Positions 1 to 64,000 of a stretch of DNA of 64,000 nt are shown here, in pieces. Made by a program: the position numbers and the translations under genes. This stretch comes from Salinivirgaceae bacterium (lineage in GTDB: Bacteria > Bacteroidota > Bacteroidia > Bacteroidales > SZUA-534): positions 62,001 through 126,000 of the forward strand of contig JAFVGW010000003.1 in assembly GCA_017474765.1 (NCBI GenBank), in the 5' to 3' direction. The notes below the pieces were generated by a model. That model made no database searches, was not told the DNA's origin, and worked only from the letters and a program-made list of their open reading frames with translations. The stretch's first letter is position 1; the number at the start of each line of letters is the position of its first letter.

Positions 1-212
1 TTTTCCGCAAACTGATGCGCAATAACAACGTGGCCACACTTGAGGAACTTGTTGAGGCGGCCACGGCGCTCGGCGTCAACCTGTACGCCTGCGAGATGGC
101 GATGCACGTTCTGGGGCTCAAACAGTCCGATTTCATTCACGAGGTGAAGGACACACTCGGCGTGGCGTCGTTCCTTGAAATATCCGAAGGCGGACGGACG
201 ATGTTTATTTGA
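1..212 (+). CDS. DsrE/DsrF-like sulfur-relay protein, C-terminal part
   Basis: The frame is open from base 3 to the stop at 210-212, so the gene begins left of the window and only the last 69 residues are seen. The segment YACEMAMHVLGL followed by VASFLEIS matches the C-terminal part of the DsrE/F/H-like family, often annotated as a peroxiredoxin-family protein, where a cysteine sits just before a Met-x-Met-x-x-x-G stretch. Family members bind or pass persulfide sulfur in the cytoplasm. The next gene, 238 bp downstream, encodes a TusA sulfur carrier, a frequent neighbour of DsrE proteins and support for a sulfur-relay role. The visible Cys is the likely sulfur-binding residue, but with the N-terminal half missing the subfamily cannot be fixed. 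Confidence 0.8.
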   Translation, partial: FRKLMRNNNVATLEELVEAATALGVNLYACEMAMHVLGLKQSDFIHEVKDTLGVASFLEISEGGRTMFI

Positions 213-285
213 CAATTGAAAATTGAAAGTGGAAAATTGAAAATTAAAAATGAGCAATGAAGGTAGATGGATATGATTCGGGGTG

Positions 286-309
286 CGCCCTGACGGGCGG
301 AAATTTTTA
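286..309 (+). terminator. Possible weak terminator after the DsrE-like gene
   Basis: CGCCC (286-290) and GGGCG (295-299) can form a 5-bp GC stem with a TGAC loop, followed by an A/T-rich run with several Ts. It lies 73 bp after the upstream stop. The stem is short, so this is tentative. Confidence 0.35.
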
Positions 310-365
310 TAAAATTTTAAAACAAAATTTTGTCAGAATTTCTCGCGAAGCGACACCGCTTTGTA

Positions 366-450
366 GAAAAAATCTGCGTTAATCTGTTAAATCTGTGTTA
401 TCTGCGTTCATTCAAAATTCAAAATCCTAATTCCTAAATCCTAAATAACT
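366..450. repeat. Dispersed ATCTGTG-type intergenic repeat, copy 1
   Basis: This stretch between the DsrE-like gene and tusA repeats the motifs ATCTGTTAAATCTG, ATCTGTGTTATCTG and TCCTAAATCCTAAAT. Near copies occur at 1076-1112, 10959-11003, 23577-23622 (reversed), 26546-26613, 44636-44673 and 57979-58033. It ends at the tusA start codon, so it probably forms the tusA 5' leader. No protein-coding potential is seen. Confidence 0.7.
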
Positions 451-675
451 ATGGCAACACACACATTAGACATTACCAACGAGCATTGCCCGATGACATT
501 TGTCAGGACGAAACTCAAACTGTCGCAGATTGCTGAAGGCGATATTCTTGAAGTGCTGCTCACCGAAGGCGAACCGCTCACCAACGTGCCGCGCACGGCT
601 GTTGAACAAGGCTATAACGTGCTGAGTATCACGCACGTCGAAGGAAATATTCACAAAGTAACCATTCAGAAATAG
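451..675 (+). CDS. tusA: TusA-family sulfur carrier protein
   Basis: A 74-residue cytoplasmic protein with the TusA signature Cys-Pro at residues 13-14 (EHCPMTFVRTK), followed by the short alpha/beta sandwich (GDILEVLLTEGEP ... AVEQGYNVLSI). TusA proteins carry a persulfide on this cysteine and pass it from a cysteine desulfurase to acceptors such as DsrE-type proteins, tRNA thiolation or cofactor enzymes. The length is normal for the family. The stop (673-675) directly abuts the ATG of the JAMM gene, so the two are almost certainly co-transcribed. A SufS-type desulfurase lies 2 kb downstream as an encapsulin cargo and could be the donor. Family assignment is firm; the specific acceptor is unknown. 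Confidence 0.9.
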   Translation: MATHTLDITNEHCPMTFVRTKLKLSQIAEGDILEVLLTEGEPLTNVPRTAVEQGYNVLSITHVEGNIHKVTIQK

Positions 676-1074
676 ATGGAACTGACAATTACCGACGAGG
701 CTTATCAGAGTGTTCTGGCACAGGCGCAAAACGATGCGCCCGTGGAGTCGTGCGGCTACCTGCTTGGTCCTGACCGTCAAACGGTTACGGTGAATTACCC
801 GATGCGCAATATCGACCATTCGGAGGAGCATTTCAGTTTCGACCCGCGCGAACAGTTTGCGGCCGTCAAATACGCGCGGCAGAACGGACTTGTGATTGTC
901 GGCAACTGGCACAGCCACCCTGCGTCGCCGTCGCGGCCGTCGGCCGAGGACATTCGGTTGGCCTTCGACCCGAATATTTTGTATTTCATTCTCTCGCTCG
1001 CTGGCCCGCAGCCTGTTTTCAACGCTTTCGCGATTGCCGACGGCGAGGTGAAGGAAAAGGTGAATTTGAGATAG
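676..1074 (+). CDS. JAMM/MPN+ (M67) metallopeptidase, Mec-like
   Basis: A 132-residue single-domain zinc metallopeptidase. The JAMM motif is intact: Glu24 in VESCGYLLG, then His79-Ser80-His81 with Ser89 and Asp92, giving H-x-H-x7-S-x2-D. Stand-alone bacterial JAMM enzymes of this size (Mec in Mycobacterium) hydrolyse the bond between cysteine and the C-terminus of a ubiquitin-like sulfur carrier (CysO), releasing free cysteine. Gene context supports that role here: it abuts tusA with no gap and lies in a cluster with serine acetyltransferase and a cysteine desulfurase. No CysO/ThiS-like carrier or ThiF-like activator is visible, so they would have to be left of the window or elsewhere. The peptidase call is firm; the substrate is inferred. 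Confidence 0.88.
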   Translation: MELTITDEAYQSVLAQAQNDAPVESCGYLLGPDRQTVTVNYPMRNIDHSEEHFSFDPREQFAAVKYARQNGLVIVGNWHSHPASPSRPSAEDIRLAFDPNILYFILSLAGPQPVFNAFAIADGEVKEKVNLR

Positions 1075-1075
1075 A

Positions 1076-1112
1076 GCGAATCAGAAATCTGTGCTATCTG
1101 CTTCAGAATTAA
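1076..1112. repeat. Dispersed ATCTGTG-type repeat, copy 2 (short)
   Basis: A short divergent copy (AATCTGTGCTATCTGC) lies just after the JAMM stop. It belongs to the same family as the repeat at 366-450. Confidence 0.55.
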
Positions 1113-1132
1113 TGTGTTGTAGATAGCATTTT

Positions 1133-1170
1133 TTATCAAGAATAAACCTATTAAAATGATAGGTTGATAA
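1133..1170 (+). other. Hairpin upstream of the encapsulin gene
   Basis: AACCTAT (1145-1151) pairs with ATAGGTT (1159-1165), and the flanking TTATC (1133-1137) pairs with GATAA (1166-1170) across a bulge. It lies in the 206-bp gap before the shell gene, so shell transcription may be partly uncoupled from tusA/JAMM. It could be an attenuator or a leader structure. No clear T-run follows it and no canonical promoter was found. Confidence 0.4.
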
Positions 1171-1280
1171 GAATTGTAATGGCAAATAAAGTGTGTTTCC
1201 GAATCAGGAAATTGAGAAGAAAAACGAGATTGATAATTATCTAAATAATTTAAAATTAACTTTTTAAAAGCATTAAAACT

Positions 1281-2720
1281 ATGGCAGACAGCAACATTCA
1301 ACGCAGCATTACGACTGCAACGGCTCGCAAACTTGCGAATACTACCAAAACCCCACCGCAAATGGGGTCAATCACACCGCGGCTTCTTCTGAAACTGCTG
1401 CCGTGGACACAGGTTGAGAGCGGCACATACCGCGTCAACCGCACCAAAGTGGAACTGAAAAAGGCCGACCGCATTGCAATTCAGTATTTTGACGGCGTGC
1501 CGAGTTTCACGGCCAAAGATTTGCGACAGATTCCGCTCTTCGCAAGTATCGACCAAGAGATTGTGTCCGACCTTGCGCGCAACTTTGTGCCTGTTGAGGT
1601 GAAACGCGGTAAAAACCTTATCACTCAAGGCAAAGACAAGCAGAAATTCTTCATTGTGGCAAGCGGTCAGGCTGAGGTTATCAGCACGGGTATCCACGGC
1701 GAGGAACTGCGCATTGCCCTGCTTGGCACTGGCGAGTATTTTGGCGAGACCGACCTTTTGAGCGCCGCTAGTTCAACCGTCTCGGTACGCTCACTCACAA
1801 ACTCAACTTTCCTTCAGTTGGAAACGCCTGTGCTTGAGAAACTTATCAAAGAAAAACCGAATTTCCGCGAGCAGTTCAACAACGCTGTCGATGACCACCT
1901 GCGCCTGAAGGCCACAGTCAACGACCACGGTGAGAAGCATATCGACCTTGTCAGCGGCCACGAGGAGGACAACATTATCCCCGAAACATACATTGACTAC
2001 GACGAGACACCGACCGAATACTCGCTCAACACACTGCAGACGGTTGTGCGCGTCCATACTCGCGTAAGTGACTTATACAATGCGCCTTACAATCAGTTGG
2101 AGCAACAACTTCGTCTGTCAATCGAGAGCATTAAGGAGCGTCAGGAGTGGGAACTTATCAACAACAAAACGTTTGGTTTGCTGGCACAGGCTGCGCCTGG
2201 CTACAAAATCAGTACACGCTACGGCGCCCCAACCCCCGACGACCTTGACGAACTTCTGTCGCTTGTTTGGAAAGAGCCCGCATTCTTCATTGCCCACCCG
2301 CGCGCCATTGCCGCCTTCGAGCGTGAATGCACTTGGCGCGGAGTGCCGCCTGTTTCTATCGATTTGTTTGGTACAAAGGTGATTACGTGGCGCGGCGTGC
2401 CCATTGTTCCGTCGGACAAGGTCGAAATCAAAGGCCAGTACCTGACCAGCCGCGGCGTCGGCACCACCGACATTATTCTAGTGCGCACAGGTGAGAAGGA
2501 GCAAGGCGTTGTGGGCCTGCACCAGGCTGGCATTCCAGGCGAGATTGCGCCGTCACTTTCGGCTCGACTGATGGGACTCGACCAATACGGCGTGGCAAGT
2601 TACCTGCTCACAAAATACTTCTCGCTCGCCAGCCTGACCGACGATGCCATTGCTGTGCTCGAGAACGTTGAGGTGGGCTACTATCACGATTACCAACACC
2701 GTAACCAAATCGAAAAATAA
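1281..2720 (+). CDS. Family 2B encapsulin nanocompartment shell protein
   Basis: A 479-residue protein with an HK97-fold encapsulin body split by an inserted cyclic-nucleotide-binding-like (Crp-type) domain. Residues about 1-70 form the N-terminal arm; residues about 75-205 form the inserted beta-roll (LFASIDQEIV ... GEYFGETDLLSAASS); the remainder (ETPTEYSLNTLQTVVRVHTRVSDLYN ... YHDYQHRNQIEK) is the shell P/A-domain part typical of family 2 shells. Many copies would assemble into a protein cage in the cytoplasm. The next gene, starting inside this stop codon, encodes a desulfurase with a long N-terminal extension, as expected for an encapsulated cargo. The roll has FGE but no Arg at the usual phosphate-binding position, so cAMP/cGMP binding is doubtful. 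The start ATG is the first in frame and fits the family. Confidence 0.93.
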   Translation: MADSNIQRSITTATARKLANTTKTPPQMGSITPRLLLKLLPWTQVESGTYRVNRTKVELKKADRIAIQYFDGVPSFTAKDLRQIPLFASIDQEIVSDLARNFVPVEVKRGKNLITQGKDKQKFFIVASGQAEVISTGIHGEELRIALLGTGEYFGETDLLSAASSTVSVRSLTNSTFLQLETPVLEKLIKEKPNFREQFNNAVDDHLRLKATVNDHGEKHIDLVSGHEEDNIIPETYIDYDETPTEYSLNTLQTVVRVHTRVSDLYNAPYNQLEQQLRLSIESIKERQEWELINNKTFGLLAQAAPGYKISTRYGAPTPDDLDELLSLVWKEPAFFIAHPRAIAAFERECTWRGVPPVSIDLFGTKVITWRGVPIVPSDKVEIKGQYLTSRGVGTTDIILVRTGEKEQGVVGLHQAGIPGEIAPSLSARLMGLDQYGVASYLLTKYFSLASLTDDAIAVLENVEVGYYHDYQHRNQIEK

Positions 2721-4324
2721 TGTATGCCAATGAATTAGATAACTTCAGGCCCGACATTCCCGAACTGGGGCAGATTCCGCAGTTCAGGTTCGACGCTGAC
2801 GCACCCGTGCCCGACGCAAGTCCGACATTGGCGCAGCCAGCGCCAGAGGCCGATTTCAGCGCTTTCGCAATGCCGAAGGTTCCGCTCACAGGCGAACTTT
2901 CGGATGCCGATGCGGCGCTGTTCAAGAGCGTGGTCGAAAAATATTTTTCCGAAGACGCGCCCAAGGCCGAACCTGACTTGCAACCGTCTGACAAACAAGA
3001 CGATGTGCAGCCCGACCGTCGGAAATGTATGCTGAAGGACAACGGGTTCGGAATCGGCATTCCCGAAACCGAACTGGTGCGCAACCTGCACTATGAGGAG
3101 GCCGACACCATTGACCAGACTGAGATTCGCAAGCAGTTCCCCATTCTCGACCAGAAGGTGAACGGCAAGGATTTGGTGTGGTTCGACAACGGCGCTTCAA
3201 CACAGAAACCCTTGCGCGTGATTGACGGCCTGAGCCACTTCTACAAGACCGACTACTCGAACATTCACCGTGGCGCACACACTCTTGCCGCCCGTTCAAC
3301 CGACCAGTATGAGGGCGCGCGTGAGAAGGTTGCAAGGTTCATAAACGCACCGTCGGTCGATAACATTGTTTTCGTGCGCGGAACAACCGAGGGTATCAAT
3401 CTTGTGGCGCAGACTTTCGGGCGCAAGTATTTGCTCGAGGGCGACAATGTGATTGTCTCGACACTCGACCACCACGCCAACATTGTGCCGTGGCAGCAGG
3501 TGTGCAAGGAGCGCAAGGCCGAACTTCGCGCCATTCCCACCGACCGCAACGGCGACTTGATTCTGACAGAGTTTGAACGTCTTATAACACCGCGGACTAG
3601 ATTTGTTTCCGTCGGGCACGTCAACAACACCTACGGAACAATCAACAATGTGGCGGCAATCATTAAAATCGCTCATTCTCACAACATTCCCGTGCTGATT
3701 GACGGCGCGCAGTCGGTGGCTCACACCAAAATCGACGTTCAGGATATGGACTGCGATTTCTTTGTCTTTTCGGGCCACAAGATTTACGGCCCGTCGGGCA
3801 TTGGCGTGGTTTACGGCAAAAAAGAGGCGCTGGCAATGCTTCCGCCGTGGCAGGGTGGCGGCAATATGATTAAGGACGTGACCATTGAGCGTACCGAGTT
3901 CAACGAGCCGCCCGCACGCTTCGAGGCTGGTACGCCCAACATTGCCGACGCCATTGGGCTGGGCTATGCGCTCGATTTTGTCAACAGCGTGGGCATTCAC
4001 AACATTGAGCGCCACGAGCACGACCTGACGGAGTACGCGCGGCAGCAGATTGCGCTCGTTCCTGGCGTAACGCTCATTGGCAACCCCAAAAACCGCGTCA
4101 GCGTTGTGTCGTTCGACATTCCTGGCATTCCTGCGCCGCAAGTCGGTCAAATGCTTGACAAAGAAGGTATTGCCGTGCGCGCTGGCCACCATTGCGCCCA
4201 ACCTGCGTTGCGGGCTTTGGGCTACGAGATGTCGGTTCGCCCCACGTTCGCCGTTTACAACACCCGCGAAGAGGTTGACCGTCTGGTGATTGCGCTGCGG
4301 AAAATCGTTGGGGCAAATAATTGA
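2720..4324 (+). CDS. Cysteine desulfurase, encapsulin cargo (SufS-type)
   Basis: A 534-residue PLP enzyme that takes sulfur from cysteine as a persulfide, leaving alanine. Residues about 1-115 are a low-complexity Pro/Asp/Ala-rich extension absent from free SufS, interrupted by a helical patch near residues 57-75 (ELSDADAALFKSVVEKYF). Such extensions act as cargo-loading regions in family 2 encapsulins. The catalytic part starts near residue 133 (IRKQFPIL). PLP-binding Lys354 lies in FSGHKIYGP and the active-site Cys492 in RAGHHCAQPALR, both type II (SufS) signatures. The ATG at 2720 shares its A with the shell TAA (TAATG), so translation is coupled and shell and cargo levels are tied. There is no SufE next to it; TusA upstream could be a sulfur acceptor (inference). 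Confidence 0.93.
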   Translation: MYANELDNFRPDIPELGQIPQFRFDADAPVPDASPTLAQPAPEADFSAFAMPKVPLTGELSDADAALFKSVVEKYFSEDAPKAEPDLQPSDKQDDVQPDRRKCMLKDNGFGIGIPETELVRNLHYEEADTIDQTEIRKQFPILDQKVNGKDLVWFDNGASTQKPLRVIDGLSHFYKTDYSNIHRGAHTLAARSTDQYEGAREKVARFINAPSVDNIVFVRGTTEGINLVAQTFGRKYLLEGDNVIVSTLDHHANIVPWQQVCKERKAELRAIPTDRNGDLILTEFERLITPRTRFVSVGHVNNTYGTINNVAAIIKIAHSHNIPVLIDGAQSVAHTKIDVQDMDCDFFVFSGHKIYGPSGIGVVYGKKEALAMLPPWQGGGNMIKDVTIERTEFNEPPARFEAGTPNIADAIGLGYALDFVNSVGIHNIERHEHDLTEYARQQIALVPGVTLIGNPKNRVSVVSFDIPGIPAPQVGQMLDKEGIAVRAGHHCAQPALRALGYEMSVRPTFAVYNTREEVDRLVIALRKIVGANN

Positions 4325-4338
4325 AAAACAAGAACTTA

Positions 4339-5535
4339 ATGAACTGCATTTTCATTTCACCACATTTTCCGCACACCTATTGGCAGTTTTGTATGCGTTT
4401 GAAGCAGAACGGTGTGAACGTGCTGGCTCTGGCCGACACGCCATACGAGTCGCTGCCCGCGGAACTTAAAGAGGTGCTGACGGAGTATTACCGCGTCGAG
4501 TCGCTCGAAAACTACGACGAGGTTTACCGTGGTGTGGCCTATTTTGCGTTCCGCTACGGGCGAATCGACTGGATTGAGTCGAACAACGAGTACTGGCTGG
4601 CGCAGGACGCAAGGCTGCGGACCGATTTCAACATTGGCACAGGCATAAAATCCGACAAGATTGCAAGTATTAAGGAGAAGTCGGAAATGAAAAAACATTA
4701 CGTCGCAGGCCGTATCCCGACAGCCCGTCAGGCAAAGGCAGCCGACGGTTTTGCCGCCGTCAGCGCTTTCGCGAAAACCACTGGCTACCCGATTATTCTG
4801 AAGCCCGACGTGGGCGTGGGCGCCAATGGCACCTACAAAATCAGCGATGAAGCCGAACTGAAAAACTTCTTTGAAACCGAAAGCAATTATCCGTTTTATG
4901 TGGCCGAAGAGTTTGTCAGCGGCGAAATTTGCTCATACGACGCCATTATCAACTCAAAAGGCGAACCGCTCTTTGAGTCGATGACCGTGTGGCCGCCGTC
5001 GATAATGGACATTGTCAACCGCCAACTCGACCTTTCATACTATGTCGATAAGACAATGCCCGTGGCTTTGCGCAAATTAGGCAGGAAGACAGTGAAGGCT
5101 TTCGGCATTTTCAGCCGTTTTGTGCACCTTGAGTTTTTCCGTCTCGACGCCGACCGCCCTGGTTTGGGCAAAAAAGGCGGATTTGTGGCGCTTGAGGTGA
5201 ATATGCGGCCCGCTGGCGGCTACACACCCGATATGATAAACTACGCGCACTCGACCGATGTTTACAAGATTTGGGCCGATATGGTGGCCTTCGACGAGAA
5301 CCGCACGCCCGAGGCCGACAGTCAGTATTACTGCGCCTTTGCAAGCCGCCGCGACTTCAACCGCTACCGCCACAGCCACGCTGAAATTCTTGAGCGCTAC
5401 GGCGGACGCATTGTAATGTGCGAGCGTATGCCCGAACTGTTCTGGGCGGCAATGGGACAGCAAATGTACACCGCTAAACTTGATACTTTTGCCGACGTGA
5501 AAGAATTTGTCAATTTTGTGCACGAAAAGTTTTAA
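4339..5535 (+). CDS. ATP-grasp domain protein
   Basis: A soluble protein of about 398 residues with an N-terminal Rossmann-like pre-ATP-grasp segment (MNCIFISPHFPHTYWQFC) and an ATP-grasp fold. ATP-grasp landmarks are TGYPIILKPDVGVGANGTYKI (lysine and glycine-rich loop), VAEEFVSGEICSYD, and the Mg-binding tail HLEFF ... LEVNMRPAGGYTPD. ATP-grasp enzymes join a carboxylate to an amine or thiol through an acyl-phosphate. The substrate cannot be read from the sequence. An in-frame TTG at 4321 overlapping the cargo stop is possible; ATG 4339 is preferred because the conserved MN-x-IFISPHFP start follows it. The esterase gene follows after 4 bp, so the two are co-translated neighbours. The gene sits between the cargo and cysE, suggesting a link to cysteine or thiol metabolism, but this is unproven. 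Confidence 0.82.
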   Translation: MNCIFISPHFPHTYWQFCMRLKQNGVNVLALADTPYESLPAELKEVLTEYYRVESLENYDEVYRGVAYFAFRYGRIDWIESNNEYWLAQDARLRTDFNIGTGIKSDKIASIKEKSEMKKHYVAGRIPTARQAKAADGFAAVSAFAKTTGYPIILKPDVGVGANGTYKISDEAELKNFFETESNYPFYVAEEFVSGEICSYDAIINSKGEPLFESMTVWPPSIMDIVNRQLDLSYYVDKTMPVALRKLGRKTVKAFGIFSRFVHLEFFRLDADRPGLGKKGGFVALEVNMRPAGGYTPDMINYAHSTDVYKIWADMVAFDENRTPEADSQYYCAFASRRDFNRYRHSHAEILERYGGRIVMCERMPELFWAAMGQQMYTAKLDTFADVKEFVNFVHEKF

Positions 5536-5539
5536 GCCG

Positions 5540-6295
5540 ATGGAAATCAAATATATAAAGAGATACAGCCACAATCTTGGCCGCGATATGGAATACAAAA
5601 CCTACGGCAGCAGCGGCCGCCCCGTTCTGGTTTTCCCGTCGCAGGACGGTCGGTTCTACGATTATCAGGATTTCGATATGGTGGGCGTTCTGTCGGGATT
5701 TATCGACAGCGGGCGGATTCGCCTGATTTGCGTCGACAGTATCGACCGCGAGACGTGGTCGCAAACGGGCGGCGACTACCACCACCGCATTGACCTTCAC
5801 GAGCGCTGGTACCGCTACATTGTGAACGAACTGATTCCCGAAGTGCGCCACGATGCTGAAACATTCATAGTTACGGGGTGCAGTATGGGCGGATTCCACG
5901 CGGGGAACTTTTTCTTCCGCCGCCCCGATTTGTTCGACACTCTGCTCGCCTTGAGCGGCCTGTACTACGCTGGATATTTCTTCCCGAACTACAACGACAG
6001 CCTGATTTACGAAAACTCACCATACGATTTTCTGCGCTATATGCCTGACAATCATTACTATTGGAATGAATACCGTCGGCGGCGGATAATATTGTGCGTC
6101 GGGCAGGGCGCGTGGGAAGACGACCTTCTGGCAAGCACCCGCCAAATGGACGCCCTGCTGCGCGAGAAAAACGTGCCCGCCTGGGTCGACTACTGGGGCA
6201 CCGACTCGGCTCACGACTGGGCTTGGTGGCGCAAGCAAATCGTCTATTTTATGGACAAAATATTGAACGACTTTCAAATTGAATATGAAATTTGA
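5540..6295 (+). CDS. Alpha/beta-hydrolase fold esterase
   Basis: A cytoplasmic hydrolase of 251 residues with no signal peptide. The nucleophile elbow is GCSMGG with Ser115; the probable catalytic His is His225 in DSAHDWAWW. The pattern YGSSGRPVLVFPSQDGRFYDYQDF near the N-terminus and the overall length match the putative esterase family (esterase D/Ig85-like), which hydrolyses carboxyl- or thio-esters. ATG 5540 is chosen over an upstream in-frame TTG at 5507 inside the ATP-grasp gene, because family similarity starts at MEIKYIKRYSHNLGRDMEYKTYG and ATG lies 4 bp after the previous stop. Tight linkage to the ATP-grasp gene suggests that one makes and the other breaks an ester, amide or thioester product. 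The substrate is unknown. Confidence 0.82.
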   Translation: MEIKYIKRYSHNLGRDMEYKTYGSSGRPVLVFPSQDGRFYDYQDFDMVGVLSGFIDSGRIRLICVDSIDRETWSQTGGDYHHRIDLHERWYRYIVNELIPEVRHDAETFIVTGCSMGGFHAGNFFFRRPDLFDTLLALSGLYYAGYFFPNYNDSLIYENSPYDFLRYMPDNHYYWNEYRRRRIILCVGQGAWEDDLLASTRQMDALLREKNVPAWVDYWGTDSAHDWAWWRKQIVYFMDKILNDFQIEYEI

Positions 6296-6337
6296 CAAAG
6301 CCGCCGTAGTTTCAAACCCAACCTTAAATTATTGGCA

Positions 6338-7225
6338 ATGAATAGAAAAGAAGTATTATCGCGTAATGTTGTATTGCTGTCAAACATATCAGACGAAGAG
6401 AAGAAGATGCGTACAGAGGGAGACCAATTGCCTTCAATCGATTCCGTACGGCATATAATCGAATTGCTGAAACAGATATTTTTCCCTGGATTCTTCGGTT
6501 CGGGCGTTGGCAGCCGCGAGAGCCGTTTTTACCACGTCGGTATCAATATGGAAAAACTGATTGAAGAAATCGAAGAACAGATTTCGTTGAGTTTCAGTTG
6601 TTTCAACGGAGGAAAATCGGACGATGAAGTTGAGCAGATAGCGCTTCAGTTTGTCAACAATCTGCCCGAAATCAAACGGATGCTCTACACCGACATTGAG
6701 GCGATGTTCAAATCGGACCCCGCAGTGACGGCTTACAGCGAGATAATCTTCTGCTACCCCATAATGCAGGCTATGGTTCACTACCGCGTGGCTCACTCAC
6801 TGCTGAAACTCAAAGTGCCCGTTCTGCCGCGTATCATAACCGAAATGGCCCACTCGGCAACAGGTATCGACATTCACCCTGGCGCCGAAATAGGTGAGTA
6901 TTTCTCAATCGACCACGGAACAGGTGTGGTGATAGGCGAGACTTGTATTATTGGCAATCACGTAACTCTATATCAGGGTGTTACGCTTGGCGCGAAGAAA
7001 TTCACCTACAACGATAGCGGTCAACCTGTGAACACCCCGCGCCACCCGATTATTGAGGACAATGTTACCATTTATTCAAATTCTTCGATTCTGGGACGCA
7101 TTACCATTGGCCACGACACCATTGTCGGCGGCAACATTTGGCTCACAGAGAGTGTCAAACCCCACTCGAAGATTGTTCAGCAGCGCGCCGTTTCCGAATC
7201 GTTTTCTGACGGTGCTGGAGTATAA
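6338..7225 (+). CDS. cysE: Serine O-acetyltransferase (EpsC/CysE type)
   Basis: A protein of about 295 residues that acetylates L-serine with acetyl-CoA to O-acetylserine, the committed step of cysteine synthesis. The left-handed beta-helix hexapeptide repeats and catalytic signature are clear: GIDIHPGAEIGEYFSIDHGT, VVIGETCIIGNHVTLYQGVTLGAKK, then HPIIEDNVTIYSNSSILG. The N-terminal helical region is long, as in Bacteroidota EpsC-type enzymes. ATG 6338 is preferred to the in-frame TTG at 6332. The gene closes the + strand sulfur cluster, 42 bp after the esterase, and is followed by a terminator-like hairpin. Its position in the same unit as the encapsulated desulfurase links cysteine supply to the compartment. 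No O-acetylserine sulfhydrylase is in the window. Confidence 0.93.
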   Translation: MNRKEVLSRNVVLLSNISDEEKKMRTEGDQLPSIDSVRHIIELLKQIFFPGFFGSGVGSRESRFYHVGINMEKLIEEIEEQISLSFSCFNGGKSDDEVEQIALQFVNNLPEIKRMLYTDIEAMFKSDPAVTAYSEIIFCYPIMQAMVHYRVAHSLLKLKVPVLPRIITEMAHSATGIDIHPGAEIGEYFSIDHGTGVVIGETCIIGNHVTLYQGVTLGAKKFTYNDSGQPVNTPRHPIIEDNVTIYSNSSILGRITIGHDTIVGGNIWLTESVKPHSKIVQQRAVSESFSDGAGV

Positions 7226-7259
7226 GAGTAACCTAAAAGATTTCTTTTTCATTGAAAAG

Positions 7260-7293
7260 CGGATTTCCCGAATCGTAGGAATCCGTTTTTTTT
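7260..7293 (+). terminator. Terminator after cysE
   Basis: CGGATTTCC (7260-7268) pairs with GGAATCCG (7278-7285) with one bulge, followed by eight Ts. It lies 34 bp after the cysE stop and ends the sulfur cluster. Beyond it (to 7480) is non-coding DNA with the 13-mer GCGAAGCGACACC at 7389-7401, which also occurs at 345-357 before tusA. Confidence 0.7.
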
Positions 7294-7480
7294 GTGCGCA
7301 GAAAGTGATTTCTGCCTGCACTCATTGACGCGCTTATCAGCGAGGAATACAATAAAAATTTTCGGGTATACTGACTTTTAAATTTCTTGCGAAGCGACAC
7401 CTCAAGCCCCATTTCCGCTTGCTGATAAACGTTGTTTAAATTCAGGTATAAATCTGCAAAAATCGGTTTGCCCCTACCCG

Positions 7481-8128
7481 TCAAATAGTGTAAAAATCCG
7501 ATGGGTCAACCCAGCCCGCACGAAGAGCGTATTTTATGACCTCGTGGGCGGTATTCACCCTTAGTTTGCGGAAGATGTTCTTGCGGTGGGTGGTGATGGT
7601 ATGAACGCTCGAGAAACGGTCTTTGGCAATCTCTTTGGTGGTTTTGCCAAGGGCTATGTCGACAGCGATGGCCATTTCGGTCGCCGTCAGAACTTCCTGC
7701 TCGTCAGATTCCTGTTGCCGTGCAAGCAGCATTTCCATTGCGCGCTGGCAGATGTAGCGCTTACCCTGCGATGCCGACGTCAGCGCTTCGCGAATCGAAG
7801 GTAACGAACTGTCCTTGAAGATGATACTGAACACATTCGACGAATAAACCACTCGGCGGATAAGTTTTTCTGTCAACTCGCCACTGACCAAAATCCACGT
7901 TGCCGCCGAAAACCGCTCGCTCATTTCGATAAGTTGCTCTTCGTCAGTGAAATCGAAAAGCGTATAATCGAGAATTACAACCGATTTGGCGTTCTCTTCC
8001 AACAAGTGTGTGAGACTGGCTCTGTTTGAGGCCTTCCGAATCTCGCTCTGCGCGTCGTCCTGCCTTATCAGGCTTTCAAACGCAAACCCCGTCAGGTCCT
8101 GATTGTCCGCTAAAATGTAGTTGTTCAC
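7481..8128 (-). CDS. LuxR/NarL-type response regulator
   Basis: A two-domain regulator. The N-terminal receiver-like part starts YILADNQDL, with a putative phospho-acceptor Asp in VVILDYTLFD; the C-terminal LuxR HTH is clear (LTATEMAIAVDIALGKTTKEIA ... SVHTITTHRKNIFRKLRVNTAHEVIKYAL). It should bind DNA as a dimer. The longest frame starts at ATG 8194, but a TATATTTG -7 element lies at 8165-8158 inside that extension, and the receiver fold begins after it. I therefore choose GTG 8128, which has an A-rich/AAGG stretch upstream; TTG 8146 is also possible. No histidine kinase adjoins it. The lost Asp pair in the receiver (ADNQDL) is usual for this subfamily. The target could be the susCD operon or cysE, but nothing shows which. 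Confidence 0.85.
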   Translation of the reverse strand: MNNYILADNQDLTGFAFESLIRQDDAQSEIRKASNRASLTHLLEENAKSVVILDYTLFDFTDEEQLIEMSERFSAATWILVSGELTEKLIRRVVYSSNVFSIIFKDSSLPSIREALTSASQGKRYICQRAMEMLLARQQESDEQEVLTATEMAIAVDIALGKTTKEIAKDRFSSVHTITTHRKNIFRKLRVNTAHEVIKYALRAGWVDPSDFYTI

Positions 8129-8157
8129 AAGTATAGCCTTTTTCAAAATTGTGGCCG

Positions 8158-8165
8158 CAAATATA
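8158..8165 (-). promoter_or_regulatory. Bacteroidota-type -7 element for the LuxR gene
   Basis: TATATTTG on the reverse strand matches TAnnTTTG. It places a transcript start about 20-25 nt before the GTG at 8128. No convincing -33 TTG is seen. Confidence 0.5.
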
Positions 8166-8378
8166 CCTATTGTTTTGGTATGTTGAAGAACCATTGCATA
8201 CGTATTTCGCGGTGTTTTTTGGTGGTAAATTCACGAACCTTTTACTTGATTTACCATGAAATTTTACCTGAAAGACAATCGATTATCGTTGTGGGCAACA
8301 ATAGTGATTTAAACACTGAATACATAAAATAAAATCAGCGCTTTAGTTTTTCCCCGTTTAAAATCCCGATTATCCAAC

Positions 8379-8410
8379 AAAAAAACGGGAACACCACTTG
8401 GGCATTCCCG
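8379..8410 (-). terminator. Terminator of the PBP-susCD-lipoprotein operon
   Basis: On the reverse strand CGGGAA (8410-8405) pairs with TTCCCG (8391-8386), then seven Ts follow. It lies about 95 bp after the lipoprotein stop. The wider gap 8129-8503 also holds a second hairpin, AGGTGTTA (8464-8471) with TAACACCT (8487-8494), and otherwise nothing recognisable. Confidence 0.6.
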
Positions 8411-8503
8411 CTTTCGGGCTAATATTCAATATCCAGGATTAATTAACTGATTAAGAGATGTTTAGGTGTTATAGTTTAGTTATGTCTAACACCTGATTAG
8501 TAC

Positions 8504-9001
8504 TCACTTTTTTGTTCCTTCAAAATGAATCGTGCCCACCATTTGACCAGCGTGCTTGAATGTGTAATCGAGCACCAGACGCTTGTCTTTGTATTCGCCA
8601 GCAATATCGCCAGCCACGGTGTAAACGCCATTCATACTTCCATAATCCTTGATAGCGAACGTGATAACTTCGTCGGCCAAAACCGCAGGGATGTCGTTTA
8701 CAATGGCACCAGGATATGCGCCCTTGCCCACATAGAACGTTGGCTGCACAAGAGTAATGGTACCTTTGTCGGCATTGACCTTTATGGTCGCAACTTCAGT
8801 ACCTTGCGGTGTCACGTCCTGACTGCTTTCGGAACCCGTTTGGCTGATGAAAACCATTGTTCCAGTAGTCGAGCCAATGTATTCACCTTCAATCGAGTTT
8901 AGCGACACTTCGTCGTCGTCGTCATTGCTGCACGCTGTAAAAGCCGCAATGCCCGCAATGGCAAAAATGACCAATAAATATATTCTTGTAAAATTTCTCA
9001 T
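8504..9001 (-). CDS. Secreted lipoprotein of the susCD operon
   Basis: A 165-residue lipoprotein. The start ATG 9001 gives MRNFTRIYLLVIFAIAGIAA followed by lipobox FTAC (Cys about residue 24) and an acidic SNDDDD tether, an export signal for the outer membrane surface in Bacteroidota. An in-frame ATG at 9043 would add 14 residues before the signal peptide and is unlikely. The rest is a compact beta-rich domain (IEGEYIGSTTGTMVF ... ITFAIKDYGSMNGVYTV ... GQMVGTIHFEG) resembling the calycin-like lipoproteins often found downstream of SusD, but I cannot assign a family firmly. It is the last gene of the operon, 96 bp after susD, so it probably binds the same nutrient or is a surface accessory. 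Confidence 0.72.
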   Translation of the reverse strand: MRNFTRIYLLVIFAIAGIAAFTACSNDDDDEVSLNSIEGEYIGSTTGTMVFISQTGSESSQDVTPQGTEVATIKVNADKGTITLVQPTFYVGKGAYPGAIVNDIPAVLADEVITFAIKDYGSMNGVYTVAGDIAGEYKDKRLVLDYTFKHAGQMVGTIHFEGTKK

Positions 9002-9097
9002 ATTCTGTAATGGTTTTAAATGGATGTTTAAAAAGACTGACACACAGCGCGTTGCCGTGCGCCAGTCCTCTCTTGAAATACAATCAACTATGGAAAA

Positions 9098-10738
9098 TCA
9101 ATACCCAGGATTCTGTGCGATTCCCAAATCCTCGCCCTTCAGGCCTGTCGGAATCGGCTGACGGTAGTGGCGGCCCTTCACGTTGTTGTATTTGGCCACA
9201 AGGTGGTTGTGGATTTTGGTGAAGTAAGCCTCTTGGTCGGCGGTGTAGGTGTTGCCGAGCGATGTTTTCCAGTCGTCGGCAAAGTGCTTGTAGTTCTTCA
9301 CTTTCTGCACCGACGAAATCAAATCTTTCCAGCGATATGAGTTGAGAACCGAGAATTGCTCGTAGGTGAACTCGTAGTCCCACTCACGTTTGATTTGGTC
9401 GAATGTTGGTGCGGCAACAGTCTCAATGCCAGCACGTTGGCGCAGTTGGTTGAACGGTTCAGCGGCCTCGCCATTGCGGCCAAGTTGCACAAGCGCCTCA
9501 GCCTTGATGAGCAGCACTTCGGCGTAACGAATCTCGATGCGGTCAACCGAGTTGTGCGTAATCTCAATATTCTCAGCGTTTTCGTAACTTTGGTCAACAC
9601 CCTTGCCGTTGATTGGTGTGTAAACGGGCGAGTAGTAGTTGTAGGTTTTGCCGTCCTCAGGGTTCACAATCTTGGTGAAGTAAGTCTCAGCCAGACGCTT
9701 GTCGTTGGGCTGCTCAGCAAACCAGTCGTCGTAAAGGTCGTCGTCCGAAACCTCGGTGTGGTTTTGGCTGTAGCCGCTGCCGTTCTCGCCGTTTTGGAAC
9801 GGGAACGTCCACGAGCAGTGTGTTTGGTGGTTGCCCTGAGCGTCAAACTCGTCGCCGTCGTGGGCAATGGTGAACAGGTGCTCGTTGGTGCCGCGCTTGT
9901 TGCTCTCATACTCGCGTCCCCAGAGTTTGTTGTATTCGGGGTCCAGAGCCAGTTTCCCGCTAGAAATCACCTTGTTAGCATATTCAATAGCCTTTTCCAG
10001 ACGGGCGTCGGTTTTGCTGAAAGCAGGGTCGGTTTGCGTTGCCGCGATGGCTGCCACCTCGCTCTGTGACAGTGGGTTATCGCCCCAAACCAGATAGGCG
10101 CGGGCCAGCAAGCCCTGAGCGGCCTGTTTCGACGGAATGCGCGGGTCGCCGTTGTAGTCGTTCAGCAACTCTTCAGCAGCAGTGAAATCGCTGACAATCT
10201 GCTCAAAAACCTTGTCGATGCTCTGACGCTCGGTGGTTGAGCCGCCCTCTTCGGTGAACACAGGCACCTCGCCCCAAAGTTGGGTAAGTTTCAGATAGGC
10301 CAGCGCGCGAAGGAATTTGGCCTTGCCCACGGCTGCGTTGTAACCCTGCTGACTTATCTTGCCAGCCTTCAAAGAGTTTGATACTGTGGTAATTGCCTCG
10401 TTCGCTTGCGCGATGCCAAGAAACAGGTGGTTGAAAATTTTCACCTGATACCAGGTTGTCGGTTCCTGCTCAAAGCGGCTGTTCACGGGGCCAGCCTCGC
10501 CCTCTTCGCCTTCAAACGAAGTCAACTTGTTGGAATTCAGTTCGATGATGAACGAGAACGATGACGAAAGCGGCTGCCAGTGGCTGTAAACGCCGTTCAC
10601 AAGCGAAATGGCGCTTGCGTCGTCGGCCACAACGTTGTCAAGGTCAATCTGATTCTCGTCGTCGTTATCCTCTTTGCACGACGAAAATCCTGCCAAAAGT
10701 GCTGATGCAATAACTGCTAAAAAAATTTTCTTATTCAT
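9098..10738 (-). CDS. SusD/RagB-family nutrient-binding lipoprotein
   Basis: A 546-residue outer-membrane surface lipoprotein that caps a SusC transporter and captures its ligand. It has signal peptide MNKKIFLAVIASALLAGFSS and lipobox SSCK (Cys 21), the N-terminal TPR-like part (LNYLALAYLKLTQLWGEVPVF region, residues about 140-165, written as FLRALAYLKLTQLWGE), and the C-terminal block with INNRR-like WKDLISS and the closing QNPGY typical of the family. It is slightly short for SusD. The preceding gene is its SusC partner, separated by an unusually long 261-bp gap that contains dispersed repeats. The ligand cannot be read from sequence; there are no glycoside hydrolases nearby, so a glycan substrate is not supported. 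Confidence 0.92.
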   Translation of the reverse strand: MNKKIFLAVIASALLAGFSSCKEDNDDENQIDLDNVVADDASAISLVNGVYSHWQPLSSSFSFIIELNSNKLTSFEGEEGEAGPVNSRFEQEPTTWYQVKIFNHLFLGIAQANEAITTVSNSLKAGKISQQGYNAAVGKAKFLRALAYLKLTQLWGEVPVFTEEGGSTTERQSIDKVFEQIVSDFTAAEELLNDYNGDPRIPSKQAAQGLLARAYLVWGDNPLSQSEVAAIAATQTDPAFSKTDARLEKAIEYANKVISSGKLALDPEYNKLWGREYESNKRGTNEHLFTIAHDGDEFDAQGNHQTHCSWTFPFQNGENGSGYSQNHTEVSDDDLYDDWFAEQPNDKRLAETYFTKIVNPEDGKTYNYYSPVYTPINGKGVDQSYENAENIEITHNSVDRIEIRYAEVLLIKAEALVQLGRNGEAAEPFNQLRQRAGIETVAAPTFDQIKREWDYEFTYEQFSVLNSYRWKDLISSVQKVKNYKHFADDWKTSLGNTYTADQEAYFTKIHNHLVAKYNNVKGRHYRQPIPTGLKGEDLGIAQNPGY

Positions 10739-10958
10739 AATTTCAAATGTTTTTAAATTGTTGATTTATTGTTTTTTAATTGCTTTATTTTAAGTTTTTC
10801 AAACCTCTGCTATGAACCACCCGATTCTAAACCGCTGATTCAATTTTAACATTTCCATTTCCTTGATATTTAATATTTTAAATGTTAATATTCCGTTTTA
10901 TCTGTTTCAGCCCTTCGGCCAAATTGTTCATTGTTAATTATTAATTGTTAATTGATAA

Positions 10959-11003
10959 TTCTGTGTAAATCAGTGTATTCTGTGTCGTCTGTGCGAAAAT
11001 CAA
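10959..11003. repeat. Dispersed ATCTGTG-type repeat, copy 3, in the susC-susD gap
   Basis: CTGTGTAAATCAGTG, TATTCTGTG and CTGTGCGAAAATC match the copies at 23577-23622 (reversed) and 26546-26613. Just before it (about 10920-10958) is an AT-rich run of TTGTTAATT-like units. The 261-bp gap has no gene, and it is unusual for a susC-susD pair to be spaced this far apart. Confidence 0.7.
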
Positions 11004-14000
11004 AGTGTCAATTTCACCCCCCCAACCACACTGCGCGAAGCGGGATAAACGCCTGAATCAGTGCCACTTGCCACTTCAGGGTCGTAGCCCTTGTAGCGTG
11101 TGGCGGTGAACAGGTTGCTGCCCGTGGCAAACACCCGCAACTGCGCGTTGTATTCCTTTGGAAGCGGCACGTTGTAGCCGATGGTCAGTTCGCGAAGTTT
11201 CAGATAACCAGCGTTTTGCACATATCGGCTGTCGATGTGGGCGAACGGCCGCGGACGGCTTGCCAGCGGCAGCGTGTTGCCGCCGTTTTCGGGTGTCCAC
11301 GACTCTTTGACGGTTGCCAGAACATTGTACGAATCGCCCGTCAGTTCGAGCCTGCGGCCCAGCGCGTTATACACCTTGTTGCCCACGCTGAACCCGAACG
11401 ATGCCGAAAAATCGATGCCTTTCCAGTTCACCTGCGTCGAGAATCCGCCAGTCAGTTTCGGCTGAATGCTGCCCAGAATCACGCGGTCGTTGCCGTCGAT
11501 GCGGCCGTTGCCGTCAGTGTCCTCAAACTTCAGGTCGCCAGGCTGCGGCGTCTGACCGTTGATGGTTGGCAATTTGGTCACGTCCTCGCCGCTCTGCACA
11601 ATGCCGCCGAACTTCAGCCCGTAGAACGCGCCCAGCGGTTCGCCTTTGCGCAGAATCTGCTGATTGTCAGAACCTTGAATCACATTATTGGTCGTTCCCA
11701 TATCGGTGATTCGGTTTTGGTTCAGTGCGGCGTTCGCCGATGCCGTCCACGACAGCCGTTTGCGTTCAACCAGCGTTGTATTCACTGCCAGTTCTACGCC
11801 TTTATTCACCACATTTCCAACATTTTGCAACTGTGTTGTCACGCCCGTCGAGAAGCCCACAGGCACGTCGAGCAGCAGGTCGCTCGTTTTCTTGTAATAG
11901 ATGTCGAAAACAAAGTCTAACTTATTGTTATACAGCCCTAAATCGAAACCTGCATTGTAACTTGCCGTGGTTTCCCACTTCAGGTTGTCGTTGGCCGTGT
12001 TCTTCTTCGCATAACTGCTCGAACCGCTGTAAGAGCCTGTGGCATACGAAGTTGTGAAAGCATAATCGCTGATTTCCTGATTGCCCACAACGCCGCCCGT
12101 CAAGCGGATTTTCAGGTAGGTCACCTTGCTGAAAGTGCTCATAAACGCCTCTTTATCAACGTTCCACGACAATCCGAGCGATGGGAAATAGCCCCAGCGG
12201 TGGCTGTGCGCAAAGCGGCTCGAATTGTCGGCGCGGAAAGTGGCCGTCAGGTTGTACCTATCACTCAATGTGTAGTTTACGCGAGCAATGAGCGAGTTCA
12301 GTTTCGCCTCGCTGATGCCCGTCTGCGGCGTGTAGATGCCCGAGCCGTCGCCCAAGTTGTATTGTTTCAGCACCTCGTTTGTGAAGTGGTTGGTGCGGAC
12401 AACGCTGTTGGTCGATGTTGATGTCTGACGCGTGAAACCTGCCAGAAAATCAATCGATTGGCTGCCGCCCAAATCCTTCTGATAGGTGACCGTATATTCC
12501 TGCTGCCAAACGTCGGTCTGACGGTTGCCTGTGCCGCCCACGCCTTCAGTGGCAAGGCCCAGCGACGTGTACGCGCCCGAAAAAGTGTTCTGCGTCAAAT
12601 GCTCGCTGTTCAGCCCGACCGACGCCTTAAGTGTCAGATTGCCAACCGTATAACTGCCCCAAACATTCGAGAGCAGATAGTTGTTAAGGTTTTCGGCCAC
12701 GCTTTCGCGAAGGTCGTAAACAGGGTTGGCCGCGTGGTCGCCGATGGCAAAATAGGCGTACTCGTATGGGTTGCTGAAATTGTAGTCGCCGTTGGCGTCA
12801 TAAACCTCAACCACAGGCGGCATAAGCAGCGCATAGACGAAACTGTTGGTGATTCCAGCCGAGAATGGCGACGAGTTGAAAACCTGCTTTTCGGTGGTTG
12901 TCAGGCCGCGCTGACGGATGCGTCCGTAAGTTGCGTTCACGCCGAAGCGCACCTGCTTGCGCGGTTCCCATTCCACGTTGGTATGGAAGTTATATCGTTG
13001 AAAACCAGAATTCAAAACAATACCGTCTTGGTCGGTGTAGTTGGCCGAGAAGGTGTAGCGGCTCTTGTCGCCCGCACCCTTCACGCTCAAGTCGTGCACC
13101 TGCTGAACGGCTGTCCGCAGAACAGCGTCCTGCCAGTCGGTGCCGTTGCCCAGAGCCGCAATCTGCTCGTCGGTGTAACCGCCCTTGTTGCTAAAATATT
13201 TCTTCTGAAAATCAGCCCATTCACTCGCGTTTAAAAGGTCGAGTTTGTGGCTCACGCGGCTCAAGCCGATGCTGTAGCCATAGACAATGCCGCCGAACTT
13301 CTCGCCCGCCTTGCCTTTTTTGGTCGTTATCAGAATCACGCCGTTCGCACCGCGCGACCCGTAAATGGCTGTGGCAGAGACGTCTTTCAGCACCTCAACC
13401 GACTCAATGTCGTCGGGATTCACCGTCGAGAGCGGATTCAGACTGCCCTCAATCGAGCCCAGGCCCGTGCCCGTGTTGGCCGCGTCCTTGAAATAGATGA
13501 AGCCGTCAATCACGTAGAGCGGTTCGTTGCTCGCATTCACCGAGTTGCCGCCGCGGATGCGGATGTGGCTGTCGGCGCCAGGCTGTCCGCTGCTTGCCGT
13601 AACGGCCAGTCCCGCCACCTTTCCGCTCAAGGCCTTGTCAACCGATGGCGCCGCCGTGCGGCTGATGGCTTCGGCTTTGACCGTGGCCACGCTGCCCGTC
13701 AGTTGCGTGCGTTTCTGCGTGCCGTAGCCCACCACAACCACCTCGCTCAACTTGTTCAGGTTTTCAGTCAGTTGAATTTCAATGGGTTCCGATGCCTCGT
13801 ACACGTCGATTTCCTGCGAGCGGTAGCCCACAAACTGAATCAGCAACGTGAGCGGAAGTTTCACTTTTGTTTTGAGCGTGAAGTTGCCGTCAAGGTCGGC
13901 CACCGTGCCCAATTCGTTGCCCGTTGTCGGCACAATGGTTGACCCGATGAGCGGGTCGCCCGTCCGAGCGTCGGTCACGCGGCCAGTTATGGTGGTGGTC

Positions 14001-14062
14001 TGCGCCGACGCCGAACTTGCTGACACAAAAGCAATTATAATTATGAGTAATATCTTTTTCAT
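11000..14062 (-). CDS. SusC/RagA-family TonB-dependent outer-membrane transporter
   Basis: A 1,020-residue beta-barrel transporter that imports a ligand captured by SusD, energised by TonB/ExbBD. The start ATG 14062 gives signal peptide MKKILLIIIIAFVSASSASAQ; the longer frame from 14116 adds 18 residues and is unlikely. Order: carboxypeptidase-regulatory-like domain (ITGRVTDARTGDPLIGSTIV, residues about 25-100), TonB-box region, plug domain (SVATVKAEAISRTAAPSVDKALSGKVAGL ... IRIRGGNSVNASNEPLYVIDGF), then the barrel, ending in VVGGVKLTL with a terminal aromatic-free strand as usual in this family. No N-terminal signalling (STN) domain is seen. It lies 80 bp after the PstS-like gene and before susD, so one operon is likely. 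Confidence 0.95.
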   Translation of the reverse strand: MKKILLIIIIAFVSASSASAQTTTITGRVTDARTGDPLIGSTIVPTTGNELGTVADLDGNFTLKTKVKLPLTLLIQFVGYRSQEIDVYEASEPIEIQLTENLNKLSEVVVVGYGTQKRTQLTGSVATVKAEAISRTAAPSVDKALSGKVAGLAVTASSGQPGADSHIRIRGGNSVNASNEPLYVIDGFIYFKDAANTGTGLGSIEGSLNPLSTVNPDDIESVEVLKDVSATAIYGSRGANGVILITTKKGKAGEKFGGIVYGYSIGLSRVSHKLDLLNASEWADFQKKYFSNKGGYTDEQIAALGNGTDWQDAVLRTAVQQVHDLSVKGAGDKSRYTFSANYTDQDGIVLNSGFQRYNFHTNVEWEPRKQVRFGVNATYGRIRQRGLTTTEKQVFNSSPFSAGITNSFVYALLMPPVVEVYDANGDYNFSNPYEYAYFAIGDHAANPVYDLRESVAENLNNYLLSNVWGSYTVGNLTLKASVGLNSEHLTQNTFSGAYTSLGLATEGVGGTGNRQTDVWQQEYTVTYQKDLGGSQSIDFLAGFTRQTSTSTNSVVRTNHFTNEVLKQYNLGDGSGIYTPQTGISEAKLNSLIARVNYTLSDRYNLTATFRADNSSRFAHSHRWGYFPSLGLSWNVDKEAFMSTFSKVTYLKIRLTGGVVGNQEISDYAFTTSYATGSYSGSSSYAKKNTANDNLKWETTASYNAGFDLGLYNNKLDFVFDIYYKKTSDLLLDVPVGFSTGVTTQLQNVGNVVNKGVELAVNTTLVERKRLSWTASANAALNQNRITDMGTTNNVIQGSDNQQILRKGEPLGAFYGLKFGGIVQSGEDVTKLPTINGQTPQPGDLKFEDTDGNGRIDGNDRVILGSIQPKLTGGFSTQVNWKGIDFSASFGFSVGNKVYNALGRRLELTGDSYNVLATVKESWTPENGGNTLPLASRPRPFAHIDSRYVQNAGYLKLRELTIGYNVPLPKEYNAQLRVFATGSNLFTATRYKGYDPEVASGTDSGVYPASRSVVGGVKLTL

Positions 14063-14142
14063 AGACAAAGTCCGAGTGAAAGGGTTGCGGACCGAGCGGC
14101 CCGCCCCTGTATTCAAAAACTTTTATAATGTTGGTAATCAGA

Positions 14143-14988
14143 CTATTCCTGTGCCAGGTCTTTCGATGGCAGTTTCAGCAGGCCGTATTGGTGCAGATAC
14201 TGCGCGCCGTTGGTCAGGGTCCACTGCACAAAATCGTTGAGCAGCGCGTTCGAGTGGTCGTAGGCGAAAGCCGCGTTGCCCACAGGAATCTCGCTGTAGC
14301 GTGCGTGCTCGAGCAGAGTCAGAATGTCGTCGAGTTGGCCGTCGGCCAGCACCTGCTCGCCCTGTTTGTCAAGGTCGAGCGGCAGCAGAGCGATGTCCTT
14401 CTTCAGTTGACGGCTCTCAAGGTCGAAAATATTTGACAATGTGTTGATTGTGACGCCCCACGGGTCACGGCTCACGGCCACTGTCAGGTAAGAGTCGTCG
14501 CCCGAAATCTTCTTTCCGCGATAGTCGGCAGCCGCCTCGTCGAAATGCTCGGCATAGAACCGCGACACCGACTGTTGGCCAGTTGCGGTGTAGATGTGGA
14601 TTTTTTGCTCGGTGGCAGTCGGCTCGTCGTCTTCAAACAGGTCCTCAACAAAGAAGAGCGCCTTAATCCGTTTTGCGTTCAGGCGGCGACCAATCAGCCC
14701 TGCCGCTTCCGACTCTTTGGCCGAAACGGGCAGCACCGCATAGCGTGCAAAGTTCACACCGTCGGCGCTGTTGCTCACAACCGAAAGGCTGTTCTTCTCG
14801 CCAGCCTGCGCCTTGCCTGCCTTAAACACAAACTCAACGCCCGCGTTGGTCTTGCTGTATTCGTCGGCCCACTTCTCAACAAGCGGTTTAACCGAATTTG
14901 GCACGTGCACCGTAACTTGTTGGCTTTGAGCCGAAACCGATGCCTGAAATCCTAAAACTATTGCTATTGTATATATTATCTTTTTCAT
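14143..14988 (-). CDS. PstS-like periplasmic binding protein, first gene of the susCD operon
   Basis: A 281-residue secreted protein with signal peptide MKKIIYTIAIVLGFQASVSA (cleavage after AQ-SQ) and no lipobox, so it is probably soluble in the periplasm. The body resembles the PBP type 2 / PstS-like substrate-binding fold: VHVPNSVKPLVEKWADEYSK at the start, SADGVNFARYAVLPVSAKES mid-protein, an IHIYTATGQQSVSRFY loop, and the C-terminal IPVGNAAFAYDHSNALLNDFVQW helix typical of phosphate-type binding proteins. It heads a SusC/SusD operon with no ABC permease nearby, so it may receive ligand from SusC in the periplasm. An anion or metal-oxyanion ligand is a guess from the fold only. Confidence 0.72.
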   Translation of the reverse strand: MKKIIYTIAIVLGFQASVSAQSQQVTVHVPNSVKPLVEKWADEYSKTNAGVEFVFKAGKAQAGEKNSLSVVSNSADGVNFARYAVLPVSAKESEAAGLIGRRLNAKRIKALFFVEDLFEDDEPTATEQKIHIYTATGQQSVSRFYAEHFDEAAADYRGKKISGDDSYLTVAVSRDPWGVTINTLSNIFDLESRQLKKDIALLPLDLDKQGEQVLADGQLDDILTLLEHARYSEIPVGNAAFAYDHSNALLNDFVQWTLTNGAQYLHQYGLLKLPSKDLAQE

Positions 14989-15161
14989 TGTATTTTCGTT
15001 TTTAAAGTATTGATATTGTATTTATTAAAGATTGTTGTGGCCTTCGTTTCTGCGGCGGCGCCACGGTCCGCACTTCCAATCTCACCCGTTGCAACAGCAA
15101 CACATTCGCATTCGTTTTTCAATTGTCCTCATTGCTTTTTTCCTCGTTTGTTTTTACGATG

Positions 15162-15169
15162 CAAAAGTG
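15162..15169 (-). promoter_or_regulatory. Possible -7 element of the PBP-susCD operon
   Basis: CACTTTTG on the reverse strand matches TAnnTTTG except for the first base. It lies about 175 nt upstream of the binding-protein start and downstream (in the operon direction) of the operator-like repeats at 15213-15256. Tentative. Confidence 0.3.
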
Positions 15170-15212
15170 CGGCAACATTCAAAACCGCGTAATCGCTTTG
15201 ATATGTCATTTT

Positions 15213-15256
15213 GCATACCATACGTTGGTAAACCATATACCATATATTAGGTATGC
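15213..15256. promoter_or_regulatory. Tandem TACC/GGTA palindromes, operator-like
   Basis: TACCA-TACGT-TGGTA (15216-15230) and TACC-ATATATTA-GGTA (15238-15253) are two adjacent inverted repeats with centres about 22 bp apart, that is two helical turns. Outer arms GCATACC (15213-15219) and GGTATGC (15250-15256) enclose both. They lie upstream of the susCD operon promoter region and could bind a dimeric regulator. The rest of the 396-bp gap 14989-15384 shows no gene. Confidence 0.5.
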
Positions 15257-15299
15257 GAGATTGACGCGGCGAAAAAAACGAGATGAATTCAAATAAAAT

Positions 15300-15335
15300 A
15301 GCGCTGAAAGTCAAATACTTTCAGCGCTTTTTTTT
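15300..15335 (-). terminator. Terminator after the HEAT-repeat gene
   Basis: A perfect 11-bp stem, AGCGCTGAAAG (15300-15310) with CTTTCAGCGCT (15318-15328), has a 7-nt loop. The reverse strand continues with a T-rich tail, fitting the gene ending at 15385; the forward side has eight Ts, so it may work in both directions. Confidence 0.75.
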
Positions 15336-15384
15336 GCGATATGGAAGGAATTATTGAAATATTATCGCTTTGTCCCTTCTCATA

Positions 15385-15900
15385 TCAATCATCGTAATTC
15401 TTTACAATCTCAACAAGCCCCGATGTCAGGCTCTCGTTGAAGTCGCCTTCGGCGGCAAGGCGTTTTTCGATGTGGGCGATGAGTTCGGCGCGGCGCTCGT
15501 CGGTGATTGAGCCCTGACGGTTTTCGACAACAGTAAACGCTTCGAAGGCAAGTTCGAACGGTGAATCGAACACCAAATCGATAAAGAGTTCGAGTTGTGG
15601 CAGATAGTCGATTTTCGAGTACCAGCACGATGTTACGAGCATCTGCTTCACATTGTCGTCGGTTTCGGCGGCAATGGCAGCGGCCATCTCGTCGACAAGG
15701 CCAGGTTGGCTGGCATCGCACAAAAGTTTGAAGACGGACATTTTTATGTCGTCATCGCCACAGGTTTTGTACACTTTCACCAAGGCGGGCAGAAGTTTCG
15801 GCACGCCAATCTCTCGTATTTGCTCAAGAACAGCCAGCACGGCGTCTTTTCCGCCGTTGGCCAGTGAGTCTTCAATTGATTTCAGACGGTTGTTTTCCAT
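15385..15900 (-). CDS. HEAT-repeat protein
   Basis: A 171-residue cytoplasmic all-helical protein, acidic, with three or four HEAT-like helix pairs (AVLAVLEQIREIGVPKLLPALVKVYKTCGD, then DIKMSVFKLLCD, ELAFEAFTVVENR). No catalytic motif is seen, and the fold suggests protein-protein binding. ATG 15900 starts MENNRLKSIEDSLANGGKDA; the longer frame to 15996 adds 32 basic residues that do not fit and would remove the leader. A perfect 7-bp palindrome (TTCGCTT-C-AAGCGAA, 15936-15950) lies just upstream and could regulate it. It is divergent from the lipoprotein gene at 16016. No function can be assigned. Confidence 0.78.
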   Translation of the reverse strand: MENNRLKSIEDSLANGGKDAVLAVLEQIREIGVPKLLPALVKVYKTCGDDDIKMSVFKLLCDASQPGLVDEMAAAIAAETDDNVKQMLVTSCWYSKIDYLPQLELFIDLVFDSPFELAFEAFTVVENRQGSITDERRAELIAHIEKRLAAEGDFNESLTSGLVEIVKNYDD

Positions 15901-16015
15901 AAAAACATAAAATTTTTCACGAATGTAGCGCAAGTTTCGCTTCAAGCGAACGAAAAACGCTTGCAGTTTTGTAAAAATACCTATTTTTAGCAGCATTTAA
16001 TTTCAAAATCTGAAA

Positions 16016-16900
16016 ATGAAAAATCTGAATATTGTATTAGCATTGGCCGCAGGCCTTCTGGCGATGAGTTGCGCCAACAACAGCAAACCAAAAATCGACG
16101 GCGATGTTGACTTGGCAAGTCTTGACATCAATAAAGAACTGAACCGCGCCAAACAGGTGTTTTATGCGCTGCCGTCGCCAGTTGAGACGGCTCACCTGAT
16201 TCAAAGCACGGGCGTGTCGTACAATATGGATCTGGCCAACCCTACAAGCAATGTCGACAAATACACCACAACCGCACAGAAAGCGCTCAACTTCGGCATT
16301 TACGGTGCCGACCTGAGTTACGCAAGCCTTTTCAATCAGACACAGACGGCTATTCAATATATGGCCACAGCGAAAAAACTGGCCGATGAATTGGGAATCT
16401 TCGATTTTGTGCAGCCCGACATCGCCGACCGCATTGAGAACAACATCAACGACCGCGACTCGCTGATGGAAATCATCACCGAAGGGTTCACCAACGCCAA
16501 CGAGTATCTGAACGATGCGGGCCGCGCCGAAGTTGCCGCTCTGATTGTTGCTGGCGGCTGGATTGAGAGCCTTTACCTATCGACCGAACTTGCTGAAATG
16601 GCCGACAACAACACTCGCCTGATTGACCTTGTGATTGACCAGCGCTACTCACTCTCGATTCTCGTGAAAATGCTTGAAACCTACAAGAATATGAGCGGCG
16701 TGAGCGAAGTGTACGGCTGGCTGACCGACCTTCAGAAAACTTTCGACCGCGTGAAATCAATGCCAGCGGAAATAAAGGCCGAAACATCGAAAGACGGCAA
16801 AACCACACTCGCCGCTTCAACCGACACATTCATCAACGAAGTTCTCTTTTCGGCCATTTGCCAGAAGACTGACAGCATCAGAACGGCGGTGGTGAAATAA
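16016..16900 (+). CDS. Conserved lipoprotein of unknown function
   Basis: A 294-residue lipoprotein: signal peptide MKNLNIVLALAAGLLA, lipobox MSCA (Cys 19), then an Asn/Ser/Lys tether. The mature part is largely helical, with a repeated EIIT/ELAEM-like pattern and no enzyme motif. Bacteroidales genomes carry similar single-copy lipoproteins, often beside the ParAB/DUF5683 region. It is separated from the neighbours by a strong terminator at 16934-16972 and is divergent from the HEAT-repeat gene. The function is unknown. Confidence 0.75.
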   Translation: MKNLNIVLALAAGLLAMSCANNSKPKIDGDVDLASLDINKELNRAKQVFYALPSPVETAHLIQSTGVSYNMDLANPTSNVDKYTTTAQKALNFGIYGADLSYASLFNQTQTAIQYMATAKKLADELGIFDFVQPDIADRIENNINDRDSLMEIITEGFTNANEYLNDAGRAEVAALIVAGGWIESLYLSTELAEMADNNTRLIDLVIDQRYSLSILVKMLETYKNMSGVSEVYGWLTDLQKTFDRVKSMPAEIKAETSKDGKTTLAASTDTFINEVLFSAICQKTDSIRTAVVK

Positions 16901-16933
16901 TATAGAAGTTAAAGTTAACAGTTGAACAAATAT

Positions 16934-16972
16934 AATCGGGGCGTCAGCACTGGTCTGATGCCCCGATTTTTA
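16934..16972 (+). terminator. Strong terminator after the lipoprotein gene
   Basis: A 14-bp stem, AATCGGGGCGTCAG (16934-16947) with CTGATGCCCCGATT (16955-16968), has one G-T pair, a 7-nt loop and a T-run. Confidence 0.85.
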
Positions 16973-16982
16973 TGCCATCAGG

Positions 16983-17426
16983 CTAACTGTGCATTGCCAT
17001 CAGGCGGTCGGCGACGATTTTGTGCCACCGTGCCGCCAGCCGAGACTCATCGTCCGACGTGGCTTCGACATTGCTGTTGTAGAATTCAAGGTAAACGTCG
17101 GGGGCATTGTCGGGCACAAAAAGCAACCCGAGAGTGTCGGACTTGTCGACAATACTGCACGTGCGAACGTTCTCTAAATCAACGCACTCGCGCAACCCGC
17201 CTTTGCATCGGGCGTAGAACAGCCAGCGGCCGCTACCATCGATACCGATGATATTGTTGCCGCAAATTTCTGAATTGCAAATGGTTGTGGATTTCTGTTG
17301 AGCCATCTCGTTGAGCGCATTAGTGAGATTTTTCTCGCGGCGTTTGCGGGCGTAGCCCGAAAGCCAGAAAGGCAGGGCGCATAGAGCCACTATGGCCACA
17401 CCTATAATTATTGTTGTAATGTCCAT
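16983..17426 (-). CDS. Small membrane-anchored protein of unknown function
   Basis: A 147-residue protein with one N-terminal transmembrane helix (IIIGVAIVALCALPFWL), a short basic stretch (YARKRREK) and a soluble domain with a Cys pair (NSEICGNN). Orientation and export are not certain; the positive-inside rule puts the soluble part in the cytoplasm. No family is recognised. It is convergent with the lipoprotein gene at 16016, just beyond that gene's terminator, and faces the small secreted protein at 17577. The gap 17427-17576 is non-coding, with a GTGTAG/CTACAC inverted pair at 17455-17495. Confidence 0.6.
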   Translation of the reverse strand: MDITTIIIGVAIVALCALPFWLSGYARKRREKNLTNALNEMAQQKSTTICNSEICGNNIIGIDGSGRWLFYARCKGGLRECVDLENVRTCSIVDKSDTLGLLFVPDNAPDVYLEFYNSNVEATSDDESRLAARWHKIVADRLMAMHS

Positions 17427-17576
17427 TTTATTATTATTTAATTGATTGTTAAACGTGTAGGCACACCACAGCGATTGGCGTGGGCATCGCTACACAAAAA
17501 AAATGTTTTGAAAAAATCAGATTTTTCGCACGGTTTGAAATTTCATTATTCCGTGCGGTGACAGGCTGGCCAAATT

Positions 17577-17930
17577 TTACCAGAACACGCTGAAAGGGAA
17601 TGAGATATCGAATTTGGGAAACTGAATTTGAAATCCCGCACAATTGACTTTGTTGCTCGAAAATGTGGCAAAAAACACCTTTGCCGACGATTTGACAATC
17701 TCGAAAAAGCCGTCGTAGATTGTCCGCTCGTTAAGTTCGCAGGTGCGCACCGTGAGTTGGCTCTGCGGCGGCATCACGCCGTGAAAATCGTGCACGGCTT
17801 CGATTATCGAGCAACCGCTGTCGGGCAAATCGTGATTGGTCTGCTGCAAGCCCGCAACAGCCACTGGCTGAAAGGCATAGAAGCACACCAGAGCCAGAAT
17901 CATCGCCGAAAATCCTATAATGCGTTTCAT
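17577..17930 (-). CDS. Small secreted protein of unknown function
   Basis: A 117-residue protein with a signal peptide (MKRIIGFSAMILALVCFYAF). The mature part has two Cys and a short DSGCSIIEAVHDFHGVM stretch; no family is recognised. ATG 17930 is chosen because the 12 residues upstream (from 17966) do not belong to a signal peptide. It may be a real small gene or a fortuitous frame; the strong signal peptide is the main support. It reads away from the possible origin region at 17967-18212. Confidence 0.5.
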   Translation of the reverse strand: MKRIIGFSAMILALVCFYAFQPVAVAGLQQTNHDLPDSGCSIIEAVHDFHGVMPPQSQLTVRTCELNERTIYDGFFEIVKSSAKVFFATFSSNKVNCAGFQIQFPKFDISFPFSVFW

Positions 17931-17966
17931 ATTGCGAAGATGTGAAAAATCCGAAACCCTGCGCAA

Positions 17967-18212
17967 TATTTTATCGTGCCCATTCGATTATAAAAATGTG
18001 CGAATGGTGATGTGGCAACAATCCCGTAAAAGTTGAGTGCCGCAAATTATTATTCACAAGTTATCAACCGCGCATCGCCAAGTGTTAATATCTTAACCCC
18101 GCAAATGTGGATTAAATCACTAACTTGCACCGAATAAAAATAGAGTAAAACGCAAACGCAATTTATTGGTTTTAAGAATATTGCAAATAACAACATTAAA
18201 TAACTGACATAT
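17967..18212. other. Intergenic region with DnaA-box-like motifs, upstream of parA (candidate origin)
   Basis: Exact DnaA-box match TTATTCACA at 18050-18058, then TTATCAACC (18061-18069, two mismatches) and TGTGGATTA (18105-18113, one mismatch to TGTGGATAA). Genes on the left run leftward from 17930 and genes on the right run rightward from 18213, as expected at an origin, and parAB sits alongside. AT content is high. No repeats typical of plasmid iterons were found. This remains a suggestion; dnaA is not in the window. Confidence 0.35.
18110..18128 (+). promoter_or_regulatory. parA promoter-like element
   Basis: GATTAAAT, three bases, then TAACTTGC. The same arrangement occurs before ppx at 28033-28051. 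TAACTTGC resembles TAnnTTTG. It lies 85 bp upstream of the parA ATG. Confidence 0.4.
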
Positions 18213-19016
18213 ATGGCAAAGATTATAGCCGTAGCCAATCAGAAAGGCGGCGTTGGCAAGACCACAACATCAATCAATTTAGCCGCAAGTCTATCGGTAC
18301 TTGAGAAGAAAGTTCTGCTCGTTGATGCCGACCCGCAAGGTAACGCCACTTCGGGTTTCGGGTTCGATGTGAACAATATCAAAGTGGGGTTGTACGAGTG
18401 CCTTGTCGACGAGATTGACCCCGCAAACGCCATACTTAATATTGGAAATCTTCCGTATCTCGACCTGCTGCCGTCGAACATCAATCTGGTGGGCGCCGAA
18501 ATCGAACTGCTCGAAAAGGCTGACCGCGAGAAAGTTATGAAAATGGGACTCGACAAATTTCGCGACAAGTACGATTTCATCATCATAGACTGCTCGCCGT
18601 CGTTGGGACTCATCACCGTCAACTCGCTCACTGCGGCCGATTCGGTCATCATCCCCGTGCAGTGCGAGTATTTCGCGCTCGAAGGCATCGGCAAACTCAT
18701 CAACACCATAAAACTCATCCAGAGCGGACTCAATCCCAGCCTGCAAATCGAAGGCTTCCTGTGCACGATGTACGACTCGCGCCTGCGCCTGGCCAACAAC
18801 GTGGTTGAAGAAGTACGCCGCTGCTTTGAAGATATGGTTTTCGAGACAATGATTACGCGCAACGTAAAAATCACAGAAGCACAAGGCTACGGACAGCCAA
18901 GCATCTTGTACGACCCGCAGTCGGTGGGTGCAATCAACTACCTGAACCTTGCCCGCGAAGTGCTTCAGCGCAACAATATGACACAAATGGATTCTGACGA
19001 AAAAATTATTGACTAA
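18213..19016 (+). CDS. parA: Chromosome partitioning ATPase ParA (Soj)
   Basis: A 267-residue deviant Walker ATPase. The signature KGGVGKTT (P-loop with the lysine of ParA-type enzymes) is at residues 10-17, the Walker B-like DADPQGNAT follows at about residue 40, and the switch [17 protein letters not shown] at about 127-143. It binds DNA nonspecifically when ATP-bound and is moved by ParB-DNA complexes to segregate the chromosome origin. No N-terminal HTH is present, so it is a chromosomal short ParA. parB begins 2 bp after the stop and the two form an operon. The promoter region 17967-18212 holds DnaA-box-like motifs. Confidence 0.95.
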
Positions 19017-19018
19017 CT

Positions 19019-19921
19019 ATGGCTACACCAAAGAAACCTGCTTTAGGCAAAGGTTTGAACGATATTATGGCTAACAAGGGCGCGGGATTGGGGGCTCTGC
19101 TCAAAGGCGGAACGCCGACCAATTCCGACATCAGCGAGATTGAACTGAACCTGATTGATGTGAATCCCTACCAGCCGCGAACTGAATTTGACGAAGACGC
19201 GCTCAACGAACTGGCTGCATCCATAAAGCAATATGGTATCATTCAGCCAATTACGCTGCGCAAACTTGATAACGGCCGCTACCAGATTATATCGGGCGAA
19301 CGCCGCTGCCGCGCGTCGAAAATGGCTGGACTCACGCGCGTTCCCGCCTATGTCCGCACGGCCGACGACCAGGCAATGCTCGAACTTGCTCTGGTTGAGA
19401 ACATTCAGCGCAAAGACCTTGACGCAATCGAAATTGCCATCAGTTTCCAGCGCCTGATTGACGAATGCGGCATCACGCAAGAGAATCTGGGCGACCGCGT
19501 GGGCAAGCAACGCTCAACTGTCACCAACTATCTGCGTCTGCTCAAACTTCCCGATGAGATAAAACTGGGCCTGCGCAAGCAACTCATCACAATGGGGCAC
19601 GCAAAGGCTCTGCTCGGCATCGACGACCTGAACGACCAGAATTTCCTTTTCGAACGCATACTGAACGAAGGACTGTCGGTGCGCGAGACTGAAGAAGCCG
19701 CAGCCGAAATGAAAAGCCCCGAAAAGAAAAAGGCAGGCCGCAGCAAACGCAACGCCGACGACACTTATAAGGCTTTGGAAGACAGTCTGAACAGTTTCTT
19801 CAACTCGAAAGTGAAGTTCAGCCGCACTGACAAAGGCAACGGCAAGATTGTGATTGCGTTCAAAAACGACCAGGACCTTGAGCGCATTATATCGCTGTTT
19901 GATAAACTCAAATCGCTTTAA
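19019..19921 (+). CDS. parB: Chromosome partitioning protein ParB (Spo0J)
   Basis: A 300-residue ParB. The N-terminal ParB/Srx CTPase domain is clear (IDVNPYQPRTEFDEDALNELAASIKQYG ... ISGERRCRASKMAG, residues about 40-110), then the HTH region (AITQENLGDRVGKQRSTVTNYLRLLKLPDEIKLGL) and a C-terminal dimerisation part after a charged linker (PEKKKAGRSKRN). It binds parS sites near the origin, spreads as a CTP-dependent clamp and stimulates ParA. Parallel with ParA and overlapping in operon. No parS palindrome was found in this window. DUF5683 follows 11 bp downstream. Confidence 0.95.
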   Translation: MATPKKPALGKGLNDIMANKGAGLGALLKGGTPTNSDISEIELNLIDVNPYQPRTEFDEDALNELAASIKQYGIIQPITLRKLDNGRYQIISGERRCRASKMAGLTRVPAYVRTADDQAMLELALVENIQRKDLDAIEIAISFQRLIDECGITQENLGDRVGKQRSTVTNYLRLLKLPDEIKLGLRKQLITMGHAKALLGIDDLNDQNFLFERILNEGLSVRETEEAAAEMKSPEKKKAGRSKRNADDTYKALEDSLNSFFNSKVKFSRTDKGNGKIVIAFKNDQDLERIISLFDKLKSL

Positions 19922-19932
19922 CACAGGCTGTT

Positions 19933-20511
19933 GTGACGCTAAAACGCATATCGCTGCTGATTGGTGCGCTGCTGGTTTTGACCATCGGGCTGGCACCCGT
20001 CGCCCGCGCGCAATACGCTGACGGTTTCGACATCCCCGACAGCACCTATCGCGCACAGCATAAACCGAACAAGGCAACGTTTATGTCGTCGCTGGTGCCT
20101 GGTTTGGGTCAGTATTACAATCAGAAATACTGGAAGATACCTATCATCTACGGCGGTTTCACGGGGCTGATTTACTATGCGAGTTACAACAACTACGTCT
20201 ATAAAAAATACCGACGCGAGTACAAGTGGGCGACCGACGACGACGACCGCACCGTGAGCCAATATCCCGCCGCAAACACCGAGCGGCTGAAGGACACGTG
20301 GCGGCGCTACCGCGACATCTGCTTCATCGGCATTGGGGCGCTCTACCTGCTGCAGGTGATTGACGCCAACGTTGACGCGCACTTTTTCAATTTCACCATC
20401 GACAAGGACCTGTCAATCAAGGCCGACCCAATGCTAATGCCCGACTTCACCGAAGTGGCTGGCTCGCGGACTAGCACGCCGCTGGGCGTAAATATTACCG
20501 TAACATTCTGA
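19933..20511 (+). CDS. DUF5683 membrane protein
   Basis: A 192-residue protein with a signal-like N-terminus (LLIGALLVLTIGLAPVARAQ), then two predicted transmembrane/amphipathic segments (MSSLVPGLGQYYNQKYWKIPIIYGGF and ICFIGIGALYLLQVIDANVDAHF). The pattern PGLGQYYN with tyrosines after it, plus the terminal ITVTF, matches DUF5683, a Bacteroidota family often encoded right after parAB. The function is unknown. The start GTG 19933 is used; ribosome-binding cues are weak. It lies 11 bp after parB and 16 bp before the lytic transglycosylase, so it probably belongs to the same operon. Confidence 0.82.
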   Translation: MTLKRISLLIGALLVLTIGLAPVARAQYADGFDIPDSTYRAQHKPNKATFMSSLVPGLGQYYNQKYWKIPIIYGGFTGLIYYASYNNYVYKKYRREYKWATDDDDRTVSQYPAANTERLKDTWRRYRDICFIGIGALYLLQVIDANVDAHFFNFTIDKDLSIKADPMLMPDFTEVAGSRTSTPLGVNITVTF

Positions 20512-20527
20512 TACACTAGATTTTGAA

Positions 20528-22126
20528 ATGATAAAACCAATCATCACCATTTTGTGCGCGGCGGCACTCGCGGTGCACGCAAACGCCACAACACAAATCA
20601 ACGACTCAACACCAATCACTGACACACTTTTTGCCGCCGACACCACCGATTTTGGCTGGCCCGAACCGTCGGACACGCTCGATATTGAGGTTTCGGAAAC
20701 GGTTGACAGCCTGTCGCAAATGTGGTTCGACGGGCAGGCGTCAATCGGCAACGACACATCATTCATCGCGACAGCCGACACGGCGCTAATCCCCGATTTC
20801 CCCGATTCGGTATATCGGAAAAGACTGGAAATGCTGCCGCTCGAAATCGAACTGTCGTATAACAAGGTGGTTAGCAATCTGATAAATCTCTATTCGCACA
20901 AGCGCCGCGACCTGGTTGAGAATATGCTGGGCGTGGCCGACTACTATTTCCCGATTTTCGAGGACATTTTCGACTCGAAGGGAATGCCCACCGAACTGAA
21001 ATATCTGGCTGTGATTGAGTCGGCGCTGAACCCTGTGGCAGTGTCGCGGGTGGGCGCAACGGGCCTTTGGCAGTTTATGCACAGCACGGGGCGAATGTAC
21101 AAACTTGAGGTGAACAGCCTTGTTGACGAGCGTCGCGACCCGATAAAATCGACCTACGCCGCCGCCAATTTTATGAGCGATATGTACCGCACCTATCACG
21201 ACTGGATTCTGGTGATTGCCGCCTACAACTGCGGCCCTGGCAATGTGAACAAGGCCATCAAGCGCAGCGGCGGAAAGCGCAACTACTGGGACATCTACTA
21301 CCATCTGCCCCGCGAGACGCGCGGCTACGTACCCGCCTACATCGCGGCAGCGTACATAATGAATTACTACAAAGAGCACAACCTGAAGCCGACGGCGCCG
21401 AAAATGCCCGTGAAATGCGATACGGTAATGGTGAGTAAAAAGATTCATTTTGAGCAGATTAACCACTTTATGGGCATCCCCGTCGACGTGCTGCGCAACC
21501 TGAATCCGCAGTATCGCCACGACATCATTCCTGGACACATCAAGCCCTACGCGCTGCGCCTGCCGACCGACCAAGTGCTGCGGTTCATCGAACTTGAAGA
21601 CTCGATTTCGCGCTACAACGACGCCTACTATTTCCGCCCCGAGGTTATGAACAAAAAGCCCGAGCACAACACCTACATTCCTGGCCCGCCCAAAGGCGAC
21701 TACAAAAAACTGACTTACACGGTGAAATCGGGCGACAATCTGGGTTTCATTTCGAGTTGGTACAACGTGCGCGTGTCGGATATCAAATATTGGAACGGAA
21801 TGTCGCGCAACACCATCCGCGGCGGTCAGAAACTGATTATCTATGTGCCAAAGTCGAAGGCAGCTAAATACGAGAAAATCAACACAATGACGTTCGACGA
21901 GAAACAGGCATCGGTGGGCAAGGCCACAACGGCAAAGCCAACAACCACAGCCACTTCGGCCGAACCGCTGGCCGACGGCGAATATGAGATTTACACCGTA
22001 CGCCGCGGCGACTCGCTGTGGGAAATCGCCCGCACGTTCAACGTCACCGAGGACGACATCAAACGCTGGAACGGCTTGAGTTCGTCGCGCATCGACATCG
22101 GGCAGAAACTGAAAATCAAACGATAA
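20528..22126 (+). CDS. mltD: LysM-containing lytic transglycosylase (MltD-like)
   Basis: A 532-residue periplasmic muramidase that cleaves peptidoglycan glycan strands. Signal peptide MIKPIITILCAAALAVHANA; SLT domain at residues about 150-290 with catalytic Glu in AVIESALNP and the GLWQFM and AAYNCGPGNV signatures; two C-terminal LysM domains (YTVKSGDNLGFISSWYNV and YTVRRGDSLWEIARTFNV). LysM domains anchor it on peptidoglycan. In Bacteroidota this gene commonly follows parAB and DUF5683, as here. A linker of low complexity (KATTAKPTTTATSAEP) separates the two LysM copies. Confidence 0.93.
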   Translation: MIKPIITILCAAALAVHANATTQINDSTPITDTLFAADTTDFGWPEPSDTLDIEVSETVDSLSQMWFDGQASIGNDTSFIATADTALIPDFPDSVYRKRLEMLPLEIELSYNKVVSNLINLYSHKRRDLVENMLGVADYYFPIFEDIFDSKGMPTELKYLAVIESALNPVAVSRVGATGLWQFMHSTGRMYKLEVNSLVDERRDPIKSTYAAANFMSDMYRTYHDWILVIAAYNCGPGNVNKAIKRSGGKRNYWDIYYHLPRETRGYVPAYIAAAYIMNYYKEHNLKPTAPKMPVKCDTVMVSKKIHFEQINHFMGIPVDVLRNLNPQYRHDIIPGHIKPYALRLPTDQVLRFIELEDSISRYNDAYYFRPEVMNKKPEHNTYIPGPPKGDYKKLTYTVKSGDNLGFISSWYNVRVSDIKYWNGMSRNTIRGGQKLIIYVPKSKAAKYEKINTMTFDEKQASVGKATTAKPTTTATSAEPLADGEYEIYTVRRGDSLWEIARTFNVTEDDIKRWNGLSSSRIDIGQKLKIKR

Positions 22127-22131
22127 CGAGC

Positions 22132-23568
22132 GTGAAACCCATTAAGATTCTGACCTTTCTGATTGTTACGGCGGCCATTTTGGCGGCTGTGGCAATGCTT
22201 TTCCCGAAAGACGGAATTGAGTTGGGCGGCGGAATCAAGTTGCATTTTGATTTTACTGACAGTCAGGCTGATACGGTGCAAACCAACATTGCCGACGTGG
22301 TTGAGATTATCGGCAACACAAGCGCCATTGAGGCCGAACTGAAGGCCGACACCACCACGCTGCCCGCCGACACGGCTGTTTTGCCGCAGCCCGACACTCT
22401 GCCCGCAGCACCCGCGCCAAAGCCCAAACCCGCCCGCACCGACAGGCCCCGAAGCCGCCAACCCATTGAGTTTGCCGACAACGACGAGGTGCGTCTTGCG
22501 CCGTTTTTCGCCGCGCTGGCCAACTGCCAAAACCGTCAGGTGCGCATTCTGCACTACGGCGACAGTCAGATTGAGGGCGACCGCATAACGGGCTATTTCC
22601 GCAATCTTATGCAGAAAAAATACGGCGGCAGCGGCCCTGGACTAATGCCCGCCGTGCCGCCCGTGGCCAAATCGTCGGCCATAGTGCACTCGGCGTCAGG
22701 CAATTGGCGCGTCCACTCAATTTATCAGAAGCGCGACACGTCGCTGCACCATCAGCGGTTCGGCATTATGGGCAGTTTCGCGCAATTCGGCGGCAGTCAG
22801 GCGTGGATAAAATTCTCGCCTTCGGGGCAGGCTTACAAGTCGGTGAAGAAGTTCACGCAGTGCAATATTTTCTACGGCCACGCCGACAGCGCGTTCACCG
22901 TGAAGGGCTATGCCAACGGCGAATTGCTGTGGTTCGAGGACATCGACCCGACTGCCGACACCAAGCGCCTTCAGTGGAATTTTGAGCAGACACCGACCAA
23001 TTTCCGCATTGAGTTCGGCGGCAGCCAAAGTCCTGACATTTATGCGGTTACGCTCGATTCGCCCGCTGGCGTAATGGTCGATAATCTGCCATTCCGCGGA
23101 AGCAAGGGCACCGAGTTTGTGAAAATCGACCTTGCGCAAATGAAGCAAATGGGCCACTATCTGCCTGTGAGCCTGATAATTTACGAGTTTGGCGTGAACG
23201 CCGTCACCAACCGCTCGCGCAGTTACAGTTACTACGAAGAGAATCTGCGCAAGCAACTGCAGTACCTGAAAAAGGTTTGGCCGCGCGCGGTGATTCTGGT
23301 TGTGGGCGTGAGCGATATGTCGGAAAACGGCACCAACGGCTATGTGACGCGCTCATCGGTGCCGAAAGTGATTGAAGCCCAACGCAATGCGGCTTTCGCC
23401 GAAGGGTGCGCGTTCTGGAATCTGTACGCCGCAATGGGTGGCCGCAACAGTATGCCCGTGTGGGTTGAGAGCGGAATGGCGCAGAAAGACTACACGCACT
23501 TCAACCGCAAGGGCGGCCACCGCGTGGCGCAAATGCTGTTTGAGGCGATAATGGACGAGGAAGAGTAG
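22132..23568 (+). CDS. SGNH/GDSL-type hydrolase, secreted or membrane-anchored
   Basis: A 478-residue protein with one N-terminal hydrophobic segment (ILTFLIVTAAILAAVAMLF), then a Pro/Ala-rich tether (about residues 50-120), then an SGNH hydrolase domain. The nucleophile block I is HYGDSQIEGDR; block V His is in THFNRKGGHRVAQM. Such proteins de- or transacetylate cell-wall or capsule sugars. GTG 22132 is chosen: the longer frame from 22018 lies in another frame within the preceding gene and has no signal. It lies 5 bp after the lytic transglycosylase stop, so it is part of that operon and may modify peptidoglycan. The substrate is inferred. Confidence 0.8.
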   Translation: MKPIKILTFLIVTAAILAAVAMLFPKDGIELGGGIKLHFDFTDSQADTVQTNIADVVEIIGNTSAIEAELKADTTTLPADTAVLPQPDTLPAAPAPKPKPARTDRPRSRQPIEFADNDEVRLAPFFAALANCQNRQVRILHYGDSQIEGDRITGYFRNLMQKKYGGSGPGLMPAVPPVAKSSAIVHSASGNWRVHSIYQKRDTSLHHQRFGIMGSFAQFGGSQAWIKFSPSGQAYKSVKKFTQCNIFYGHADSAFTVKGYANGELLWFEDIDPTADTKRLQWNFEQTPTNFRIEFGGSQSPDIYAVTLDSPAGVMVDNLPFRGSKGTEFVKIDLAQMKQMGHYLPVSLIIYEFGVNAVTNRSRSYSYYEENLRKQLQYLKKVWPRAVILVVGVSDMSENGTNGYVTRSSVPKVIEAQRNAAFAEGCAFWNLYAAMGGRNSMPVWVESGMAQKDYTHFNRKGGHRVAQMLFEAIMDEEE

Positions 23569-23576
23569 AGTTTTTT

Positions 23577-23622
23577 TGTGCGCGGATTTGACTGATTTAC
23601 ACAGATTTCACACAAAAGAAAC
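23577..23622. repeat. Dispersed ATCTGTG-type repeat, copy 4 (reverse)
   Basis: The reverse complement reads AAATCTGTGTAAATCAG, matching the copy at 10959-11003. Confidence 0.6.
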
Positions 23623-23650
23623 TGCTCGTAGCCGCAATTTTGAATATTGG

Positions 23651-23719
23651 ATTTTCCGTTTATGGCGTTCCACGAAGCATAAATTTTTGGCGTTCTTGGA
23701 ACGGTATGAACGGATTTTT
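23651..23719. repeat. 69-bp direct repeat, left copy
   Basis: This 69-bp block is 65/69 identical to 25176-25244, in the same orientation. Inside it CCGTTTATGGCGTTCC and GGAACGGTATGAACGG form an imperfect 16-bp inverted pair (13 of 16 paired). It begins 82 bp after the SGNH stop and ends 9 bp before the stop of the reverse-strand ATPase gene. Confidence 0.85.
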
Positions 23720-23728
23720 AAGCGATTG

Positions 23729-25144
23729 TCAGGCAAAAAAATCGTTGAGTTTTATTACCTTCTGAACCGAAAACCGATACATTCCGTTGGTTATTCCGTA
23801 AGGCGTAACCATAACAAGATGAGGACTTTTACGCGATTTTGAAAATTCGATGAATGATGCGGCCTTGTGCCTTAAGTTTTCGTCGTCTTGCTTTGTGATT
23901 TCGTATTTATCGGTTGAGAATTTCATTTCACAAATATTCACGACATTATCGGCGCGGTCGATAACCATATCAATCTGTGCGCCCGACGTTTCTTCGTTGC
24001 CCTTTACTTGCCAAGCATAAACGCTCGACGATATTCCTGAAATCCCTAAAGTGGTTTTTATCTGATTGATATGCAAGAAACTAACTCTTTCAAAAGCAAG
24101 TCCCTGCCAGACATTGCGCACGGGCGTGTTGATGCTCGAAGTCCAGAAACTTTCATTCGTAGCATCGGAATTTTGAATAAACTTATAATAGAAAAGTGTG
24201 TAATTATCAATAAGTTGGAATAAAAACTTACTACGTTTTACCCCCGCAAGGCTATATTTTCGGATAAAATCGCAGTTTTCAAGGTCTTCCAAAACTCGTG
24301 TCAGTTGCCCGCTGCTCGAAATACCTGGTTGGGCAATGAGTTCTTCGCGTGTCATCCCCATCTTTTTCCCACCTAAAGCCAAAACAACATTCATATATGG
24401 CTCGGCATTTCTGAATAGCGAATTGTAAAGTTCATTGTACTCGTTGCGCAGTTTTCCGTTTCTATTAAAGAATAGATTGTCAATATTTTGCGATATACTA
24501 CACTCGCGGTTCAAGAGCGACCAGTAATATGGAACACCGCCCATCACCATATAACATTCAAGTATTTCGTGGCGGTTTACTGACAAATGCTGGCTCTTTG
24601 CATAAAGTTCGCACTCTTTGAGGCTGAACGGCGAAAGATGAATCCTGTGAGTTACTCTGTTGTAAAGTCCGCCGTGGTTTCTGAAGACGTTTTTCACTAT
24701 CCACGAAGTTGCCGAGCCGCAGATTATCAGCAAAATATCTTTTCGTGCCGAAGCATAACCGTTCCAAAAGTGTTCCAGAGCCGACACAAAATCGGATTTG
24801 GGTGCGTCCATCCACGGCAACTCGTCGATAAAAACCACTTTTTTCCCCGCGGGCATACCATCCAGAAACTCGGAAAGCAGAAAAAACGCGTCGAACCAGT
24901 CTTCTGGCACCCTGCATTTCTTCATTCCGCACTTCAATAGCGATTTTCTGAACTCTTGCAACTGGACTTTCGTTTTCTGATTGGCCAGCCCTGAATGTTG
25001 GAAAGCGAATTTGTAGGCGAAAGTTTCCCTTATCAGAAATGTCTTTCCGATTCGCCGCCTACCAGTAACTGCCACAAATTCAGAATATTCTGATTTGTAG
25101 GCGTCCAAGAGTTCCCTTTGCTCGTTTTTGCGCCCTACTATCAT
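23729..25144 (-). CDS. ATPase with nuclease-like C-terminus (DUF234/archaeal ATPase type)
   Basis: A 471-residue protein: N-terminal AAA-type ATPase with Walker A GRRRIGKTFLIRE and Walker B VVFIDELPWMD, then the winged-helix-like middle (LTRVLEDLENCDFIRKYS), then a PD-(D/E)xK-like C-terminus (QIDMVIDRADNVVNICEMKF: Asp then Glu-x-Lys). This matches the DUF234/archaeal ATPase family; the role (DNA repair, defence or regulation) is unknown. ATG 25144 (MIVGRKNEQRE) is preferred; the frame runs on to 25198 into the right direct repeat. It is AT-richer than its neighbours, lies on the opposite strand between two + strand operons, and is bracketed by 69-bp direct repeats, all pointing to acquisition. 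Confidence 0.85.
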   Translation of the reverse strand: MIVGRKNEQRELLDAYKSEYSEFVAVTGRRRIGKTFLIRETFAYKFAFQHSGLANQKTKVQLQEFRKSLLKCGMKKCRVPEDWFDAFFLLSEFLDGMPAGKKVVFIDELPWMDAPKSDFVSALEHFWNGYASARKDILLIICGSATSWIVKNVFRNHGGLYNRVTHRIHLSPFSLKECELYAKSQHLSVNRHEILECYMVMGGVPYYWSLLNRECSISQNIDNLFFNRNGKLRNEYNELYNSLFRNAEPYMNVVLALGGKKMGMTREELIAQPGISSSGQLTRVLEDLENCDFIRKYSLAGVKRSKFLFQLIDNYTLFYYKFIQNSDATNESFWTSSINTPVRNVWQGLAFERVSFLHINQIKTTLGISGISSSVYAWQVKGNEETSGAQIDMVIDRADNVVNICEMKFSTDKYEITKQDDENLRHKAASFIEFSKSRKSPHLVMVTPYGITNGMYRFSVQKVIKLNDFFA

Positions 25145-25175
25145 AATCGCTGTTTTTACAACACAAAAATAGTAA

Positions 25176-25244
25176 ATTTTCCTTTTATAGCGTTCCACGA
25201 AGCATAATTTTTTAGCGTTCTTGGAACGGTATGAACGGATTTTT
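25176..25244. repeat. 69-bp direct repeat, right copy
   Basis: The partner of 23651-23719, with 4 mismatches. It lies 31 bp upstream of the ATPase start. It includes the same 16-bp imperfect inverted pair (CCTTTTATAGCGTTCC with GGAACGGTATGAACGG). Just right of it (25245-25469) is AT-rich DNA with no gene seen. Confidence 0.85.
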
Positions 25245-25469
25245 GGCGGTGGATTAATAGATAATTTATTGAATATGTGGTGTTTTACATTTCAAACTAT
25301 CACAATTAAAAAAGCAATTAGGAACGCATGGTGTTCGGTTGGGTTGGAACGCGGATTGAACCTATTTGCACAATCTAATTGTTTGAGTGCGCAATTGATA
25401 AATCGATAATCAGCCACATTTTCAACTTTTCCCCTTAAATTTACCGCGCATAAAAATCGATTGCGAAAT

Positions 25470-26384
25470 ATGACACCGATTCTTGAAACCAACGAGGTTT
25501 GCAAACAATACGACGGCCACACGGCGCTCGACAGCGTGAGCCTGAAAGTGCCGCAGGGCATAGTGTTCGGGCTGCTGGGACCTAACGGTGCGGGAAAAAC
25601 GACGCTCATCCGCATCATCAATCAGATTACCGCACCCGACAGCGGCACCGTGCTGTTCGACGGCCACCCAATCGGGCCCGACGACATCTACCAAATCGGT
25701 TATATGCCCGAAGAGCGCGGGCTCTACAAGAAGATGAAAGTGGGCGAGCAAGCCGCTTATCTTGCACAACTCAAAGGACTTACAAAAGCCGACGCCACAC
25801 GGCGGCTGAAAGAGTGGTTCGACAAGTTTGAGATTGGCGGCTGGTGGAACCGCAAGGTTGAGGAACTCTCGAAGGGTATGCAGCAGAAGGTACAATTCAT
25901 AACCACGGTGCTGCACGAGCCGCGGCTGCTCATCTTCGACGAGCCGTTCAGCGGATTCGACCCCATCAACGCCAATCTGCTCAAGCAAGAGATTCTGAAT
26001 CTGAAAGATAACGGCGCAACCATCATCTTCTCAACCCACAATATGGCGTCGGTTGAAGAGATTTGCGACCACATTGCGCTCATCAACAAGTCGCGGAAAG
26101 TGCTCGACGGCACGGTCGGCGAAATTCGTCAGCAGTTCAAACTCAACCTGTTCGAACTCAACTACATAGGCGAACATAGCAGGGCAATGCAACTGATTGA
26201 GCCAATGGTTGTTGTGAAAGACGACGAAGTGGGCGCCGTCAACCGCATCAGCGGCGAGATGAAGCTTGGATTCACCTACAACCAACTGCTTGCCGCGCTT
26301 CTGCCCGAAGTGCAGATTACGCAGTTCAACGAGTTGATTCCCAATATGAATGACATCTTCATCAAGGCGGTGGGGAATAGTTGA
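25470..26384 (+). CDS. ABC transporter ATP-binding protein (NatA-like)
   Basis: A 304-residue ABC ATPase. Walker A GPNGAGKTT, Q-loop region, signature LSKGMQQKVQ, Walker B LLIFDEPFSGFD and switch HNMAS are all present. The extra C-terminal region (about 75 residues after the ATPase core) fits the sodium/drug exporter type used with ABC-2 permeases. ATG 25470 is preferred to the TTG 25461 before it. The permease gene follows 230 bp later, with a gap rich in repeats and hairpins, so the pair may be separately expressed. The cargo is unknown; NatAB-like exporters move sodium, drugs or peptides. Confidence 0.88.
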   Translation: MTPILETNEVCKQYDGHTALDSVSLKVPQGIVFGLLGPNGAGKTTLIRIINQITAPDSGTVLFDGHPIGPDDIYQIGYMPEERGLYKKMKVGEQAAYLAQLKGLTKADATRRLKEWFDKFEIGGWWNRKVEELSKGMQQKVQFITTVLHEPRLLIFDEPFSGFDPINANLLKQEILNLKDNGATIIFSTHNMASVEEICDHIALINKSRKVLDGTVGEIRQQFKLNLFELNYIGEHSRAMQLIEPMVVVKDDEVGAVNRISGEMKLGFTYNQLLAALLPEVQITQFNELIPNMNDIFIKAVGNS

Positions 26385-26470
26385 GTTTTGAGTTGTAAGT
26401 TTTTAAGTTATAAGATGCAAGGTGCAAGTAATTGAAAATTGAAAATGATTGCAGAAAAGCAGATAATAAA

Positions 26471-26534
26471 CTAACCGATTCAACCCGATTTTATCCGATA
26501 ACTCATTCTGATTGAATCTGATAAAATCGGTTAG
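26471..26534. repeat. Inverted repeats in the ABC pair gap
   Basis: CTAACCGATT (26471-26480) and AATCGGTTAG (26525-26534) are a perfect 10-bp inverted pair; CCGATTTTATC (26485-26495) and GATAAAATCGG (26520-26530) are a second 11-bp pair sharing bases, so the two stems compete. The rest of the gap 26385-26614 holds repeat material only. Confidence 0.6.
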
Positions 26535-26545
26535 AGAAAAAAGTG

Positions 26546-26613
26546 AAAATCAGTGTATTCTGTGTTCCCGATAACTATCGGGACAGTGCGAAAATCCTAA
26601 ATCCTAAATCCTA
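26546..26613. repeat. Dispersed ATCTGTG-type repeat, copy 5, with inserted palindrome
   Basis: Matches 10959-11003 (AAATCAGTGTATTCTGTGT then GTGCGAAAATC), but the palindrome TCCCGATAACTATCGGGA (26566-26583) sits between these parts where the other copy has a few bases. It then runs into TCCTAAATCCTAAATCCTAAA directly before the permease ATG, as in the tusA leader at 420-450. Confidence 0.75.
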
Positions 26614-26614
26614 A

Positions 26615-27949
26615 ATGAAAAAGATTCTCACCATAATCGAGCGCGAGTATCTGACGCGCGTCAAGAACAAGAGTTTCATAATTATGAGCATTCTGGGGCC
26701 GCTGCTGTTTGCGGGTCTGATGATTGCCCCGTCGCTGATTATGAATATGAACAACACCGAAGTGAGGATTGTGCAGGTGGTTGATAGCACCCACATTTTC
26801 CGCGGCCAACTGCCCGAAACGGACTACATCAAGTTCGTCTATATGCCCGACGCGAACTTGCAGAAGTACAAGTCACAATTCAGTGAATCAGGATTTTACG
26901 CATTGCTATACATCAGCCACCAAATTGTGAATTCCGACAACGCGGTGAGCCTGTATTCCGACAAAACCATCAATCTCGACCTGCGGATGCACATCTCGAA
27001 CGCCATCGAGAAACGGCTTGAGAACGAGAAACTGCGGTCGTGCGGCGTTGACCCTGGCATTCTGTCGGCTGTGAAGACGAACATCAACATCAACACCATA
27101 AAAATGACCGACGACGGCCGCGAGGAAAGCGACAATATGACGCTGAAACTGGTGCTGAGTTACCTGATGGGATTTCTGGTTTATATGGCTATCTTCCTGT
27201 CGGGCAATGCGGTAATGCGCGGTGTGATTGAAGAAAAGACGAACCGCATTGTCGAAGTGATTGTGTCGTCGGTGCGGCCCGCGCAACTGATGGCGGGCAA
27301 GATTATCGGCGTGGGGCTGGTCACGCTCACGCAGTTTGCCCTGTGGATTGTGCTGACATTCAGCATCTATTCGGCTGTGGCGCCGATGCTGATGCCCGAC
27401 ACTGCCGCCATCGGGGTTGAGACGGCGCAGCCGCTGATGTCGCAGGGCGGAAGCCAACTTGCTCAGGCCCAACCAACTACCGACGAGATGGCCGACGAAC
27501 TGAAGGCGATGCTCGGCACCGTGGGCAACATCAATTTCGGGGTTATCATCCTGTCGTTCATCTTCTTCTTTTTGGGCGGATACCTGCTCTACGGCTCACT
27601 TTTCGCGGCCGTGGGCTCGATGGTTGACAACGAAGCCGACACTCAGCAGTTCATTCTGCCGCTGAGCGCGCCGCTGCTGCTGTCAATCATTGTGATGACG
27701 GGAACCATTGCCAACCCCGACAGCCCTATGATATTCTGGCTGAGCATTATACCGTTCACCGCGCCCGTCTCGATGCTGACGCGCATCCCCTACGGCGTGC
27801 CCTATTCAGAGATTTTCTTGTCGGCTGCGCTGCTGATAGCCACCTTTGTGGTCTGCACCTGGCTGGCTGGCAAAATCTACCGCACGGGCATACTGATGTA
27901 CGGCAAAAAATCGACACTGAAAGAGATTTGGCGGTGGATTAGGCGATGA
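26615..27949 (+). CDS. ABC-2 type transporter permease (NatB-like)
   Basis: A 444-residue inner-membrane permease. One N-terminal transmembrane helix (FIIMSILGPLLFAGLMIAPSLI), a large periplasmic loop (residues about 45-175), and a cluster of five further helices (LMGFLVYMAIFLSGNAVM, MAGKIIGVGLVTLTQFALWIVLTF, GVIILSFIFFFLGGYLL, LLLSIIVMTGTI, EIFLSAALLIATFVVCTWLAG). The sequence EKTNRIVEVIVSSVRPAQLMAGK is the usual cytoplasmic coupling motif. It is the partner of the ATPase at 25470 and should form an exporter. The upstream dispersed repeat runs to the start codon. Confidence 0.88.
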   Translation: MKKILTIIEREYLTRVKNKSFIIMSILGPLLFAGLMIAPSLIMNMNNTEVRIVQVVDSTHIFRGQLPETDYIKFVYMPDANLQKYKSQFSESGFYALLYISHQIVNSDNAVSLYSDKTINLDLRMHISNAIEKRLENEKLRSCGVDPGILSAVKTNININTIKMTDDGREESDNMTLKLVLSYLMGFLVYMAIFLSGNAVMRGVIEEKTNRIVEVIVSSVRPAQLMAGKIIGVGLVTLTQFALWIVLTFSIYSAVAPMLMPDTAAIGVETAQPLMSQGGSQLAQAQPTTDEMADELKAMLGTVGNINFGVIILSFIFFFLGGYLLYGSLFAAVGSMVDNEADTQQFILPLSAPLLLSIIVMTGTIANPDSPMIFWLSIIPFTAPVSMLTRIPYGVPYSEIFLSAALLIATFVVCTWLAGKIYRTGILMYGKKSTLKEIWRWIRR

Positions 27950-27951
27950 GT

Positions 27952-28018
27952 GAAGGATTGAATGAGAGAAGGATTGAAGGATTGAATAACTGAAGGACTG
28001 AATGGTGGCGGATTGAAT
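27952..28018. repeat. Short tandem repeats GAAGGATTGAAT
   Basis: Five near-copies of this 12-mer begin at 27952, 27968, 27976, 27992 and 28007 (spacing 16, 8, 16, 15). They fill the gap between the permease and ppx. Confidence 0.65.
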
Positions 28019-28032
28019 CTTTTGCCAACACC

Positions 28033-28051
28033 GATTAAATGTGTAACTTGC
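28033..28051 (+). promoter_or_regulatory. ppx promoter-like element
   Basis: GATTAAAT-GTG-TAACTTGC matches the element upstream of parA (18110-18128) apart from the three-base centre. It lies about 40 bp upstream of the ppx ATG. Confidence 0.4.
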
Positions 28052-28090
28052 GCGAAACTTGAAACGGACCGCACCGAAAAACACTGAAAA

Positions 28091-29023
28091 ATGAAAGTTG
28101 CGATTATCGATTTGGGAACCAACACGTTCAATATTCTGATTGCCGACATCCGCAAGGGGCAGCCGACCGACTATCTGCTGAAAACAAAATCGGCCGTGAT
28201 GCTTGGCAAGGAAGGGCTGATGACTGGCAATCTGACCGACAAGGCCTTTGCCCGCTCGTTCGCCGTACTGCGCGACTACAGCAGCCTGATTAAGGACTAC
28301 GGCTGCGAGAAGGTGTTCGCCTTTGGCACATCGGCTATCCGCAGCGCCAACAACTCGGCGCACCTGATTGAGAAGGTGAGCCGCGACCTTGGCATTCAGA
28401 TTACGCCAATATCGGGCGAGCAAGAGACGCAATATGTCTTCAATGCGATGCTCAACGCCGTTCCGCCGCAGGGCGACAGCAACTATATGATGGTGGACAT
28501 TGGCGGCGGCAACAACGAAGTGATTATTGGCCGCGAAAACCGTATGCTATGGTCGGCTAGTTACGAACTGGGCAGCGCCCGCCTGCTTGAAATTTTCAAG
28601 CCGTCGGACCCAATCTCGCAAGGCGAGTTGGCTAGCATCAACCACTATCTCGACGAGAAGATGGCCGACTTCAACGAAGCCATCAGGCAATATCCCGTCA
28701 CACGGCTCATCGGCTCGGCTGGGGCGTTCGACAGTTTCGCCGAGATGATTCATCAGAAGAAAACCCAACGGCCGCTGCCACTCAACTCGAAACACTCGAA
28801 TTTCACGGCCGACGATTTCAACGGCATCTACAAAACCATCACCAACACCACCCGCGACAAGCGAGCGCTCATTCTCGGCCTTGAGCCACTGCGACAGGAC
28901 ACCATTGTGATGTCGTCAACTTTTGTTAAGTATCTGCTTGACAAGACGCAAGTTACAAGCATCACACAGTCGTCGTACGCCCTGACCGAAGGCGTCGCAA
29001 TTCAACTCGAAAACACACTTTGA
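28091..29023 (+). CDS. Exopolyphosphatase / pppGpp phosphatase (Ppx/GppA family)
   Basis: A 310-residue cytoplasmic ASKHA-fold enzyme. The phosphate 1 loop is IDLGTNTFN (residues 6-14), and the phosphate 2 loop is VDIGGGNNEV (about 137-146), with the SGEQET Glu between them as in the family. It hydrolyses polyphosphate ends or guanosine pentaphosphate; the short single-domain form lacks the C-terminal HD domain of long Ppx. The neighbour, one base after the stop, is an NtrC-like regulator, so the two are coupled. The target of that regulator could include this gene. Confidence 0.88.
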   Translation: MKVAIIDLGTNTFNILIADIRKGQPTDYLLKTKSAVMLGKEGLMTGNLTDKAFARSFAVLRDYSSLIKDYGCEKVFAFGTSAIRSANNSAHLIEKVSRDLGIQITPISGEQETQYVFNAMLNAVPPQGDSNYMMVDIGGGNNEVIIGRENRMLWSASYELGSARLLEIFKPSDPISQGELASINHYLDEKMADFNEAIRQYPVTRLIGSAGAFDSFAEMIHQKKTQRPLPLNSKHSNFTADDFNGIYKTITNTTRDKRALILGLEPLRQDTIVMSSTFVKYLLDKTQVTSITQSSYALTEGVAIQLENTL

Positions 29024-29024
29024 A

Positions 29025-30194
29025 ATGGCACACATACTTGTTATTGATGACGAACGCGCCATCCGCAACTCGCTGAAAGAGATTCTTGAATACGAAAAAC
29101 ACCGCGTGAGCCTGGCCGCCAACGGCACTGAAGGGCTCGAACTGCTGAAGAAGGAAACGTTCGACGCGCTTCTGCTCGACATTAAAATGGAAGGCATCGA
29201 CGGTATGGAAGTGCTTGAGCAGGTGTCGAAGGACTACCCCGACCTGCCCGTGGTGATGATTTCGGGCCACGGAACGGTTGACACTGCCGTGAAAGCCATC
29301 AAGATGGGCGCTTTCGACTTCATTGAGAAGCCGCTCGACCTGAACCGCCTGCTCATCACCCTGCGCAACGCAATGGACAAGGGCAAACTGGTGACCGAAA
29401 CCAAGACTCTGCGCAAGAAAGTGGCCGCCAAAAACCGCGAACTGATTGGCGAGTCGGCACCGCTGAAACTGATTAAGGCGATGATTGAGAAGGTGGCCCC
29501 GACCGACGCCCGCGTGCTCATCACGGGTCAGAACGGCACGGGCAAGGAAGTGGTGGCTCGGATGATTCACAGCCTGAGCAACCGCGCCGACGCTGCGTTT
29601 GTTGAAGTGAACTGCGCCGCCATTCCATCAGAACTAATTGAGAGCGAACTGTTTGGCCATATGAAAGGTTCGTTTACGGGTGCGGTGAAAGACCGCGCTG
29701 GAAAATTCGAGCAGGCCGACGGCGGAACCATCTTCCTTGACGAGATTGGCGATATGAGCCTTTCGGCGCAAGCCAAAGTGCTGCGCGTCCTGCAAGAGAA
29801 CAAAATCACCCGCGTGGGTGCCGACAAGGATATTGATGTGAATGTCAGGGTGATAGCCGCCACAAACAAGAATCTTGAAGAAGAAATCAAGGCTGGGCGC
29901 TTCCGCGAAGACCTGTACCACCGTCTGAGCGTGATTCTGATTCAGGTGCCCACGCTGAACGAGCGTGTTGAAGACATTCCGCTTCTGGCCGATTATTTCA
30001 TCACGCAGATTTGCGAAGAGTCGGGCGTGGCCAAATCGACCATCGAGCCCGATGCCCTTGCCGAACTGCAGAAAATCAACTGGACGGGCAACATCCGCGA
30101 ACTGCGCAACGTGATTGAGCGCCTGCTCATCCTTTGCGACAAGAACATCACGGCCAAAGATGTGCAACTCTATGCGCATCCGCTGGGAAGCTGA
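29025..30194 (+). CDS. Sigma-54-type response regulator lacking the DNA-binding domain
   Basis: A 389-residue protein: receiver domain (residues 1-120, phospho-acceptor Asp52 in LLLDIKM, Thr/Lys switch), then AAA+ sigma-54 interaction domain (GQNGTGKEV Walker A, DEIGDMSLSAQ Walker B, residues about 140-380). The sigma-54 loop reads GSFTGA (residues 215-220) instead of the usual GAFTGA. It ends at HPLGS with no Fis-type helix-turn-helix, some 60-70 residues short of NtrC; the frames after the stop hold no HTH, so a simple frameshift is unlikely. It lies 1 bp after ppx. It might work without DNA binding, through protein contacts. Confidence 0.88.
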   Translation: MAHILVIDDERAIRNSLKEILEYEKHRVSLAANGTEGLELLKKETFDALLLDIKMEGIDGMEVLEQVSKDYPDLPVVMISGHGTVDTAVKAIKMGAFDFIEKPLDLNRLLITLRNAMDKGKLVTETKTLRKKVAAKNRELIGESAPLKLIKAMIEKVAPTDARVLITGQNGTGKEVVARMIHSLSNRADAAFVEVNCAAIPSELIESELFGHMKGSFTGAVKDRAGKFEQADGGTIFLDEIGDMSLSAQAKVLRVLQENKITRVGADKDIDVNVRVIAATNKNLEEEIKAGRFREDLYHRLSVILIQVPTLNERVEDIPLLADYFITQICEESGVAKSTIEPDALAELQKINWTGNIRELRNVIERLLILCDKNITAKDVQLYAHPLGS

Positions 30195-30271
30195 AATAGA
30201 AAAATGGTGAAAACAACGATTTCACACCTATAATATATAGGCCAACTGATTTTTGAAAAGCAAACGACACT

Positions 30272-30300
30272 CATTTTTCCATCTGTCAGACGGAAAAATG
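30272..30300. other. 29-nt palindrome in the gap before rplM
   Basis: CATTTTTCC ... GGAAAAATG, with TCTG/CAGA inside and only one mismatch pair. It could be a terminator for the NtrC gene (no T-run) or a regulator site. The 307-bp gap 30195-30501 otherwise holds the rplM promoter and leader. Confidence 0.5.
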
Positions 30301-30413
30301 ACGGCAAACACCCCCAAAAAATAGCCATTGCAGCCGCCGCAAAACTGGCATTGTTGGAATAAACGGCTAATAATCAGCCGTAAAGCCATATCAACAAAAT
30401 GATGTTGATAATA

Positions 30414-30444
30414 ATTGCGCGTTTGATATAAAATTGTATTTTTG
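30414..30444 (+). promoter_or_regulatory. rplM promoter
   Basis: ATTG (30414-30417), 19 bp, then TATTTTTG (30437-30444) fits the Bacteroidota TTG-N19-TAnnTTTG promoter. Transcription should start near 30450-30455, inside the leader hairpin. Confidence 0.65.
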
Positions 30445-30447
30445 CAG

Positions 30448-30469
30448 TCCACATTTGGGGAAATGTGGA
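30448..30469 (+). promoter_or_regulatory. rplM leader hairpin (possible L13 autoregulation site)
   Basis: A perfect 9-bp stem, TCCACATTT with AAATGTGGA and a GGGG loop, sits at the expected 5' end of the L13 mRNA, 32 nt before the GTG. Ribosomal protein leaders are often such hairpins. No sequence search was possible. Confidence 0.55.
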
Positions 30470-30501
30470 TAGTATTTATTAATTAAAAAGTTAGGATTAG
30501 A

Positions 30502-30957
30502 GTGGACACACTTAGTTTGAAAACCATCTCGGCAAACAAGACAACCGTTGAGAAGAAATGGGTTGTCATCGACGCCAAAGACCAAGTCTTGGGCCGTCTT
30601 GCCAGCAGTGCCGCCTATCTGTTGAGAGGCAAGCACAAAACCAACTTTACCCCCCACGTTGACTGCGGCGATAATGTCATCATTATCAACGCCGAAAAAG
30701 TTCAGCTTACAGGCAACAAATGGGCAGGTAAAGAGTACACACACTACACCGGCTATCCCGGTGGACAACGCACTATCGTTGCAGAAAAACTTATGGTGAA
30801 AAACCCGATTGCAATGGTAGAAACCGCAGTAAAAGGTATGCTTCCGAAGAACCGTCTCGGCGCAGCCCTGTACCGCAACCTTTATGTTTATGCAGGCGAG
30901 AGCCACCCACACGCAGCTCAGCAGCCTGAATTGATTAACTTAAATTCAATCAAGTAA
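30502..30957 (+). CDS. rplM: 50S ribosomal protein L13
   Basis: A 151-residue L13. Family patterns: WVVIDAKDQVLGRLAS (N-terminus), HVDCGDNVIIINAEKV, and GMLPKNRLGAALYRNLYVYAG. The GTG start (30502) gives MDTLSLKTISANKTT, the usual Bacteroidota beginning; no ATG fits. It is the first gene of the L13-S9 operon, one base before rpsI, with a clear promoter and leader hairpin upstream. It assembles early in the large subunit. Confidence 0.97.
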   Translation: MDTLSLKTISANKTTVEKKWVVIDAKDQVLGRLASSAAYLLRGKHKTNFTPHVDCGDNVIIINAEKVQLTGNKWAGKEYTHYTGYPGGQRTIVAEKLMVKNPIAMVETAVKGMLPKNRLGAALYRNLYVYAGESHPHAAQQPELINLNSIK

Positions 30958-30958
30958 A

Positions 30959-31345
30959 ATGGAAGTAATTAATGCAGTTGGACGCAGAAAGTCCGCTATC
31001 GCTCGCGTTTACTTGAGCCAAGGAACCGGCAACGTAACAGTTAACGGCAAGGATTTCAAAGAGTATTTCCCGATTGAGACCCTGCAGTACATTGTTATGC
31101 AACCTTTTGGTGTATTATCGCTTAATGGCAAATTCGATGTCAAAGCAACCATCGACGGTGGTGGTGTGAAAGGACAGGCTGAGGCCGTTCGTCTGGGAAT
31201 CACCCGCGCGCTGATGAAACTTGACGAGGAAAACCGCAAGCCCCTGAAGGCTGCCGGATTTGTCACCCGCGACCCACGTGAGGTTGAACGTAAGAAACCT
31301 GGTCAGAAGAAGGCTCGCAAGAGATTCCAGTTCAGTAAGCGTTAA
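30959..31345 (+). CDS. rpsI: 30S ribosomal protein S9
   Basis: A 128-residue S9. It has the AVGRRKSAIARVYL start, GVKGQAEAVRLGITRAL mid-block and C-terminal GQKKARKRFQFSKR tail whose last Arg reaches the decoding centre. Starts one base after the rplM stop, so both are co-transcribed. Length and ends are normal. A 108-bp gap separates it from rpsB, with a leader-like hairpin. Confidence 0.97.
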   Translation: MEVINAVGRRKSAIARVYLSQGTGNVTVNGKDFKEYFPIETLQYIVMQPFGVLSLNGKFDVKATIDGGGVKGQAEAVRLGITRALMKLDEENRKPLKAAGFVTRDPREVERKKPGQKKARKRFQFSKR

Positions 31346-31381
31346 TGATGCTGCACGAGAATATCGTTTAGTATCTAAATT

Positions 31382-31411
31382 GTTAAGACTTCTGAAGCAG
31401 AACTACTTAAC
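31382..31411 (+). promoter_or_regulatory. rpsB leader-like hairpin
   Basis: GTTAAG (31382-31387) pairs with CTTAAC (31406-31411), and CTTC-T-GAAG (31389-31397) nests inside. It lies 43 bp upstream of rpsB in an otherwise gene-free 108-bp gap and could be an S2 leader or just a spacer. Confidence 0.4.
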
Positions 31412-31453
31412 GATTGCTTTTACAACAAGAATGTAAACGAAAAACAATTAAAA

Positions 31454-32284
31454 ATGTCTAGAGTTAATTTTCAAGATTTATTGGACGCAGGTGCCCACTT
31501 CGGCCACCTGAAAAGAAAATGGAATCCGGCTATGGCTCCATACATCTTCATGGAGAAGAACGGAATCCACATCATCGACCTGCACAAGACAGTTGCAAAG
31601 GTTGATGAAGCCGCTAATGCTCTCAAGCAGATAGCAAAATCGGGCCGCAAAATTCTTTTTGTAGCCACCAAAAAACAAGCAAAAGATATTCTTGCAGAAC
31701 AAGTTAAAAAAATCAATATGCCATACGTATCAGAGCGCTGGTCGGGTGGTATGCTGACTAACTTCCCCACTGTTCGCAAGGCAGTCAAAAAAATGAGCTC
31801 GTTCGACAAGATGGAGCAGGACGGAACACTTGACCACCTGTCGAAACGCGAGAGACTGCAAGTCGACCGCCAACGCAGCAAACTGACTAAGAACCTTGGC
31901 AGCATCGCCGACCTTACCCGTCTGCCCGCCGCCCTGTTCGTTATCGACGTTCAGAAAGAGAAGATTGCCGTGGCTGAGGCTCACCGCCTTCAGATTCCGG
32001 TATTCGCTATGGTCGACACCAACTCAGATCCTAACATTGTTGACTACGCCATCCCGTGCAACGACGACGCAGCAAAAGCCATTTCACTGGTTTTAGGCGC
32101 TGTTTGCGACGCCATTCAGGAAGGCCTGGCCGAGCGCAAAGCCGAAAAAGACAAAGAACCCGCTGAAGGCGAGGAGAAACCTGCAAAAGGCGGCAAGAAA
32201 TCGGCTGCAAAAAAAGTAGCTTCGACTGAGGACGAGGCTGAAGCAGAGGCCAACGAAAACGAAACCGAGGAATCGGCAGAATAA
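31454..32284 (+). CDS. rpsB: 30S ribosomal protein S2
   Basis: A 276-residue S2. Core patterns: LLDAGAHFGHLKRKWNP, SGRKILFVATKKQAK, YVSERWSGGMLTNF, DVQKEKIAVAEAHRL, IPVFAMVDTNSDP. The last 45 residues form an acidic and Lys/Ala-rich tail (AEKDKEPAEGEEKPAKGG ... EESAE), common in Bacteroidota S2. It is followed by tsf 18 bp later. It binds late to the small subunit. Confidence 0.97.
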   Translation: MSRVNFQDLLDAGAHFGHLKRKWNPAMAPYIFMEKNGIHIIDLHKTVAKVDEAANALKQIAKSGRKILFVATKKQAKDILAEQVKKINMPYVSERWSGGMLTNFPTVRKAVKKMSSFDKMEQDGTLDHLSKRERLQVDRQRSKLTKNLGSIADLTRLPAALFVIDVQKEKIAVAEAHRLQIPVFAMVDTNSDPNIVDYAIPCNDDAAKAISLVLGAVCDAIQEGLAERKAEKDKEPAEGEEKPAKGGKKSAAKKVASTEDEAEAEANENETEESAE

Positions 32285-32302
32285 TTAAAAACGATTAAGA
32301 TT

Positions 32303-33301
32303 ATGTCAATATCAGCATCTGACGTAGCAAAACTGCGCAAAACCACCGGCGCCGGTATGATGGACTGCAAAAAGGCCCTGACCGAAGCCAACGGCGATTT
32401 TGACCGCGCCATCCAAATCATTCGCGAGAAGGGACAGGCTGTTGCCAGCAAACGTGCCGACCGCGAGGCTTCGGAAGGCAATGTGATTGCCAAAGTATCA
32501 GCCGACGGCAAACACGGCGCACTCATCGCTCTTAACTGCGAGACTGACTTTGTGGCTAAAAACGAGGATTTCGTAAAACTCGCTCACGAGATTTGCGACC
32601 TGGCTCTCGAGAAACAGCCTGCCGACCTTGCTGCCTTGAAGGCTCTTCCGTTCAAAAACGGCAAAGACGTTGAGGGCATCATCACCGAGCAAATCGGTAT
32701 CATCGGCGAGAAACTTGAACTGGCTTGCTATGAATCGCTTTCGGGCGAGGTTGTTTGCGCCTACATCCATATGGGCAACAAACTGGCAACTCTGGCAGCC
32801 TTCAACAAGGCCGGTGTTGACGCTCAGGTTTACAAAGACGTTGCAATGCAAGTTGCAGCCATGAACCCTGTATCGCTCAGCAAAGACGATGTTCCGGCAG
32901 CAGTTGTCGAGAACGAGCTGACCGTGGCTATTGAGAAGACTAAAGAGGAATTGGTTGCCAAAGCCGTTGACGCTGCCTTGAAAAAAGCCGGCATCAATCC
33001 TGCTCACGTTGACTCGGAAGACCACATTGAGTCGAACACAGCAAAAGGCTGGCTTACACCTGAGCAGGCTCAGCAGGCACGCGACATCCGCGCAAAGGTA
33101 TCGGTTGAGGCCGCTGCCAACCTGAAAGAGCAAATGGTTCAGAACATTGCACAAGGCCGTTTGAACAAGTTCTTCAAAGACAGCACTTTGTTGAACCAAG
33201 AGTTCATCAAGGACGCCAAAATCAATGTTGCCCAGATGATGGACGCAGCATCGAAAGGTCTGACTTGCACAGGCTTCAAACGCTATGCTTTGAAAGACTA
33301 A
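32303..33301 (+). CDS. tsf: Elongation factor Ts
   Basis: A 332-residue EF-Ts, guanine-nucleotide exchange factor for EF-Tu. N-terminal UBA-like part (VAKLRKTTGAGMMDCKKALTEANGDFDRAIQIIREKG), then the CETDFVAKN motif for EF-Tu interaction and the dimerisation region. Bacteroidota EF-Ts is typically this length. It ends the ribosomal operon; a strong terminator follows at 33323-33355. Confidence 0.97.
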   Translation: MSISASDVAKLRKTTGAGMMDCKKALTEANGDFDRAIQIIREKGQAVASKRADREASEGNVIAKVSADGKHGALIALNCETDFVAKNEDFVKLAHEICDLALEKQPADLAALKALPFKNGKDVEGIITEQIGIIGEKLELACYESLSGEVVCAYIHMGNKLATLAAFNKAGVDAQVYKDVAMQVAAMNPVSLSKDDVPAAVVENELTVAIEKTKEELVAKAVDAALKKAGINPAHVDSEDHIESNTAKGWLTPEQAQQARDIRAKVSVEAAANLKEQMVQNIAQGRLNKFFKDSTLLNQEFIKDAKINVAQMMDAASKGLTCTGFKRYALKD

Positions 33302-33322
33302 TATTCTCAACAGAGTATAAAA

Positions 33323-33355
33323 AGAGAGGTTGCCAATCGGCAACCTCTTTTTTTT
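33323..33355 (+). terminator. Terminator after tsf
   Basis: AGAGGTTGCC (33325-33334) pairs with GGCAACCTCT (33339-33348), loop AATC, followed by eight Ts. Confidence 0.88.
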
Positions 33356-33386
33356 GCGTAAACATCAGAAATATTCAATTGCCAAT

Positions 33387-35378
33387 TCACTCAGCAATCA
33401 ACCTGTTCTCATTCATCCGGCTCATATACTGCTGGATGATAGCTTTCAGCTTGTTTTCCATCAGCTGCTGGCCCTCAATTTGGTCCATAAGATTGTTTTC
33501 CAACAATTTATCGCTTAGCGCATAAACGGCTTTTGTCTGGCTGCCGTCGAATTGCAGAAGATAGCCGTTCATCACAATCTGGTAGATGCCGTTGCAATAG
33601 CTGACGGCAAATTTTTCAGATTCAGGTGTTGTGAGAAGATCCTGACCGAAAGCCACATAAGGCTGGTCGTAGCCCAAATAGCTCAGAATGGTGGGCATAA
33701 CATCGATTTGCTGGGCAATGCCCGCTCGCCCGCCAGCGAAGGTTGTGTCGCCAGGCGCGTAGAAGATGACAGGGCCAGTGAAAGTTCCCAAATCGGTCTG
33801 ATATTCAGCATGATTGGTCTGATTGGTATGGTCACTGCAAATGGCAAAAATGGTGTTGTTGAACCAAGACTGTTTCTTTGCCTCATCGAAGAAACGACGC
33901 AGCGAGTAGTCGGTGTAGCGAATGCACTTGTGAATAGGCAGCGGCCCATCTTCGAACCGTCCTTCATATTTCGTAGGAATCTGGAACGGATGGTGGCTCG
34001 AAGCGGTGAAGACGGCCGTCATAAACGGCTCGGCAAACTGCGACATCTGGTGGCAATAGAACTGCAGGAACGGCTCATCCCAAATGGCCCAAAAACCATC
34101 GAACTCGGCATCGCCGCCAAACTCGGGCTGTTGGTCGAACTCGGTACGGCCGAAATAATCGTCGAAACCAGTGGCGCGGGCAAATGCCTCAAAACCCATG
34201 CTGCCGTTTTTCGCACCATGGAAAAATGCTGAATAATAGCCTTTCTTCTTGAGCTCAACGGCCAGACCGTCAAGAGTGTTGAGCGCGGCCGGAGTGAGGA
34301 AGAATGGTTCAACAAAATAAGGAATACTGCTCAGAACGCTGGGCATTCCGTCGATACTCTTGCGACCGTTTGTGAAACTGTCGTAGAACCACAAACTGTG
34401 CTGCATCAGACTATCAATAAATGGCGTATAACCTTGGTATTCACCGTTTTCAAGTTCTCGATTATAACTGCCGATATACTCCCGGGCAAAGCTCTCGATG
34501 ATGATAACGACCACATTTCGTCCCCTACCCGATGCGTTTTGCACAACACTGTCGGCAGGCTGGTGCAAAGGCGTATAGATTGAATCAAGCTCATGCTGGC
34601 TGAAATACTCGGGTGCAACAAACGGCTTTTTGTTCCAAGTGCGCAAAAGCGAGAACGGGGTGTTCAAAATTAGTGGCGCCTCAACAGGATTTGTAATGTA
34701 TTGATTTGCATTACTGATGGTTATGGGACGAGTGCTACGGTCGATTCCACCGCGACCGCCTGCTACGCAAAGCAGCAGCACTGCCACCATGAACAGGGTC
34801 CGCGACACATAATATTTTATGTATTCCAACTTGCCCGAAATCTTCTTGTCGGTCAGCGGGCTCTGATACAAAACTATCAACATCAGCAGAATAACCACTC
34901 CTACAATTACCAGATACCAGGAGTGCAACGCCTCTGTGACAAAAACCGACGCAAGATTATCCTCGTGGCTGAATTCGGCAAAGACTGTGCCGGTGGTGCG
35001 GCGGCCGGTGTAACTGAAATATGCAACATCGCACAAATTGGCCACCACGCATATCATGTTGAACACCACAAAAACTGATTTTACAACAATAGCATAAACT
35101 CGGTTTAACTCCTTGAAATGCAAGGGGAAAAGCACGAGCAGAAAAAACAGCAGATTGGTGTATGCAATGGCTGACGTGTCGAAGACAAGCGAACCTTTCA
35201 AAAGAGTGAAAAAATTGTCGGTCAGTATTTTACCTTCATAATAGCTGTGGTTTGCCAATAGAAAAACCACGCGGCACAGAAAATAGCAGAAATAGACGAG
35301 CGCAATGTTGAAAGCCACGTTCAAGAACGATTTGGCAAGGGTTGTGCCTCCATTTCCAAAAATCCTTATTTGTTTCAT
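33387..35378 (-). CDS. LTA-synthase-family sulfatase-fold membrane enzyme
   Basis: A 663-residue inner-membrane enzyme of the alkaline phosphatase superfamily. Five N-terminal transmembrane helices (residues about 15-170) lead to a periplasmic domain with VVVIIIESFAREYIG (metal-binding Glu), DSFTNGRKSIDGMPS (nucleophile region) and CSDHTNQ (metal site). These patterns match LtaS/OpgB-type phosphoglycerol or phosphoethanolamine transferases, here probably modifying lipid or glycan in the envelope. Bacteroidota have no LTA, so the acceptor is unknown. It is on the reverse strand after the ribosomal operon, with its own -7 element upstream. Confidence 0.86.
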   Translation of the reverse strand: MKQIRIFGNGGTTLAKSFLNVAFNIALVYFCYFLCRVVFLLANHSYYEGKILTDNFFTLLKGSLVFDTSAIAYTNLLFFLLVLFPLHFKELNRVYAIVVKSVFVVFNMICVVANLCDVAYFSYTGRRTTGTVFAEFSHEDNLASVFVTEALHSWYLVIVGVVILLMLIVLYQSPLTDKKISGKLEYIKYYVSRTLFMVAVLLLCVAGGRGGIDRSTRPITISNANQYITNPVEAPLILNTPFSLLRTWNKKPFVAPEYFSQHELDSIYTPLHQPADSVVQNASGRGRNVVVIIIESFAREYIGSYNRELENGEYQGYTPFIDSLMQHSLWFYDSFTNGRKSIDGMPSVLSSIPYFVEPFFLTPAALNTLDGLAVELKKKGYYSAFFHGAKNGSMGFEAFARATGFDDYFGRTEFDQQPEFGGDAEFDGFWAIWDEPFLQFYCHQMSQFAEPFMTAVFTASSHHPFQIPTKYEGRFEDGPLPIHKCIRYTDYSLRRFFDEAKKQSWFNNTIFAICSDHTNQTNHAEYQTDLGTFTGPVIFYAPGDTTFAGGRAGIAQQIDVMPTILSYLGYDQPYVAFGQDLLTTPESEKFAVSYCNGIYQIVMNGYLLQFDGSQTKAVYALSDKLLENNLMDQIEGQQLMENKLKAIIQQYMSRMNENRLIAE

Positions 35379-35444
35379 TTACTGAATATTATAAAAGCCG
35401 CAACGCAATCAAAGCCAATGCAATGAATCTGGCAGCATCCGTTG

Positions 35445-35452
35445 CAAATATA
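35445..35452 (-). promoter_or_regulatory. -7 element for the LTA-synthase-like gene
   Basis: TATATTTG on the reverse strand, 67-74 nt upstream of the ATG at 35378. Confidence 0.45.
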
Positions 35453-35535
35453 ATCTATTTCAAGTTTTCGAGGGAAAATGGAAATTCTTCAAATTTTTAT
35501 TTATGTTCGCATATTAAATCTAAAAACATTTGAAT

Positions 35536-36783
35536 ATGAAAGCCAACCTTTTACTGATTGCCAGCGCATTCATTGCCGCCGGTTGCAGTTCGTTCCAACA
35601 ACATCCGTTTGTCTATGAGTCAGAAAACACAGGCGCCTCTCTGCCGAAAATCAAGTATGTGAATCCCGACCAACTTCCGCAGTGCGCCACCCTACCCGAC
35701 CCGTTCGCCTGGTCAGATGGCAGCGGACGCTCAACTGATTTTGCCGACTGGGAACGCCGCCGCAACGAGATTAAATCGGAAATGGAATTTTACGAAATTG
35801 GTGCCAAACCCGATAAACCCGAAGATGTTACAGCCACGCTCAACGATACAGTTCTGACCGTTACCATCAAGCACAACGGCGAGACGCTGACACTCACCAG
35901 CCGTCTGCGCATACCGAAAACTGGCGATGGTCCGTTCCCCGTCAGCATTGGAATGGGGCGTTTCAGCGGAACTGGTTCTCTGCGCCGCGAGCTTTTTGAA
36001 GGCTGCATACAGGTGCCTTTCGACCATGACCAGGTAATCCGCAGCAGCCACCAGGCCGTGCGCGATGACAGTGCCCAATACTACAAATTATATCCCGATG
36101 CACGCGCCAACGGCAATTACAGCGCATGGGCATGGGGCGTGAGCCGCATCATCGACGGTCTTGAGATTGTGGCCAACCAAATCAACGCCGACCTTAGCCA
36201 CATCTGCGTCACAGGCTGCTCGTATGCAGGAAAGATGGCAATGTACTCGAGCGCTCTCGACGAGCGTGTTGCTCTTGCCATTGTTCAGGAATCGGGTGGC
36301 GGCGGCATCAACTCTTGGCGCGTAAGCGATGATTTCACCGCCCGCACCGACACCAACGTCGAGCGCATCACCAACACCAACTACACTTGGTTCAGTCCCT
36401 CTCTGAAAGACAACTTTGACGGCCGCGCCGACCGTCTGCCATTCGACCATCACGAGATTCTGGCAATGATTGCCCCACGCGCCGTACTGGTTCTGGGCAA
36501 CGGCGACTACGAGTGGCTCTGCGACCATTCGGGCTATGTTTCGTGCCGCGCTGCCGAGGTTGTTTATCAAACATTTGGCATTGCCGACCGCTTCGGCTAC
36601 GTGTTCGACGCCAAGCATCCCCACTGCCGCGCATCCGACCTGCAGTCTGATGCCGTGAAGGCTTTTGTGGAGAAATTCTTGTTCGATGACCCTTCGGCCA
36701 ACACCATGATACGCGAAATCACACCAACACTTAAAAACGTCGATTACCAGAAATGGATTGAACCGTGGGCAAACTTGAAATAG
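35536..36783 (+). CDS. CE15 glucuronoyl esterase, lipoprotein
   Basis: A 415-residue lipoprotein (signal peptide MKANLLLIASAFIAA, lipobox AAGC) of carbohydrate esterase family 15. The catalytic triad is readable: Ser229 in GCSYAGK, Glu252 in QESGGGG, and His361 in AKHPHCRA. CE15 enzymes cut the ester bond between glucuronic acid of xylan and lignin alcohols or other esters. It stands alone with no xylanase or SusCD beside it, so it may act on general diet glycan fragments. ATG 35536 is preferred to TTG 35530. Its last 19 bases overlap the trmO start, linking the two genes. Confidence 0.88.
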   Translation: MKANLLLIASAFIAAGCSSFQQHPFVYESENTGASLPKIKYVNPDQLPQCATLPDPFAWSDGSGRSTDFADWERRRNEIKSEMEFYEIGAKPDKPEDVTATLNDTVLTVTIKHNGETLTLTSRLRIPKTGDGPFPVSIGMGRFSGTGSLRRELFEGCIQVPFDHDQVIRSSHQAVRDDSAQYYKLYPDARANGNYSAWAWGVSRIIDGLEIVANQINADLSHICVTGCSYAGKMAMYSSALDERVALAIVQESGGGGINSWRVSDDFTARTDTNVERITNTNYTWFSPSLKDNFDGRADRLPFDHHEILAMIAPRAVLVLGNGDYEWLCDHSGYVSCRAAEVVYQTFGIADRFGYVFDAKHPHCRASDLQSDAVKAFVEKFLFDDPSANTMIREITPTLKNVDYQKWIEPWANLK

Positions 36784-37460
36784 AGCCTGTTGCACATATT
36801 CACACTGATTTTCCGAGCAAGTTCGGCATTCCGCGGCAGAGTGGCGTTGTGCCAGCCCTTCAAGGACAGATTGTATTCTGCCCTAAATACCGCAACCCCG
36901 ATGCCCTGCGCGGACTTGAAGGATTCTCACACTTGTGGCTCATCTGGCAATTCTCAGCCAACCGGCAAAATGGCTGGCAGCCGATGGTGCGCCCGCCACG
37001 ACTTGGCGGGAACCGTCAGGTGGGTGTTTTTGCATCGCGCTCACCGTTCCGTCCGAATGGCTTGGGGCTCTCAGCGGTTAAAATCAAGCGAATCGAATTA
37101 GAGACACCGCAAGGCCCTGTGATTCATGTGCTTGGCGCCGATTTGATGGATGGTACGCCCATCTTCGACATCAAGCCGTACGTGGCCTACGCCGACAGCA
37201 TCAGCCATGCGCGCTCAGGCTTTGTCGATGATGTGGAATTCAGCCATTTGGATGTGACTCTGCCCTACCCGTTCCGACAAAAATTAGGCAACAATTTGGC
37301 CGACACTCTCGTGAGTGTGCTGCAGAACGACCCGCGGCCGCCCGTGCAAGCCGGCAGCGACAAGATTTTCGGAATGCCGTTTGCCGGATACGATGTGAAG
37401 TTCAAAGTCGATGGTCAAACGCTGACGGTTGTTGATTTGGTGAAACTTTCTAAAGTTTAA
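36765..37460 (+). CDS. trmO: tRNA m6t6A methyltransferase TrmO
   Basis: A 231-residue YaeB/VirR-type beta-barrel enzyme that methylates N6-threonylcarbamoyladenosine at tRNA position 37 using SAM. Patterns: IEPVAHIHTDFPSKFGIPRQSG, GFSHLWLIWQF, RPPRLGGNRQVGVFASRSPFRPNGLGLS, LGADLMDGTPIFDIKPYV. The start is GTG 36765, overlapping the CE15 gene by 19 bases, so it is translationally coupled. The C-terminal part (residues 170-231) is shorter than some homologues but complete. No link with the CE15 function is apparent. Confidence 0.92.
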   Translation: MGKLEIEPVAHIHTDFPSKFGIPRQSGVVPALQGQIVFCPKYRNPDALRGLEGFSHLWLIWQFSANRQNGWQPMVRPPRLGGNRQVGVFASRSPFRPNGLGLSAVKIKRIELETPQGPVIHVLGADLMDGTPIFDIKPYVAYADSISHARSGFVDDVEFSHLDVTLPYPFRQKLGNNLADTLVSVLQNDPRPPVQAGSDKIFGMPFAGYDVKFKVDGQTLTVVDLVKLSKV

Positions 37461-37555
37461 CGGGTTGAACAAGTTTAACGGGGGAAATATTTGATATTAA
37501 TACAACTATCTGCTTCAACCTGTTCAACAGCGAAGCGTTTAAACTTTAAACCACC

Positions 37556-38317
37556 ATGCTACTGCACCCCGCCGATTTCCCATATTTCACTTTCGCCAAT
37601 CTCGACAGATTCAACACTTTAAGGCATTTTGTCACGTGCGGCAACAGCGCCGAAACCGACATCAATCTGCGGTCGGTGGGTGGTGCGGCCAACCGCAGAA
37701 GACTGGCTCAGACGATTGGTTTTGAAATTGACCGATTGGTGACCGGCGAGCAGACTCACAGCCTTAACATCGCGGTTGTAACCAGTGCCGATGTCGGTCG
37801 CGGAAGCGTGGACATCGACAGCCGGATTCCCTGCACCGATGCCCTGATAACCAACCGCCGCGGCTTATGCCTGATGGTGCTCACGGCCGACTGCGTGCCC
37901 GTGTTGCTCTACGACCCCACGACACACTCTGCAGCCGCCATACACGCCGGTTGGCGCGGCACGGCAAACGACATTGTTGGTTTGAGTGTCAAGAAGATGG
38001 CTGATGAGTTCGGCACCAAACCTGAAAACCTGATGGCGGCCATCGGGCCGTGCATTGGCACGTGCTGCTTCGAAGTGGGTGACGACGTGGCCAGGCATTT
38101 CAGCCATTGGCCAGATACCATTCTGCGTCATGCAAATTGGCCTAAACCCCATATCGACCTTGTGCTTGCCAACCGACTTCAACTTGAGCTGGCAGGCGTT
38201 CAGGCATCAAATATTGAATCTTCGGACGAATGCACCAAATGCGGGCCACACCGCCTTTTCTCGCACCGCCGCAACCAAACCCTTGGCCGGATTGGAACAG
38301 GCATTATGCTGATATAA
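37556..38317 (+). CDS. pgeF: Peptidoglycan editing factor PgeF (YfiH/multicopper polyphenol oxidase fold)
   Basis: A 253-residue cytoplasmic enzyme. Metal-binding patterns: VTGEQTH (His), VLTADCVPVLLYD (Cys), AAIHAGWRG (His), and IGPCIGTCCFEVG, all typical of the YfiH/DUF152 fold. PgeF hydrolyses wrong peptidoglycan precursors (muropeptides with serine in place of alanine) and some homologues act as purine nucleoside phosphorylases. It follows trmO by 95 bp, a spacer with short GTTGAACA/TGTTCAAC repeats. panD is downstream under its own promoter. Confidence 0.9.
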   Translation: MLLHPADFPYFTFANLDRFNTLRHFVTCGNSAETDINLRSVGGAANRRRLAQTIGFEIDRLVTGEQTHSLNIAVVTSADVGRGSVDIDSRIPCTDALITNRRGLCLMVLTADCVPVLLYDPTTHSAAAIHAGWRGTANDIVGLSVKKMADEFGTKPENLMAAIGPCIGTCCFEVGDDVARHFSHWPDTILRHANWPKPHIDLVLANRLQLELAGVQASNIESSDECTKCGPHRLFSHRRNQTLGRIGTGIMLI

Positions 38318-38402
38318 GAATTGTCAGTTATAAAATGTTTTTATAAGCTCACAATCAACCAATTAAACAAATAACATATTGGCATTGCCAAACAAAAATA
38401 TC

Positions 38403-38436
38403 AGTGTTTTATTCTAAACACTTTTTGCTACCTTTG
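38403..38436 (+). promoter_or_regulatory. panD promoter with overlapping inverted repeat
   Basis: TACCTTTG (38429-38436) is a strong Bacteroidota -7 element. Upstream AGTGTTT (38403-38409) and AAACACT (38416-38422) form a perfect 7-bp inverted repeat covering the -33 region, so a repressor could block this promoter. Confidence 0.6.
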
Positions 38437-38461
38437 CGGCCGTTTAAACAGCACATCTGAA

Positions 38462-38815
38462 ATGAATATCGAAGTAGTAAAATCGAAGATTCATAAAGTA
38501 ACAGTGACAGAGGCAAATCTAGAATATGTCGGTAGCATCACCATCGATGAGGATTTGCTTGATGCCGCGAACATGATTGAAAACGAGAAAGTTCAGGTTG
38601 TAAACGTGAACAACGGCGAACGGCTCGAAACCTACATCATCAAAGGGAAACGTGGTTCAGGCTGCATTTGTCTTAACGGCCCGGCAGCGCGCAAGGCAGT
38701 TGTGGGCGATGTTGTGGTGATAATATCGTACGCGCAGATGGATTTTGAAGAGGCAAAAAAATTCAAACCCACCTTCATTTTCCCTGATACGGCAACTAAT
38801 ATGCTCATTAAGTAA
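38462..38815 (+). CDS. panD: Aspartate 1-decarboxylase
   Basis: A 117-residue PanD proenzyme; makes beta-alanine for pantothenate. The self-cleavage site is Gly24-Ser25 in YVGSIT, giving a pyruvoyl Ser25. Further patterns: [23 protein letters not shown] and [20 protein letters not shown]. Length and termini are normal. No other pan genes adjoin. The upstream promoter has an inverted repeat over its -33 region. Confidence 0.96.
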
Positions 38816-38938
38816 TGTTTGAGCATCAGACATGTTGGAGCGTTTTTCCCTTCGACAATAAAAACAAACCGTCTGTAAAAAAATAATTTTAGTCAACATA
38901 TTATTTGATACTTTTAGCGGTTTGAAAATAGATACACA

Positions 38939-39463
38939 ATGAGAATAAAGACAATACTCCCGTTTTTGGCCATTGCCTTGTGTTTCGCAACCTGCAAAAT
39001 CGACCGACAGGACAAGTTGGTGGGCGTTTGGCGTCAAGTTCCGTTCACTGACCCTGACTCAATTACAACCATCACATACTGGACATTCTATGCTGGCGAT
39101 GTACTCGAAGTGTTCACCATCGAGACCGACAGTTCCAAAGTGAATCCGGACAATATTGTTAAACCGCACCAAAATGTTTCGGCTGCCAACAAACGTGGCA
39201 CATACAAGAGAAAAGTTGATGTTGCGCAGGGCGATACAATCAAGTATGCCCTCTATGTCTATTCAACAATTGGCAAGGAACTTACAATCTCATACGAAGG
39301 CGCTGACGGTGATGCCGGATATATTCCTGGCAGCAGCGATATTCGCGGAACCTATTGGTACGATGAGTTGAAAAAGAACAAACGCCTGAAAATGGTTAGG
39401 CGTAAAACTCCTGATGGCAATAAAGGCGGCGCATACTCGCGTATTGAACTGGTAAAGAAATAG
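38939..39463 (+). CDS. Lipocalin-like lipoprotein of unknown function
   Basis: A 174-residue secreted protein. Signal peptide MRIKTILPFLAIALCFA with lipobox FATC (Cys 20). The mature part (KLVGVWRQVPF ... ITTITYWTFYAGDVLEVFTI ... GTYKRKVD) has the beta-barrel pattern of lipocalin-like Bacteroidota lipoproteins (LVGVW-R at the start). Ligand unknown. It lies 4 bp before radA and the two are probably co-transcribed, although their roles look unrelated. Confidence 0.72.
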   Translation: MRIKTILPFLAIALCFATCKIDRQDKLVGVWRQVPFTDPDSITTITYWTFYAGDVLEVFTIETDSSKVNPDNIVKPHQNVSAANKRGTYKRKVDVAQGDTIKYALYVYSTIGKELTISYEGADGDAGYIPGSSDIRGTYWYDELKKNKRLKMVRRKTPDGNKGGAYSRIELVKK

Positions 39464-39467
39464 TTCG

Positions 39468-40835
39468 ATGCCAAAACTGAAAACCACTTACGTCTGCAGC
39501 AATTGCGGCGCGTTGTCGTCGACATGGATTGGACGCTGCCCGTCGTGCGGTGAGTGGAACACCTACAACGAAGAAGTTCAGCAAGTTCAGAGCACGAAAG
39601 CTACTACCTCGGTTGGCCGCGCGGCCATCGGCTCATCACCCATACTGATAAAAGACATTGTTGAGAACCGTCAGCAGCGGCGCTCAACTCAGAGTTCTGA
39701 GTTCGACCGCGTGCTTGGCGGCGGACTGGTTCCGGGCGTTGTGGTGCTGTTTGGCGGCGAACCGGGCATCGGCAAATCAACTCTGCTGCTGCAGGTTGCC
39801 GGCAAATTCAATGGCACGGTGCTCTACGTCTCGGGCGAAGAGAGCGCCGAACAAATCAAGATGCGCGCCACACGGCTCAAAGTTCATGACGAGAACATCT
39901 ATTTTCTGGCTGAAATATCGTGCGAAAACATTATTGCTCAGGCTCGTACGCTCAAACCCGACCTGCTGATTGTTGATTCAATTCAAACCCTGCGCACCGA
40001 TTATATTGAGTCGTCGCCTGGCACTGTTTCGCAAATTCGCGAAAGCGCTTCGCAACTGCAACAGTTTGCTAAAGAGACATCAACACCGGTGATTATTGTT
40101 GGCCACATCACCAAAGACGGCTCACTGGCCGGGCCAAAAGTGCTTGAGCATGTGGTTGATACGGTTTTGCAGTTCGAAGGTGATAACCATTTCTTCTACA
40201 GAATTTTGCGCGCTCACAAGAACCGTTTCGGCTCAACATCGGAAATCGGCATTTTTGAGATGGGCGAAGAAGGGCTGCAGGAAGTTGCCAATCCGTCGGA
40301 ATTTTTGCTTGGCACCCACCGCGAGCAGTACAGCGGCGTCTCGACTGCCGCAACGCTCGAAGGAGTGCGCCCGTTTATGGTTGAAGTTCAGGCCCTTGTG
40401 AGCACCGCCGTCTATGGCACACCTCAGCGCTCAACAACAGGTTTCGACTCACGGCGTCTGAACATGCTCTTGGCAGTGCTCGAGAAACGAGCAAGTTTCA
40501 AACTGGCCACCAAAGATGTCTTTCTGAACCTTGCCGGCGGCCTGAAGGTTATCGACCCGGCACTCGATTTAGCGGTCATCTGCGCCATTCTCTCATCGGA
40601 TGTCGACCGACCGCTGCGCCAAGGCGACTGTTTTGCGGGCGAAGTGGGACTTTCGGGCGAAATCCGCCCAACGGCACGCATTGAGCAGCGCATTGCCGAA
40701 GCCGATAAGCTGGGATACAAGCGCATTTTCGTGCCCAATCAGCAGAAGAACCTCCAAGCGTCGAAATACAGCATCGAAATCCGTTTTGTGGATAAGATTG
40801 AGCAGGTGATTGTGGCCGCCTTCGGGAACGGGTAA
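39468..40835 (+). CDS. radA: DNA repair protein RadA (Sms)
   Basis: A 455-residue RecA-like branch-migration ATPase used in recombination and repair. N-terminal zinc finger (CSNCG ... CPSCGEW, residues 10-32), Walker A GGEPGIGKSTL (about 95-105), RadA motif KNRFG (about 250), and C-terminal Lon-like domain (FLNLAGGLKVIDPALDLAV). The length is normal. It ends 22 bp before the convergent histidine kinase gene; no clear terminator is seen in this small gap. Confidence 0.96.
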   Translation: MPKLKTTYVCSNCGALSSTWIGRCPSCGEWNTYNEEVQQVQSTKATTSVGRAAIGSSPILIKDIVENRQQRRSTQSSEFDRVLGGGLVPGVVVLFGGEPGIGKSTLLLQVAGKFNGTVLYVSGEESAEQIKMRATRLKVHDENIYFLAEISCENIIAQARTLKPDLLIVDSIQTLRTDYIESSPGTVSQIRESASQLQQFAKETSTPVIIVGHITKDGSLAGPKVLEHVVDTVLQFEGDNHFFYRILRAHKNRFGSTSEIGIFEMGEEGLQEVANPSEFLLGTHREQYSGVSTAATLEGVRPFMVEVQALVSTAVYGTPQRSTTGFDSRRLNMLLAVLEKRASFKLATKDVFLNLAGGLKVIDPALDLAVICAILSSDVDRPLRQGDCFAGEVGLSGEIRPTARIEQRIAEADKLGYKRIFVPNQQKNLQASKYSIEIRFVDKIEQVIVAAFGNG

Positions 40836-40857
40836 TACGCCTTTCCAGCACTCACTA

Positions 40858-42009
40858 TTATTCTTTGGGTAACAAGATTTTAAACGTTGTACCAACGCCT
40901 ATTTCCGATGACTGCACCATGATTTTGCCTCGGTGGTAGTTTTTCACGATGCGCTGAGCAAGCGACAATCCGAGTCCCCATCCACGCTCTTTAGTTGTGT
41001 AGCCTGGGTCAAAAATGGCATTGAACTGATTCTTTGCCAGGCCTTTGCCTGTATCGGTTATAAGAATCTCGGCAAATTTCACTGTCTCGTTCAGTTTGAT
41101 GGTGATGCAGCCCTTGCCTTCCATTGCATCAATAGCGTTCTTTATCATATTCTCAATCACCCAGTTAAAGAGCGATGTGTTGAGTTTTACCATAACATCG
41201 TGCGACGTGTTGTCCTTCACGTCGAGCGTGATGTTCGACGACACGCGGGTGCGCATATAACCCACCGCCGTGTTGATGGCTTCCGACAGGTTGCAAGGCT
41301 GAAGCGTGGGCAGAGAGCCGATTTTTGAGAATCGGTCGGCAATCATCTGAAGGCGGTCAATATCTTTCTGCATTTCAGCCACATACGATGCGTTAGATTC
41401 ATCCTGTTTGAGAATTTCAATCCACGCCATCAGCGATGAGATAGGCGTTCCCAACTGATGCGCCGTCTCTTTCGACATACCAATCCAGACCTTGTTCTGC
41501 TCGGCCCTGCGCGACGAACTGAAAGCCAAATAGGCCACCAGCAGGAAGATAGCGATTATCGACATCTGGATGAATGGAAAGTTTGCCAACTGTTTCAACA
41601 CAGTGGAATCGTCGTAATAAATGAAATTCATGTGGTTGTTTGGCAGGTAAATCACAATGGGTGAATGTTTTGACTTCATTTCTTCAATGCGTTTCCTGCA
41701 ATAAATACTATCGTTAGCCTTTGATTCAGGCAGGTTTCTTGTCTGCACAATGCTATTTTCATCATCAGTCAGAATGACAGGAATGGTGGTGTTGTTGCGG
41801 ATGATTTCGAGACAGAAACTGATTTCGTTTTCGTTCTCGCTAATTGCCATCTGCTGAGTGGCCTCGGCCCAAATTTGCATTCGCTTATGCTCCTCGGTGG
41901 CCATATTTCGCGCAAGCACATTGGTGTAATATAATGATATTCCGCCAATTAGCGTTGCACAGACAAGAATGAATGTCTTCCAAAATATTTTATTTCTGTA
42001 TGTATTCAT
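40858..42009 (-). CDS. Sensor histidine kinase
   Basis: A 383-residue membrane kinase with two transmembrane helices (residues about 8-28 and 150-170) around a periplasmic sensor of about 120 residues. H-box ETAHQLGTPISSL (phospho-His), N-box NWVIENMIKNAIDAM, G-boxes DTGKGLAK and GWGLGLSL. The histidine region is HisKA-like with the Bacteroidota HQLGTP form. No response regulator is adjacent, so it is an orphan kinase. It could be a partner of the NtrC-like or LuxR-type regulator of this window but no evidence links them. Confidence 0.9.
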   Translation of the reverse strand: MNTYRNKIFWKTFILVCATLIGGISLYYTNVLARNMATEEHKRMQIWAEATQQMAISENENEISFCLEIIRNNTTIPVILTDDENSIVQTRNLPESKANDSIYCRKRIEEMKSKHSPIVIYLPNNHMNFIYYDDSTVLKQLANFPFIQMSIIAIFLLVAYLAFSSSRRAEQNKVWIGMSKETAHQLGTPISSLMAWIEILKQDESNASYVAEMQKDIDRLQMIADRFSKIGSLPTLQPCNLSEAINTAVGYMRTRVSSNITLDVKDNTSHDVMVKLNTSLFNWVIENMIKNAIDAMEGKGCITIKLNETVKFAEILITDTGKGLAKNQFNAIFDPGYTTKERGWGLGLSLAQRIVKNYHRGKIMVQSSEIGVGTTFKILLPKE

Positions 42010-42045
42010 AGCAGATATAACGTTTCGCGGGGCGGAATATTGTAT

Positions 42046-44583
42046 TTATTCTTCGTCATCGTCCCACTCAATCACAAAGCCCGATGCGGGCGGCGGGGTG
42101 GTGCTTTTCTCTTCGGTTTTGATGGTGGTGTCCTTCTTGAACAGGCCGAACTCGCGTTTCAGAATCTGTTTCACTTCCTTTTTCTGCTCCTGTAACTCGT
42201 TGCGCAACTGCTGTTTAAGTTCCACCTTGTCGAATTTCACCTTTGTTTTGTCGCCCGTGCGGGTGGCCACAAGGTAGAGCGATGTGTGGTTGCCGCCGTC
42301 GTCTTCAACAATGCCGTAAGGCGTGGTTTGCTGCAGGCGTTTGGCCTTGCCGCGCATAAAATCGCTCAAAATCAGCGTGATGTGATACTCGTAATCGCCC
42401 GAGAACTTCTGCGTTCCCGCAACGGCCACATCGCAGGCGTTGCAGGCCACGTCCATCTTGGGAATGGTGACGGTGCCGCCGCTGATGGTCATATCGTTGG
42501 TGAGCGTTGAGAAGCTCAGGTCGCGGAACTCGTCGATGCGGGTGAAATCGGCCACGCTATTGAGCGCTTCGAGCCCGTGCAGACGGCCATTGGCAATCTT
42601 CAGACGACCGTCGAAATCCATATTCCGCACATCGGCAGAATCGCCTGCAAACGGCAGCAGCAACGTGAAATTCGAACTCAACCGCCCTTCAATGTTCTCG
42701 TTGGTGACGGTGGTCTGTCCGAAATTGTCGAAAGTGCTGAACATCTGATTGATATCGATGCTCGTGACCGAACCTTTACAAGCCAACTCGCGGTGCTTGC
42801 CGCTACGGTAGGCCACGCGGACATCGGCGCTGCCGTCCAACGCATTGAATTTCAGTCCGTCAACATCGATATTATCGCCCGCATAGCGTAGCCGCCCCGA
42901 AATGTTGTCGGCACGGAACTTCTTGAAACTGAAGCCTTTGGTGCTTGCCATCAAATCAACCTTGTAGGTAATCTTCGACGGCTCGCCGTCCGATTTGGCA
43001 AACAACGGTTCAATCTGCTGATAATCAAACGCATCGGTGGAAAGCGAACCGCGAATGTCCATTGTGGGGTAAGGCTCAGCCACGGCTTTGAGCAGATTGC
43101 CGATGCTGCCGCTGAACGTTACGGGAATGTTGCTCAGGCGGCCGCTTGTGCTGCTGATTGTCAGTGCGCTGCCGTTGAGTGTGGCCGCGCCATCGACGCC
43201 TGTGAGAGTGATGTTTGAGCCGTTGGTGTAACTTGCCTGCTGCAGTTTGAGTTGGCACCGCGGATTGAGCCGCAGAAAGGCCTTCAGGTCGAACGCTTTG
43301 TTCACATCGATGGGGCCGCTGATGGTGAGTGAGCCGTCGGCCGAGCCCGTCAGACGGTCGGGACGGCTGCTGAAAATCAGGTGGTTCCACTCTTCGAGCC
43401 GAGCGTTGGTGTTCAGTTTCGCATTGATGTGCGGCTGCTTCAGGTTATCGATGCGAAGGCTGCCCGTCAGGTGGCTTTGCCCCGAAGTGACATTGATTCC
43501 GCTGATTGACACAAACGACTTGGGGCTGTTGGCGTAGCCGCCGTTGTTGAACGTGCCTTTCAGGCTGACACTGTTGAGTTTAAGGTCGAGTTTGGGGTAA
43601 CTGATGTCGGCGTTGTCGAGCCCGAAATTGGCCACAATCTTCGGCGACGAGAGTTTGCTGAACTTGCCTTTGACGGTGGCGTCGAACCCAACCAGTCCCG
43701 AACTGCGCACAGTGGGCTTCTCTTGAGTGGCTAAAGTAAAGTAACGCAGCGCGTTAGCCACTTCAATCTTGTCGCCGTGCAGCGCAAGGTCCACATAGGT
43801 GTCATTAGTCAGCAGAACAGTTCCTAAAACACTGATGTTGATGCCTTTAGACGACAGTTGGCCATTGTTGATTCGCAGCGTGTCGTTCTTCATTGCAAGG
43901 TCCATCTTGATGCGCGTGGGCGCCAACGGCACAATTTCAATATTGTTGGCCACAATCCACTGCAGCGCCACCGAGCCTTTTGTCCCAATCTCGAACTGAC
44001 CGTTGTTGAGTTTGCCTTCTGCTTCAAAGTCAGGCATATACCATTCGGCGCCGTTGCCTTTGTATAGGTTGCAGACTTGTATTTTGCAGTCCTTCAGCCC
44101 CAAATGCTCAAGATTGATTTGCATATCGGAATTGCCCGATGCCGTTTTTTTCTCTTTGATAATGTGAAAGTTATCATTACCGCGTTTGTCAATCAGAATA
44201 TAAATCTGCCCGTCGGTCACCTTCACCGAATTCAGTTCCAACTCGTTATCTAAAAGTTTGCGGATGTTGAACGACAACGATAACTTTCTGACAGCCAGCA
44301 ATGTATCGGCTGTAGTGCGACCAAAACCCTTATGGCTGAACCCTTCGGCAGGTGACTTAACAATCACATTGTCAAGCACTATTGATGCATACGGGAAAGT
44401 GTTGATGAGCGAAAAATGGATGCCGTCAACGTTCACGGGTGCGTTCAGTTCGTTGTTGATGGCCTGAATGCTGTAGTTTATCAGCCTGTCTTTCAGCAGA
44501 ATTGTGCCACCGACAACAGCGCCCACAAGAACCACCAGCACAATCGCTGTCCAAATAAAAATCCGTGTCAGAATCCTGCGCAT
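42046..44583 (-). CDS. AsmA-family protein
   Basis: An 845-residue inner-membrane-anchored periplasmic protein. One N-terminal transmembrane helix (IFIWTAIVLVVLVGAVVGGTILL), then AsmA-type start (RLINYSIQAINNELNAPVNVDGIHFSLINTFPYASIVLDNV) and a long beta-rich repeat body, ending with the AsmA C-terminal region (INGRLHGLEALNSVADFTRI, with the KIANGRLHG pattern). AsmA-like proteins are bridge-type lipid transport or outer membrane assembly factors. A disordered acidic tail (TTPPPASGFVIEWDDDEE) ends it. It lies 36 bp upstream of the kinase gene, so it may share a transcript. Confidence 0.85.
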   Translation of the reverse strand: MRRILTRIFIWTAIVLVVLVGAVVGGTILLKDRLINYSIQAINNELNAPVNVDGIHFSLINTFPYASIVLDNVIVKSPAEGFSHKGFGRTTADTLLAVRKLSLSFNIRKLLDNELELNSVKVTDGQIYILIDKRGNDNFHIIKEKKTASGNSDMQINLEHLGLKDCKIQVCNLYKGNGAEWYMPDFEAEGKLNNGQFEIGTKGSVALQWIVANNIEIVPLAPTRIKMDLAMKNDTLRINNGQLSSKGINISVLGTVLLTNDTYVDLALHGDKIEVANALRYFTLATQEKPTVRSSGLVGFDATVKGKFSKLSSPKIVANFGLDNADISYPKLDLKLNSVSLKGTFNNGGYANSPKSFVSISGINVTSGQSHLTGSLRIDNLKQPHINAKLNTNARLEEWNHLIFSSRPDRLTGSADGSLTISGPIDVNKAFDLKAFLRLNPRCQLKLQQASYTNGSNITLTGVDGAATLNGSALTISSTSGRLSNIPVTFSGSIGNLLKAVAEPYPTMDIRGSLSTDAFDYQQIEPLFAKSDGEPSKITYKVDLMASTKGFSFKKFRADNISGRLRYAGDNIDVDGLKFNALDGSADVRVAYRSGKHRELACKGSVTSIDINQMFSTFDNFGQTTVTNENIEGRLSSNFTLLLPFAGDSADVRNMDFDGRLKIANGRLHGLEALNSVADFTRIDEFRDLSFSTLTNDMTISGGTVTIPKMDVACNACDVAVAGTQKFSGDYEYHITLILSDFMRGKAKRLQQTTPYGIVEDDGGNHTSLYLVATRTGDKTKVKFDKVELKQQLRNELQEQKKEVKQILKREFGLFKKDTTIKTEEKSTTPPPASGFVIEWDDDEE

Positions 44584-44635
44584 ACTTATTGGTCAATCGG
44601 TGAATTGTTTAATCGGTAAATCGTAATTCAAAAAT

Positions 44636-44673
44636 CAAAAAAATCTGTGTTATCTGTGTCATCTGTGCGATAT
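44636..44673. repeat. Dispersed ATCTGTG-type repeat, copy 6
   Basis: AATCTGTGTTATCTGTGTCATCTGTGCG is made of three ATCTGTG units 9 bp apart and lies between rhomboid and AsmA. This is the most regular copy of the family. Confidence 0.7.
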
Positions 44674-44680
44674 TATCAAT

Positions 44681-45568
44681 CTAGTTGTTACGACTGTTTC
44701 GGAACAAAGTTCGTTTTTCGTCTTCGGTCAGGCCGTTGTAGCCCGATTTGGCAATCTTGTCCAAAATAGCGTCTATCTCTTTCTGTTCGTTATGTTTACG
44801 TGCGTTGTAATCGTAGTCCGACTCGGCGCGTCGGTAACCGCCATCGGTGCGTTTGTACGAAACCTTCATCTTCGGTTTGCGCTTGAAAATGCCTGATACA
44901 GCGTCGATTACGCGGCCAACCCACGCGGCAATGTCGGTCCCCTTGCGCAGACTTGCAATGTAGAATATTCCGAACAGCGCGCCGCCGATGTGGGCAATAT
45001 GGCCGCCAGCGTTGGCACCGTCGAGCATCGCCAAATCTGAAATAAGGCTGAAAACAGCAATCCACTTGATTTTCACCTGCCCCAAAAACAGCAGATAAAC
45101 AGTGTAGTTTGGCACGTAAACGGCTGTGGCCAAGACAATTGCGTAAACAGCCGCCGAAGCGCCGATGGCCATCGCATAGGTGGCATCGAAAGCGGGGAAA
45201 ACATTGAAAGCCAGCGTGTAAAGCAGCGCGCCAGCAATGCCGCCGCAGATGTAAACATTCAGCAGTTGGCGGCCCGAGAAATACTCAAGGAAAATCCGCC
45301 CGAACCAGAACAGCCAGAGCAGATTGAACAAAATATGCAGAAATCCCTGATGCAGAAACATATAGGTGACCACGCCCCACGGATGGCGAATCAGATTTTT
45401 CCATCCCGCGTAAGCGCCCAGAAACTCAACCACGGGGTTGGCCGCCTGAACGCCCGACAGCATCATCACAATATCGACCAATTTCACCACAACAAATACC
45501 GCCAGATTGATGTAAATCAACCTGTTGAGCATATTGCTCTGCTTGAATTGTGACCAGAGATTGTTCAT
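44681..45568 (-). CDS. Rhomboid-family intramembrane serine protease
   Basis: A 295-residue membrane protein with about six transmembrane helices. The catalytic Ser lies in AIGASAAVYA (GxSx pattern) and the His in GHIAHIGGALFG; the HILFNLLWLFWFG block holds the usual His and Asn. It cleaves single-pass membrane proteins within the bilayer. After the membrane part, about 70 polar residues (VSYKRTDGGYRRAESDYDYNARK ...) form a cytoplasmic tail typical of Bacteroidota rhomboids. It is followed on the reverse strand by AsmA, with a 97-bp repeat-containing gap. Confidence 0.92.
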   Translation of the reverse strand: MNNLWSQFKQSNMLNRLIYINLAVFVVVKLVDIVMMLSGVQAANPVVEFLGAYAGWKNLIRHPWGVVTYMFLHQGFLHILFNLLWLFWFGRIFLEYFSGRQLLNVYICGGIAGALLYTLAFNVFPAFDATYAMAIGASAAVYAIVLATAVYVPNYTVYLLFLGQVKIKWIAVFSLISDLAMLDGANAGGHIAHIGGALFGIFYIASLRKGTDIAAWVGRVIDAVSGIFKRKPKMKVSYKRTDGGYRRAESDYDYNARKHNEQKEIDAILDKIAKSGYNGLTEDEKRTLFRNSRNN

Positions 45569-45708
45569 TTTTTCATCTTTTGTTGGTGTTGGGTTTTAGG
45601 TGTTGGGTGTTGGTTTTTAAATTACTAACATCTAATACCTGAAACCACTAGTTAAACATTATACAGACTGCTAATGTTGCGCAATATTACAGAAAAAAGT
45701 GATTTTCT

Positions 45709-45876
45709 ATGAATAGACGAACTCTACAACTTTTCAAGATTATCAAAATGCAATTTTTACATCTTTTCGAGATTATTGAAGAGCAAAAATCACAACTTTT
45801 CAAAGTTAACTGGTCTTTTACACAATTCATTATTTGTATGAATAATATTTATATTTGTATGAAAATTAGACATTAA
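45709..45876 (+). CDS. Small ORF of 55 residues with internal 11-residue repeats
   Basis: ATG 45709 to TAA 45874-45876. The protein contains three copies of an 11-residue unit (QLFKIIKMQFL, HLFEIIEEQKS, QLFKVNWSFTQ), which come from a 33-bp tandem repeat in the DNA. The frame stays open across all copies. It is AT-rich and lies 15 bp before the type IX cargo gene on the same strand, so it could be a leader peptide or a small gene in that unit. No family is recognised. It may also be an accident of the repeats. The rest of the 323-bp gap 45569-45891 is AT-rich with GGTGTTGGGT-like repeats at its left end. Confidence 0.35.
   Translation: MNRRTLQLFKIIKMQFLHLFEIIEEQKSQLFKVNWSFTQFIICMNNIYICMKIRH
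45727..45825. repeat. 33-bp imperfect tandem repeat, three copies
   Basis: Copies start at 45727, 45760 and 45793, exactly 33 bp apart. Each opens with CA-A/T-CTTTTC-A/G-AG. The third copy diverges after about 12 bases. Confidence 0.7.
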
Positions 45877-45891
45877 CAGCAAAAACTAACT

Positions 45892-46491
45892 ATGAGACGA
45901 ATTATACTTCTATTTTTCGGCATACTGTTTTACTCTAATATTTGGGCAGATTGTGAGATAACGATAGTTGGCAAAATAGTACAAGTTCCCAATCCGTGTT
46001 TGGATTCCCCCTGCCTGCCTGGAATAGTGTATGCCATTGAGAATGACACATCTGTTTTCATCATATCAATTGGCAAAAAATGGCTATGGGCTGACCAATC
46101 TCTAATCATTAATAATACTACCCTTGAAACGAATGATTCTGTGGCGATAATTGGCAACATAAATTGCGCGAAAGACATAAATCTTGATAAATATTACGAA
46201 ATAGAAGTAAGTTCTTCTTATGCTTTAACCACATCGATAGAAAACGAAGAAAACCCTCTCAAGGATGTCCAAGTTTATCCGAACCCTTGTGATTCATATT
46301 TGAATATCATCCTAAAACCTAACGTTTCTGAAAAATCATTCATTCAATTGTTTAATTCATCTGGTCAATTGAAGTTCGATAACAACACCTCAACAGAACT
46401 GACAATTGATATGAACAATTACGAAAAGGGCATTTACTTTTTAAGAATCGATAACGGTAAAATATCTGATATAAAGATAATTAAGAAATAA
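45892..46491 (+). CDS. Secreted protein with type IX sorting domain (type A)
   Basis: A 199-residue secreted protein. Signal peptide MRRIILLFFGILFYSNIWA, a small Cys-rich N-terminal domain (residues about 20-110), then the type A sorting domain: VYPNPCDSYLNI, then FIQLFNSSGQLKF, GIYFLRIDNGKISDIKIIKK. This domain sends proteins through the type IX secretion system and attaches them to the surface. The gene is clearly more AT-rich than its neighbours. It is a single short gene with no other secretion genes beside it. The passenger function is unknown. Confidence 0.85.
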   Translation: MRRIILLFFGILFYSNIWADCEITIVGKIVQVPNPCLDSPCLPGIVYAIENDTSVFIISIGKKWLWADQSLIINNTTLETNDSVAIIGNINCAKDINLDKYYEIEVSSSYALTTSIENEENPLKDVQVYPNPCDSYLNIILKPNVSEKSFIQLFNSSGQLKFDNNTSTELTIDMNNYEKGIYFLRIDNGKISDIKIIKK

Positions 46492-46514
46492 GGTGATTCC
46501 TAAAATTCCACCTA

Positions 46515-49109
46515 TCAAAGTCCCGTAATCCGCTTAATATCATTCAGTTTATTCAACGCTTCAATAGGCGTAAGATTGTCGATGTCGAGATTTTTTATTT
46601 GGTCGCGGATGTCTTTGAGCACAGGGTCTTCCAACTGAAAGAAACTCAACTGAATACCCGACTGACTCTGCGGTTTGACATCGGTTTCGACGCTGCGGCG
46701 CGATTTCTCAAGGTCGCGCAAAATGTTTTCGGCGCGGGCCACCACGCTCTTCGGCATTCCTGCCATCCGCGCCACGTGGATACCGAAACTGTGATTGCTT
46801 CCGCCAGGAACCAACTTCCTCAAAAACAGCACTTTCTTCTCAACCTCGCGCACCGAGACGTTGTAGTTCTTCACCCGCTCAAACGTCTTTTCCATCTCGT
46901 TAAGTTCGTGATAATGAGTGGCAAACAGCGTCTTGGCGCGATATTTCGGATGGTCGTGGATGTACTCAACAATGGCCCACGCAATGCTGATGCCGTCGTA
47001 GGTTGATGTGCCACGGCCCAACTCGTCGAGCAGAATCAGGCTGCGCTCGCTGATGTTGTTCAGGATGCTTGCGGCCTCGTTCATCTCAACCATAAAGGTC
47101 GATTCGCCAACCGAAATGTTGTCCGACGCGCCCACACGGGTGAAAATGCGGTCGATGAAGCCGATGTGCGCCGACTGCGCGGGCACGTACGAGCCAATCT
47201 GCGCCAGAATCACAATCAGAGCCGTCTGCCGTAGCAGCGCCGATTTTCCCGCCATATTCGGGCCCGTGATGATGATAATCTGTTGGTCGTCGTCGTTCAG
47301 CACAACATCGTTGGCCACGTATTCCTCGCCAGGCTGCATCTGCGTCTCAATCACGGGGTGGCGGCCGTTGCGGATTTCAAACGTGCGGCTCTCGTCAACA
47401 TCGGGGCGGCTGTAGTTTCGAATCTGCGCCGTGCTTGCAAACGACAGCAGGCAGTCGATTTTCGATAACAGGCTCGCATCCAATTGGATAGCCGACACAA
47501 ACTCCGACACGGCAAACACCAAATCGCTGTAAATCTTCTGCTCAAGCGCCAGAATCTTTTCCTCGGCGCCCAGAATCTTCTCCTCGTACTCCTTCAGCTC
47601 GGGCGTGATGTAGCGTTCGGCGCTCACCAGCGTCTGCTTGCGAATCCACTCCTCGGGCACGCGGTCTTTGTAGGTGTTGCGCACCTCAATGTAGTAGCCG
47701 AACACGTTGTTGAAACTGATTTTGAGCGACGGAATCTCTGTTCTTTCGCTCTCTTTTTGCTGAAGTTCAATCAGATAGTCTTTGCCCGAATAGGCGATGT
47801 GGCGCAACTCGTCGAGTTCGGCACTCACGCCTTCGTTTATCACGCCGCCCTTGGCAATCTGCACAGGCGGGTCTAGTTGAATCTCTTTTTCGATGCGCTG
47901 ACAGATTGACGCACAAGGATTTAACTGCTCGCTAATAGCCTGAAGCGCCGCCACACCCGACTGCTCGCACACATTTTTCACAGGCCCGATGGCCTTCAGA
48001 GCGTTCTTCAGCGCCAGCATCTCGCGCGGGTTGATGCGCCCGAACGTCACCTTGCTGATGAGTCGTTCAAGGTCGCCAACGTTCTTCAGTTCGCCTTCAA
48101 CAGTTTGTTTAGCCTCAACATTATCAATAAAATAGGTCACAATCTGCTGACGCTCGTTGATGGCCGTCACATTCTTCAGCGGCAGCGACACCCAGCGTTT
48201 CAGCATTCGCGAGCCCATCGGCGTCAGCGTGTTGTCGATGATGTCGATAAGGCTGTGGCCGTCTTCGTTCAACGGACTGAAAATCTCAAGGTTACGAAAC
48301 GTAAAACGGTCAATCCACACATACTCGTCCTCGGCAATGCGGCGGATTCCCGTGATGTTGCCAATTTGCGAATGTTGGGTGATGTCTAGATAGAAAAGTA
48401 TTGAACCAGCGGCAATTGTGCCCAAAATTTGGCGGTCGATGCCGAAACCTTTGAGCGACTGCGTCTGAAAATGCTTGAGCAGACGGTCGGTTGCGGCCTG
48501 CTCCGAGAACACCCACTCGTCGATGGCGTAGATGTAGAACCCCATCCCGAACAGTTCCTGAAACTGCTCCTTGGTGCCGCGCTTGTAGATGATTTCTTTC
48601 GGTCGGAAACTCTGTATCAGTTTGTTAGCGTACTCAACGCTGCCTTCGGCCACATAAAATTCGCCAGTTGAGATGTCGAGAAACGCAATGCCCGCCATCT
48701 TTTTTTCGACGTAAACCGATGCCAGGAAATTGTTCTCGCGGTTCTCAAGAATGTTGTCGTTTGTCGAAACGCCAGGTGTAACCAATTCAGTAACACCGCG
48801 TTTCACAAGCGTTTTGCAAAGTTTCGGGTCCTCAAGTTGTTCGCAGATGGCCACCCGCTGCCCCGCCCTCACCAGTTTCGGCAGGTAGGTGTCAATGGCG
48901 TGATACGGAAATCCAGCCATATCAATGGGCAGCGTCGAACTCGATTTCTTGGTGAGCGTGATGTTCAGAATCTTGGCCGCCTTCACGGCATCTTCGCAAT
49001 AAGTCTCGTAGAAATCGCCCACGCGGAAAAGCAGAATGGCATCGGGGTGCTTGGCCTTAATCTGGCTGTACTGCCTCATCAGCGGCGTGTCGAAAATGTC
49101 TTTGCCCAT
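46515..49109 (-). CDS. mutS: DNA mismatch repair protein MutS
   Basis: An 864-residue MutS. N-terminal mismatch-recognition domain with FRVGDFYE (Phe-x-Glu motif), core domains II-IV, and C-terminal ATPase: Walker [14 protein letters not shown], Walker [14 protein letters not shown], helix-u-turn-helix near the C-terminus. ATG 49109 ([18 protein letters not shown]) is preferred over 49133; the eight upstream residues do not fit MutS. It is convergent with the type IX cargo gene. Length is normal. Confidence 0.96.
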
Positions 49110-49242
49110 TTTAGTGATTTTTATAACAAGCAAAACTAACCAATCGCACGCGAAATGGCCTTTGTGGCAAGGCGGATTTTTTAAATGGTTGTTAACAATT
49201 TAAACCGACGCCACACTTTATATAGGCTATCACGCTTGAAAA

Positions 49243-51435
49243 TCAATGCGAGAACAGCAGTTCGCGATATTTAGGCAGCGGCCAAATCTCGTTGTCCGAA
49301 ATCATTTCAAGATGGTCAATATGCTCGCGGATGCTTGCCAGATAAGGCTTCACGGTGTCGGAATATGCCTGTGCCTTTTCGAAGATGTCGGTAATGGCGT
49401 TGGCGCGTTTTCGAGCCTCGGTCATTTCTGTAACCATTAATTTTATGGCTGTTATGCGTTTCGAAATATCTTTGATGGTTTCCAGTTGCAGTTCAGCAAC
49501 CTCGTTGAAATCGGCCTCGCTCAACACTTCTTTCAAGCCGCGGACGTTCTCTATCAGTTGGTTCTGATATTTGTAAACGGTTGGAATAATGTGGTTTGTG
49601 GCCAAATCGCCCAACACGCGCGACTCAATCTGAATCTTCTTGGTGTAGTTCTCGACACGTATTTCGTGACGTGCCTCTATCTCGCGCTCTGTGAACACCT
49701 TAGCACTGGTGCAAAGGTCGATGTTCTTGCGGTCGGCAAAAGCACGCAGGGCTGCAATCGTCCCTTTCGGGTTCGAAAGTCCGCGGCGCTCGGCCTCAAC
49801 TTCCCACTCGTGACTATAGCCGTTACCATCGAAACGCACTGGTTTTGAGTAAACTATCAACTCTTTCAACTCTTGGAAGATGGCTTCGTCCTTCTTCACA
49901 CCAGCATCGATTTTGGCATCAACCTTCAACTTGAACTTGCGCAGTTGCTCGGCCACAGCCAAAGTGATAAACGTCATTGGTGCGGCACAATTGGCGCTTG
50001 CCCCGGCAGAACGGAACTCAAAGCGGTTGCCCGTGAAGGCGAAGGGCGACGTACGGTTGCGGTCGGTGTTGTCGAGCAGAATCTCCGGAATCCGCCCGAT
50101 ACCCAATTTTATGTCAGTTTTCTCGTCGGGTGTCATCTTCTTGTCGCTCACACGCTGCTCTATATCATCAAGAATGCCAGATAGATAACTTCCCAAGAAC
50201 ACCGACATTATCGACGGCGGAGCCTCGGTTGCGCCCAAACGGTGCTCATTGCCTGCTGTAGCAATGCTGGCGCGCATCAAGTCGCCGTACTCGTAAACCG
50301 CGCTGATAGTGCAGGCCAGAAAAACCAGGAACTGCATATTGCTCTTCGGATTTTTTCCTGGCGAGAGCAGGTTGACACCAGTGTTTGTGGCCATCGAGAA
50401 GTTGTTGTGCTTGCCCGACCCGCTGATACCTTTGAACGGTTTTTCGTGGAAAAGCACATTAAAGTTGTGGCGACGGGCCACCTTCTTCATAAGGTCCATA
50501 AGCAGCATATTGTGGTCGACGGCCAAATTGGCTTCCTCGAACACTGGCGCACACTCGAACTGGTTGGGCGCCACTTCATTATGTCTTGTTTTGACTGGTA
50601 TTCCCAAGCGGTAAGCCTCAATTTCAAAATCGCGCATGAAGGCGCTTACACGACTTGGTATGGTGCCGAAATAGTGGTCGTCCAACTGCTGGTCTTTGGC
50701 CGATGCGTGCCCCATAAGGGTGCGGCCCGTAAGCTGCAAATCGGGACGGGCAAGAAACAGCGCCGAATCAACAAGAAAATACTCCTGCTCCCAACCCAGC
50801 GTGGTCACCACTTTCGTGACGTCTTTGTCGAAATACTGGCAGACGCCAACAGCCGCGTCGTTCAGCACCGATGTTGCTTTGAGCAGTGGCGTTTTGAAGT
50901 CGAGCGCCTCACCTGTGTATGAAATAAAAATAGTTGGTATACAAAGAGTTCGCTCCAGAATAAAAGCTGGCGACGAGGGGTCCCACGCAGTGTATCCGCG
51001 CGCCTCGAAGGTGTTGCGCAATCCGCCGCTCGGGAAACTCGACGCATCGGGCTCCTGCTGGGCAAGTTTGCCACCATCGAAAGCCTCAATACCGCCATCG
51101 CCCTCGAAGTTTGGCTCGAAGAAAGCGTCGTGCTTCTCGGCCGTTGAGCCGGTGAGCGGATGAAACCAGTGAGTGTAGTGTGTTGCTCCCTTGCCCAACG
51201 CCCATGCCTTCATTCCCGACGCCACTTGGTCGGCAATGCGGCGCGGAATGCGAGTTCCATTCTCGATGGAATCGACCACGCACTCGTAAGCCTCGCGCGA
51301 CAAGAACTCCTTCATTTTGGTCTTATCGAACACATTCTCAGCAAAATACTCTGATGTTTTGATATCTGGCACCTCAACCTTCACCGCCTGACGGTTCATC
51401 AGTTGCTCCAAAGCTTGAAACCTGATTGTTGACAT
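49243..51435 (-). CDS. glnN: Glutamine synthetase type III
   Basis: A 730-residue GSIII enzyme, ATP-dependent assimilation of ammonium into glutamine. Start ATG 51435 gives MSTIRFQALEQLMNRQAVKVEVPDIK; the longer frame (from 51630) adds 65 residues across the promoter and is wrong. Patterns: GKGATHYTHWFHPLTG, GWEQEYFLVDSALFLARPDL, NEVAPNQFECAPVFEEAN, VLFHEKPFKGISGSGKHNNFSM. GSIII is the usual enzyme of Bacteroidales. A -7 element and a GC-rich hairpin lie upstream. It is separated from mutS by 133 bp. Confidence 0.96.
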   Translation of the reverse strand: MSTIRFQALEQLMNRQAVKVEVPDIKTSEYFAENVFDKTKMKEFLSREAYECVVDSIENGTRIPRRIADQVASGMKAWALGKGATHYTHWFHPLTGSTAEKHDAFFEPNFEGDGGIEAFDGGKLAQQEPDASSFPSGGLRNTFEARGYTAWDPSSPAFILERTLCIPTIFISYTGEALDFKTPLLKATSVLNDAAVGVCQYFDKDVTKVVTTLGWEQEYFLVDSALFLARPDLQLTGRTLMGHASAKDQQLDDHYFGTIPSRVSAFMRDFEIEAYRLGIPVKTRHNEVAPNQFECAPVFEEANLAVDHNMLLMDLMKKVARRHNFNVLFHEKPFKGISGSGKHNNFSMATNTGVNLLSPGKNPKSNMQFLVFLACTISAVYEYGDLMRASIATAGNEHRLGATEAPPSIMSVFLGSYLSGILDDIEQRVSDKKMTPDEKTDIKLGIGRIPEILLDNTDRNRTSPFAFTGNRFEFRSAGASANCAAPMTFITLAVAEQLRKFKLKVDAKIDAGVKKDEAIFQELKELIVYSKPVRFDGNGYSHEWEVEAERRGLSNPKGTIAALRAFADRKNIDLCTSAKVFTEREIEARHEIRVENYTKKIQIESRVLGDLATNHIIPTVYKYQNQLIENVRGLKEVLSEADFNEVAELQLETIKDISKRITAIKLMVTEMTEARKRANAITDIFEKAQAYSDTVKPYLASIREHIDHLEMISDNEIWPLPKYRELLFSH

Positions 51436-51462
51436 TGTTGTCTGATTTTTATGTTTATGGCG

Positions 51463-51470
51463 CAAAGATA
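51463..51470 (-). promoter_or_regulatory. glnN -7 element
   Basis: TATCTTTG on the reverse strand, 28-35 nt before the glnN ATG. Confidence 0.55.
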
Positions 51471-51520
51471 TGGCAAAATTAGCATCATTGTACATAAATA
51501 TTGCAATAATTATTATTAGA

Positions 51521-51541
51521 CCCCCTATTTTTGATGGGGGG
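51521..51541. other. GC-rich hairpin between glnN and lysS
   Basis: CCCCC (51521-51525) pairs with GGGGG (51536-51540) around an AT loop, about 50 bp upstream of the glnN -7 element. It may be a regulator site for nitrogen control. The rest of the 323-bp gap 51436-51758 has a TACCTTTG at 51606-51613 on the + strand and the lysS promoter; no gene was seen. Confidence 0.4.
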
Positions 51542-51724
51542 CATGCGCGGAAAAAATGCATTTTCGGATAAAACCCTCCTGTTTTGTCGATAAAAGTGGT
51601 ACTACCTTTGAAAAATGAGGCATAACCCAACGAATTATGGCCTAATTATCTTTGTATTATTCGTAATGATAATATCCGCACTACCAGAGCAATAATTACT
51701 AACTGCTAAATCCTAAATAAATCA

Positions 51725-51732
51725 TATCTTTG
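51725..51732 (+). promoter_or_regulatory. lysS -7 element
   Basis: TATCTTTG, 27-34 nt before the lysS ATG. Upstream is CTAAATCCTAAATAAA, the same short repeat seen before tusA and the ABC permease. Confidence 0.55.
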
Positions 51733-51758
51733 CACCCAAAATTTTACATAGCAAGAAA

Positions 51759-53477
51759 ATGAGCAACATCGAACTTAGCGAGCAGGAACTGCAACGCCGT
51801 CAGAGCCTTGCAGAACTTCGCAATTTGGGCATCGACCCCTATCCCGCAGCCGAATATGTGGTTTCGGCCTACTCAACCGACATCAAAAACGAGTTTAAAG
51901 ACGACGCACCGCAACGCGACGTGACCATTGCCGGCCGCATTATGAGCCGCCGCATTATGGGCAAGGCGTCGTTCATCGAGCTGCAGGACAGCAAGGGCCG
52001 CATTCAGGTTTACATTGCCCGCGACGGCATCTGCCCCGAGGATAACGCCGATATGTACAACGTGGTGTTCAAGAAACTGCTTGATATTGGTGACTTTATC
52101 GGTATAAAAGGATATGTTTTCCGCACTCAGATGGGCGAGATTTCGGTTCACGCAAGCGAGCTGACAGTGCTGAGCAAGAGCCTGCGCCCGCTGCCAATCG
52201 TCAAATATAAAGACGGCGTGGCTTACGATGCCTTCGATGACCCCGAGTTGCGCTACCGTCAGCGTTATGTTGATTTGGTTGTGAATGACGGCGTTAAGGA
52301 TACATTCCTGAAACGCGCCACAATCATCCGCACGCTGCGTTCGATACTCGACGAGGCTGGCTACACCGAGGTGGAAACGCCTACCCTTCAGGCAATTGCG
52401 GGCGGCGCGTCGGCTCGTCCGTTCATCACGCACTTCAACGCGCTCGACATCGATATGTATATGCGAATTGCCACCGAACTCTACCTTAAACGCCTGATTG
52501 TGGGCGGTTTTGAGGGTGTTTACGAGATTGGCAAGAACTTCCGCAACGAGGGTATGGACCGCAACCACAACCCCGAATTCACCTGTATGGAACTCTACGT
52601 TCAGTACAAAGATTACAATTGGATGATGAGTTTCACCGAGAAGATGCTCGAAAAAATCTGCATCGCGGTGAACGGCTGCACCGAGAGCAAAAACGGCGAC
52701 AACATTGTGTCGTTCAAGGCTCCGTACCGCCGCCTGCCTATTTTGGAGGCCATCAAAGAGAAGACCGGCTTCGACTGCAATGGCAAGAGCGAGGACGAAA
52801 TCCGCCAGTTCTGCCTGTCGAAGGGAATGGAAGTTGACGAGACAATGGGCAAGGGCAAACTCATCGATGAGATTTTCGGCGAGTTCTGCGAGGGCACATT
52901 CATCCAGCCGACCTTCATTACCGACTATCCAGTTGAAATGTCGCCACTTACAAAGATGCACCGCTCGAAACCCGGACTCACCGAGCGCTTTGAGCTGATG
53001 GTGAACGGCAAGGAGCTGGCCAACGCATATTCAGAGTTGAACGACCCGATTGACCAGTACAACCGCTTTGTTGACCAAATGAAGTTGGCCGACAAGGGCG
53101 ACGATGAGGCAATGATTATCGACCACGATTTTATGCGCGCTCTCGAGTACGGAATGCCGCCAACTTCAGGCATCGGCATCGGCATCGACCGCTTGGCAAT
53201 GTTTATGATTGGCCAACCGACAATTCAAGAGGTGTTGCTCTTCCCGCAGATGAAACCCGAGAAAAAGGCTCAGACCGTCACACCCGACGATTTTGTGGCC
53301 ATCGGCGTCCCGACTGAATGGGCCGAGGTGGTAATCAAAGCCGGATTCAACTCGGTTGAAAACCTGCGCAACTGCAAGCCCACACAAGTGCACCAGCAAC
53401 TCAACGGCTTCCGCAAAAAGAACAAACTCGAAATTCCGGCACTATCACTCGACGATGTGCAGAAATGGTTTGAATAA
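51759..53477 (+). CDS. lysS: Lysyl-tRNA synthetase, class II
   Basis: A 572-residue class II enzyme that charges tRNA-Lys. N-terminal OB-fold anticodon domain (VTIAGRIMSRRIMGKASFIELQDSKGRIQVY, residues about 50-150), motif 1/2 region with NEGMDRNHNPEFTCMELY, and motif 3 GIGIGIDRLAMF at the end of the core. About 70 residues follow motif 3, including a helix-hairpin-helix-like end (VVIKAGFNSVENLRNCKPTQVHQQLNGF), a Bacteroidota extension not seen in E. coli LysRS. The start is ATG 51759 with a -7 element at 51725. Confidence 0.97.
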   Translation: MSNIELSEQELQRRQSLAELRNLGIDPYPAAEYVVSAYSTDIKNEFKDDAPQRDVTIAGRIMSRRIMGKASFIELQDSKGRIQVYIARDGICPEDNADMYNVVFKKLLDIGDFIGIKGYVFRTQMGEISVHASELTVLSKSLRPLPIVKYKDGVAYDAFDDPELRYRQRYVDLVVNDGVKDTFLKRATIIRTLRSILDEAGYTEVETPTLQAIAGGASARPFITHFNALDIDMYMRIATELYLKRLIVGGFEGVYEIGKNFRNEGMDRNHNPEFTCMELYVQYKDYNWMMSFTEKMLEKICIAVNGCTESKNGDNIVSFKAPYRRLPILEAIKEKTGFDCNGKSEDEIRQFCLSKGMEVDETMGKGKLIDEIFGEFCEGTFIQPTFITDYPVEMSPLTKMHRSKPGLTERFELMVNGKELANAYSELNDPIDQYNRFVDQMKLADKGDDEAMIIDHDFMRALEYGMPPTSGIGIGIDRLAMFMIGQPTIQEVLLFPQMKPEKKAQTVTPDDFVAIGVPTEWAEVVIKAGFNSVENLRNCKPTQVHQQLNGFRKKNKLEIPALSLDDVQKWFE

Positions 53478-53502
53478 CCTAATTAACAATAAATCAAACA
53501 GC

Positions 53503-53532
53503 AAAGTCCGTTGGAAACAGCGGACTTTTTTT
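53503..53532 (+). terminator. Terminator after lysS
   Basis: AAAGTCCG (53503-53510) pairs with CGGACTTT (53521-53528), followed by a run of Ts. The gap 53478-53887 (410 bp) contains this, then DNA with nothing recognisable, then the blaI promoter and operator. Confidence 0.85.
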
Positions 53533-53816
53533 ATTCCATTGTTCTGGATGCCTTTTGGTGGATGCTTTCGCTATAAATGGGCTTGTCCAATTGCCAACAA
53601 AATTATTGTCAATGTTCGCATTTCGCGTGTGAATTTTCGGGCACAATTTACGCCATCTTTTTGACACTGAAATATTGATACGGCAAGCTCTTATTCTTCT
53701 GTGTGAATACTAGCCAAAGAATTCTCTCAAGGGATGCCGCAGCCGTCCACACTCTATCATTCTGATAATCTAATTGATAACAAAAAGACGAGTATTAAAT
53801 TTATAAAATTAACTCA

Positions 53817-53863
53817 AAAATTAAACTTTTAATTTTGTAATTAAAAAACTCGTTATATATTTG
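53817..53863 (+). promoter_or_regulatory. blaI-type promoter with overlapping operator
   Basis: TTTTG (53833-53837), 18 bp, TATATTTG (53856-53863) is a good Bacteroidota promoter. The inverted repeat AAAATTAA-ACTT-TTAATTTT (53817-53836) overlaps the -33 box; a BlaI-like repressor bound there would shut off the operon. A second imperfect GAGT...ACTC pair lies at 53790-53815. Confidence 0.65.
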
Positions 53864-53887
53864 CGTTGTTAATTTAAACAAAAGACT

Positions 53888-54271
53888 ATGAACGAGCAGA
53901 AAAAAATCATTCCCGAACTGACAAAGGCGGAACTGGAAATTATGCAGGTGGTTTGGCAGATTGACGACAATTTTGTGGTGCGCGACGTGCACGAACGCCT
54001 GCCCGAGCCAAGGCCCGCCTACAGCACGGTGGCCACAATGGTTCGCATTCTGGACACGAAGGGTTTTCTGACACACAAGACCTACGGCCACAGTAATGTC
54101 TATCAGGCGGCTGTGAGCAAGGCCGAGTACACCGATTTATATATGCACAATGTGCTGCACACGTTCTTCGACGGGTCGGTGAGCCGATTGGTGAACTATT
54201 TCTCACAGCGCAAGTCGATTTCAATGGACGAGGCCGACGAGATTCTGCAAATGCTTAACAATAAACAATAA
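53888..54271 (+). CDS. BlaI/MecI/CopY-family transcriptional repressor
   Basis: A 127-residue repressor with an N-terminal winged helix (ELTKAELEIMQVVWQIDDNFVVRDVHERLPEPRPAYSTVATMVRIL, residues 10-60) and a C-terminal dimerisation region (YFSQRKSISMDEADEILQML). In BlaI the sensor protease cuts within this type of C-terminus to relieve repression. It sits 5 bp before the M56 sensor gene and has its own promoter with an inverted repeat overlapping the -33 box, so it probably represses this operon itself. The physiological signal is unknown; no beta-lactamase is present. Confidence 0.92.
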   Translation: MNEQKKIIPELTKAELEIMQVVWQIDDNFVVRDVHERLPEPRPAYSTVATMVRILDTKGFLTHKTYGHSNVYQAAVSKAEYTDLYMHNVLHTFFDGSVSRLVNYFSQRKSISMDEADEILQMLNNKQ

Positions 54272-54276
54272 TCACT

Positions 54277-56169
54277 ATGAAACCGTTCGTAATCTACATA
54301 GTAGAGTTTTTCCTGTGCAGCGGGCTGTTTATGCTTTTGTACCGACTGCTGATTGTTCGGAAACCGAATTACGGCCTTTGCCGCAAATATCTGATAATAA
54401 CAATGTTGCTGTCGGCGATTATTCCCGCGCTCAACGTGCCGCTCTATCCTGGGCAAACATTGATTCAATCGGCGCCCGCACCCACAATCAATGCCGAACC
54501 CGTTGAGCGACAAGACGTTGCCGAGGTGACAACATCATCGGAAACGGTTGAGGAAAAAGTTGTTGCAAAAACCGAGGCGCTAACACCGCAACTGACGCTC
54601 AATGAGAAAATCGTGTACGCTGGCATCGCCATATATCTGTTGGTGGCGTTGATTCTGCTGATACTCATAGTAAGAGGCGTCTTGCTTGTTTCCAAACTGA
54701 AACGGCAGGCCGACGTCACGCTTAAGCCCGAATACCATCTAGCCGTGAGCGACAAGGTTGAGACGCCTTTCTCGTTCTGGCGCACAATATTTATCCGCAC
54801 CGACCACGACGAAACGGAACGCCGACAGATAATATCGCACGAGGCTAGCCACGTGGCGCACCGCCACTCAATTGAGAAACTGCTAATGACTGTGCTTCGC
54901 TCGGTGTTCTGGTTCAATCCGTTTGTGTGGAAAGCCGAGCAGCGGCTCGAGGAAGTGCAGGAATGGCAGGCCGACCGCGACGCTTTGTCGAACGGCTACA
55001 ATGTTGAATCGTACAGACTGACAATCATCAAACAACTATTCGGTTGCAACCCCGAACTTACTCTGGCTGCAACCAATTCACTAACCAAAACACGATTTAT
55101 TAAAATGAAACAAAAAGATTTTCAAGGCAGCAAGTTCCTGCAAACGGCTGCCGCAGGTGCGCTTACATTGGCGCTGTTCCTGTCGTTCGGCTGCGGACAA
55201 TCGACAAAAGCGCTGACGACAAACGACAACGAACGTTATGAACACGAAGAAAATGTCATCTTCACCGTTGACAAGTTTTTTGACAACATTGACGACTCAG
55301 GTGTCAGATTTGAAAATGAGGTGCTAAGCCGTTCTGAATTTGGAAACAGAATTGAAAACGGGATAGAGGTTTATGAGAATCGGAACAATGCAGAGGGCCG
55401 TCCTGTCGTGACAATAGCCGTAAACGGAATAAAAACGGCGGAATCGCCCGCAGCAAGAGAACTTTCGTGGATAAATGAGAAAACTCGCATCTATATCGAT
55501 GGGAAACGAGTAACTCTCAAAAACTTTAAATCGCTGAAACCCAACAGTTACAACGAAATATTCTATTACCGTGAGCCATCTTCACTAAGAGTTGACGAAT
55601 CGCTTGCGTTTGTGTATGTTGAGAAAGATTTAATGGCCAATCCCGTTATGGATTATAATTACACGGTTGTTGTTGACCGCTTAAATAATCAAGACATTCC
55701 CGACTTGATAAGTCCTGCTGGTTGGGGCGGTCCTAATAATATTTTTACCTATCAGACATACGGTTACAACGCTGCCGCGCCACTTGCCAAATTTGCTATC
55801 GACGGAAAACTGACCGACTACGATACGTGGAAAACAACAAATGCTGTTGACATTATTATATACCGAAACAAAGAGGCTGAAAAGCGATTTGGCGAAGGCA
55901 TCCGCGAAGTGGTTGAATACACAACTACGCGAAGTATTTTTATCCAAAGTGTCAACAACCAACTGCAAATGGATTCAAAAGCAGCCACTTACGAAGATAT
56001 TGCTGAAGCAATTGCTCAAAAAAAGGTGGAAAACCAACAAAAAGGGCTGAGCACAATTGTAAAATTTCATCCCGTTACACCTGAAAATGTATATAACGAA
56101 CTGATAAGCAAATACATCGATACTACCGACAGCGATTTGACAATCGTATACAATAAGTTTGAATTATGA
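54277..56169 (+). CDS. M56-family (BlaR1-type) membrane metallopeptidase sensor
   Basis: A 630-residue membrane protease. Four transmembrane segments (residues about 3-25, 37-50, 108-130, and 290-312), zinc motif His188-Glu-Ala-Ser-His192 with a downstream Glu in EEVQEWQADRD as third ligand. The peptidase sits in the cytoplasm and would cleave the BlaI-like repressor next door. After the last helix (ALTLALFLSFGC) is a 320-residue periplasmic domain unlike the transpeptidase sensor of BlaR1, with a beta-rich pattern (VTIAVNGIKTAESPAAR ... RIYIDGKRVTLKNFKSLKP). This suggests a signal other than beta-lactams. It is convergent with the beta-barrel gene. Confidence 0.88.
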   Translation: MKPFVIYIVEFFLCSGLFMLLYRLLIVRKPNYGLCRKYLIITMLLSAIIPALNVPLYPGQTLIQSAPAPTINAEPVERQDVAEVTTSSETVEEKVVAKTEALTPQLTLNEKIVYAGIAIYLLVALILLILIVRGVLLVSKLKRQADVTLKPEYHLAVSDKVETPFSFWRTIFIRTDHDETERRQIISHEASHVAHRHSIEKLLMTVLRSVFWFNPFVWKAEQRLEEVQEWQADRDALSNGYNVESYRLTIIKQLFGCNPELTLAATNSLTKTRFIKMKQKDFQGSKFLQTAAAGALTLALFLSFGCGQSTKALTTNDNERYEHEENVIFTVDKFFDNIDDSGVRFENEVLSRSEFGNRIENGIEVYENRNNAEGRPVVTIAVNGIKTAESPAARELSWINEKTRIYIDGKRVTLKNFKSLKPNSYNEIFYYREPSSLRVDESLAFVYVEKDLMANPVMDYNYTVVVDRLNNQDIPDLISPAGWGGPNNIFTYQTYGYNAAAPLAKFAIDGKLTDYDTWKTTNAVDIIIYRNKEAEKRFGEGIREVVEYTTTRSIFIQSVNNQLQMDSKAATYEDIAEAIAQKKVENQQKGLSTIVKFHPVTPENVYNELISKYIDTTDSDLTIVYNKFEL

Positions 56170-56199
56170 CAACACTGACCATTAAATGTTTATAGTGTG

Positions 56200-56235
56200 A
56201 ATGGCGCAATGGACAAAAACACCGTTGCGCCATTT
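56200..56235. terminator. Bidirectional terminator between convergent genes
   Basis: AATGGCGCAATGG (56200-56212) pairs with CCGTTGCGCCATT (56222-56234), one mismatch. It lies between the stops at 56169 and 56239. Confidence 0.75.
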
Positions 56236-56238
56236 GCT

Positions 56239-57354
56239 TCATCGCCGCCAAAGCACAAAATCAGGCTTGAGCACGAAGGTGAAAGCGTAGGTGTAGTCGA
56301 ACGATGAGTTTTTGAGGTCGTAGTAGCCGACGGCGGTCAAAGCGGCTGTGAAATAATTGGTTATCTCTTTGGCGAGATTCAGTTCGGCGGTGAGCATACT
56401 GCGTCGCTTCTGGTCGGTGGCGCCGTCGTACGAGAGGCTCATATACATTGGGTTGCCCTGCTGGGTTATGAACCCGTCGGCAAGCCAATAGCCAACTGAA
56501 AGACTGCTCTGGCCGTGCATCAGACTCACATCGGACAGCCAACCCCAACCGCTGTGGTAGAGGCTTTCGGGCGTGGGCGAATTGTCTTTGTAACCAATCA
56601 CTTGCGACGACGCGCCAATACCGCTTACAAAACCGCTGGTGTGGTGAGTAAGCCGCGCACCGCCCGAGACGTAGTAGAACAGCCGCATCGGGGTGGTGTC
56701 GGTATCAATCTGTCCGCCACGGTGGAAAATGGTGAACGAAGCAGGCAACTCTATTTCGAGAGCATCGGTCTGCAAGGCCTTCCAACCAACCGACACACCG
56801 CCGAAAATCTGCTCTTTCTTGTTGTCGCCGTGGAAGATAAAGTTCTGCCAATCGACCCACACATCAGTAAAAAGGCGATTGGTGTTGTACAGAATCTGCA
56901 TTCCGTTCTCGTAGTTGTTGGTGAGTTGGCGCTCGCGGAACATAATGGGCTCGGGCAGGCGGTGGAAACTGGCGCCGTCGATTGTGCCCATCGTGACGGC
57001 CAATTTGTCGGTGTGCCAAGTGACGGAATAGACTGGCAGACAGTCGGTAAACTTGTCGAGGCCCGAATATTTGGTGAGCCGCACGCCCGCCTTCGCCTTT
57101 ATGTTTGGCGAAAAATGGTACTCGAGCGCTGGCTGCAGATTGTAGCCAATGAGGGTGTATCCTTCAACTATCGGACCAAAGAACTCGTTGTTCCAAAGGA
57201 AGTTATAGTTGTCAATGGTCAAATGCAGCGCCGCCGAATCGGCCTTCAGCAATCGCACAACATCGGCTTCAGCGGAAAAATACTGCGCTGGCGCGATGAC
57301 CGAGGCGAAAAGAATCGGCAAAACAGCCACAAAAATTTTGATTGTCCGTTTCAT
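56239..57354 (-). CDS. Outer-membrane beta-barrel protein of unknown function
   Basis: A 371-residue secreted protein with signal peptide MKRTIKIFVAVLPILFASVIAPA and an outer-membrane barrel pattern: alternating polar/hydrophobic strands and a closing strand YTYAFTFVLKPDFVLWRR. Resembles a conserved Bacteroidales porin-like family with no known ligand (features such as WHTDKLAVTMGTIDGASFHRLPEPIMF). It starts 7 bp after the stop of the upstream gene at 57362, so the two form a unit. The function is unknown. Confidence 0.7.
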   Translation of the reverse strand: MKRTIKIFVAVLPILFASVIAPAQYFSAEADVVRLLKADSAALHLTIDNYNFLWNNEFFGPIVEGYTLIGYNLQPALEYHFSPNIKAKAGVRLTKYSGLDKFTDCLPVYSVTWHTDKLAVTMGTIDGASFHRLPEPIMFRERQLTNNYENGMQILYNTNRLFTDVWVDWQNFIFHGDNKKEQIFGGVSVGWKALQTDALEIELPASFTIFHRGGQIDTDTTPMRLFYYVSGGARLTHHTSGFVSGIGASSQVIGYKDNSPTPESLYHSGWGWLSDVSLMHGQSSLSVGYWLADGFITQQGNPMYMSLSYDGATDQKRRSMLTAELNLAKEITNYFTAALTAVGYYDLKNSSFDYTYAFTFVLKPDFVLWRR

Positions 57355-57361
57355 ATCATTT

Positions 57362-57949
57362 TCAGTCCTTCAGAATCGGCTCTTCAATTTTACGAAAGCC
57401 TCTGTTTGTAATTTCCAAAGAATCGCGTTGAATTAGTTCATAATCTAATTTATACGTATCTCCACGATTGACCAAGAATACTGAGACCGCCACACTATCA
57501 ACAGTTTTTTCAATATCACCATTAGTAAGGATGGCATTACATAAGTCATTTATTTCAGCAAGGCAACTTATCTCATCAACCTCATTATCATCATTAAAAC
57601 AATTGGAAAAAGCCTTGTTATCACCATATTTAAGCGTAATAATATATGGGACGTCTGATGATGTGTCGTTTGCTGTTGTGTCTATATTTATAGATTCCAT
57701 AACTGAATTTAAAAAAGATGAATCTTTTTCAATCGTGGCGAATATTTTCTCATAATACTCATCTACTTGTTTGAGTTCCTTATCCAAGTCTTTCAGTTTG
57801 TAGAGCGCATTATAAAATTGCCATACCTCTTTAAATGTATGATTGTGATCTTGCGCAAAAGAACAAGCAAAAGCACTGACAAACAACACGGTAAAGGCCA
57901 TCTTAAATATGGTTCCTACAGGCAGTAATTTTGATAAAGATGCTCTCAT
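57362..57949 (-). CDS. Small secreted protein of unknown function
   Basis: A 195-residue protein with a signal-like N-terminus; the start may be ATG 57949 or ATG 57901 (MAFTVLFVSAFACSFAQ). The remainder is acidic and helical (LKDLDKELKQVDEYYEKIFATIEKD) with several Cys (NCFNDDNEVDEISCLAEINDLC). No family is recognised. It is AT-richer than ruvB beside it. It is the first gene of a two-gene unit with the barrel at 56239, so it may be its periplasmic partner. Confidence 0.6.
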   Translation of the reverse strand: MRASLSKLLPVGTIFKMAFTVLFVSAFACSFAQDHNHTFKEVWQFYNALYKLKDLDKELKQVDEYYEKIFATIEKDSSFLNSVMESINIDTTANDTSSDVPYIITLKYGDNKAFSNCFNDDNEVDEISCLAEINDLCNAILTNGDIEKTVDSVAVSVFLVNRGDTYKLDYELIQRDSLEITNRGFRKIEEPILKD

Positions 57950-57978
57950 AACCTATAATGAATTGTATTTAAGTACAA

Positions 57979-58033
57979 ATTTACAAAATCAGTGCCAATC
58001 TGTTAAATCTGCGTTTAATGCGTTCAGAATCAA
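57979..58033. repeat. Dispersed ATCTGTG-type repeat, copy 7
   Basis: AATCAGTGCCAATCTGTTAAATCTGCGTT matches the repeat before tusA (GTTAATCTGTTAAATCTGTGTT). It lies between ruvB and the small secreted gene. Confidence 0.65.
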
Positions 58034-59065
58034 TCAAAACAGCGTCCCCTGCTGTGGGTCGGCAGAGAAGCGGGTGCGTCCCAAGTGGCTGTAGGCCTTC
58101 TCGGTGGCTTCGCGGCCGCGGGGCGTGCGCTTGATAAACCCTTCCTGGATGAGGAACGGCTCGTAGACTTCTTCCACAGTGCCGCCATCTTCGCCCACGG
58201 CGGTGGCAATGGTGGTGATGCCCACTGGTCCGCCTTTGAACTTGTCGATGATGGTGGTGAGGATGCGGTTGTCCATCTCGTCGAGACCGTATTGGTCGAT
58301 GTTGAGGGCGCGAAGCGAGAACTGCGCTATCTGGAGGTCGATATGGCCCGAGCCTTTCACCTGCGCAAAATCGCGAACGCGGCGCAAAAGGGCGTTGGCG
58401 ATACGCGGCGTTCCGCGGCTGCGCGACGAAATCTCAAATGCCGCATCATCGTCAATCGGCACCTGAAGAATTGACGCTGAGCGTTTTACAATTTTCTTCA
58501 GTGTCTCGGCATCGTAGTATTCGAAATGCAGATTGATACCGAAGCGTGCGCGCAGCGGGCTTGTGAGCAGTCCTGCGCGGGTGGTGGCGCCAACCAATGT
58601 GAACGGGTTGAGCGACAACTGCACCGAGCGGGCGGCGGGGCCCTTATCTATCAGAATATCAATCCGAAAATCTTCCATCGCCGAGTATAGATACTCTTCG
58701 ACAACGGGGTTGAGGCGGTGAATCTCATCGATAAAAAGCACATCGTTAGGCTCAAGGCTTGTAAGGATTCCCGCAAGGTCGCCTGGCTTGTCGAGCACGG
58801 GGCCCGAGGTGATTTTGAAGCCCACGCCAAGCTCGTTTGCCACAATGTTGGCAAGAGTGGTTTTGCCCAATCCTGGCGGACCGTTGAGCAGCAGGTGGTC
58901 GAGCGGCTCGCCGCGCATTTTAGCGGCCTGCACAAAAACTTTCAGGTTCTCAAGAATACGCGCCTGTCCGTTGAAGTCGTCGAACGTGAGCGGCCGCAAC
59001 TTGTTTTCGTACTCTTTGTCAGATATTATAGTGGCATTCTGCCGTATGTCAAAACTTTCGTCCAT
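58034..59065 (-). CDS. ruvB: Holliday junction branch migration helicase RuvB
   Basis: A 343-residue AAA+ ring motor that drives branch migration with RuvA. Patterns: [22 protein letters not shown], Walker [12 protein letters not shown], Walker [21 protein letters not shown], sensor [19 protein letters not shown]-terminal winged helix ([24 protein letters not shown]). ATG 59065 gives [14 protein letters not shown]; the longer frame from 59140 adds 25 unlikely residues. The DUF4296 gene lies 78 bp upstream and is divergent in function. ruvA is not nearby. Confidence 0.96.
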
Positions 59066-59143
59066 AGGCGGCAAGATAGTGGAAAAGTTGCAAGTAGGAA
59101 GCGATGGGGACGGATTTTTTGGTTTTACCATATTTCCCACTCG

Positions 59144-59524
59144 TCATTCTCTGCCTGAATTGTTTTTGAGACTTTTGGTTTCGTCAGAATTCAGGTTTTC
59201 CGTCTCGAACTTGGTGAGTTTCTCAATAACCTTGTTGTAAAGCGTCTCATACTCATCAGCATGACGGCTGTAATATTTCATCGTATTGCTGAACTGTTTC
59301 GGGGTAATGTTGTGTTTTCTCAGCACATACTCATACACTCCGTCAATACGGTCACGGTTGCGGTCGATACGAGAGCCCGTGTATGACAGATAGCCATCGG
59401 CAATGTGAATATCGAAAAGCACATCAACCAACTCGTCCTTATTGATTTCCGGACGCGCACCATCGTCACGAGAGCACGACTGCAGCGCAAAAGCCAAAAC
59501 CACGAACAACCAGAAATATCTCAT
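59144..59524 (-). CDS. DUF4296 lipoprotein
   Basis: A 126-residue lipoprotein (signal MRYFWLFVVLAFALQ, lipobox QSCS, Cys 17). The core (INKDELVDVLFDIHIADGYLSY ... VLRKHNITPKQFSNTMKYYSRH ... LYNKVIEKL) is the DUF4296 pattern, conserved across Bacteroidota and often near gliding or type IX genes. The function is unknown. PorP/SprF is 50 bp upstream, so it may share a transcript with it. Confidence 0.85.
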   Translation of the reverse strand: MRYFWLFVVLAFALQSCSRDDGARPEINKDELVDVLFDIHIADGYLSYTGSRIDRNRDRIDGVYEYVLRKHNITPKQFSNTMKYYSRHADEYETLYNKVIEKLTKFETENLNSDETKSLKNNSGRE

Positions 59525-59574
59525 TATGAAGCAAATTAAAAAAGGCCACCGCGTTGACGGCAGCCTTCAAATGT

Positions 59575-60525
59575 TTATCTAATCTTACGTTTCGATTTCG
59601 ACTTGCGGATATCCTCGAACTTGACGCCGAGCATAATCTCATGCGAGCCGTAACTTGCCGAACTCAACTTTGATATGGTCAAATCGTAAGAGTAACCGAT
59701 ATTAATCATATCGTTGTAGTTGTAGCCCACGAATGCAATGACAGCTTCAGGATTCTTGAAGTTGTAGCGGAATCCCAAACCTCCCCACACCATCTTCTGA
59801 TAGATGACGCGGCAGTTGATGTCGGTCATGAAATCGTAGTTAGGAACAGTCTTGATGAGGATTGAAGGCTCAAGGTCGAAGTTACGGTCGATGTTGTACT
59901 TGTAGCCGCCCTGGATGTAGAAGTGCGGTTTCACACGACCGTCTTTCACAATGTAGCCCTCATCATACTTGTCGAGCAACGACAGATTGTTGAAGAACAG
60001 GTGATTAAACGAGATACCTGCGTAATATTGCGAAGTGTAGAGGTAAACACCAAGTGAACCGTCGGGATAAACCTTCTTGTAAACTGTGTTCTGGAAACCG
60101 TTCTCACCCTCGTTGAGCTCGTTGACATCTGACAAATCGACTTTCTGCTGAACCACGCCCACGAACAAACCACCTGATATGCGGATATCGCCAGAAATGC
60201 GCACGTTGTAGCTGTAAGAGCCATAGGCACCCATGTTGCCGATCGGACCGGTCACATCGTTGAATATGTAGCCGCCATAGCCCATAGGCATCACTTTGTG
60301 TGGTCCGTAACCACCGAGCATATAGGTCTGCGGAGCATCCTTCACACCGGCAAACTGGTAACGATAGTTCGTCTTAATCTGCCAATAGTCGCTTGTGCCA
60401 CCTATTGCAGGGTTAAGCGCATACTCATTGAACATATACTGCGAGAATTGTGGCAGTAACTGTGCATTGGCACTCGGAGCTGCGATCAGAGCTCCTGCAA
60501 ACAAGGTTAAAATAATCCTCTTCAT
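59575..60525 (-). CDS. PorP/SprF-family type IX secretion membrane protein
   Basis: A 316-residue outer-membrane protein with signal peptide MKRIILTLFAGALIAAPSANA. Start pattern LLPQFSQYMFNEYALNPAIGGTSDYWQI and barrel strands ending in VKFEDIRKSKSKRKIR match the PorP/SprF family. SprF-type members help secrete or attach large SprB-like adhesins. The gene starts 7 bp after the stop of the large SprB-repeat gene, exactly the sprB-sprF arrangement. It is followed by the DUF4296 gene. Confidence 0.93.
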   Translation of the reverse strand: MKRIILTLFAGALIAAPSANAQLLPQFSQYMFNEYALNPAIGGTSDYWQIKTNYRYQFAGVKDAPQTYMLGGYGPHKVMPMGYGGYIFNDVTGPIGNMGAYGSYSYNVRISGDIRISGGLFVGVVQQKVDLSDVNELNEGENGFQNTVYKKVYPDGSLGVYLYTSQYYAGISFNHLFFNNLSLLDKYDEGYIVKDGRVKPHFYIQGGYKYNIDRNFDLEPSILIKTVPNYDFMTDINCRVIYQKMVWGGLGFRYNFKNPEAVIAFVGYNYNDMINIGYSYDLTISKLSSASYGSHEIMLGVKFEDIRKSKSKRKIR

Positions 60526-60532
60526 AACTGTA

Positions 60533-63500
60533 TTACCTTATAATTGTAACAGGTCCTGTAACTTTCTTTCCTACAAGAACATCATCACTACATTGGATAA
60601 CGTAGTAGTAGGTGCCCGCCGGCAGCGGTTTGTTCTTGGCGTTGCGGCCATCCCACTCATGAGCGTTTGAGTAATCGAGACCGCTGCCAGAGTACTGCCA
60701 TACACGGCCGCCCCAGCGGTTGAATACGTAGATTGTGACATTGTTGTAAGATGCCAAACCGTCGATTCTCCAAGTCTCGTTATACTCGTCGCCGTTAGGA
60801 GTGAATACCTCCATCGGTTTGATTCCGTCAATCGAATTGATTTCAAGTTTGTCTGTGAAGACGCAAGACAGAGTTGTATCGATGCGATAGATGTCATCGT
60901 AAGCGGTGAACACCACTGTGTCAATAGCTTGTACAACCAACTCTCCGTAGGTCTTGGCAGTCATCGGGTTGCCAGTGCCAATAGAATCAAGCTCAGGTAT
61001 GAGAGCTGAGTGGTCGCTACCACCTACATGCTTCCATGTCCAGTAGTTCTCACTGAATACCATCTGTGCATCACCGAACTCGAACTCAGGAGTGTTGGCC
61101 TCGAAGGTTACGAGAGCTCCCTCGGCCACTTCGTACCTGCTTCCAACCAATTTGAACGTCTCATCATCGCTGAGTCGTGCATTCAGTTTGTTAACTGGTT
61201 TCATTGCAGTTGCCTTGATTGAGTCAATGTCCATACACTTGCCGTCGCTGACACTCACGTAGTAGTAAGTTTCACCGCCGTATGGCATGAAGTCTGCCCA
61301 ACCCTTGTTCGTCGCCATCGAATCTGTGAATACTGCGTAAACAACACCGTTGATTGTCTCCAACTTCTTGTATGCAGGCTTCTTCACCTCTTCAGGTGCA
61401 ACAACCGGGGTTTCGGTTGCTGAAGAATCCTCCTGACCAAGCGAGTCGGCATAGAATCTGAGAGCTCTAAATCTTGATACATAAGCCACACCGTTGCTGT
61501 CGGCCTGAACTGTTGTATCAACAGGAACCTCAACCTCCTCAGCAGGCTCCTCAATGTATTGTGCATAGAAGCTGTAGCTGAAATTGCCTTTTGCGGTGAC
61601 ATAAGCCGAAAGCTCATTGTCGGGGCAAGTGAAGATTGCGGGTGAGTTCTTGCCGTTCTGGTAGAAGCCTGCATCCTCAATTGCGAAGCTGTTCTTGCCC
61701 TTAACCTTAATAGTATCAGTTACGGCGCAGACAAGACTATCAGTGTAACCAATTGTCAGCAAGTGGTTGCCACTGGCAACTTTCTCAAATGTCGGCTGCT
61801 GCTTATCAGTAACCGAACGGTCGTCGAACTTGAACGATACGGTGCCCGAAACCTGCTTGAAGTTAATCTTTACAAGACCATTGTCAGATATCTTGCCATC
61901 GGCTGTGTATGCCTGGCAGTCAGGTCCGGTTATATCGGCTGTGCTGATATAACTCTTGACATCAATCTGCGGATACTTAGAGTTGACAACCAAGCTGACA
62001 GGATCGCTCAAGCAACCCACTGCATCTTTCACAAGCACATTATACTTACCTGAAATCAGGTTGTGAGTGTCTTCATTCAGCGATAATGTGAATATTGTTG
62101 TATCAACTTTAGCATCAACGCTGAGTTTTACATCCGTAGCATCGTCAGGGTTGACAAAGATGAATTGAGTGAAGTGGTTATAACCACCACTAATGCTGTC
62201 GAACGAAATTTCACCGTCTGCCACATTGAAACAAGAGTTCTCAATGGTGTTCGATACCGAGAATACTATCGGATTAGGCTGTTCAACCTTGATGGATTCG
62301 AACTTCACGCATAATGAGTCGTCGGTAACCTTGACAACATAGTCGCCAGCCTTGACTGCAGTCAATTTGGCTGTTGTGTCGGCTATTGCCTCACCGTCTT
62401 TAGTCCAACTGTATTGGAATCCACCATTCTTGCTTGTCGGAGTAACAGTTACCGAACCATACTCGTCATAGCAAATCGGCTTCTCAACAACCACACTCTT
62501 GATATAGAATTCTGACAAGTCGTCGATAGTGACTGTTGTACTATAGTCGCAACCGAGACTGTCGACAACATACAAGTTGTAATCGCCGATTGTCAGGCCG
62601 GTGACCTCAACTTTCTCCTCATTGGCTGAGCTCTTCTCAACTGCCCAGTTGTCGCGCGAGAATGTGTATGTGAAAGGTGCGCTGCCGCCGAACAACTTCT
62701 CATAGCCGGCAGGTTGGTTAATCACAATTGCACCTATCGAGTCGTAGCAATGCGACGGGATGCTGTCAACCAACAGTTTTTCGATGCTCAGCTTGTTAAC
62801 GGGCTGAGTTACCTCTATTGTGTCGTACAAGCATTCAACACTGTCGCTGCTGTAAAGCTGCCACAACTTCAATACATACAGACCAGCCTTAAGGTCGGTG
62901 ATGGTTTGTGTGGTGCGAACCGAATCCTCACCCCACAACTCACTGGTCCACTCGTAGAGGTAAGGTCTGTTCAGACCGCCAATACCTTGTGCTGTGATTT
63001 TGCCATCGCCCCAGCCATTGCAAGTTACATTCGTCTGGACAATCGAATCGCGAAGCGGGCTGAACCGGATTTCAATAGTATCGGTGATTTCGCAAGTCTC
63101 GGGGTTCTGGTCTTTTACATTCAAGATGTATTTACCAACGCTGAGACCCATCAATGCTGTTTTACCCGCTGTGGTATCAACTTGCAGAGTATCGCCTGCC
63201 TCGTTTTGCCAAATGGCTGTATAATTCGGATAACCGCCACCGATTTCAGCTATGAGTGCACCATTCGATGCTGTTTCAACGCCTCTCACAGGTATGTTAT
63301 CGATAGCCAGGATACGAAGTGCCATATCATCAGTGAATACCAACTCACCAAACTTGCGGCATCCGTCAGGCATTGAGATTACCTCAACGATATTCTTGCC
63401 ATAATGCAGTGTTCTAATCGTATCGCCAATATTGACTGTGTCTGTACCTGCATTCCAGATTATATTTGCGTCAGTGTATACCTCGAAGGACTTTCCGTTC

Positions 63501-64000
63501 ATTACTCTCGGTATCATCGCTCCACCATTCGAAATATTGATACAGTAAATGTCGTCTGTCATGGTTGGAATAAATCTCAGATCGCCATTGTCGAGAACCT
63601 CAACGCTGTCGACAACGCTACAACCTGTTCCTAATGCGTCGATTACCGATACATAGTACATGTCGGGGCCGATGTTCTTCAATGTATCAGTCATTACACC
63701 ATTTGCCAGAGTGTCTCTTCTGATAACTGTATCGGTACCGTATTTTGCTGTCCAGCTTACCACATACGGAGCAACACCGCCGTTAATCTGAACGGATGCC
63801 GAACCTGTTGTTCCGCCGCACTCCGATTTAACCATATCCATCTCAACGAACAGTGAGTCAGGATAACTGATTATGATGGTGTCATTAGCCCAGCATTTGA
63901 GCGAATCGACAACTTTAATTGCGTACGAGCCTTCTCCCACTTTCACGATTGCTGAATCGAGAGCCAGGGTATCGCCCGTGATGGCATCGGTCCAAACGAA
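60533..64000 (-). CDS. Large SprB-repeat adhesin with type B sorting domain, 5' end missing
   Basis: The frame is open to the right edge; 1,155 C-terminal residues are visible. It is made of about nine SprB-like repeats of about 80-100 residues, each ending in a pattern like Y-x-V-x-V-x-D followed by Cys and a D-x-I/V strand (YVSVIDALGTGC, YILNVKDQNPETC, YNLYVVDSLGC, YVVKVTDDSLC, YNVLVKDAVGC). A gap-rich Glu/Pro section (PAEEVEVPVDT) comes before the last domains. The end (VFTPNGDEYNETWRIDGLASYNNVTIYVFNRWG) is the gliding-motility-associated C-terminal (type B) sorting domain. It should be displayed on the cell surface by the type IX system with PorP/SprF 7 bp downstream. Confidence 0.93.
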   Translation of the reverse strand, partial: FVWTDAITGDTLALDSAIVKVGEGSYAIKVVDSLKCWANDTIIISYPDSLFVEMDMVKSECGGTTGSASVQINGGVAPYVVSWTAKYGTDTVIRRDTLANGVMTDTLKNIGPDMYYVSVIDALGTGCSVVDSVEVLDNGDLRFIPTMTDDIYCINISNGGAMIPRVMNGKSFEVYTDANIIWNAGTDTVNIGDTIRTLHYGKNIVEVISMPDGCRKFGELVFTDDMALRILAIDNIPVRGVETASNGALIAEIGGGYPNYTAIWQNEAGDTLQVDTTAGKTALMGLSVGKYILNVKDQNPETCEITDTIEIRFSPLRDSIVQTNVTCNGWGDGKITAQGIGGLNRPYLYEWTSELWGEDSVRTTQTITDLKAGLYVLKLWQLYSSDSVECLYDTIEVTQPVNKLSIEKLLVDSIPSHCYDSIGAIVINQPAGYEKLFGGSAPFTYTFSRDNWAVEKSSANEEKVEVTGLTIGDYNLYVVDSLGCDYSTTVTIDDLSEFYIKSVVVEKPICYDEYGSVTVTPTSKNGGFQYSWTKDGEAIADTTAKLTAVKAGDYVVKVTDDSLCVKFESIKVEQPNPIVFSVSNTIENSCFNVADGEISFDSISGGYNHFTQFIFVNPDDATDVKLSVDAKVDTTIFTLSLNEDTHNLISGKYNVLVKDAVGCLSDPVSLVVNSKYPQIDVKSYISTADITGPDCQAYTADGKISDNGLVKINFKQVSGTVSFKFDDRSVTDKQQPTFEKVASGNHLLTIGYTDSLVCAVTDTIKVKGKNSFAIEDAGFYQNGKNSPAIFTCPDNELSAYVTAKGNFSYSFYAQYIEEPAEEVEVPVDTTVQADSNGVAYVSRFRALRFYADSLGQEDSSATETPVVAPEEVKKPAYKKLETINGVVYAVFTDSMATNKGWADFMPYGGETYYYVSVSDGKCMDIDSIKATAMKPVNKLNARLSDDETFKLVGSRYEVAEGALVTFEANTPEFEFGDAQMVFSENYWTWKHVGGSDHSALIPELDSIGTGNPMTAKTYGELVVQAIDTVVFTAYDDIYRIDTTLSCVFTDKLEINSIDGIKPMEVFTPNGDEYNETWRIDGLASYNNVTIYVFNRWGGRVWQYSGSGLDYSNAHEWDGRNAKNKPLPAGTYYYVIQCSDDVLVGKKVTGPVTIIR

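What the first reader, a model, noticed from the sequence alone, without database searches (positions are those of the whole stretch)
23651..25244. ATPase/nuclease-like gene bracketed by 69-bp direct repeats
Two 69-bp blocks, 94% identical and same-oriented, flank a reverse-strand gene of a different base composition within a + strand region. This looks like an inserted module, a non-autonomous mobile unit or a duplicated boundary used for recombination.
Basis: partly seen in the sequence, partly recalled or inferred. Interest (0 to 1): 0.6.

Follow-up and report, generated by a model that had tools for sequence, protein, structure and literature searches.

The report
Nuclease gene bracketed by matching palindromes
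This is a one-gene, come-and-go DNA cassette from a rumen-type gut bacterium that encodes a predicted ATP-driven DNA-cutting protein and sits between two copies of a palindrome that belongs to the gene itself; relatives across several phyla keep a matching palindrome in front of the same gene, which suggests that a very common 'candidate anti-phage' gene family carries its own recognition site.

Summary
The repeat is real: 65 of 69 bases identical, extending to 77 nt, and nowhere else in this 3.6-Mb genome. The gene is a 471-aa AAA ATPase with a C-terminal PD-(D/E)XK nuclease (PADLOC candidate PDC-S27, E=2e-198). Each repeat is a 60-nt imperfect palindrome. The copy before the gene abuts its promoter (TAnnTTTG box); the other begins 9 nt after the stop codon.

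This is a family trait. In 110 non-redundant homologous loci, 34 repeat their upstream palindrome just after the stop codon (0.9% expected; 30 direct, 4 inverted). The upstream palindrome is far more general (stem score >=12 in 49% against 1.3% of neighbouring genes), has a family-wide dyad consensus, and co-diversifies with the protein even where the surrounding DNA is unrelated.

The module is polymorphic: two same-genus genomes lack gene and both repeats here.

Best reading: a horizontally moving defence-type or selfish gene that brings its own operator, with the second copy marking its end and permitting precise loss. Protein-catalysed mobility is possible but not shown. I found no published description of these palindromes.

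The parts
23729..25144 (-). 471-aa AAA ATPase + PD-(D/E)XK nuclease, PADLOC candidate PDC-S27
   Evidence: PF01637 3.6e-10 and PF13173 1.2e-7; PDC-S27 2e-198; AlphaFold2 model pLDDT 91.9
24485..25144 (-). ATPase core (about residues 1-220), Walker A residues 28-35, Walker B 105-108
   Evidence: invariant columns in a 51-sequence alignment; Foldseek: P. abyssi ATPase 2qen, then Orc1/Cdc6, TnsC
24170..24412 (-). middle helical domain with a two-strand wing (about residues 245-325), possible winged-helix DNA-binding part; boundary approximate
   Evidence: secondary structure of the model and Foldseek matches that extend over Orc1/Cdc6 chains, including DNA-bound ones; DNA-binding role inferred
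23732..24142 (-). PD-(D/E)XK nuclease domain (residues 335-471), D392, D399, E406, K408 invariant
   Evidence: alignments; model pLDDT 94.1; Foldseek: AF1548, P. abyssi repair endonuclease 2vld, R2 endonuclease, N.BspD6I, FokI
25168..25244 (-). upstream repeat copy (U), 77 nt
25180..25239 (-). U palindrome core, 60 nt, -95 to -35 from the start codon
   Evidence: this locus; the same palindrome in the 98% ortholog; family-wide upstream palindrome enrichment
25164..25171 (-). promoter -7-like box TATTTTTG (TAnnTTTG) between palindrome and start codon
   Evidence: sequence; the motif peaks at -50 to -30 across the family, median 13 nt downstream of the palindrome
23643..23719 (-). downstream repeat copy (D), 77 nt, starting 9 nt after the stop codon, no promoter box next to it
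23655..23714 (-). D palindrome core, 60 nt
   Evidence: for the ortholog
23577..23642 (.). about 65-75 bp outside D that is also absent from the empty allele (exact edge blurred by a short repeat, CGGTTTGG / CGGTTGGG)
   Evidence: comparison with G005 and G009
25245..25345 (.). about 100 bp outside U that is also absent from the empty allele
   Evidence: comparison with G005 and G009

Best explanation
This is a self-contained single-gene cassette of the PDC-S27 family: palindrome - promoter - ATPase/nuclease gene - palindrome. The palindrome is the gene's own cis-element, most likely bound as duplex DNA by the ATPase protein itself (AAA core plus putative winged-helix part). The copy over the -33 region of the gene's promoter would let the protein hold down its own expression, which a chromosomal nuclease needs. 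A second, promoter-less copy of the palindrome directly after the stop codon, present in about a third of family members, closes the cassette. The cassette spreads horizontally as a defence-type or selfish gene and enters intergenic hot spots; recombination between the two direct palindromes deletes the gene and leaves one palindrome. SHOWN: the architecture, the family-wide palindrome and its position, co-diversification with the protein, presence/absence, and single-palindrome alleles. INFERRED: binding by the encoded protein, autorepression, anti-phage or selfish benefit, direction of change (gain or loss), and movement by host recombination rather than by the protein.
For: (1) Bracketing: 34 of 110 non-redundant loci repeat their own upstream palindrome after the stop, against 0.9% for mismatched pairs; D starts a median 8 nt after the stop, U ends a median 38 nt before the start. 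Any flanking direct repeat: 44% of 108 loci against 1.9% of 265 neighbouring ORFs. (2) Upstream palindrome of stem score >=12 in 49% of family genes against 1.3% of 313 control ORFs, with a shared dyad pattern: A/T at 19-22, C at 13, AAA at 9-11, A/T tract at the centre. (3) Co-diversification: at 60-80% protein identity 40-62% of pairs share the proximal element and none share distal flank. (4) 152 base-paired positions changed on both arms against about 11 expected for independent arms. (5) Palindrome lies a median 13 nt upstream of a TAnnTTTG box; the box follows U in 31 of 43 bracketed loci but D in 1 of 43. (6) Homology between relatives in unrelated contexts often runs from the outer palindrome edge to the stop codon, or to the outer edge of D. 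(7) Empty and single-palindrome alleles. (8) Other occupants of the same site match the PADLOC models UzuA and PDC-M13. (9) The upstream palindrome is also present in complete isolate plasmids: Butyrivibrio pNP243 and Emticicia pEMTOL01.
Against: No binding, expression or phage data. The bracket copy is absent in about two thirds of members, so it is not needed for function. The direct bias (30:4) is not explained by an operator role alone. At the window's own site the empty allele has no palindrome, and the inserted block includes about 65-75 and 100 bp outside the repeats. Palindromes were selected for pairing, so the covariation count is partly circular. Most loci are metagenome bins.
Confidence: 0.5

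Rival explanations
1. A self-mobilising element: the ATPase-nuclease recognises the two palindromes as its ends and itself cuts and moves the cassette, in the way that a TnsA-like nuclease and a TnsC-like ATPase, or a TnpA acting on end hairpins, move their elements.
For: Tight packing (D median +8 after the stop), direct orientation 30:4, homology between unrelated contexts ending at palindrome edges, e.g. L072/L073 from -93 to +58, exact single-palindrome alleles, PD-(D/E)XK plus AAA architecture with TnsC among the Foldseek matches, and the co-evolving cis-element expected of an end and its enzyme.
Against: No near-identical copies within a genome: the nine full-length own-genome members are at most 55% identical to each other; two thirds of members have no second palindrome; no clean target duplication; the insertions at the window site and at L005 extend beyond the palindromes; TnsC is a weak match among many AAA proteins.
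Confidence: 0.22
2. A restriction-modification-like module moved by insertion with long target duplication (Kobayashi model); the repeats are duplicated target DNA.
For: 16 of 110 loci have a long flanking repeat outside the promoter region, many non-palindromic (L088 202 bp, L057 118 bp; L091 116 bp), far above background 0.1%; insertion with long target duplication is described for such modules (Nobusato 2000, cited in PMC3031569).
Against: For the window class the repeat travels and diversifies with the gene across unrelated contexts, which target DNA would not do; the window's empty site holds no copy of it.
Confidence: 0.12
3. The palindromes are bidirectional transcription terminators that insulate the gene.
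For: Stable hairpins, some followed by T-runs.
Against: U lies upstream of the promoter box and so would not be transcribed from it; terminators need not share sequence with each other, follow the protein phylogeny or keep a sequence consensus at fixed distances from the dyad.
Confidence: 0.06
4. An IS200/IS605- or REP/RAYT-like passenger: the hairpin ends are acted on in trans by a HUH transposase.
For: Imperfect palindromes at both ends in the same orientation resemble IS200/IS605 end hairpins (PMC6006769, found, and own knowledge).
Against: No transposase gene inside the unit; the palindrome is not multi-copy in the genome; it follows the ATPase phylogeny, which a trans-acting transposase would not require.
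Confidence: 0.04
5. The downstream palindrome is only the decayed promoter region of a second, lost cassette in a tandem array.
For: Tandem arrays exist: L214 reads A A gene1 B B gene2 A.
Against: D has the promoter box in 1 of 43 cases against 31 of 43 for U.
Confidence: 0.06

Closest known systems
PDC-S27 (PADLOC phage-defence candidate, ATPase_2/AAA_14 + PD-(D/E)XK)
   Same: Full-length match (2e-198); ATPase fused to PD-(D/E)XK as described for PDC-S27 (PMC12988326).
   Different: The two papers that name it, in the passages I read, call it a single-gene candidate and mention no palindromic cis-element or bracketing repeats; function untested.
Archaeal SSO1545 / PABY2304 ATPases (PF01637, DUF234-type)
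   Same: Best fold match 2qen; a homologous member in Wolbachia phage WO is annotated 'archaeal ATPase, fused to C-terminal DUF234 domain'.
   Different: Flanking palindromes of archaeal members were not examined here.
Restriction-modification gene complexes with long flanking duplications (Kobayashi model)
   Same: Defence-type single module, flanking direct repeats, presence/absence polymorphism (cited in PMC3031569).
   Different: Here the window-type repeat is a palindrome that belongs to the gene and co-evolves with it.
RAYT/REP and IS200/IS605 elements
   Same: A gene bracketed by imperfect palindromes.
   Different: No HUH transposase in the unit; palindrome not multi-copy; palindrome overlaps the promoter.
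Integron gene cassettes (attC)
   Same: Single genes separated by imperfect palindromes in one orientation, tandem arrays possible (L214).
   Different: Only weak resemblance; no integrase in the unit, the attC core motif was not tested, and each gene carries its own promoter-proximal palindrome.

Membership tests
PDC-S27 / ATPase_2 + PD-(D/E)XK | full-length match to the family model | tested here: met
   PDLC04984 2e-198 over residues 2-470
PDC-S27 / ATPase_2 + PD-(D/E)XK | intact Walker A and B motifs | tested here: met
   G28, R29-R31, G33-T35, D107, E108 invariant in 51 sequences
PDC-S27 / ATPase_2 + PD-(D/E)XK | PD-(D/E)XK nuclease domain with catalytic residues | tested here: met
   D392, E406, K408 invariant; fold matches to AF1548, 2vld, R2, N.BspD6I, FokI, mostly weak but consistent
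PDC-S27 / ATPase_2 + PD-(D/E)XK | anti-phage activity | not testable with these tools
   no phage data; literature says candidates await validation
Transposable element with defined ends | terminal repeats that recur with the gene in unrelated contexts | tested here: met
   for the subset with D
Transposable element with defined ends | insertion ends exactly at the terminal repeats, with or without target duplication | tested here: not met
   window and L005 insertions extend about 40-110 bp beyond the palindromes; met only by the single-palindrome alleles
Transposable element with defined ends | several near-identical copies in a genome | tested here: not met
   own-genome full-length members at most 55% identical; repeat found only at this locus
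IS200/IS605 or RAYT/REP | HUH tyrosine transposase in the element, palindromes multi-copy | tested here: not met
   the only gene is the ATPase-nuclease; two copies per genome
Integron cassette | attC core motifs, integrase in the genome | not tested
   no search was made; dyad consensus
Insertion with long target duplication | empty site contains one copy of the repeat | tested here: inconclusive
   zero copies at the window site; one copy at the L006 site and, with a rearranged right flank, the L004 type

The most novel reading that the evidence does not exclude
A new class of minimal mobile element: a single protein in which an Orc/TnsC-like AAA ATPase and a PD-(D/E)XK nuclease recognise a cognate palindrome at both ends of their own gene and catalyse excision and integration, with thousands of genes now annotated as antiviral defence being this element. 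The bracketing of DUF4143 ATPase-nuclease genes in the same genome (14 of 28 with flanking direct repeats, 4 of them promoter-proximal) would make it a general principle of single-gene ATPase-nucleases.
Probability: 0.18. Interest if true: 0.9.

Novelty: new variant of a known kind. Interest (0 to 1): 0.6.

Why it matters
PDC-S27 is among the most frequent single-gene 'defence systems' counted in archaea (3,503 loci) and rumen bacteria (2,865 loci), yet nothing is known of how it works (PMC12988326, PMC13356809). A conserved, gene-specific palindrome over its promoter gives the first concrete DNA ligand to test, and the bracketing copies with single-palindrome alleles show how the gene can be lost precisely. 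If the protein acts on these sites, the family changes from 'defence gene' to a self-recognising or self-moving nuclease module.

Tried and rejected
Further copies of the window repeat: none elsewhere in the own genome or, beyond the G007 ortholog, in the other relatives searched, apart from one 19-nt match, so it is not a dispersed repeat of the REP type. PDB sequence search: no hit. NCBIfam: no hit. Paper searches for palindromes or repeats around these ATPases found nothing relevant. D copy as leftover promoter of a second cassette: rejected. Terminator reading: U lies upstream of the promoter box. Empty-site search with the L007 flank found no orthologous site. Tree by phylum: phyla largely cluster, so the tree gives no strong proof of inter-phylum transfer. 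The search for PF09820 relatives gave one own-genome copy without repeats.

Full report
OBSERVATION. The two blocks are real: 65 of 69 bases identical, same orientation, extending to 77 nt at 91%. No other direct repeat of this strength exists within 5 kb anywhere in the window, and the sequence occurs only twice in the 3.63-Mb genome. The gene between them (25144 to 23729, minus strand) has 42.8% GC against 56.8% and 53.5% for its neighbours, a GDSL-like protein and an ABC transporter ATPase.

THE PROTEIN. 471 aa; ATPase_2 and AAA_14 in Pfam; full-length PADLOC PDC-S27, 2e-198. In 51 homologs Walker A, Walker B and D392, D399, E406, K408 are invariant. The AlphaFold2 model (pLDDT 91.9) matches the archaeal ATPase 2qen first, then Orc1/Cdc6 initiators including origin-DNA-bound ones, and TnsC lower down. 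The C-terminal 137 residues, modelled alone (pLDDT 94.1), match PD-(D/E)XK enzymes: AF1548, the P. abyssi repair endonuclease 2vld, the R2 endonuclease, N.BspD6I, FokI; most single matches are weak but they agree. The papers that count PDC-S27 describe it as ATPase plus PD-(D/E)XK with function untested.

THE REPEAT IS A PALINDROME THAT BELONGS TO THE GENE. Each copy folds as an imperfect palindrome; the cores are 25180-25239 (U) and 23655-23714 (D). I collected homologous loci. A flanking direct repeat of alignment score >=22 is present in 44% of 108 family loci and in 1.9% of 265 neighbouring ORFs. Restricting to the promoter-proximal element, 34 of 110 non-redundant loci repeat it after the stop codon, against 0.9% for mismatched U/D pairs; 30 are direct and 4 inverted; D starts a median 8 nt after the stop and U ends a median 38 nt before the start. 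The upstream palindrome is more general than the bracket: stem score >=12 in 49% of family genes against 1.3% of control ORFs. Centred on the dyad, unrelated members share a pattern: A/T at 19-22, C at 13, AAA at 9-11, an A/T tract at the centre, typical total length 45-54 bp. The palindrome ends a median 13 nt before a TAnnTTTG box, the Bacteroidetes -7 motif (own knowledge), so it covers the -33 region and is not in the mRNA from that promoter. The box follows U in 31 of 43 bracketed loci and D in 1 of 43, so D is a bare palindrome and not a second promoter.

CO-DIVERSIFICATION. For pairs at 60-70% and 70-80% protein identity, 40% and 62% share the proximal element while none share flank 200-300 bp upstream. 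Between homologous elements 152 paired positions changed on both arms with pairing kept, against about 11 expected if the arms were independent. That number is inflated by choosing good palindromes and by shared ancestry, but within one locus U and D of L073 also differ by such a paired change. In several pairs in unrelated contexts DNA homology runs from the outer palindrome edge to the stop codon (L096/L081, L080/L096, L075/L086), or from outer palindrome to outer palindrome (L072/L073, -93 to +58). Complete isolate sequences show the upstream palindrome too: Butyrivibrio plasmid pNP243 and Emticicia plasmid pEMTOL01; a Wolbachia phage WO copy has two tandem palindromes. The D copy itself is labile: it needs 23 changes on the family tree (shuffled mean 36), and D-less sisters keep U.

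PRESENCE AND ABSENCE. At the window's site G005 and G009 have the same neighbours with a 126-bp spacer and no palindrome at all; the block they lack includes about 65-75 bp outside D and about 100 bp outside U. G003 and G004 carry other modules there (PADLOC UzuA plus PDC-M13 type; PDC-M13 type plus an unassigned gene) and G008 has different DNA, so this is a hot spot for such genes. At the paralogous locus L006 (filled in G000 and G008), G002 and G007 keep exactly one palindrome with left flank from U and right flank from D2, both flanks about 96-98% identical. For the L004 type, G000, G003 and G009 are filled, G008 has no repeat, and G002 and G007 have one repeat copy at a synteny change next to tilS. 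At L005 the empty alleles have no palindrome. Tandem locus L214 reads A A gene1 B B gene2 A, where B is the palindrome type of gene2's own relatives. Which allele is ancestral was not established at any site.

MECHANISM. Best supported is a DNA element bound by the gene's own product: a symmetric site over the promoter gives autoregulation of a nuclease, the second site closes the module, and recombination between the two direct copies removes the gene and leaves one palindrome. Binding, repression and the agent of recombination are inferred. Self-mobility is the leading rival: in favour are the tight packing, the 30:4 direct bias and exact single-palindrome alleles; against are the absence of near-identical copies in a genome (at most 55% among nine own full-length members), the missing D in two thirds of loci, and the ragged outer ends of the window and L005 insertions. 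A separate set of loci (16 of 110) has long repeats outside the promoter region, many non-palindromic, which resemble insertion with long target duplication.

BEYOND THE FAMILY. The own genome holds 28 DUF4143 hits; 14 have flanking direct repeats, and in four (L235, L236, L244, L259) the repeat is promoter-proximal and recurs directly after the stop codon, as here.

LIMITS.

Noticed in passing
own genome loci L234-L261 (DUF4143), e.g. L235, L236, L244, L259: 28 DUF4143 hits in one genome; half are flanked by direct repeats, four with a promoter-proximal element repeated right after the stop codon, so the bracketing extends to a second ATPase-nuclease family.
   Followed up: partly
L138 1489-3729; L142 2460-4213: The window's insertion site holds other defence-type modules in sister genomes: DUF3990/PDC-M13 with a UzuA-like protein, and DUF3990 with an unassigned 327-aa gene.
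   Followed up: partly
L106, -277 to -65 upstream of its gene: Four tandem copies of the upstream palindrome with a period of about 50-53 bp and no copy after the gene.
   Followed up: no
L196 337-2741, also L194 and L197: An HpaII-type restriction-modification pair sits next to the repeat of the L004-type cassette, at the truncated 3' end of a gene, in same-genus genomes with different right-hand context (G008 has the pair but lacks the repeat).
   Followed up: partly
L088, L091, L057, L054: Family members bracketed by long direct repeats (about 100-200 bp) that lie outside the promoter palindrome; look like long target duplications.
   Followed up: partly
L268 (Wolbachia phage WO, MN180249.1): A PDC-S27 gene lies just downstream of phage head-tail preconnector genes, preceded by two tandem palindromes.
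   Followed up: partly
L004 1088-1200 and L006 200-410: Short stretches next to the cassettes recur at many places in all same-genus genomes (dispersed intergenic repeats), possible landing zones.
   Followed up: no
L058 and L061: At what looks like an orthologous site U and D are more alike within each genome than between genomes, which hints at concerted evolution of the two copies.
   Followed up: partly
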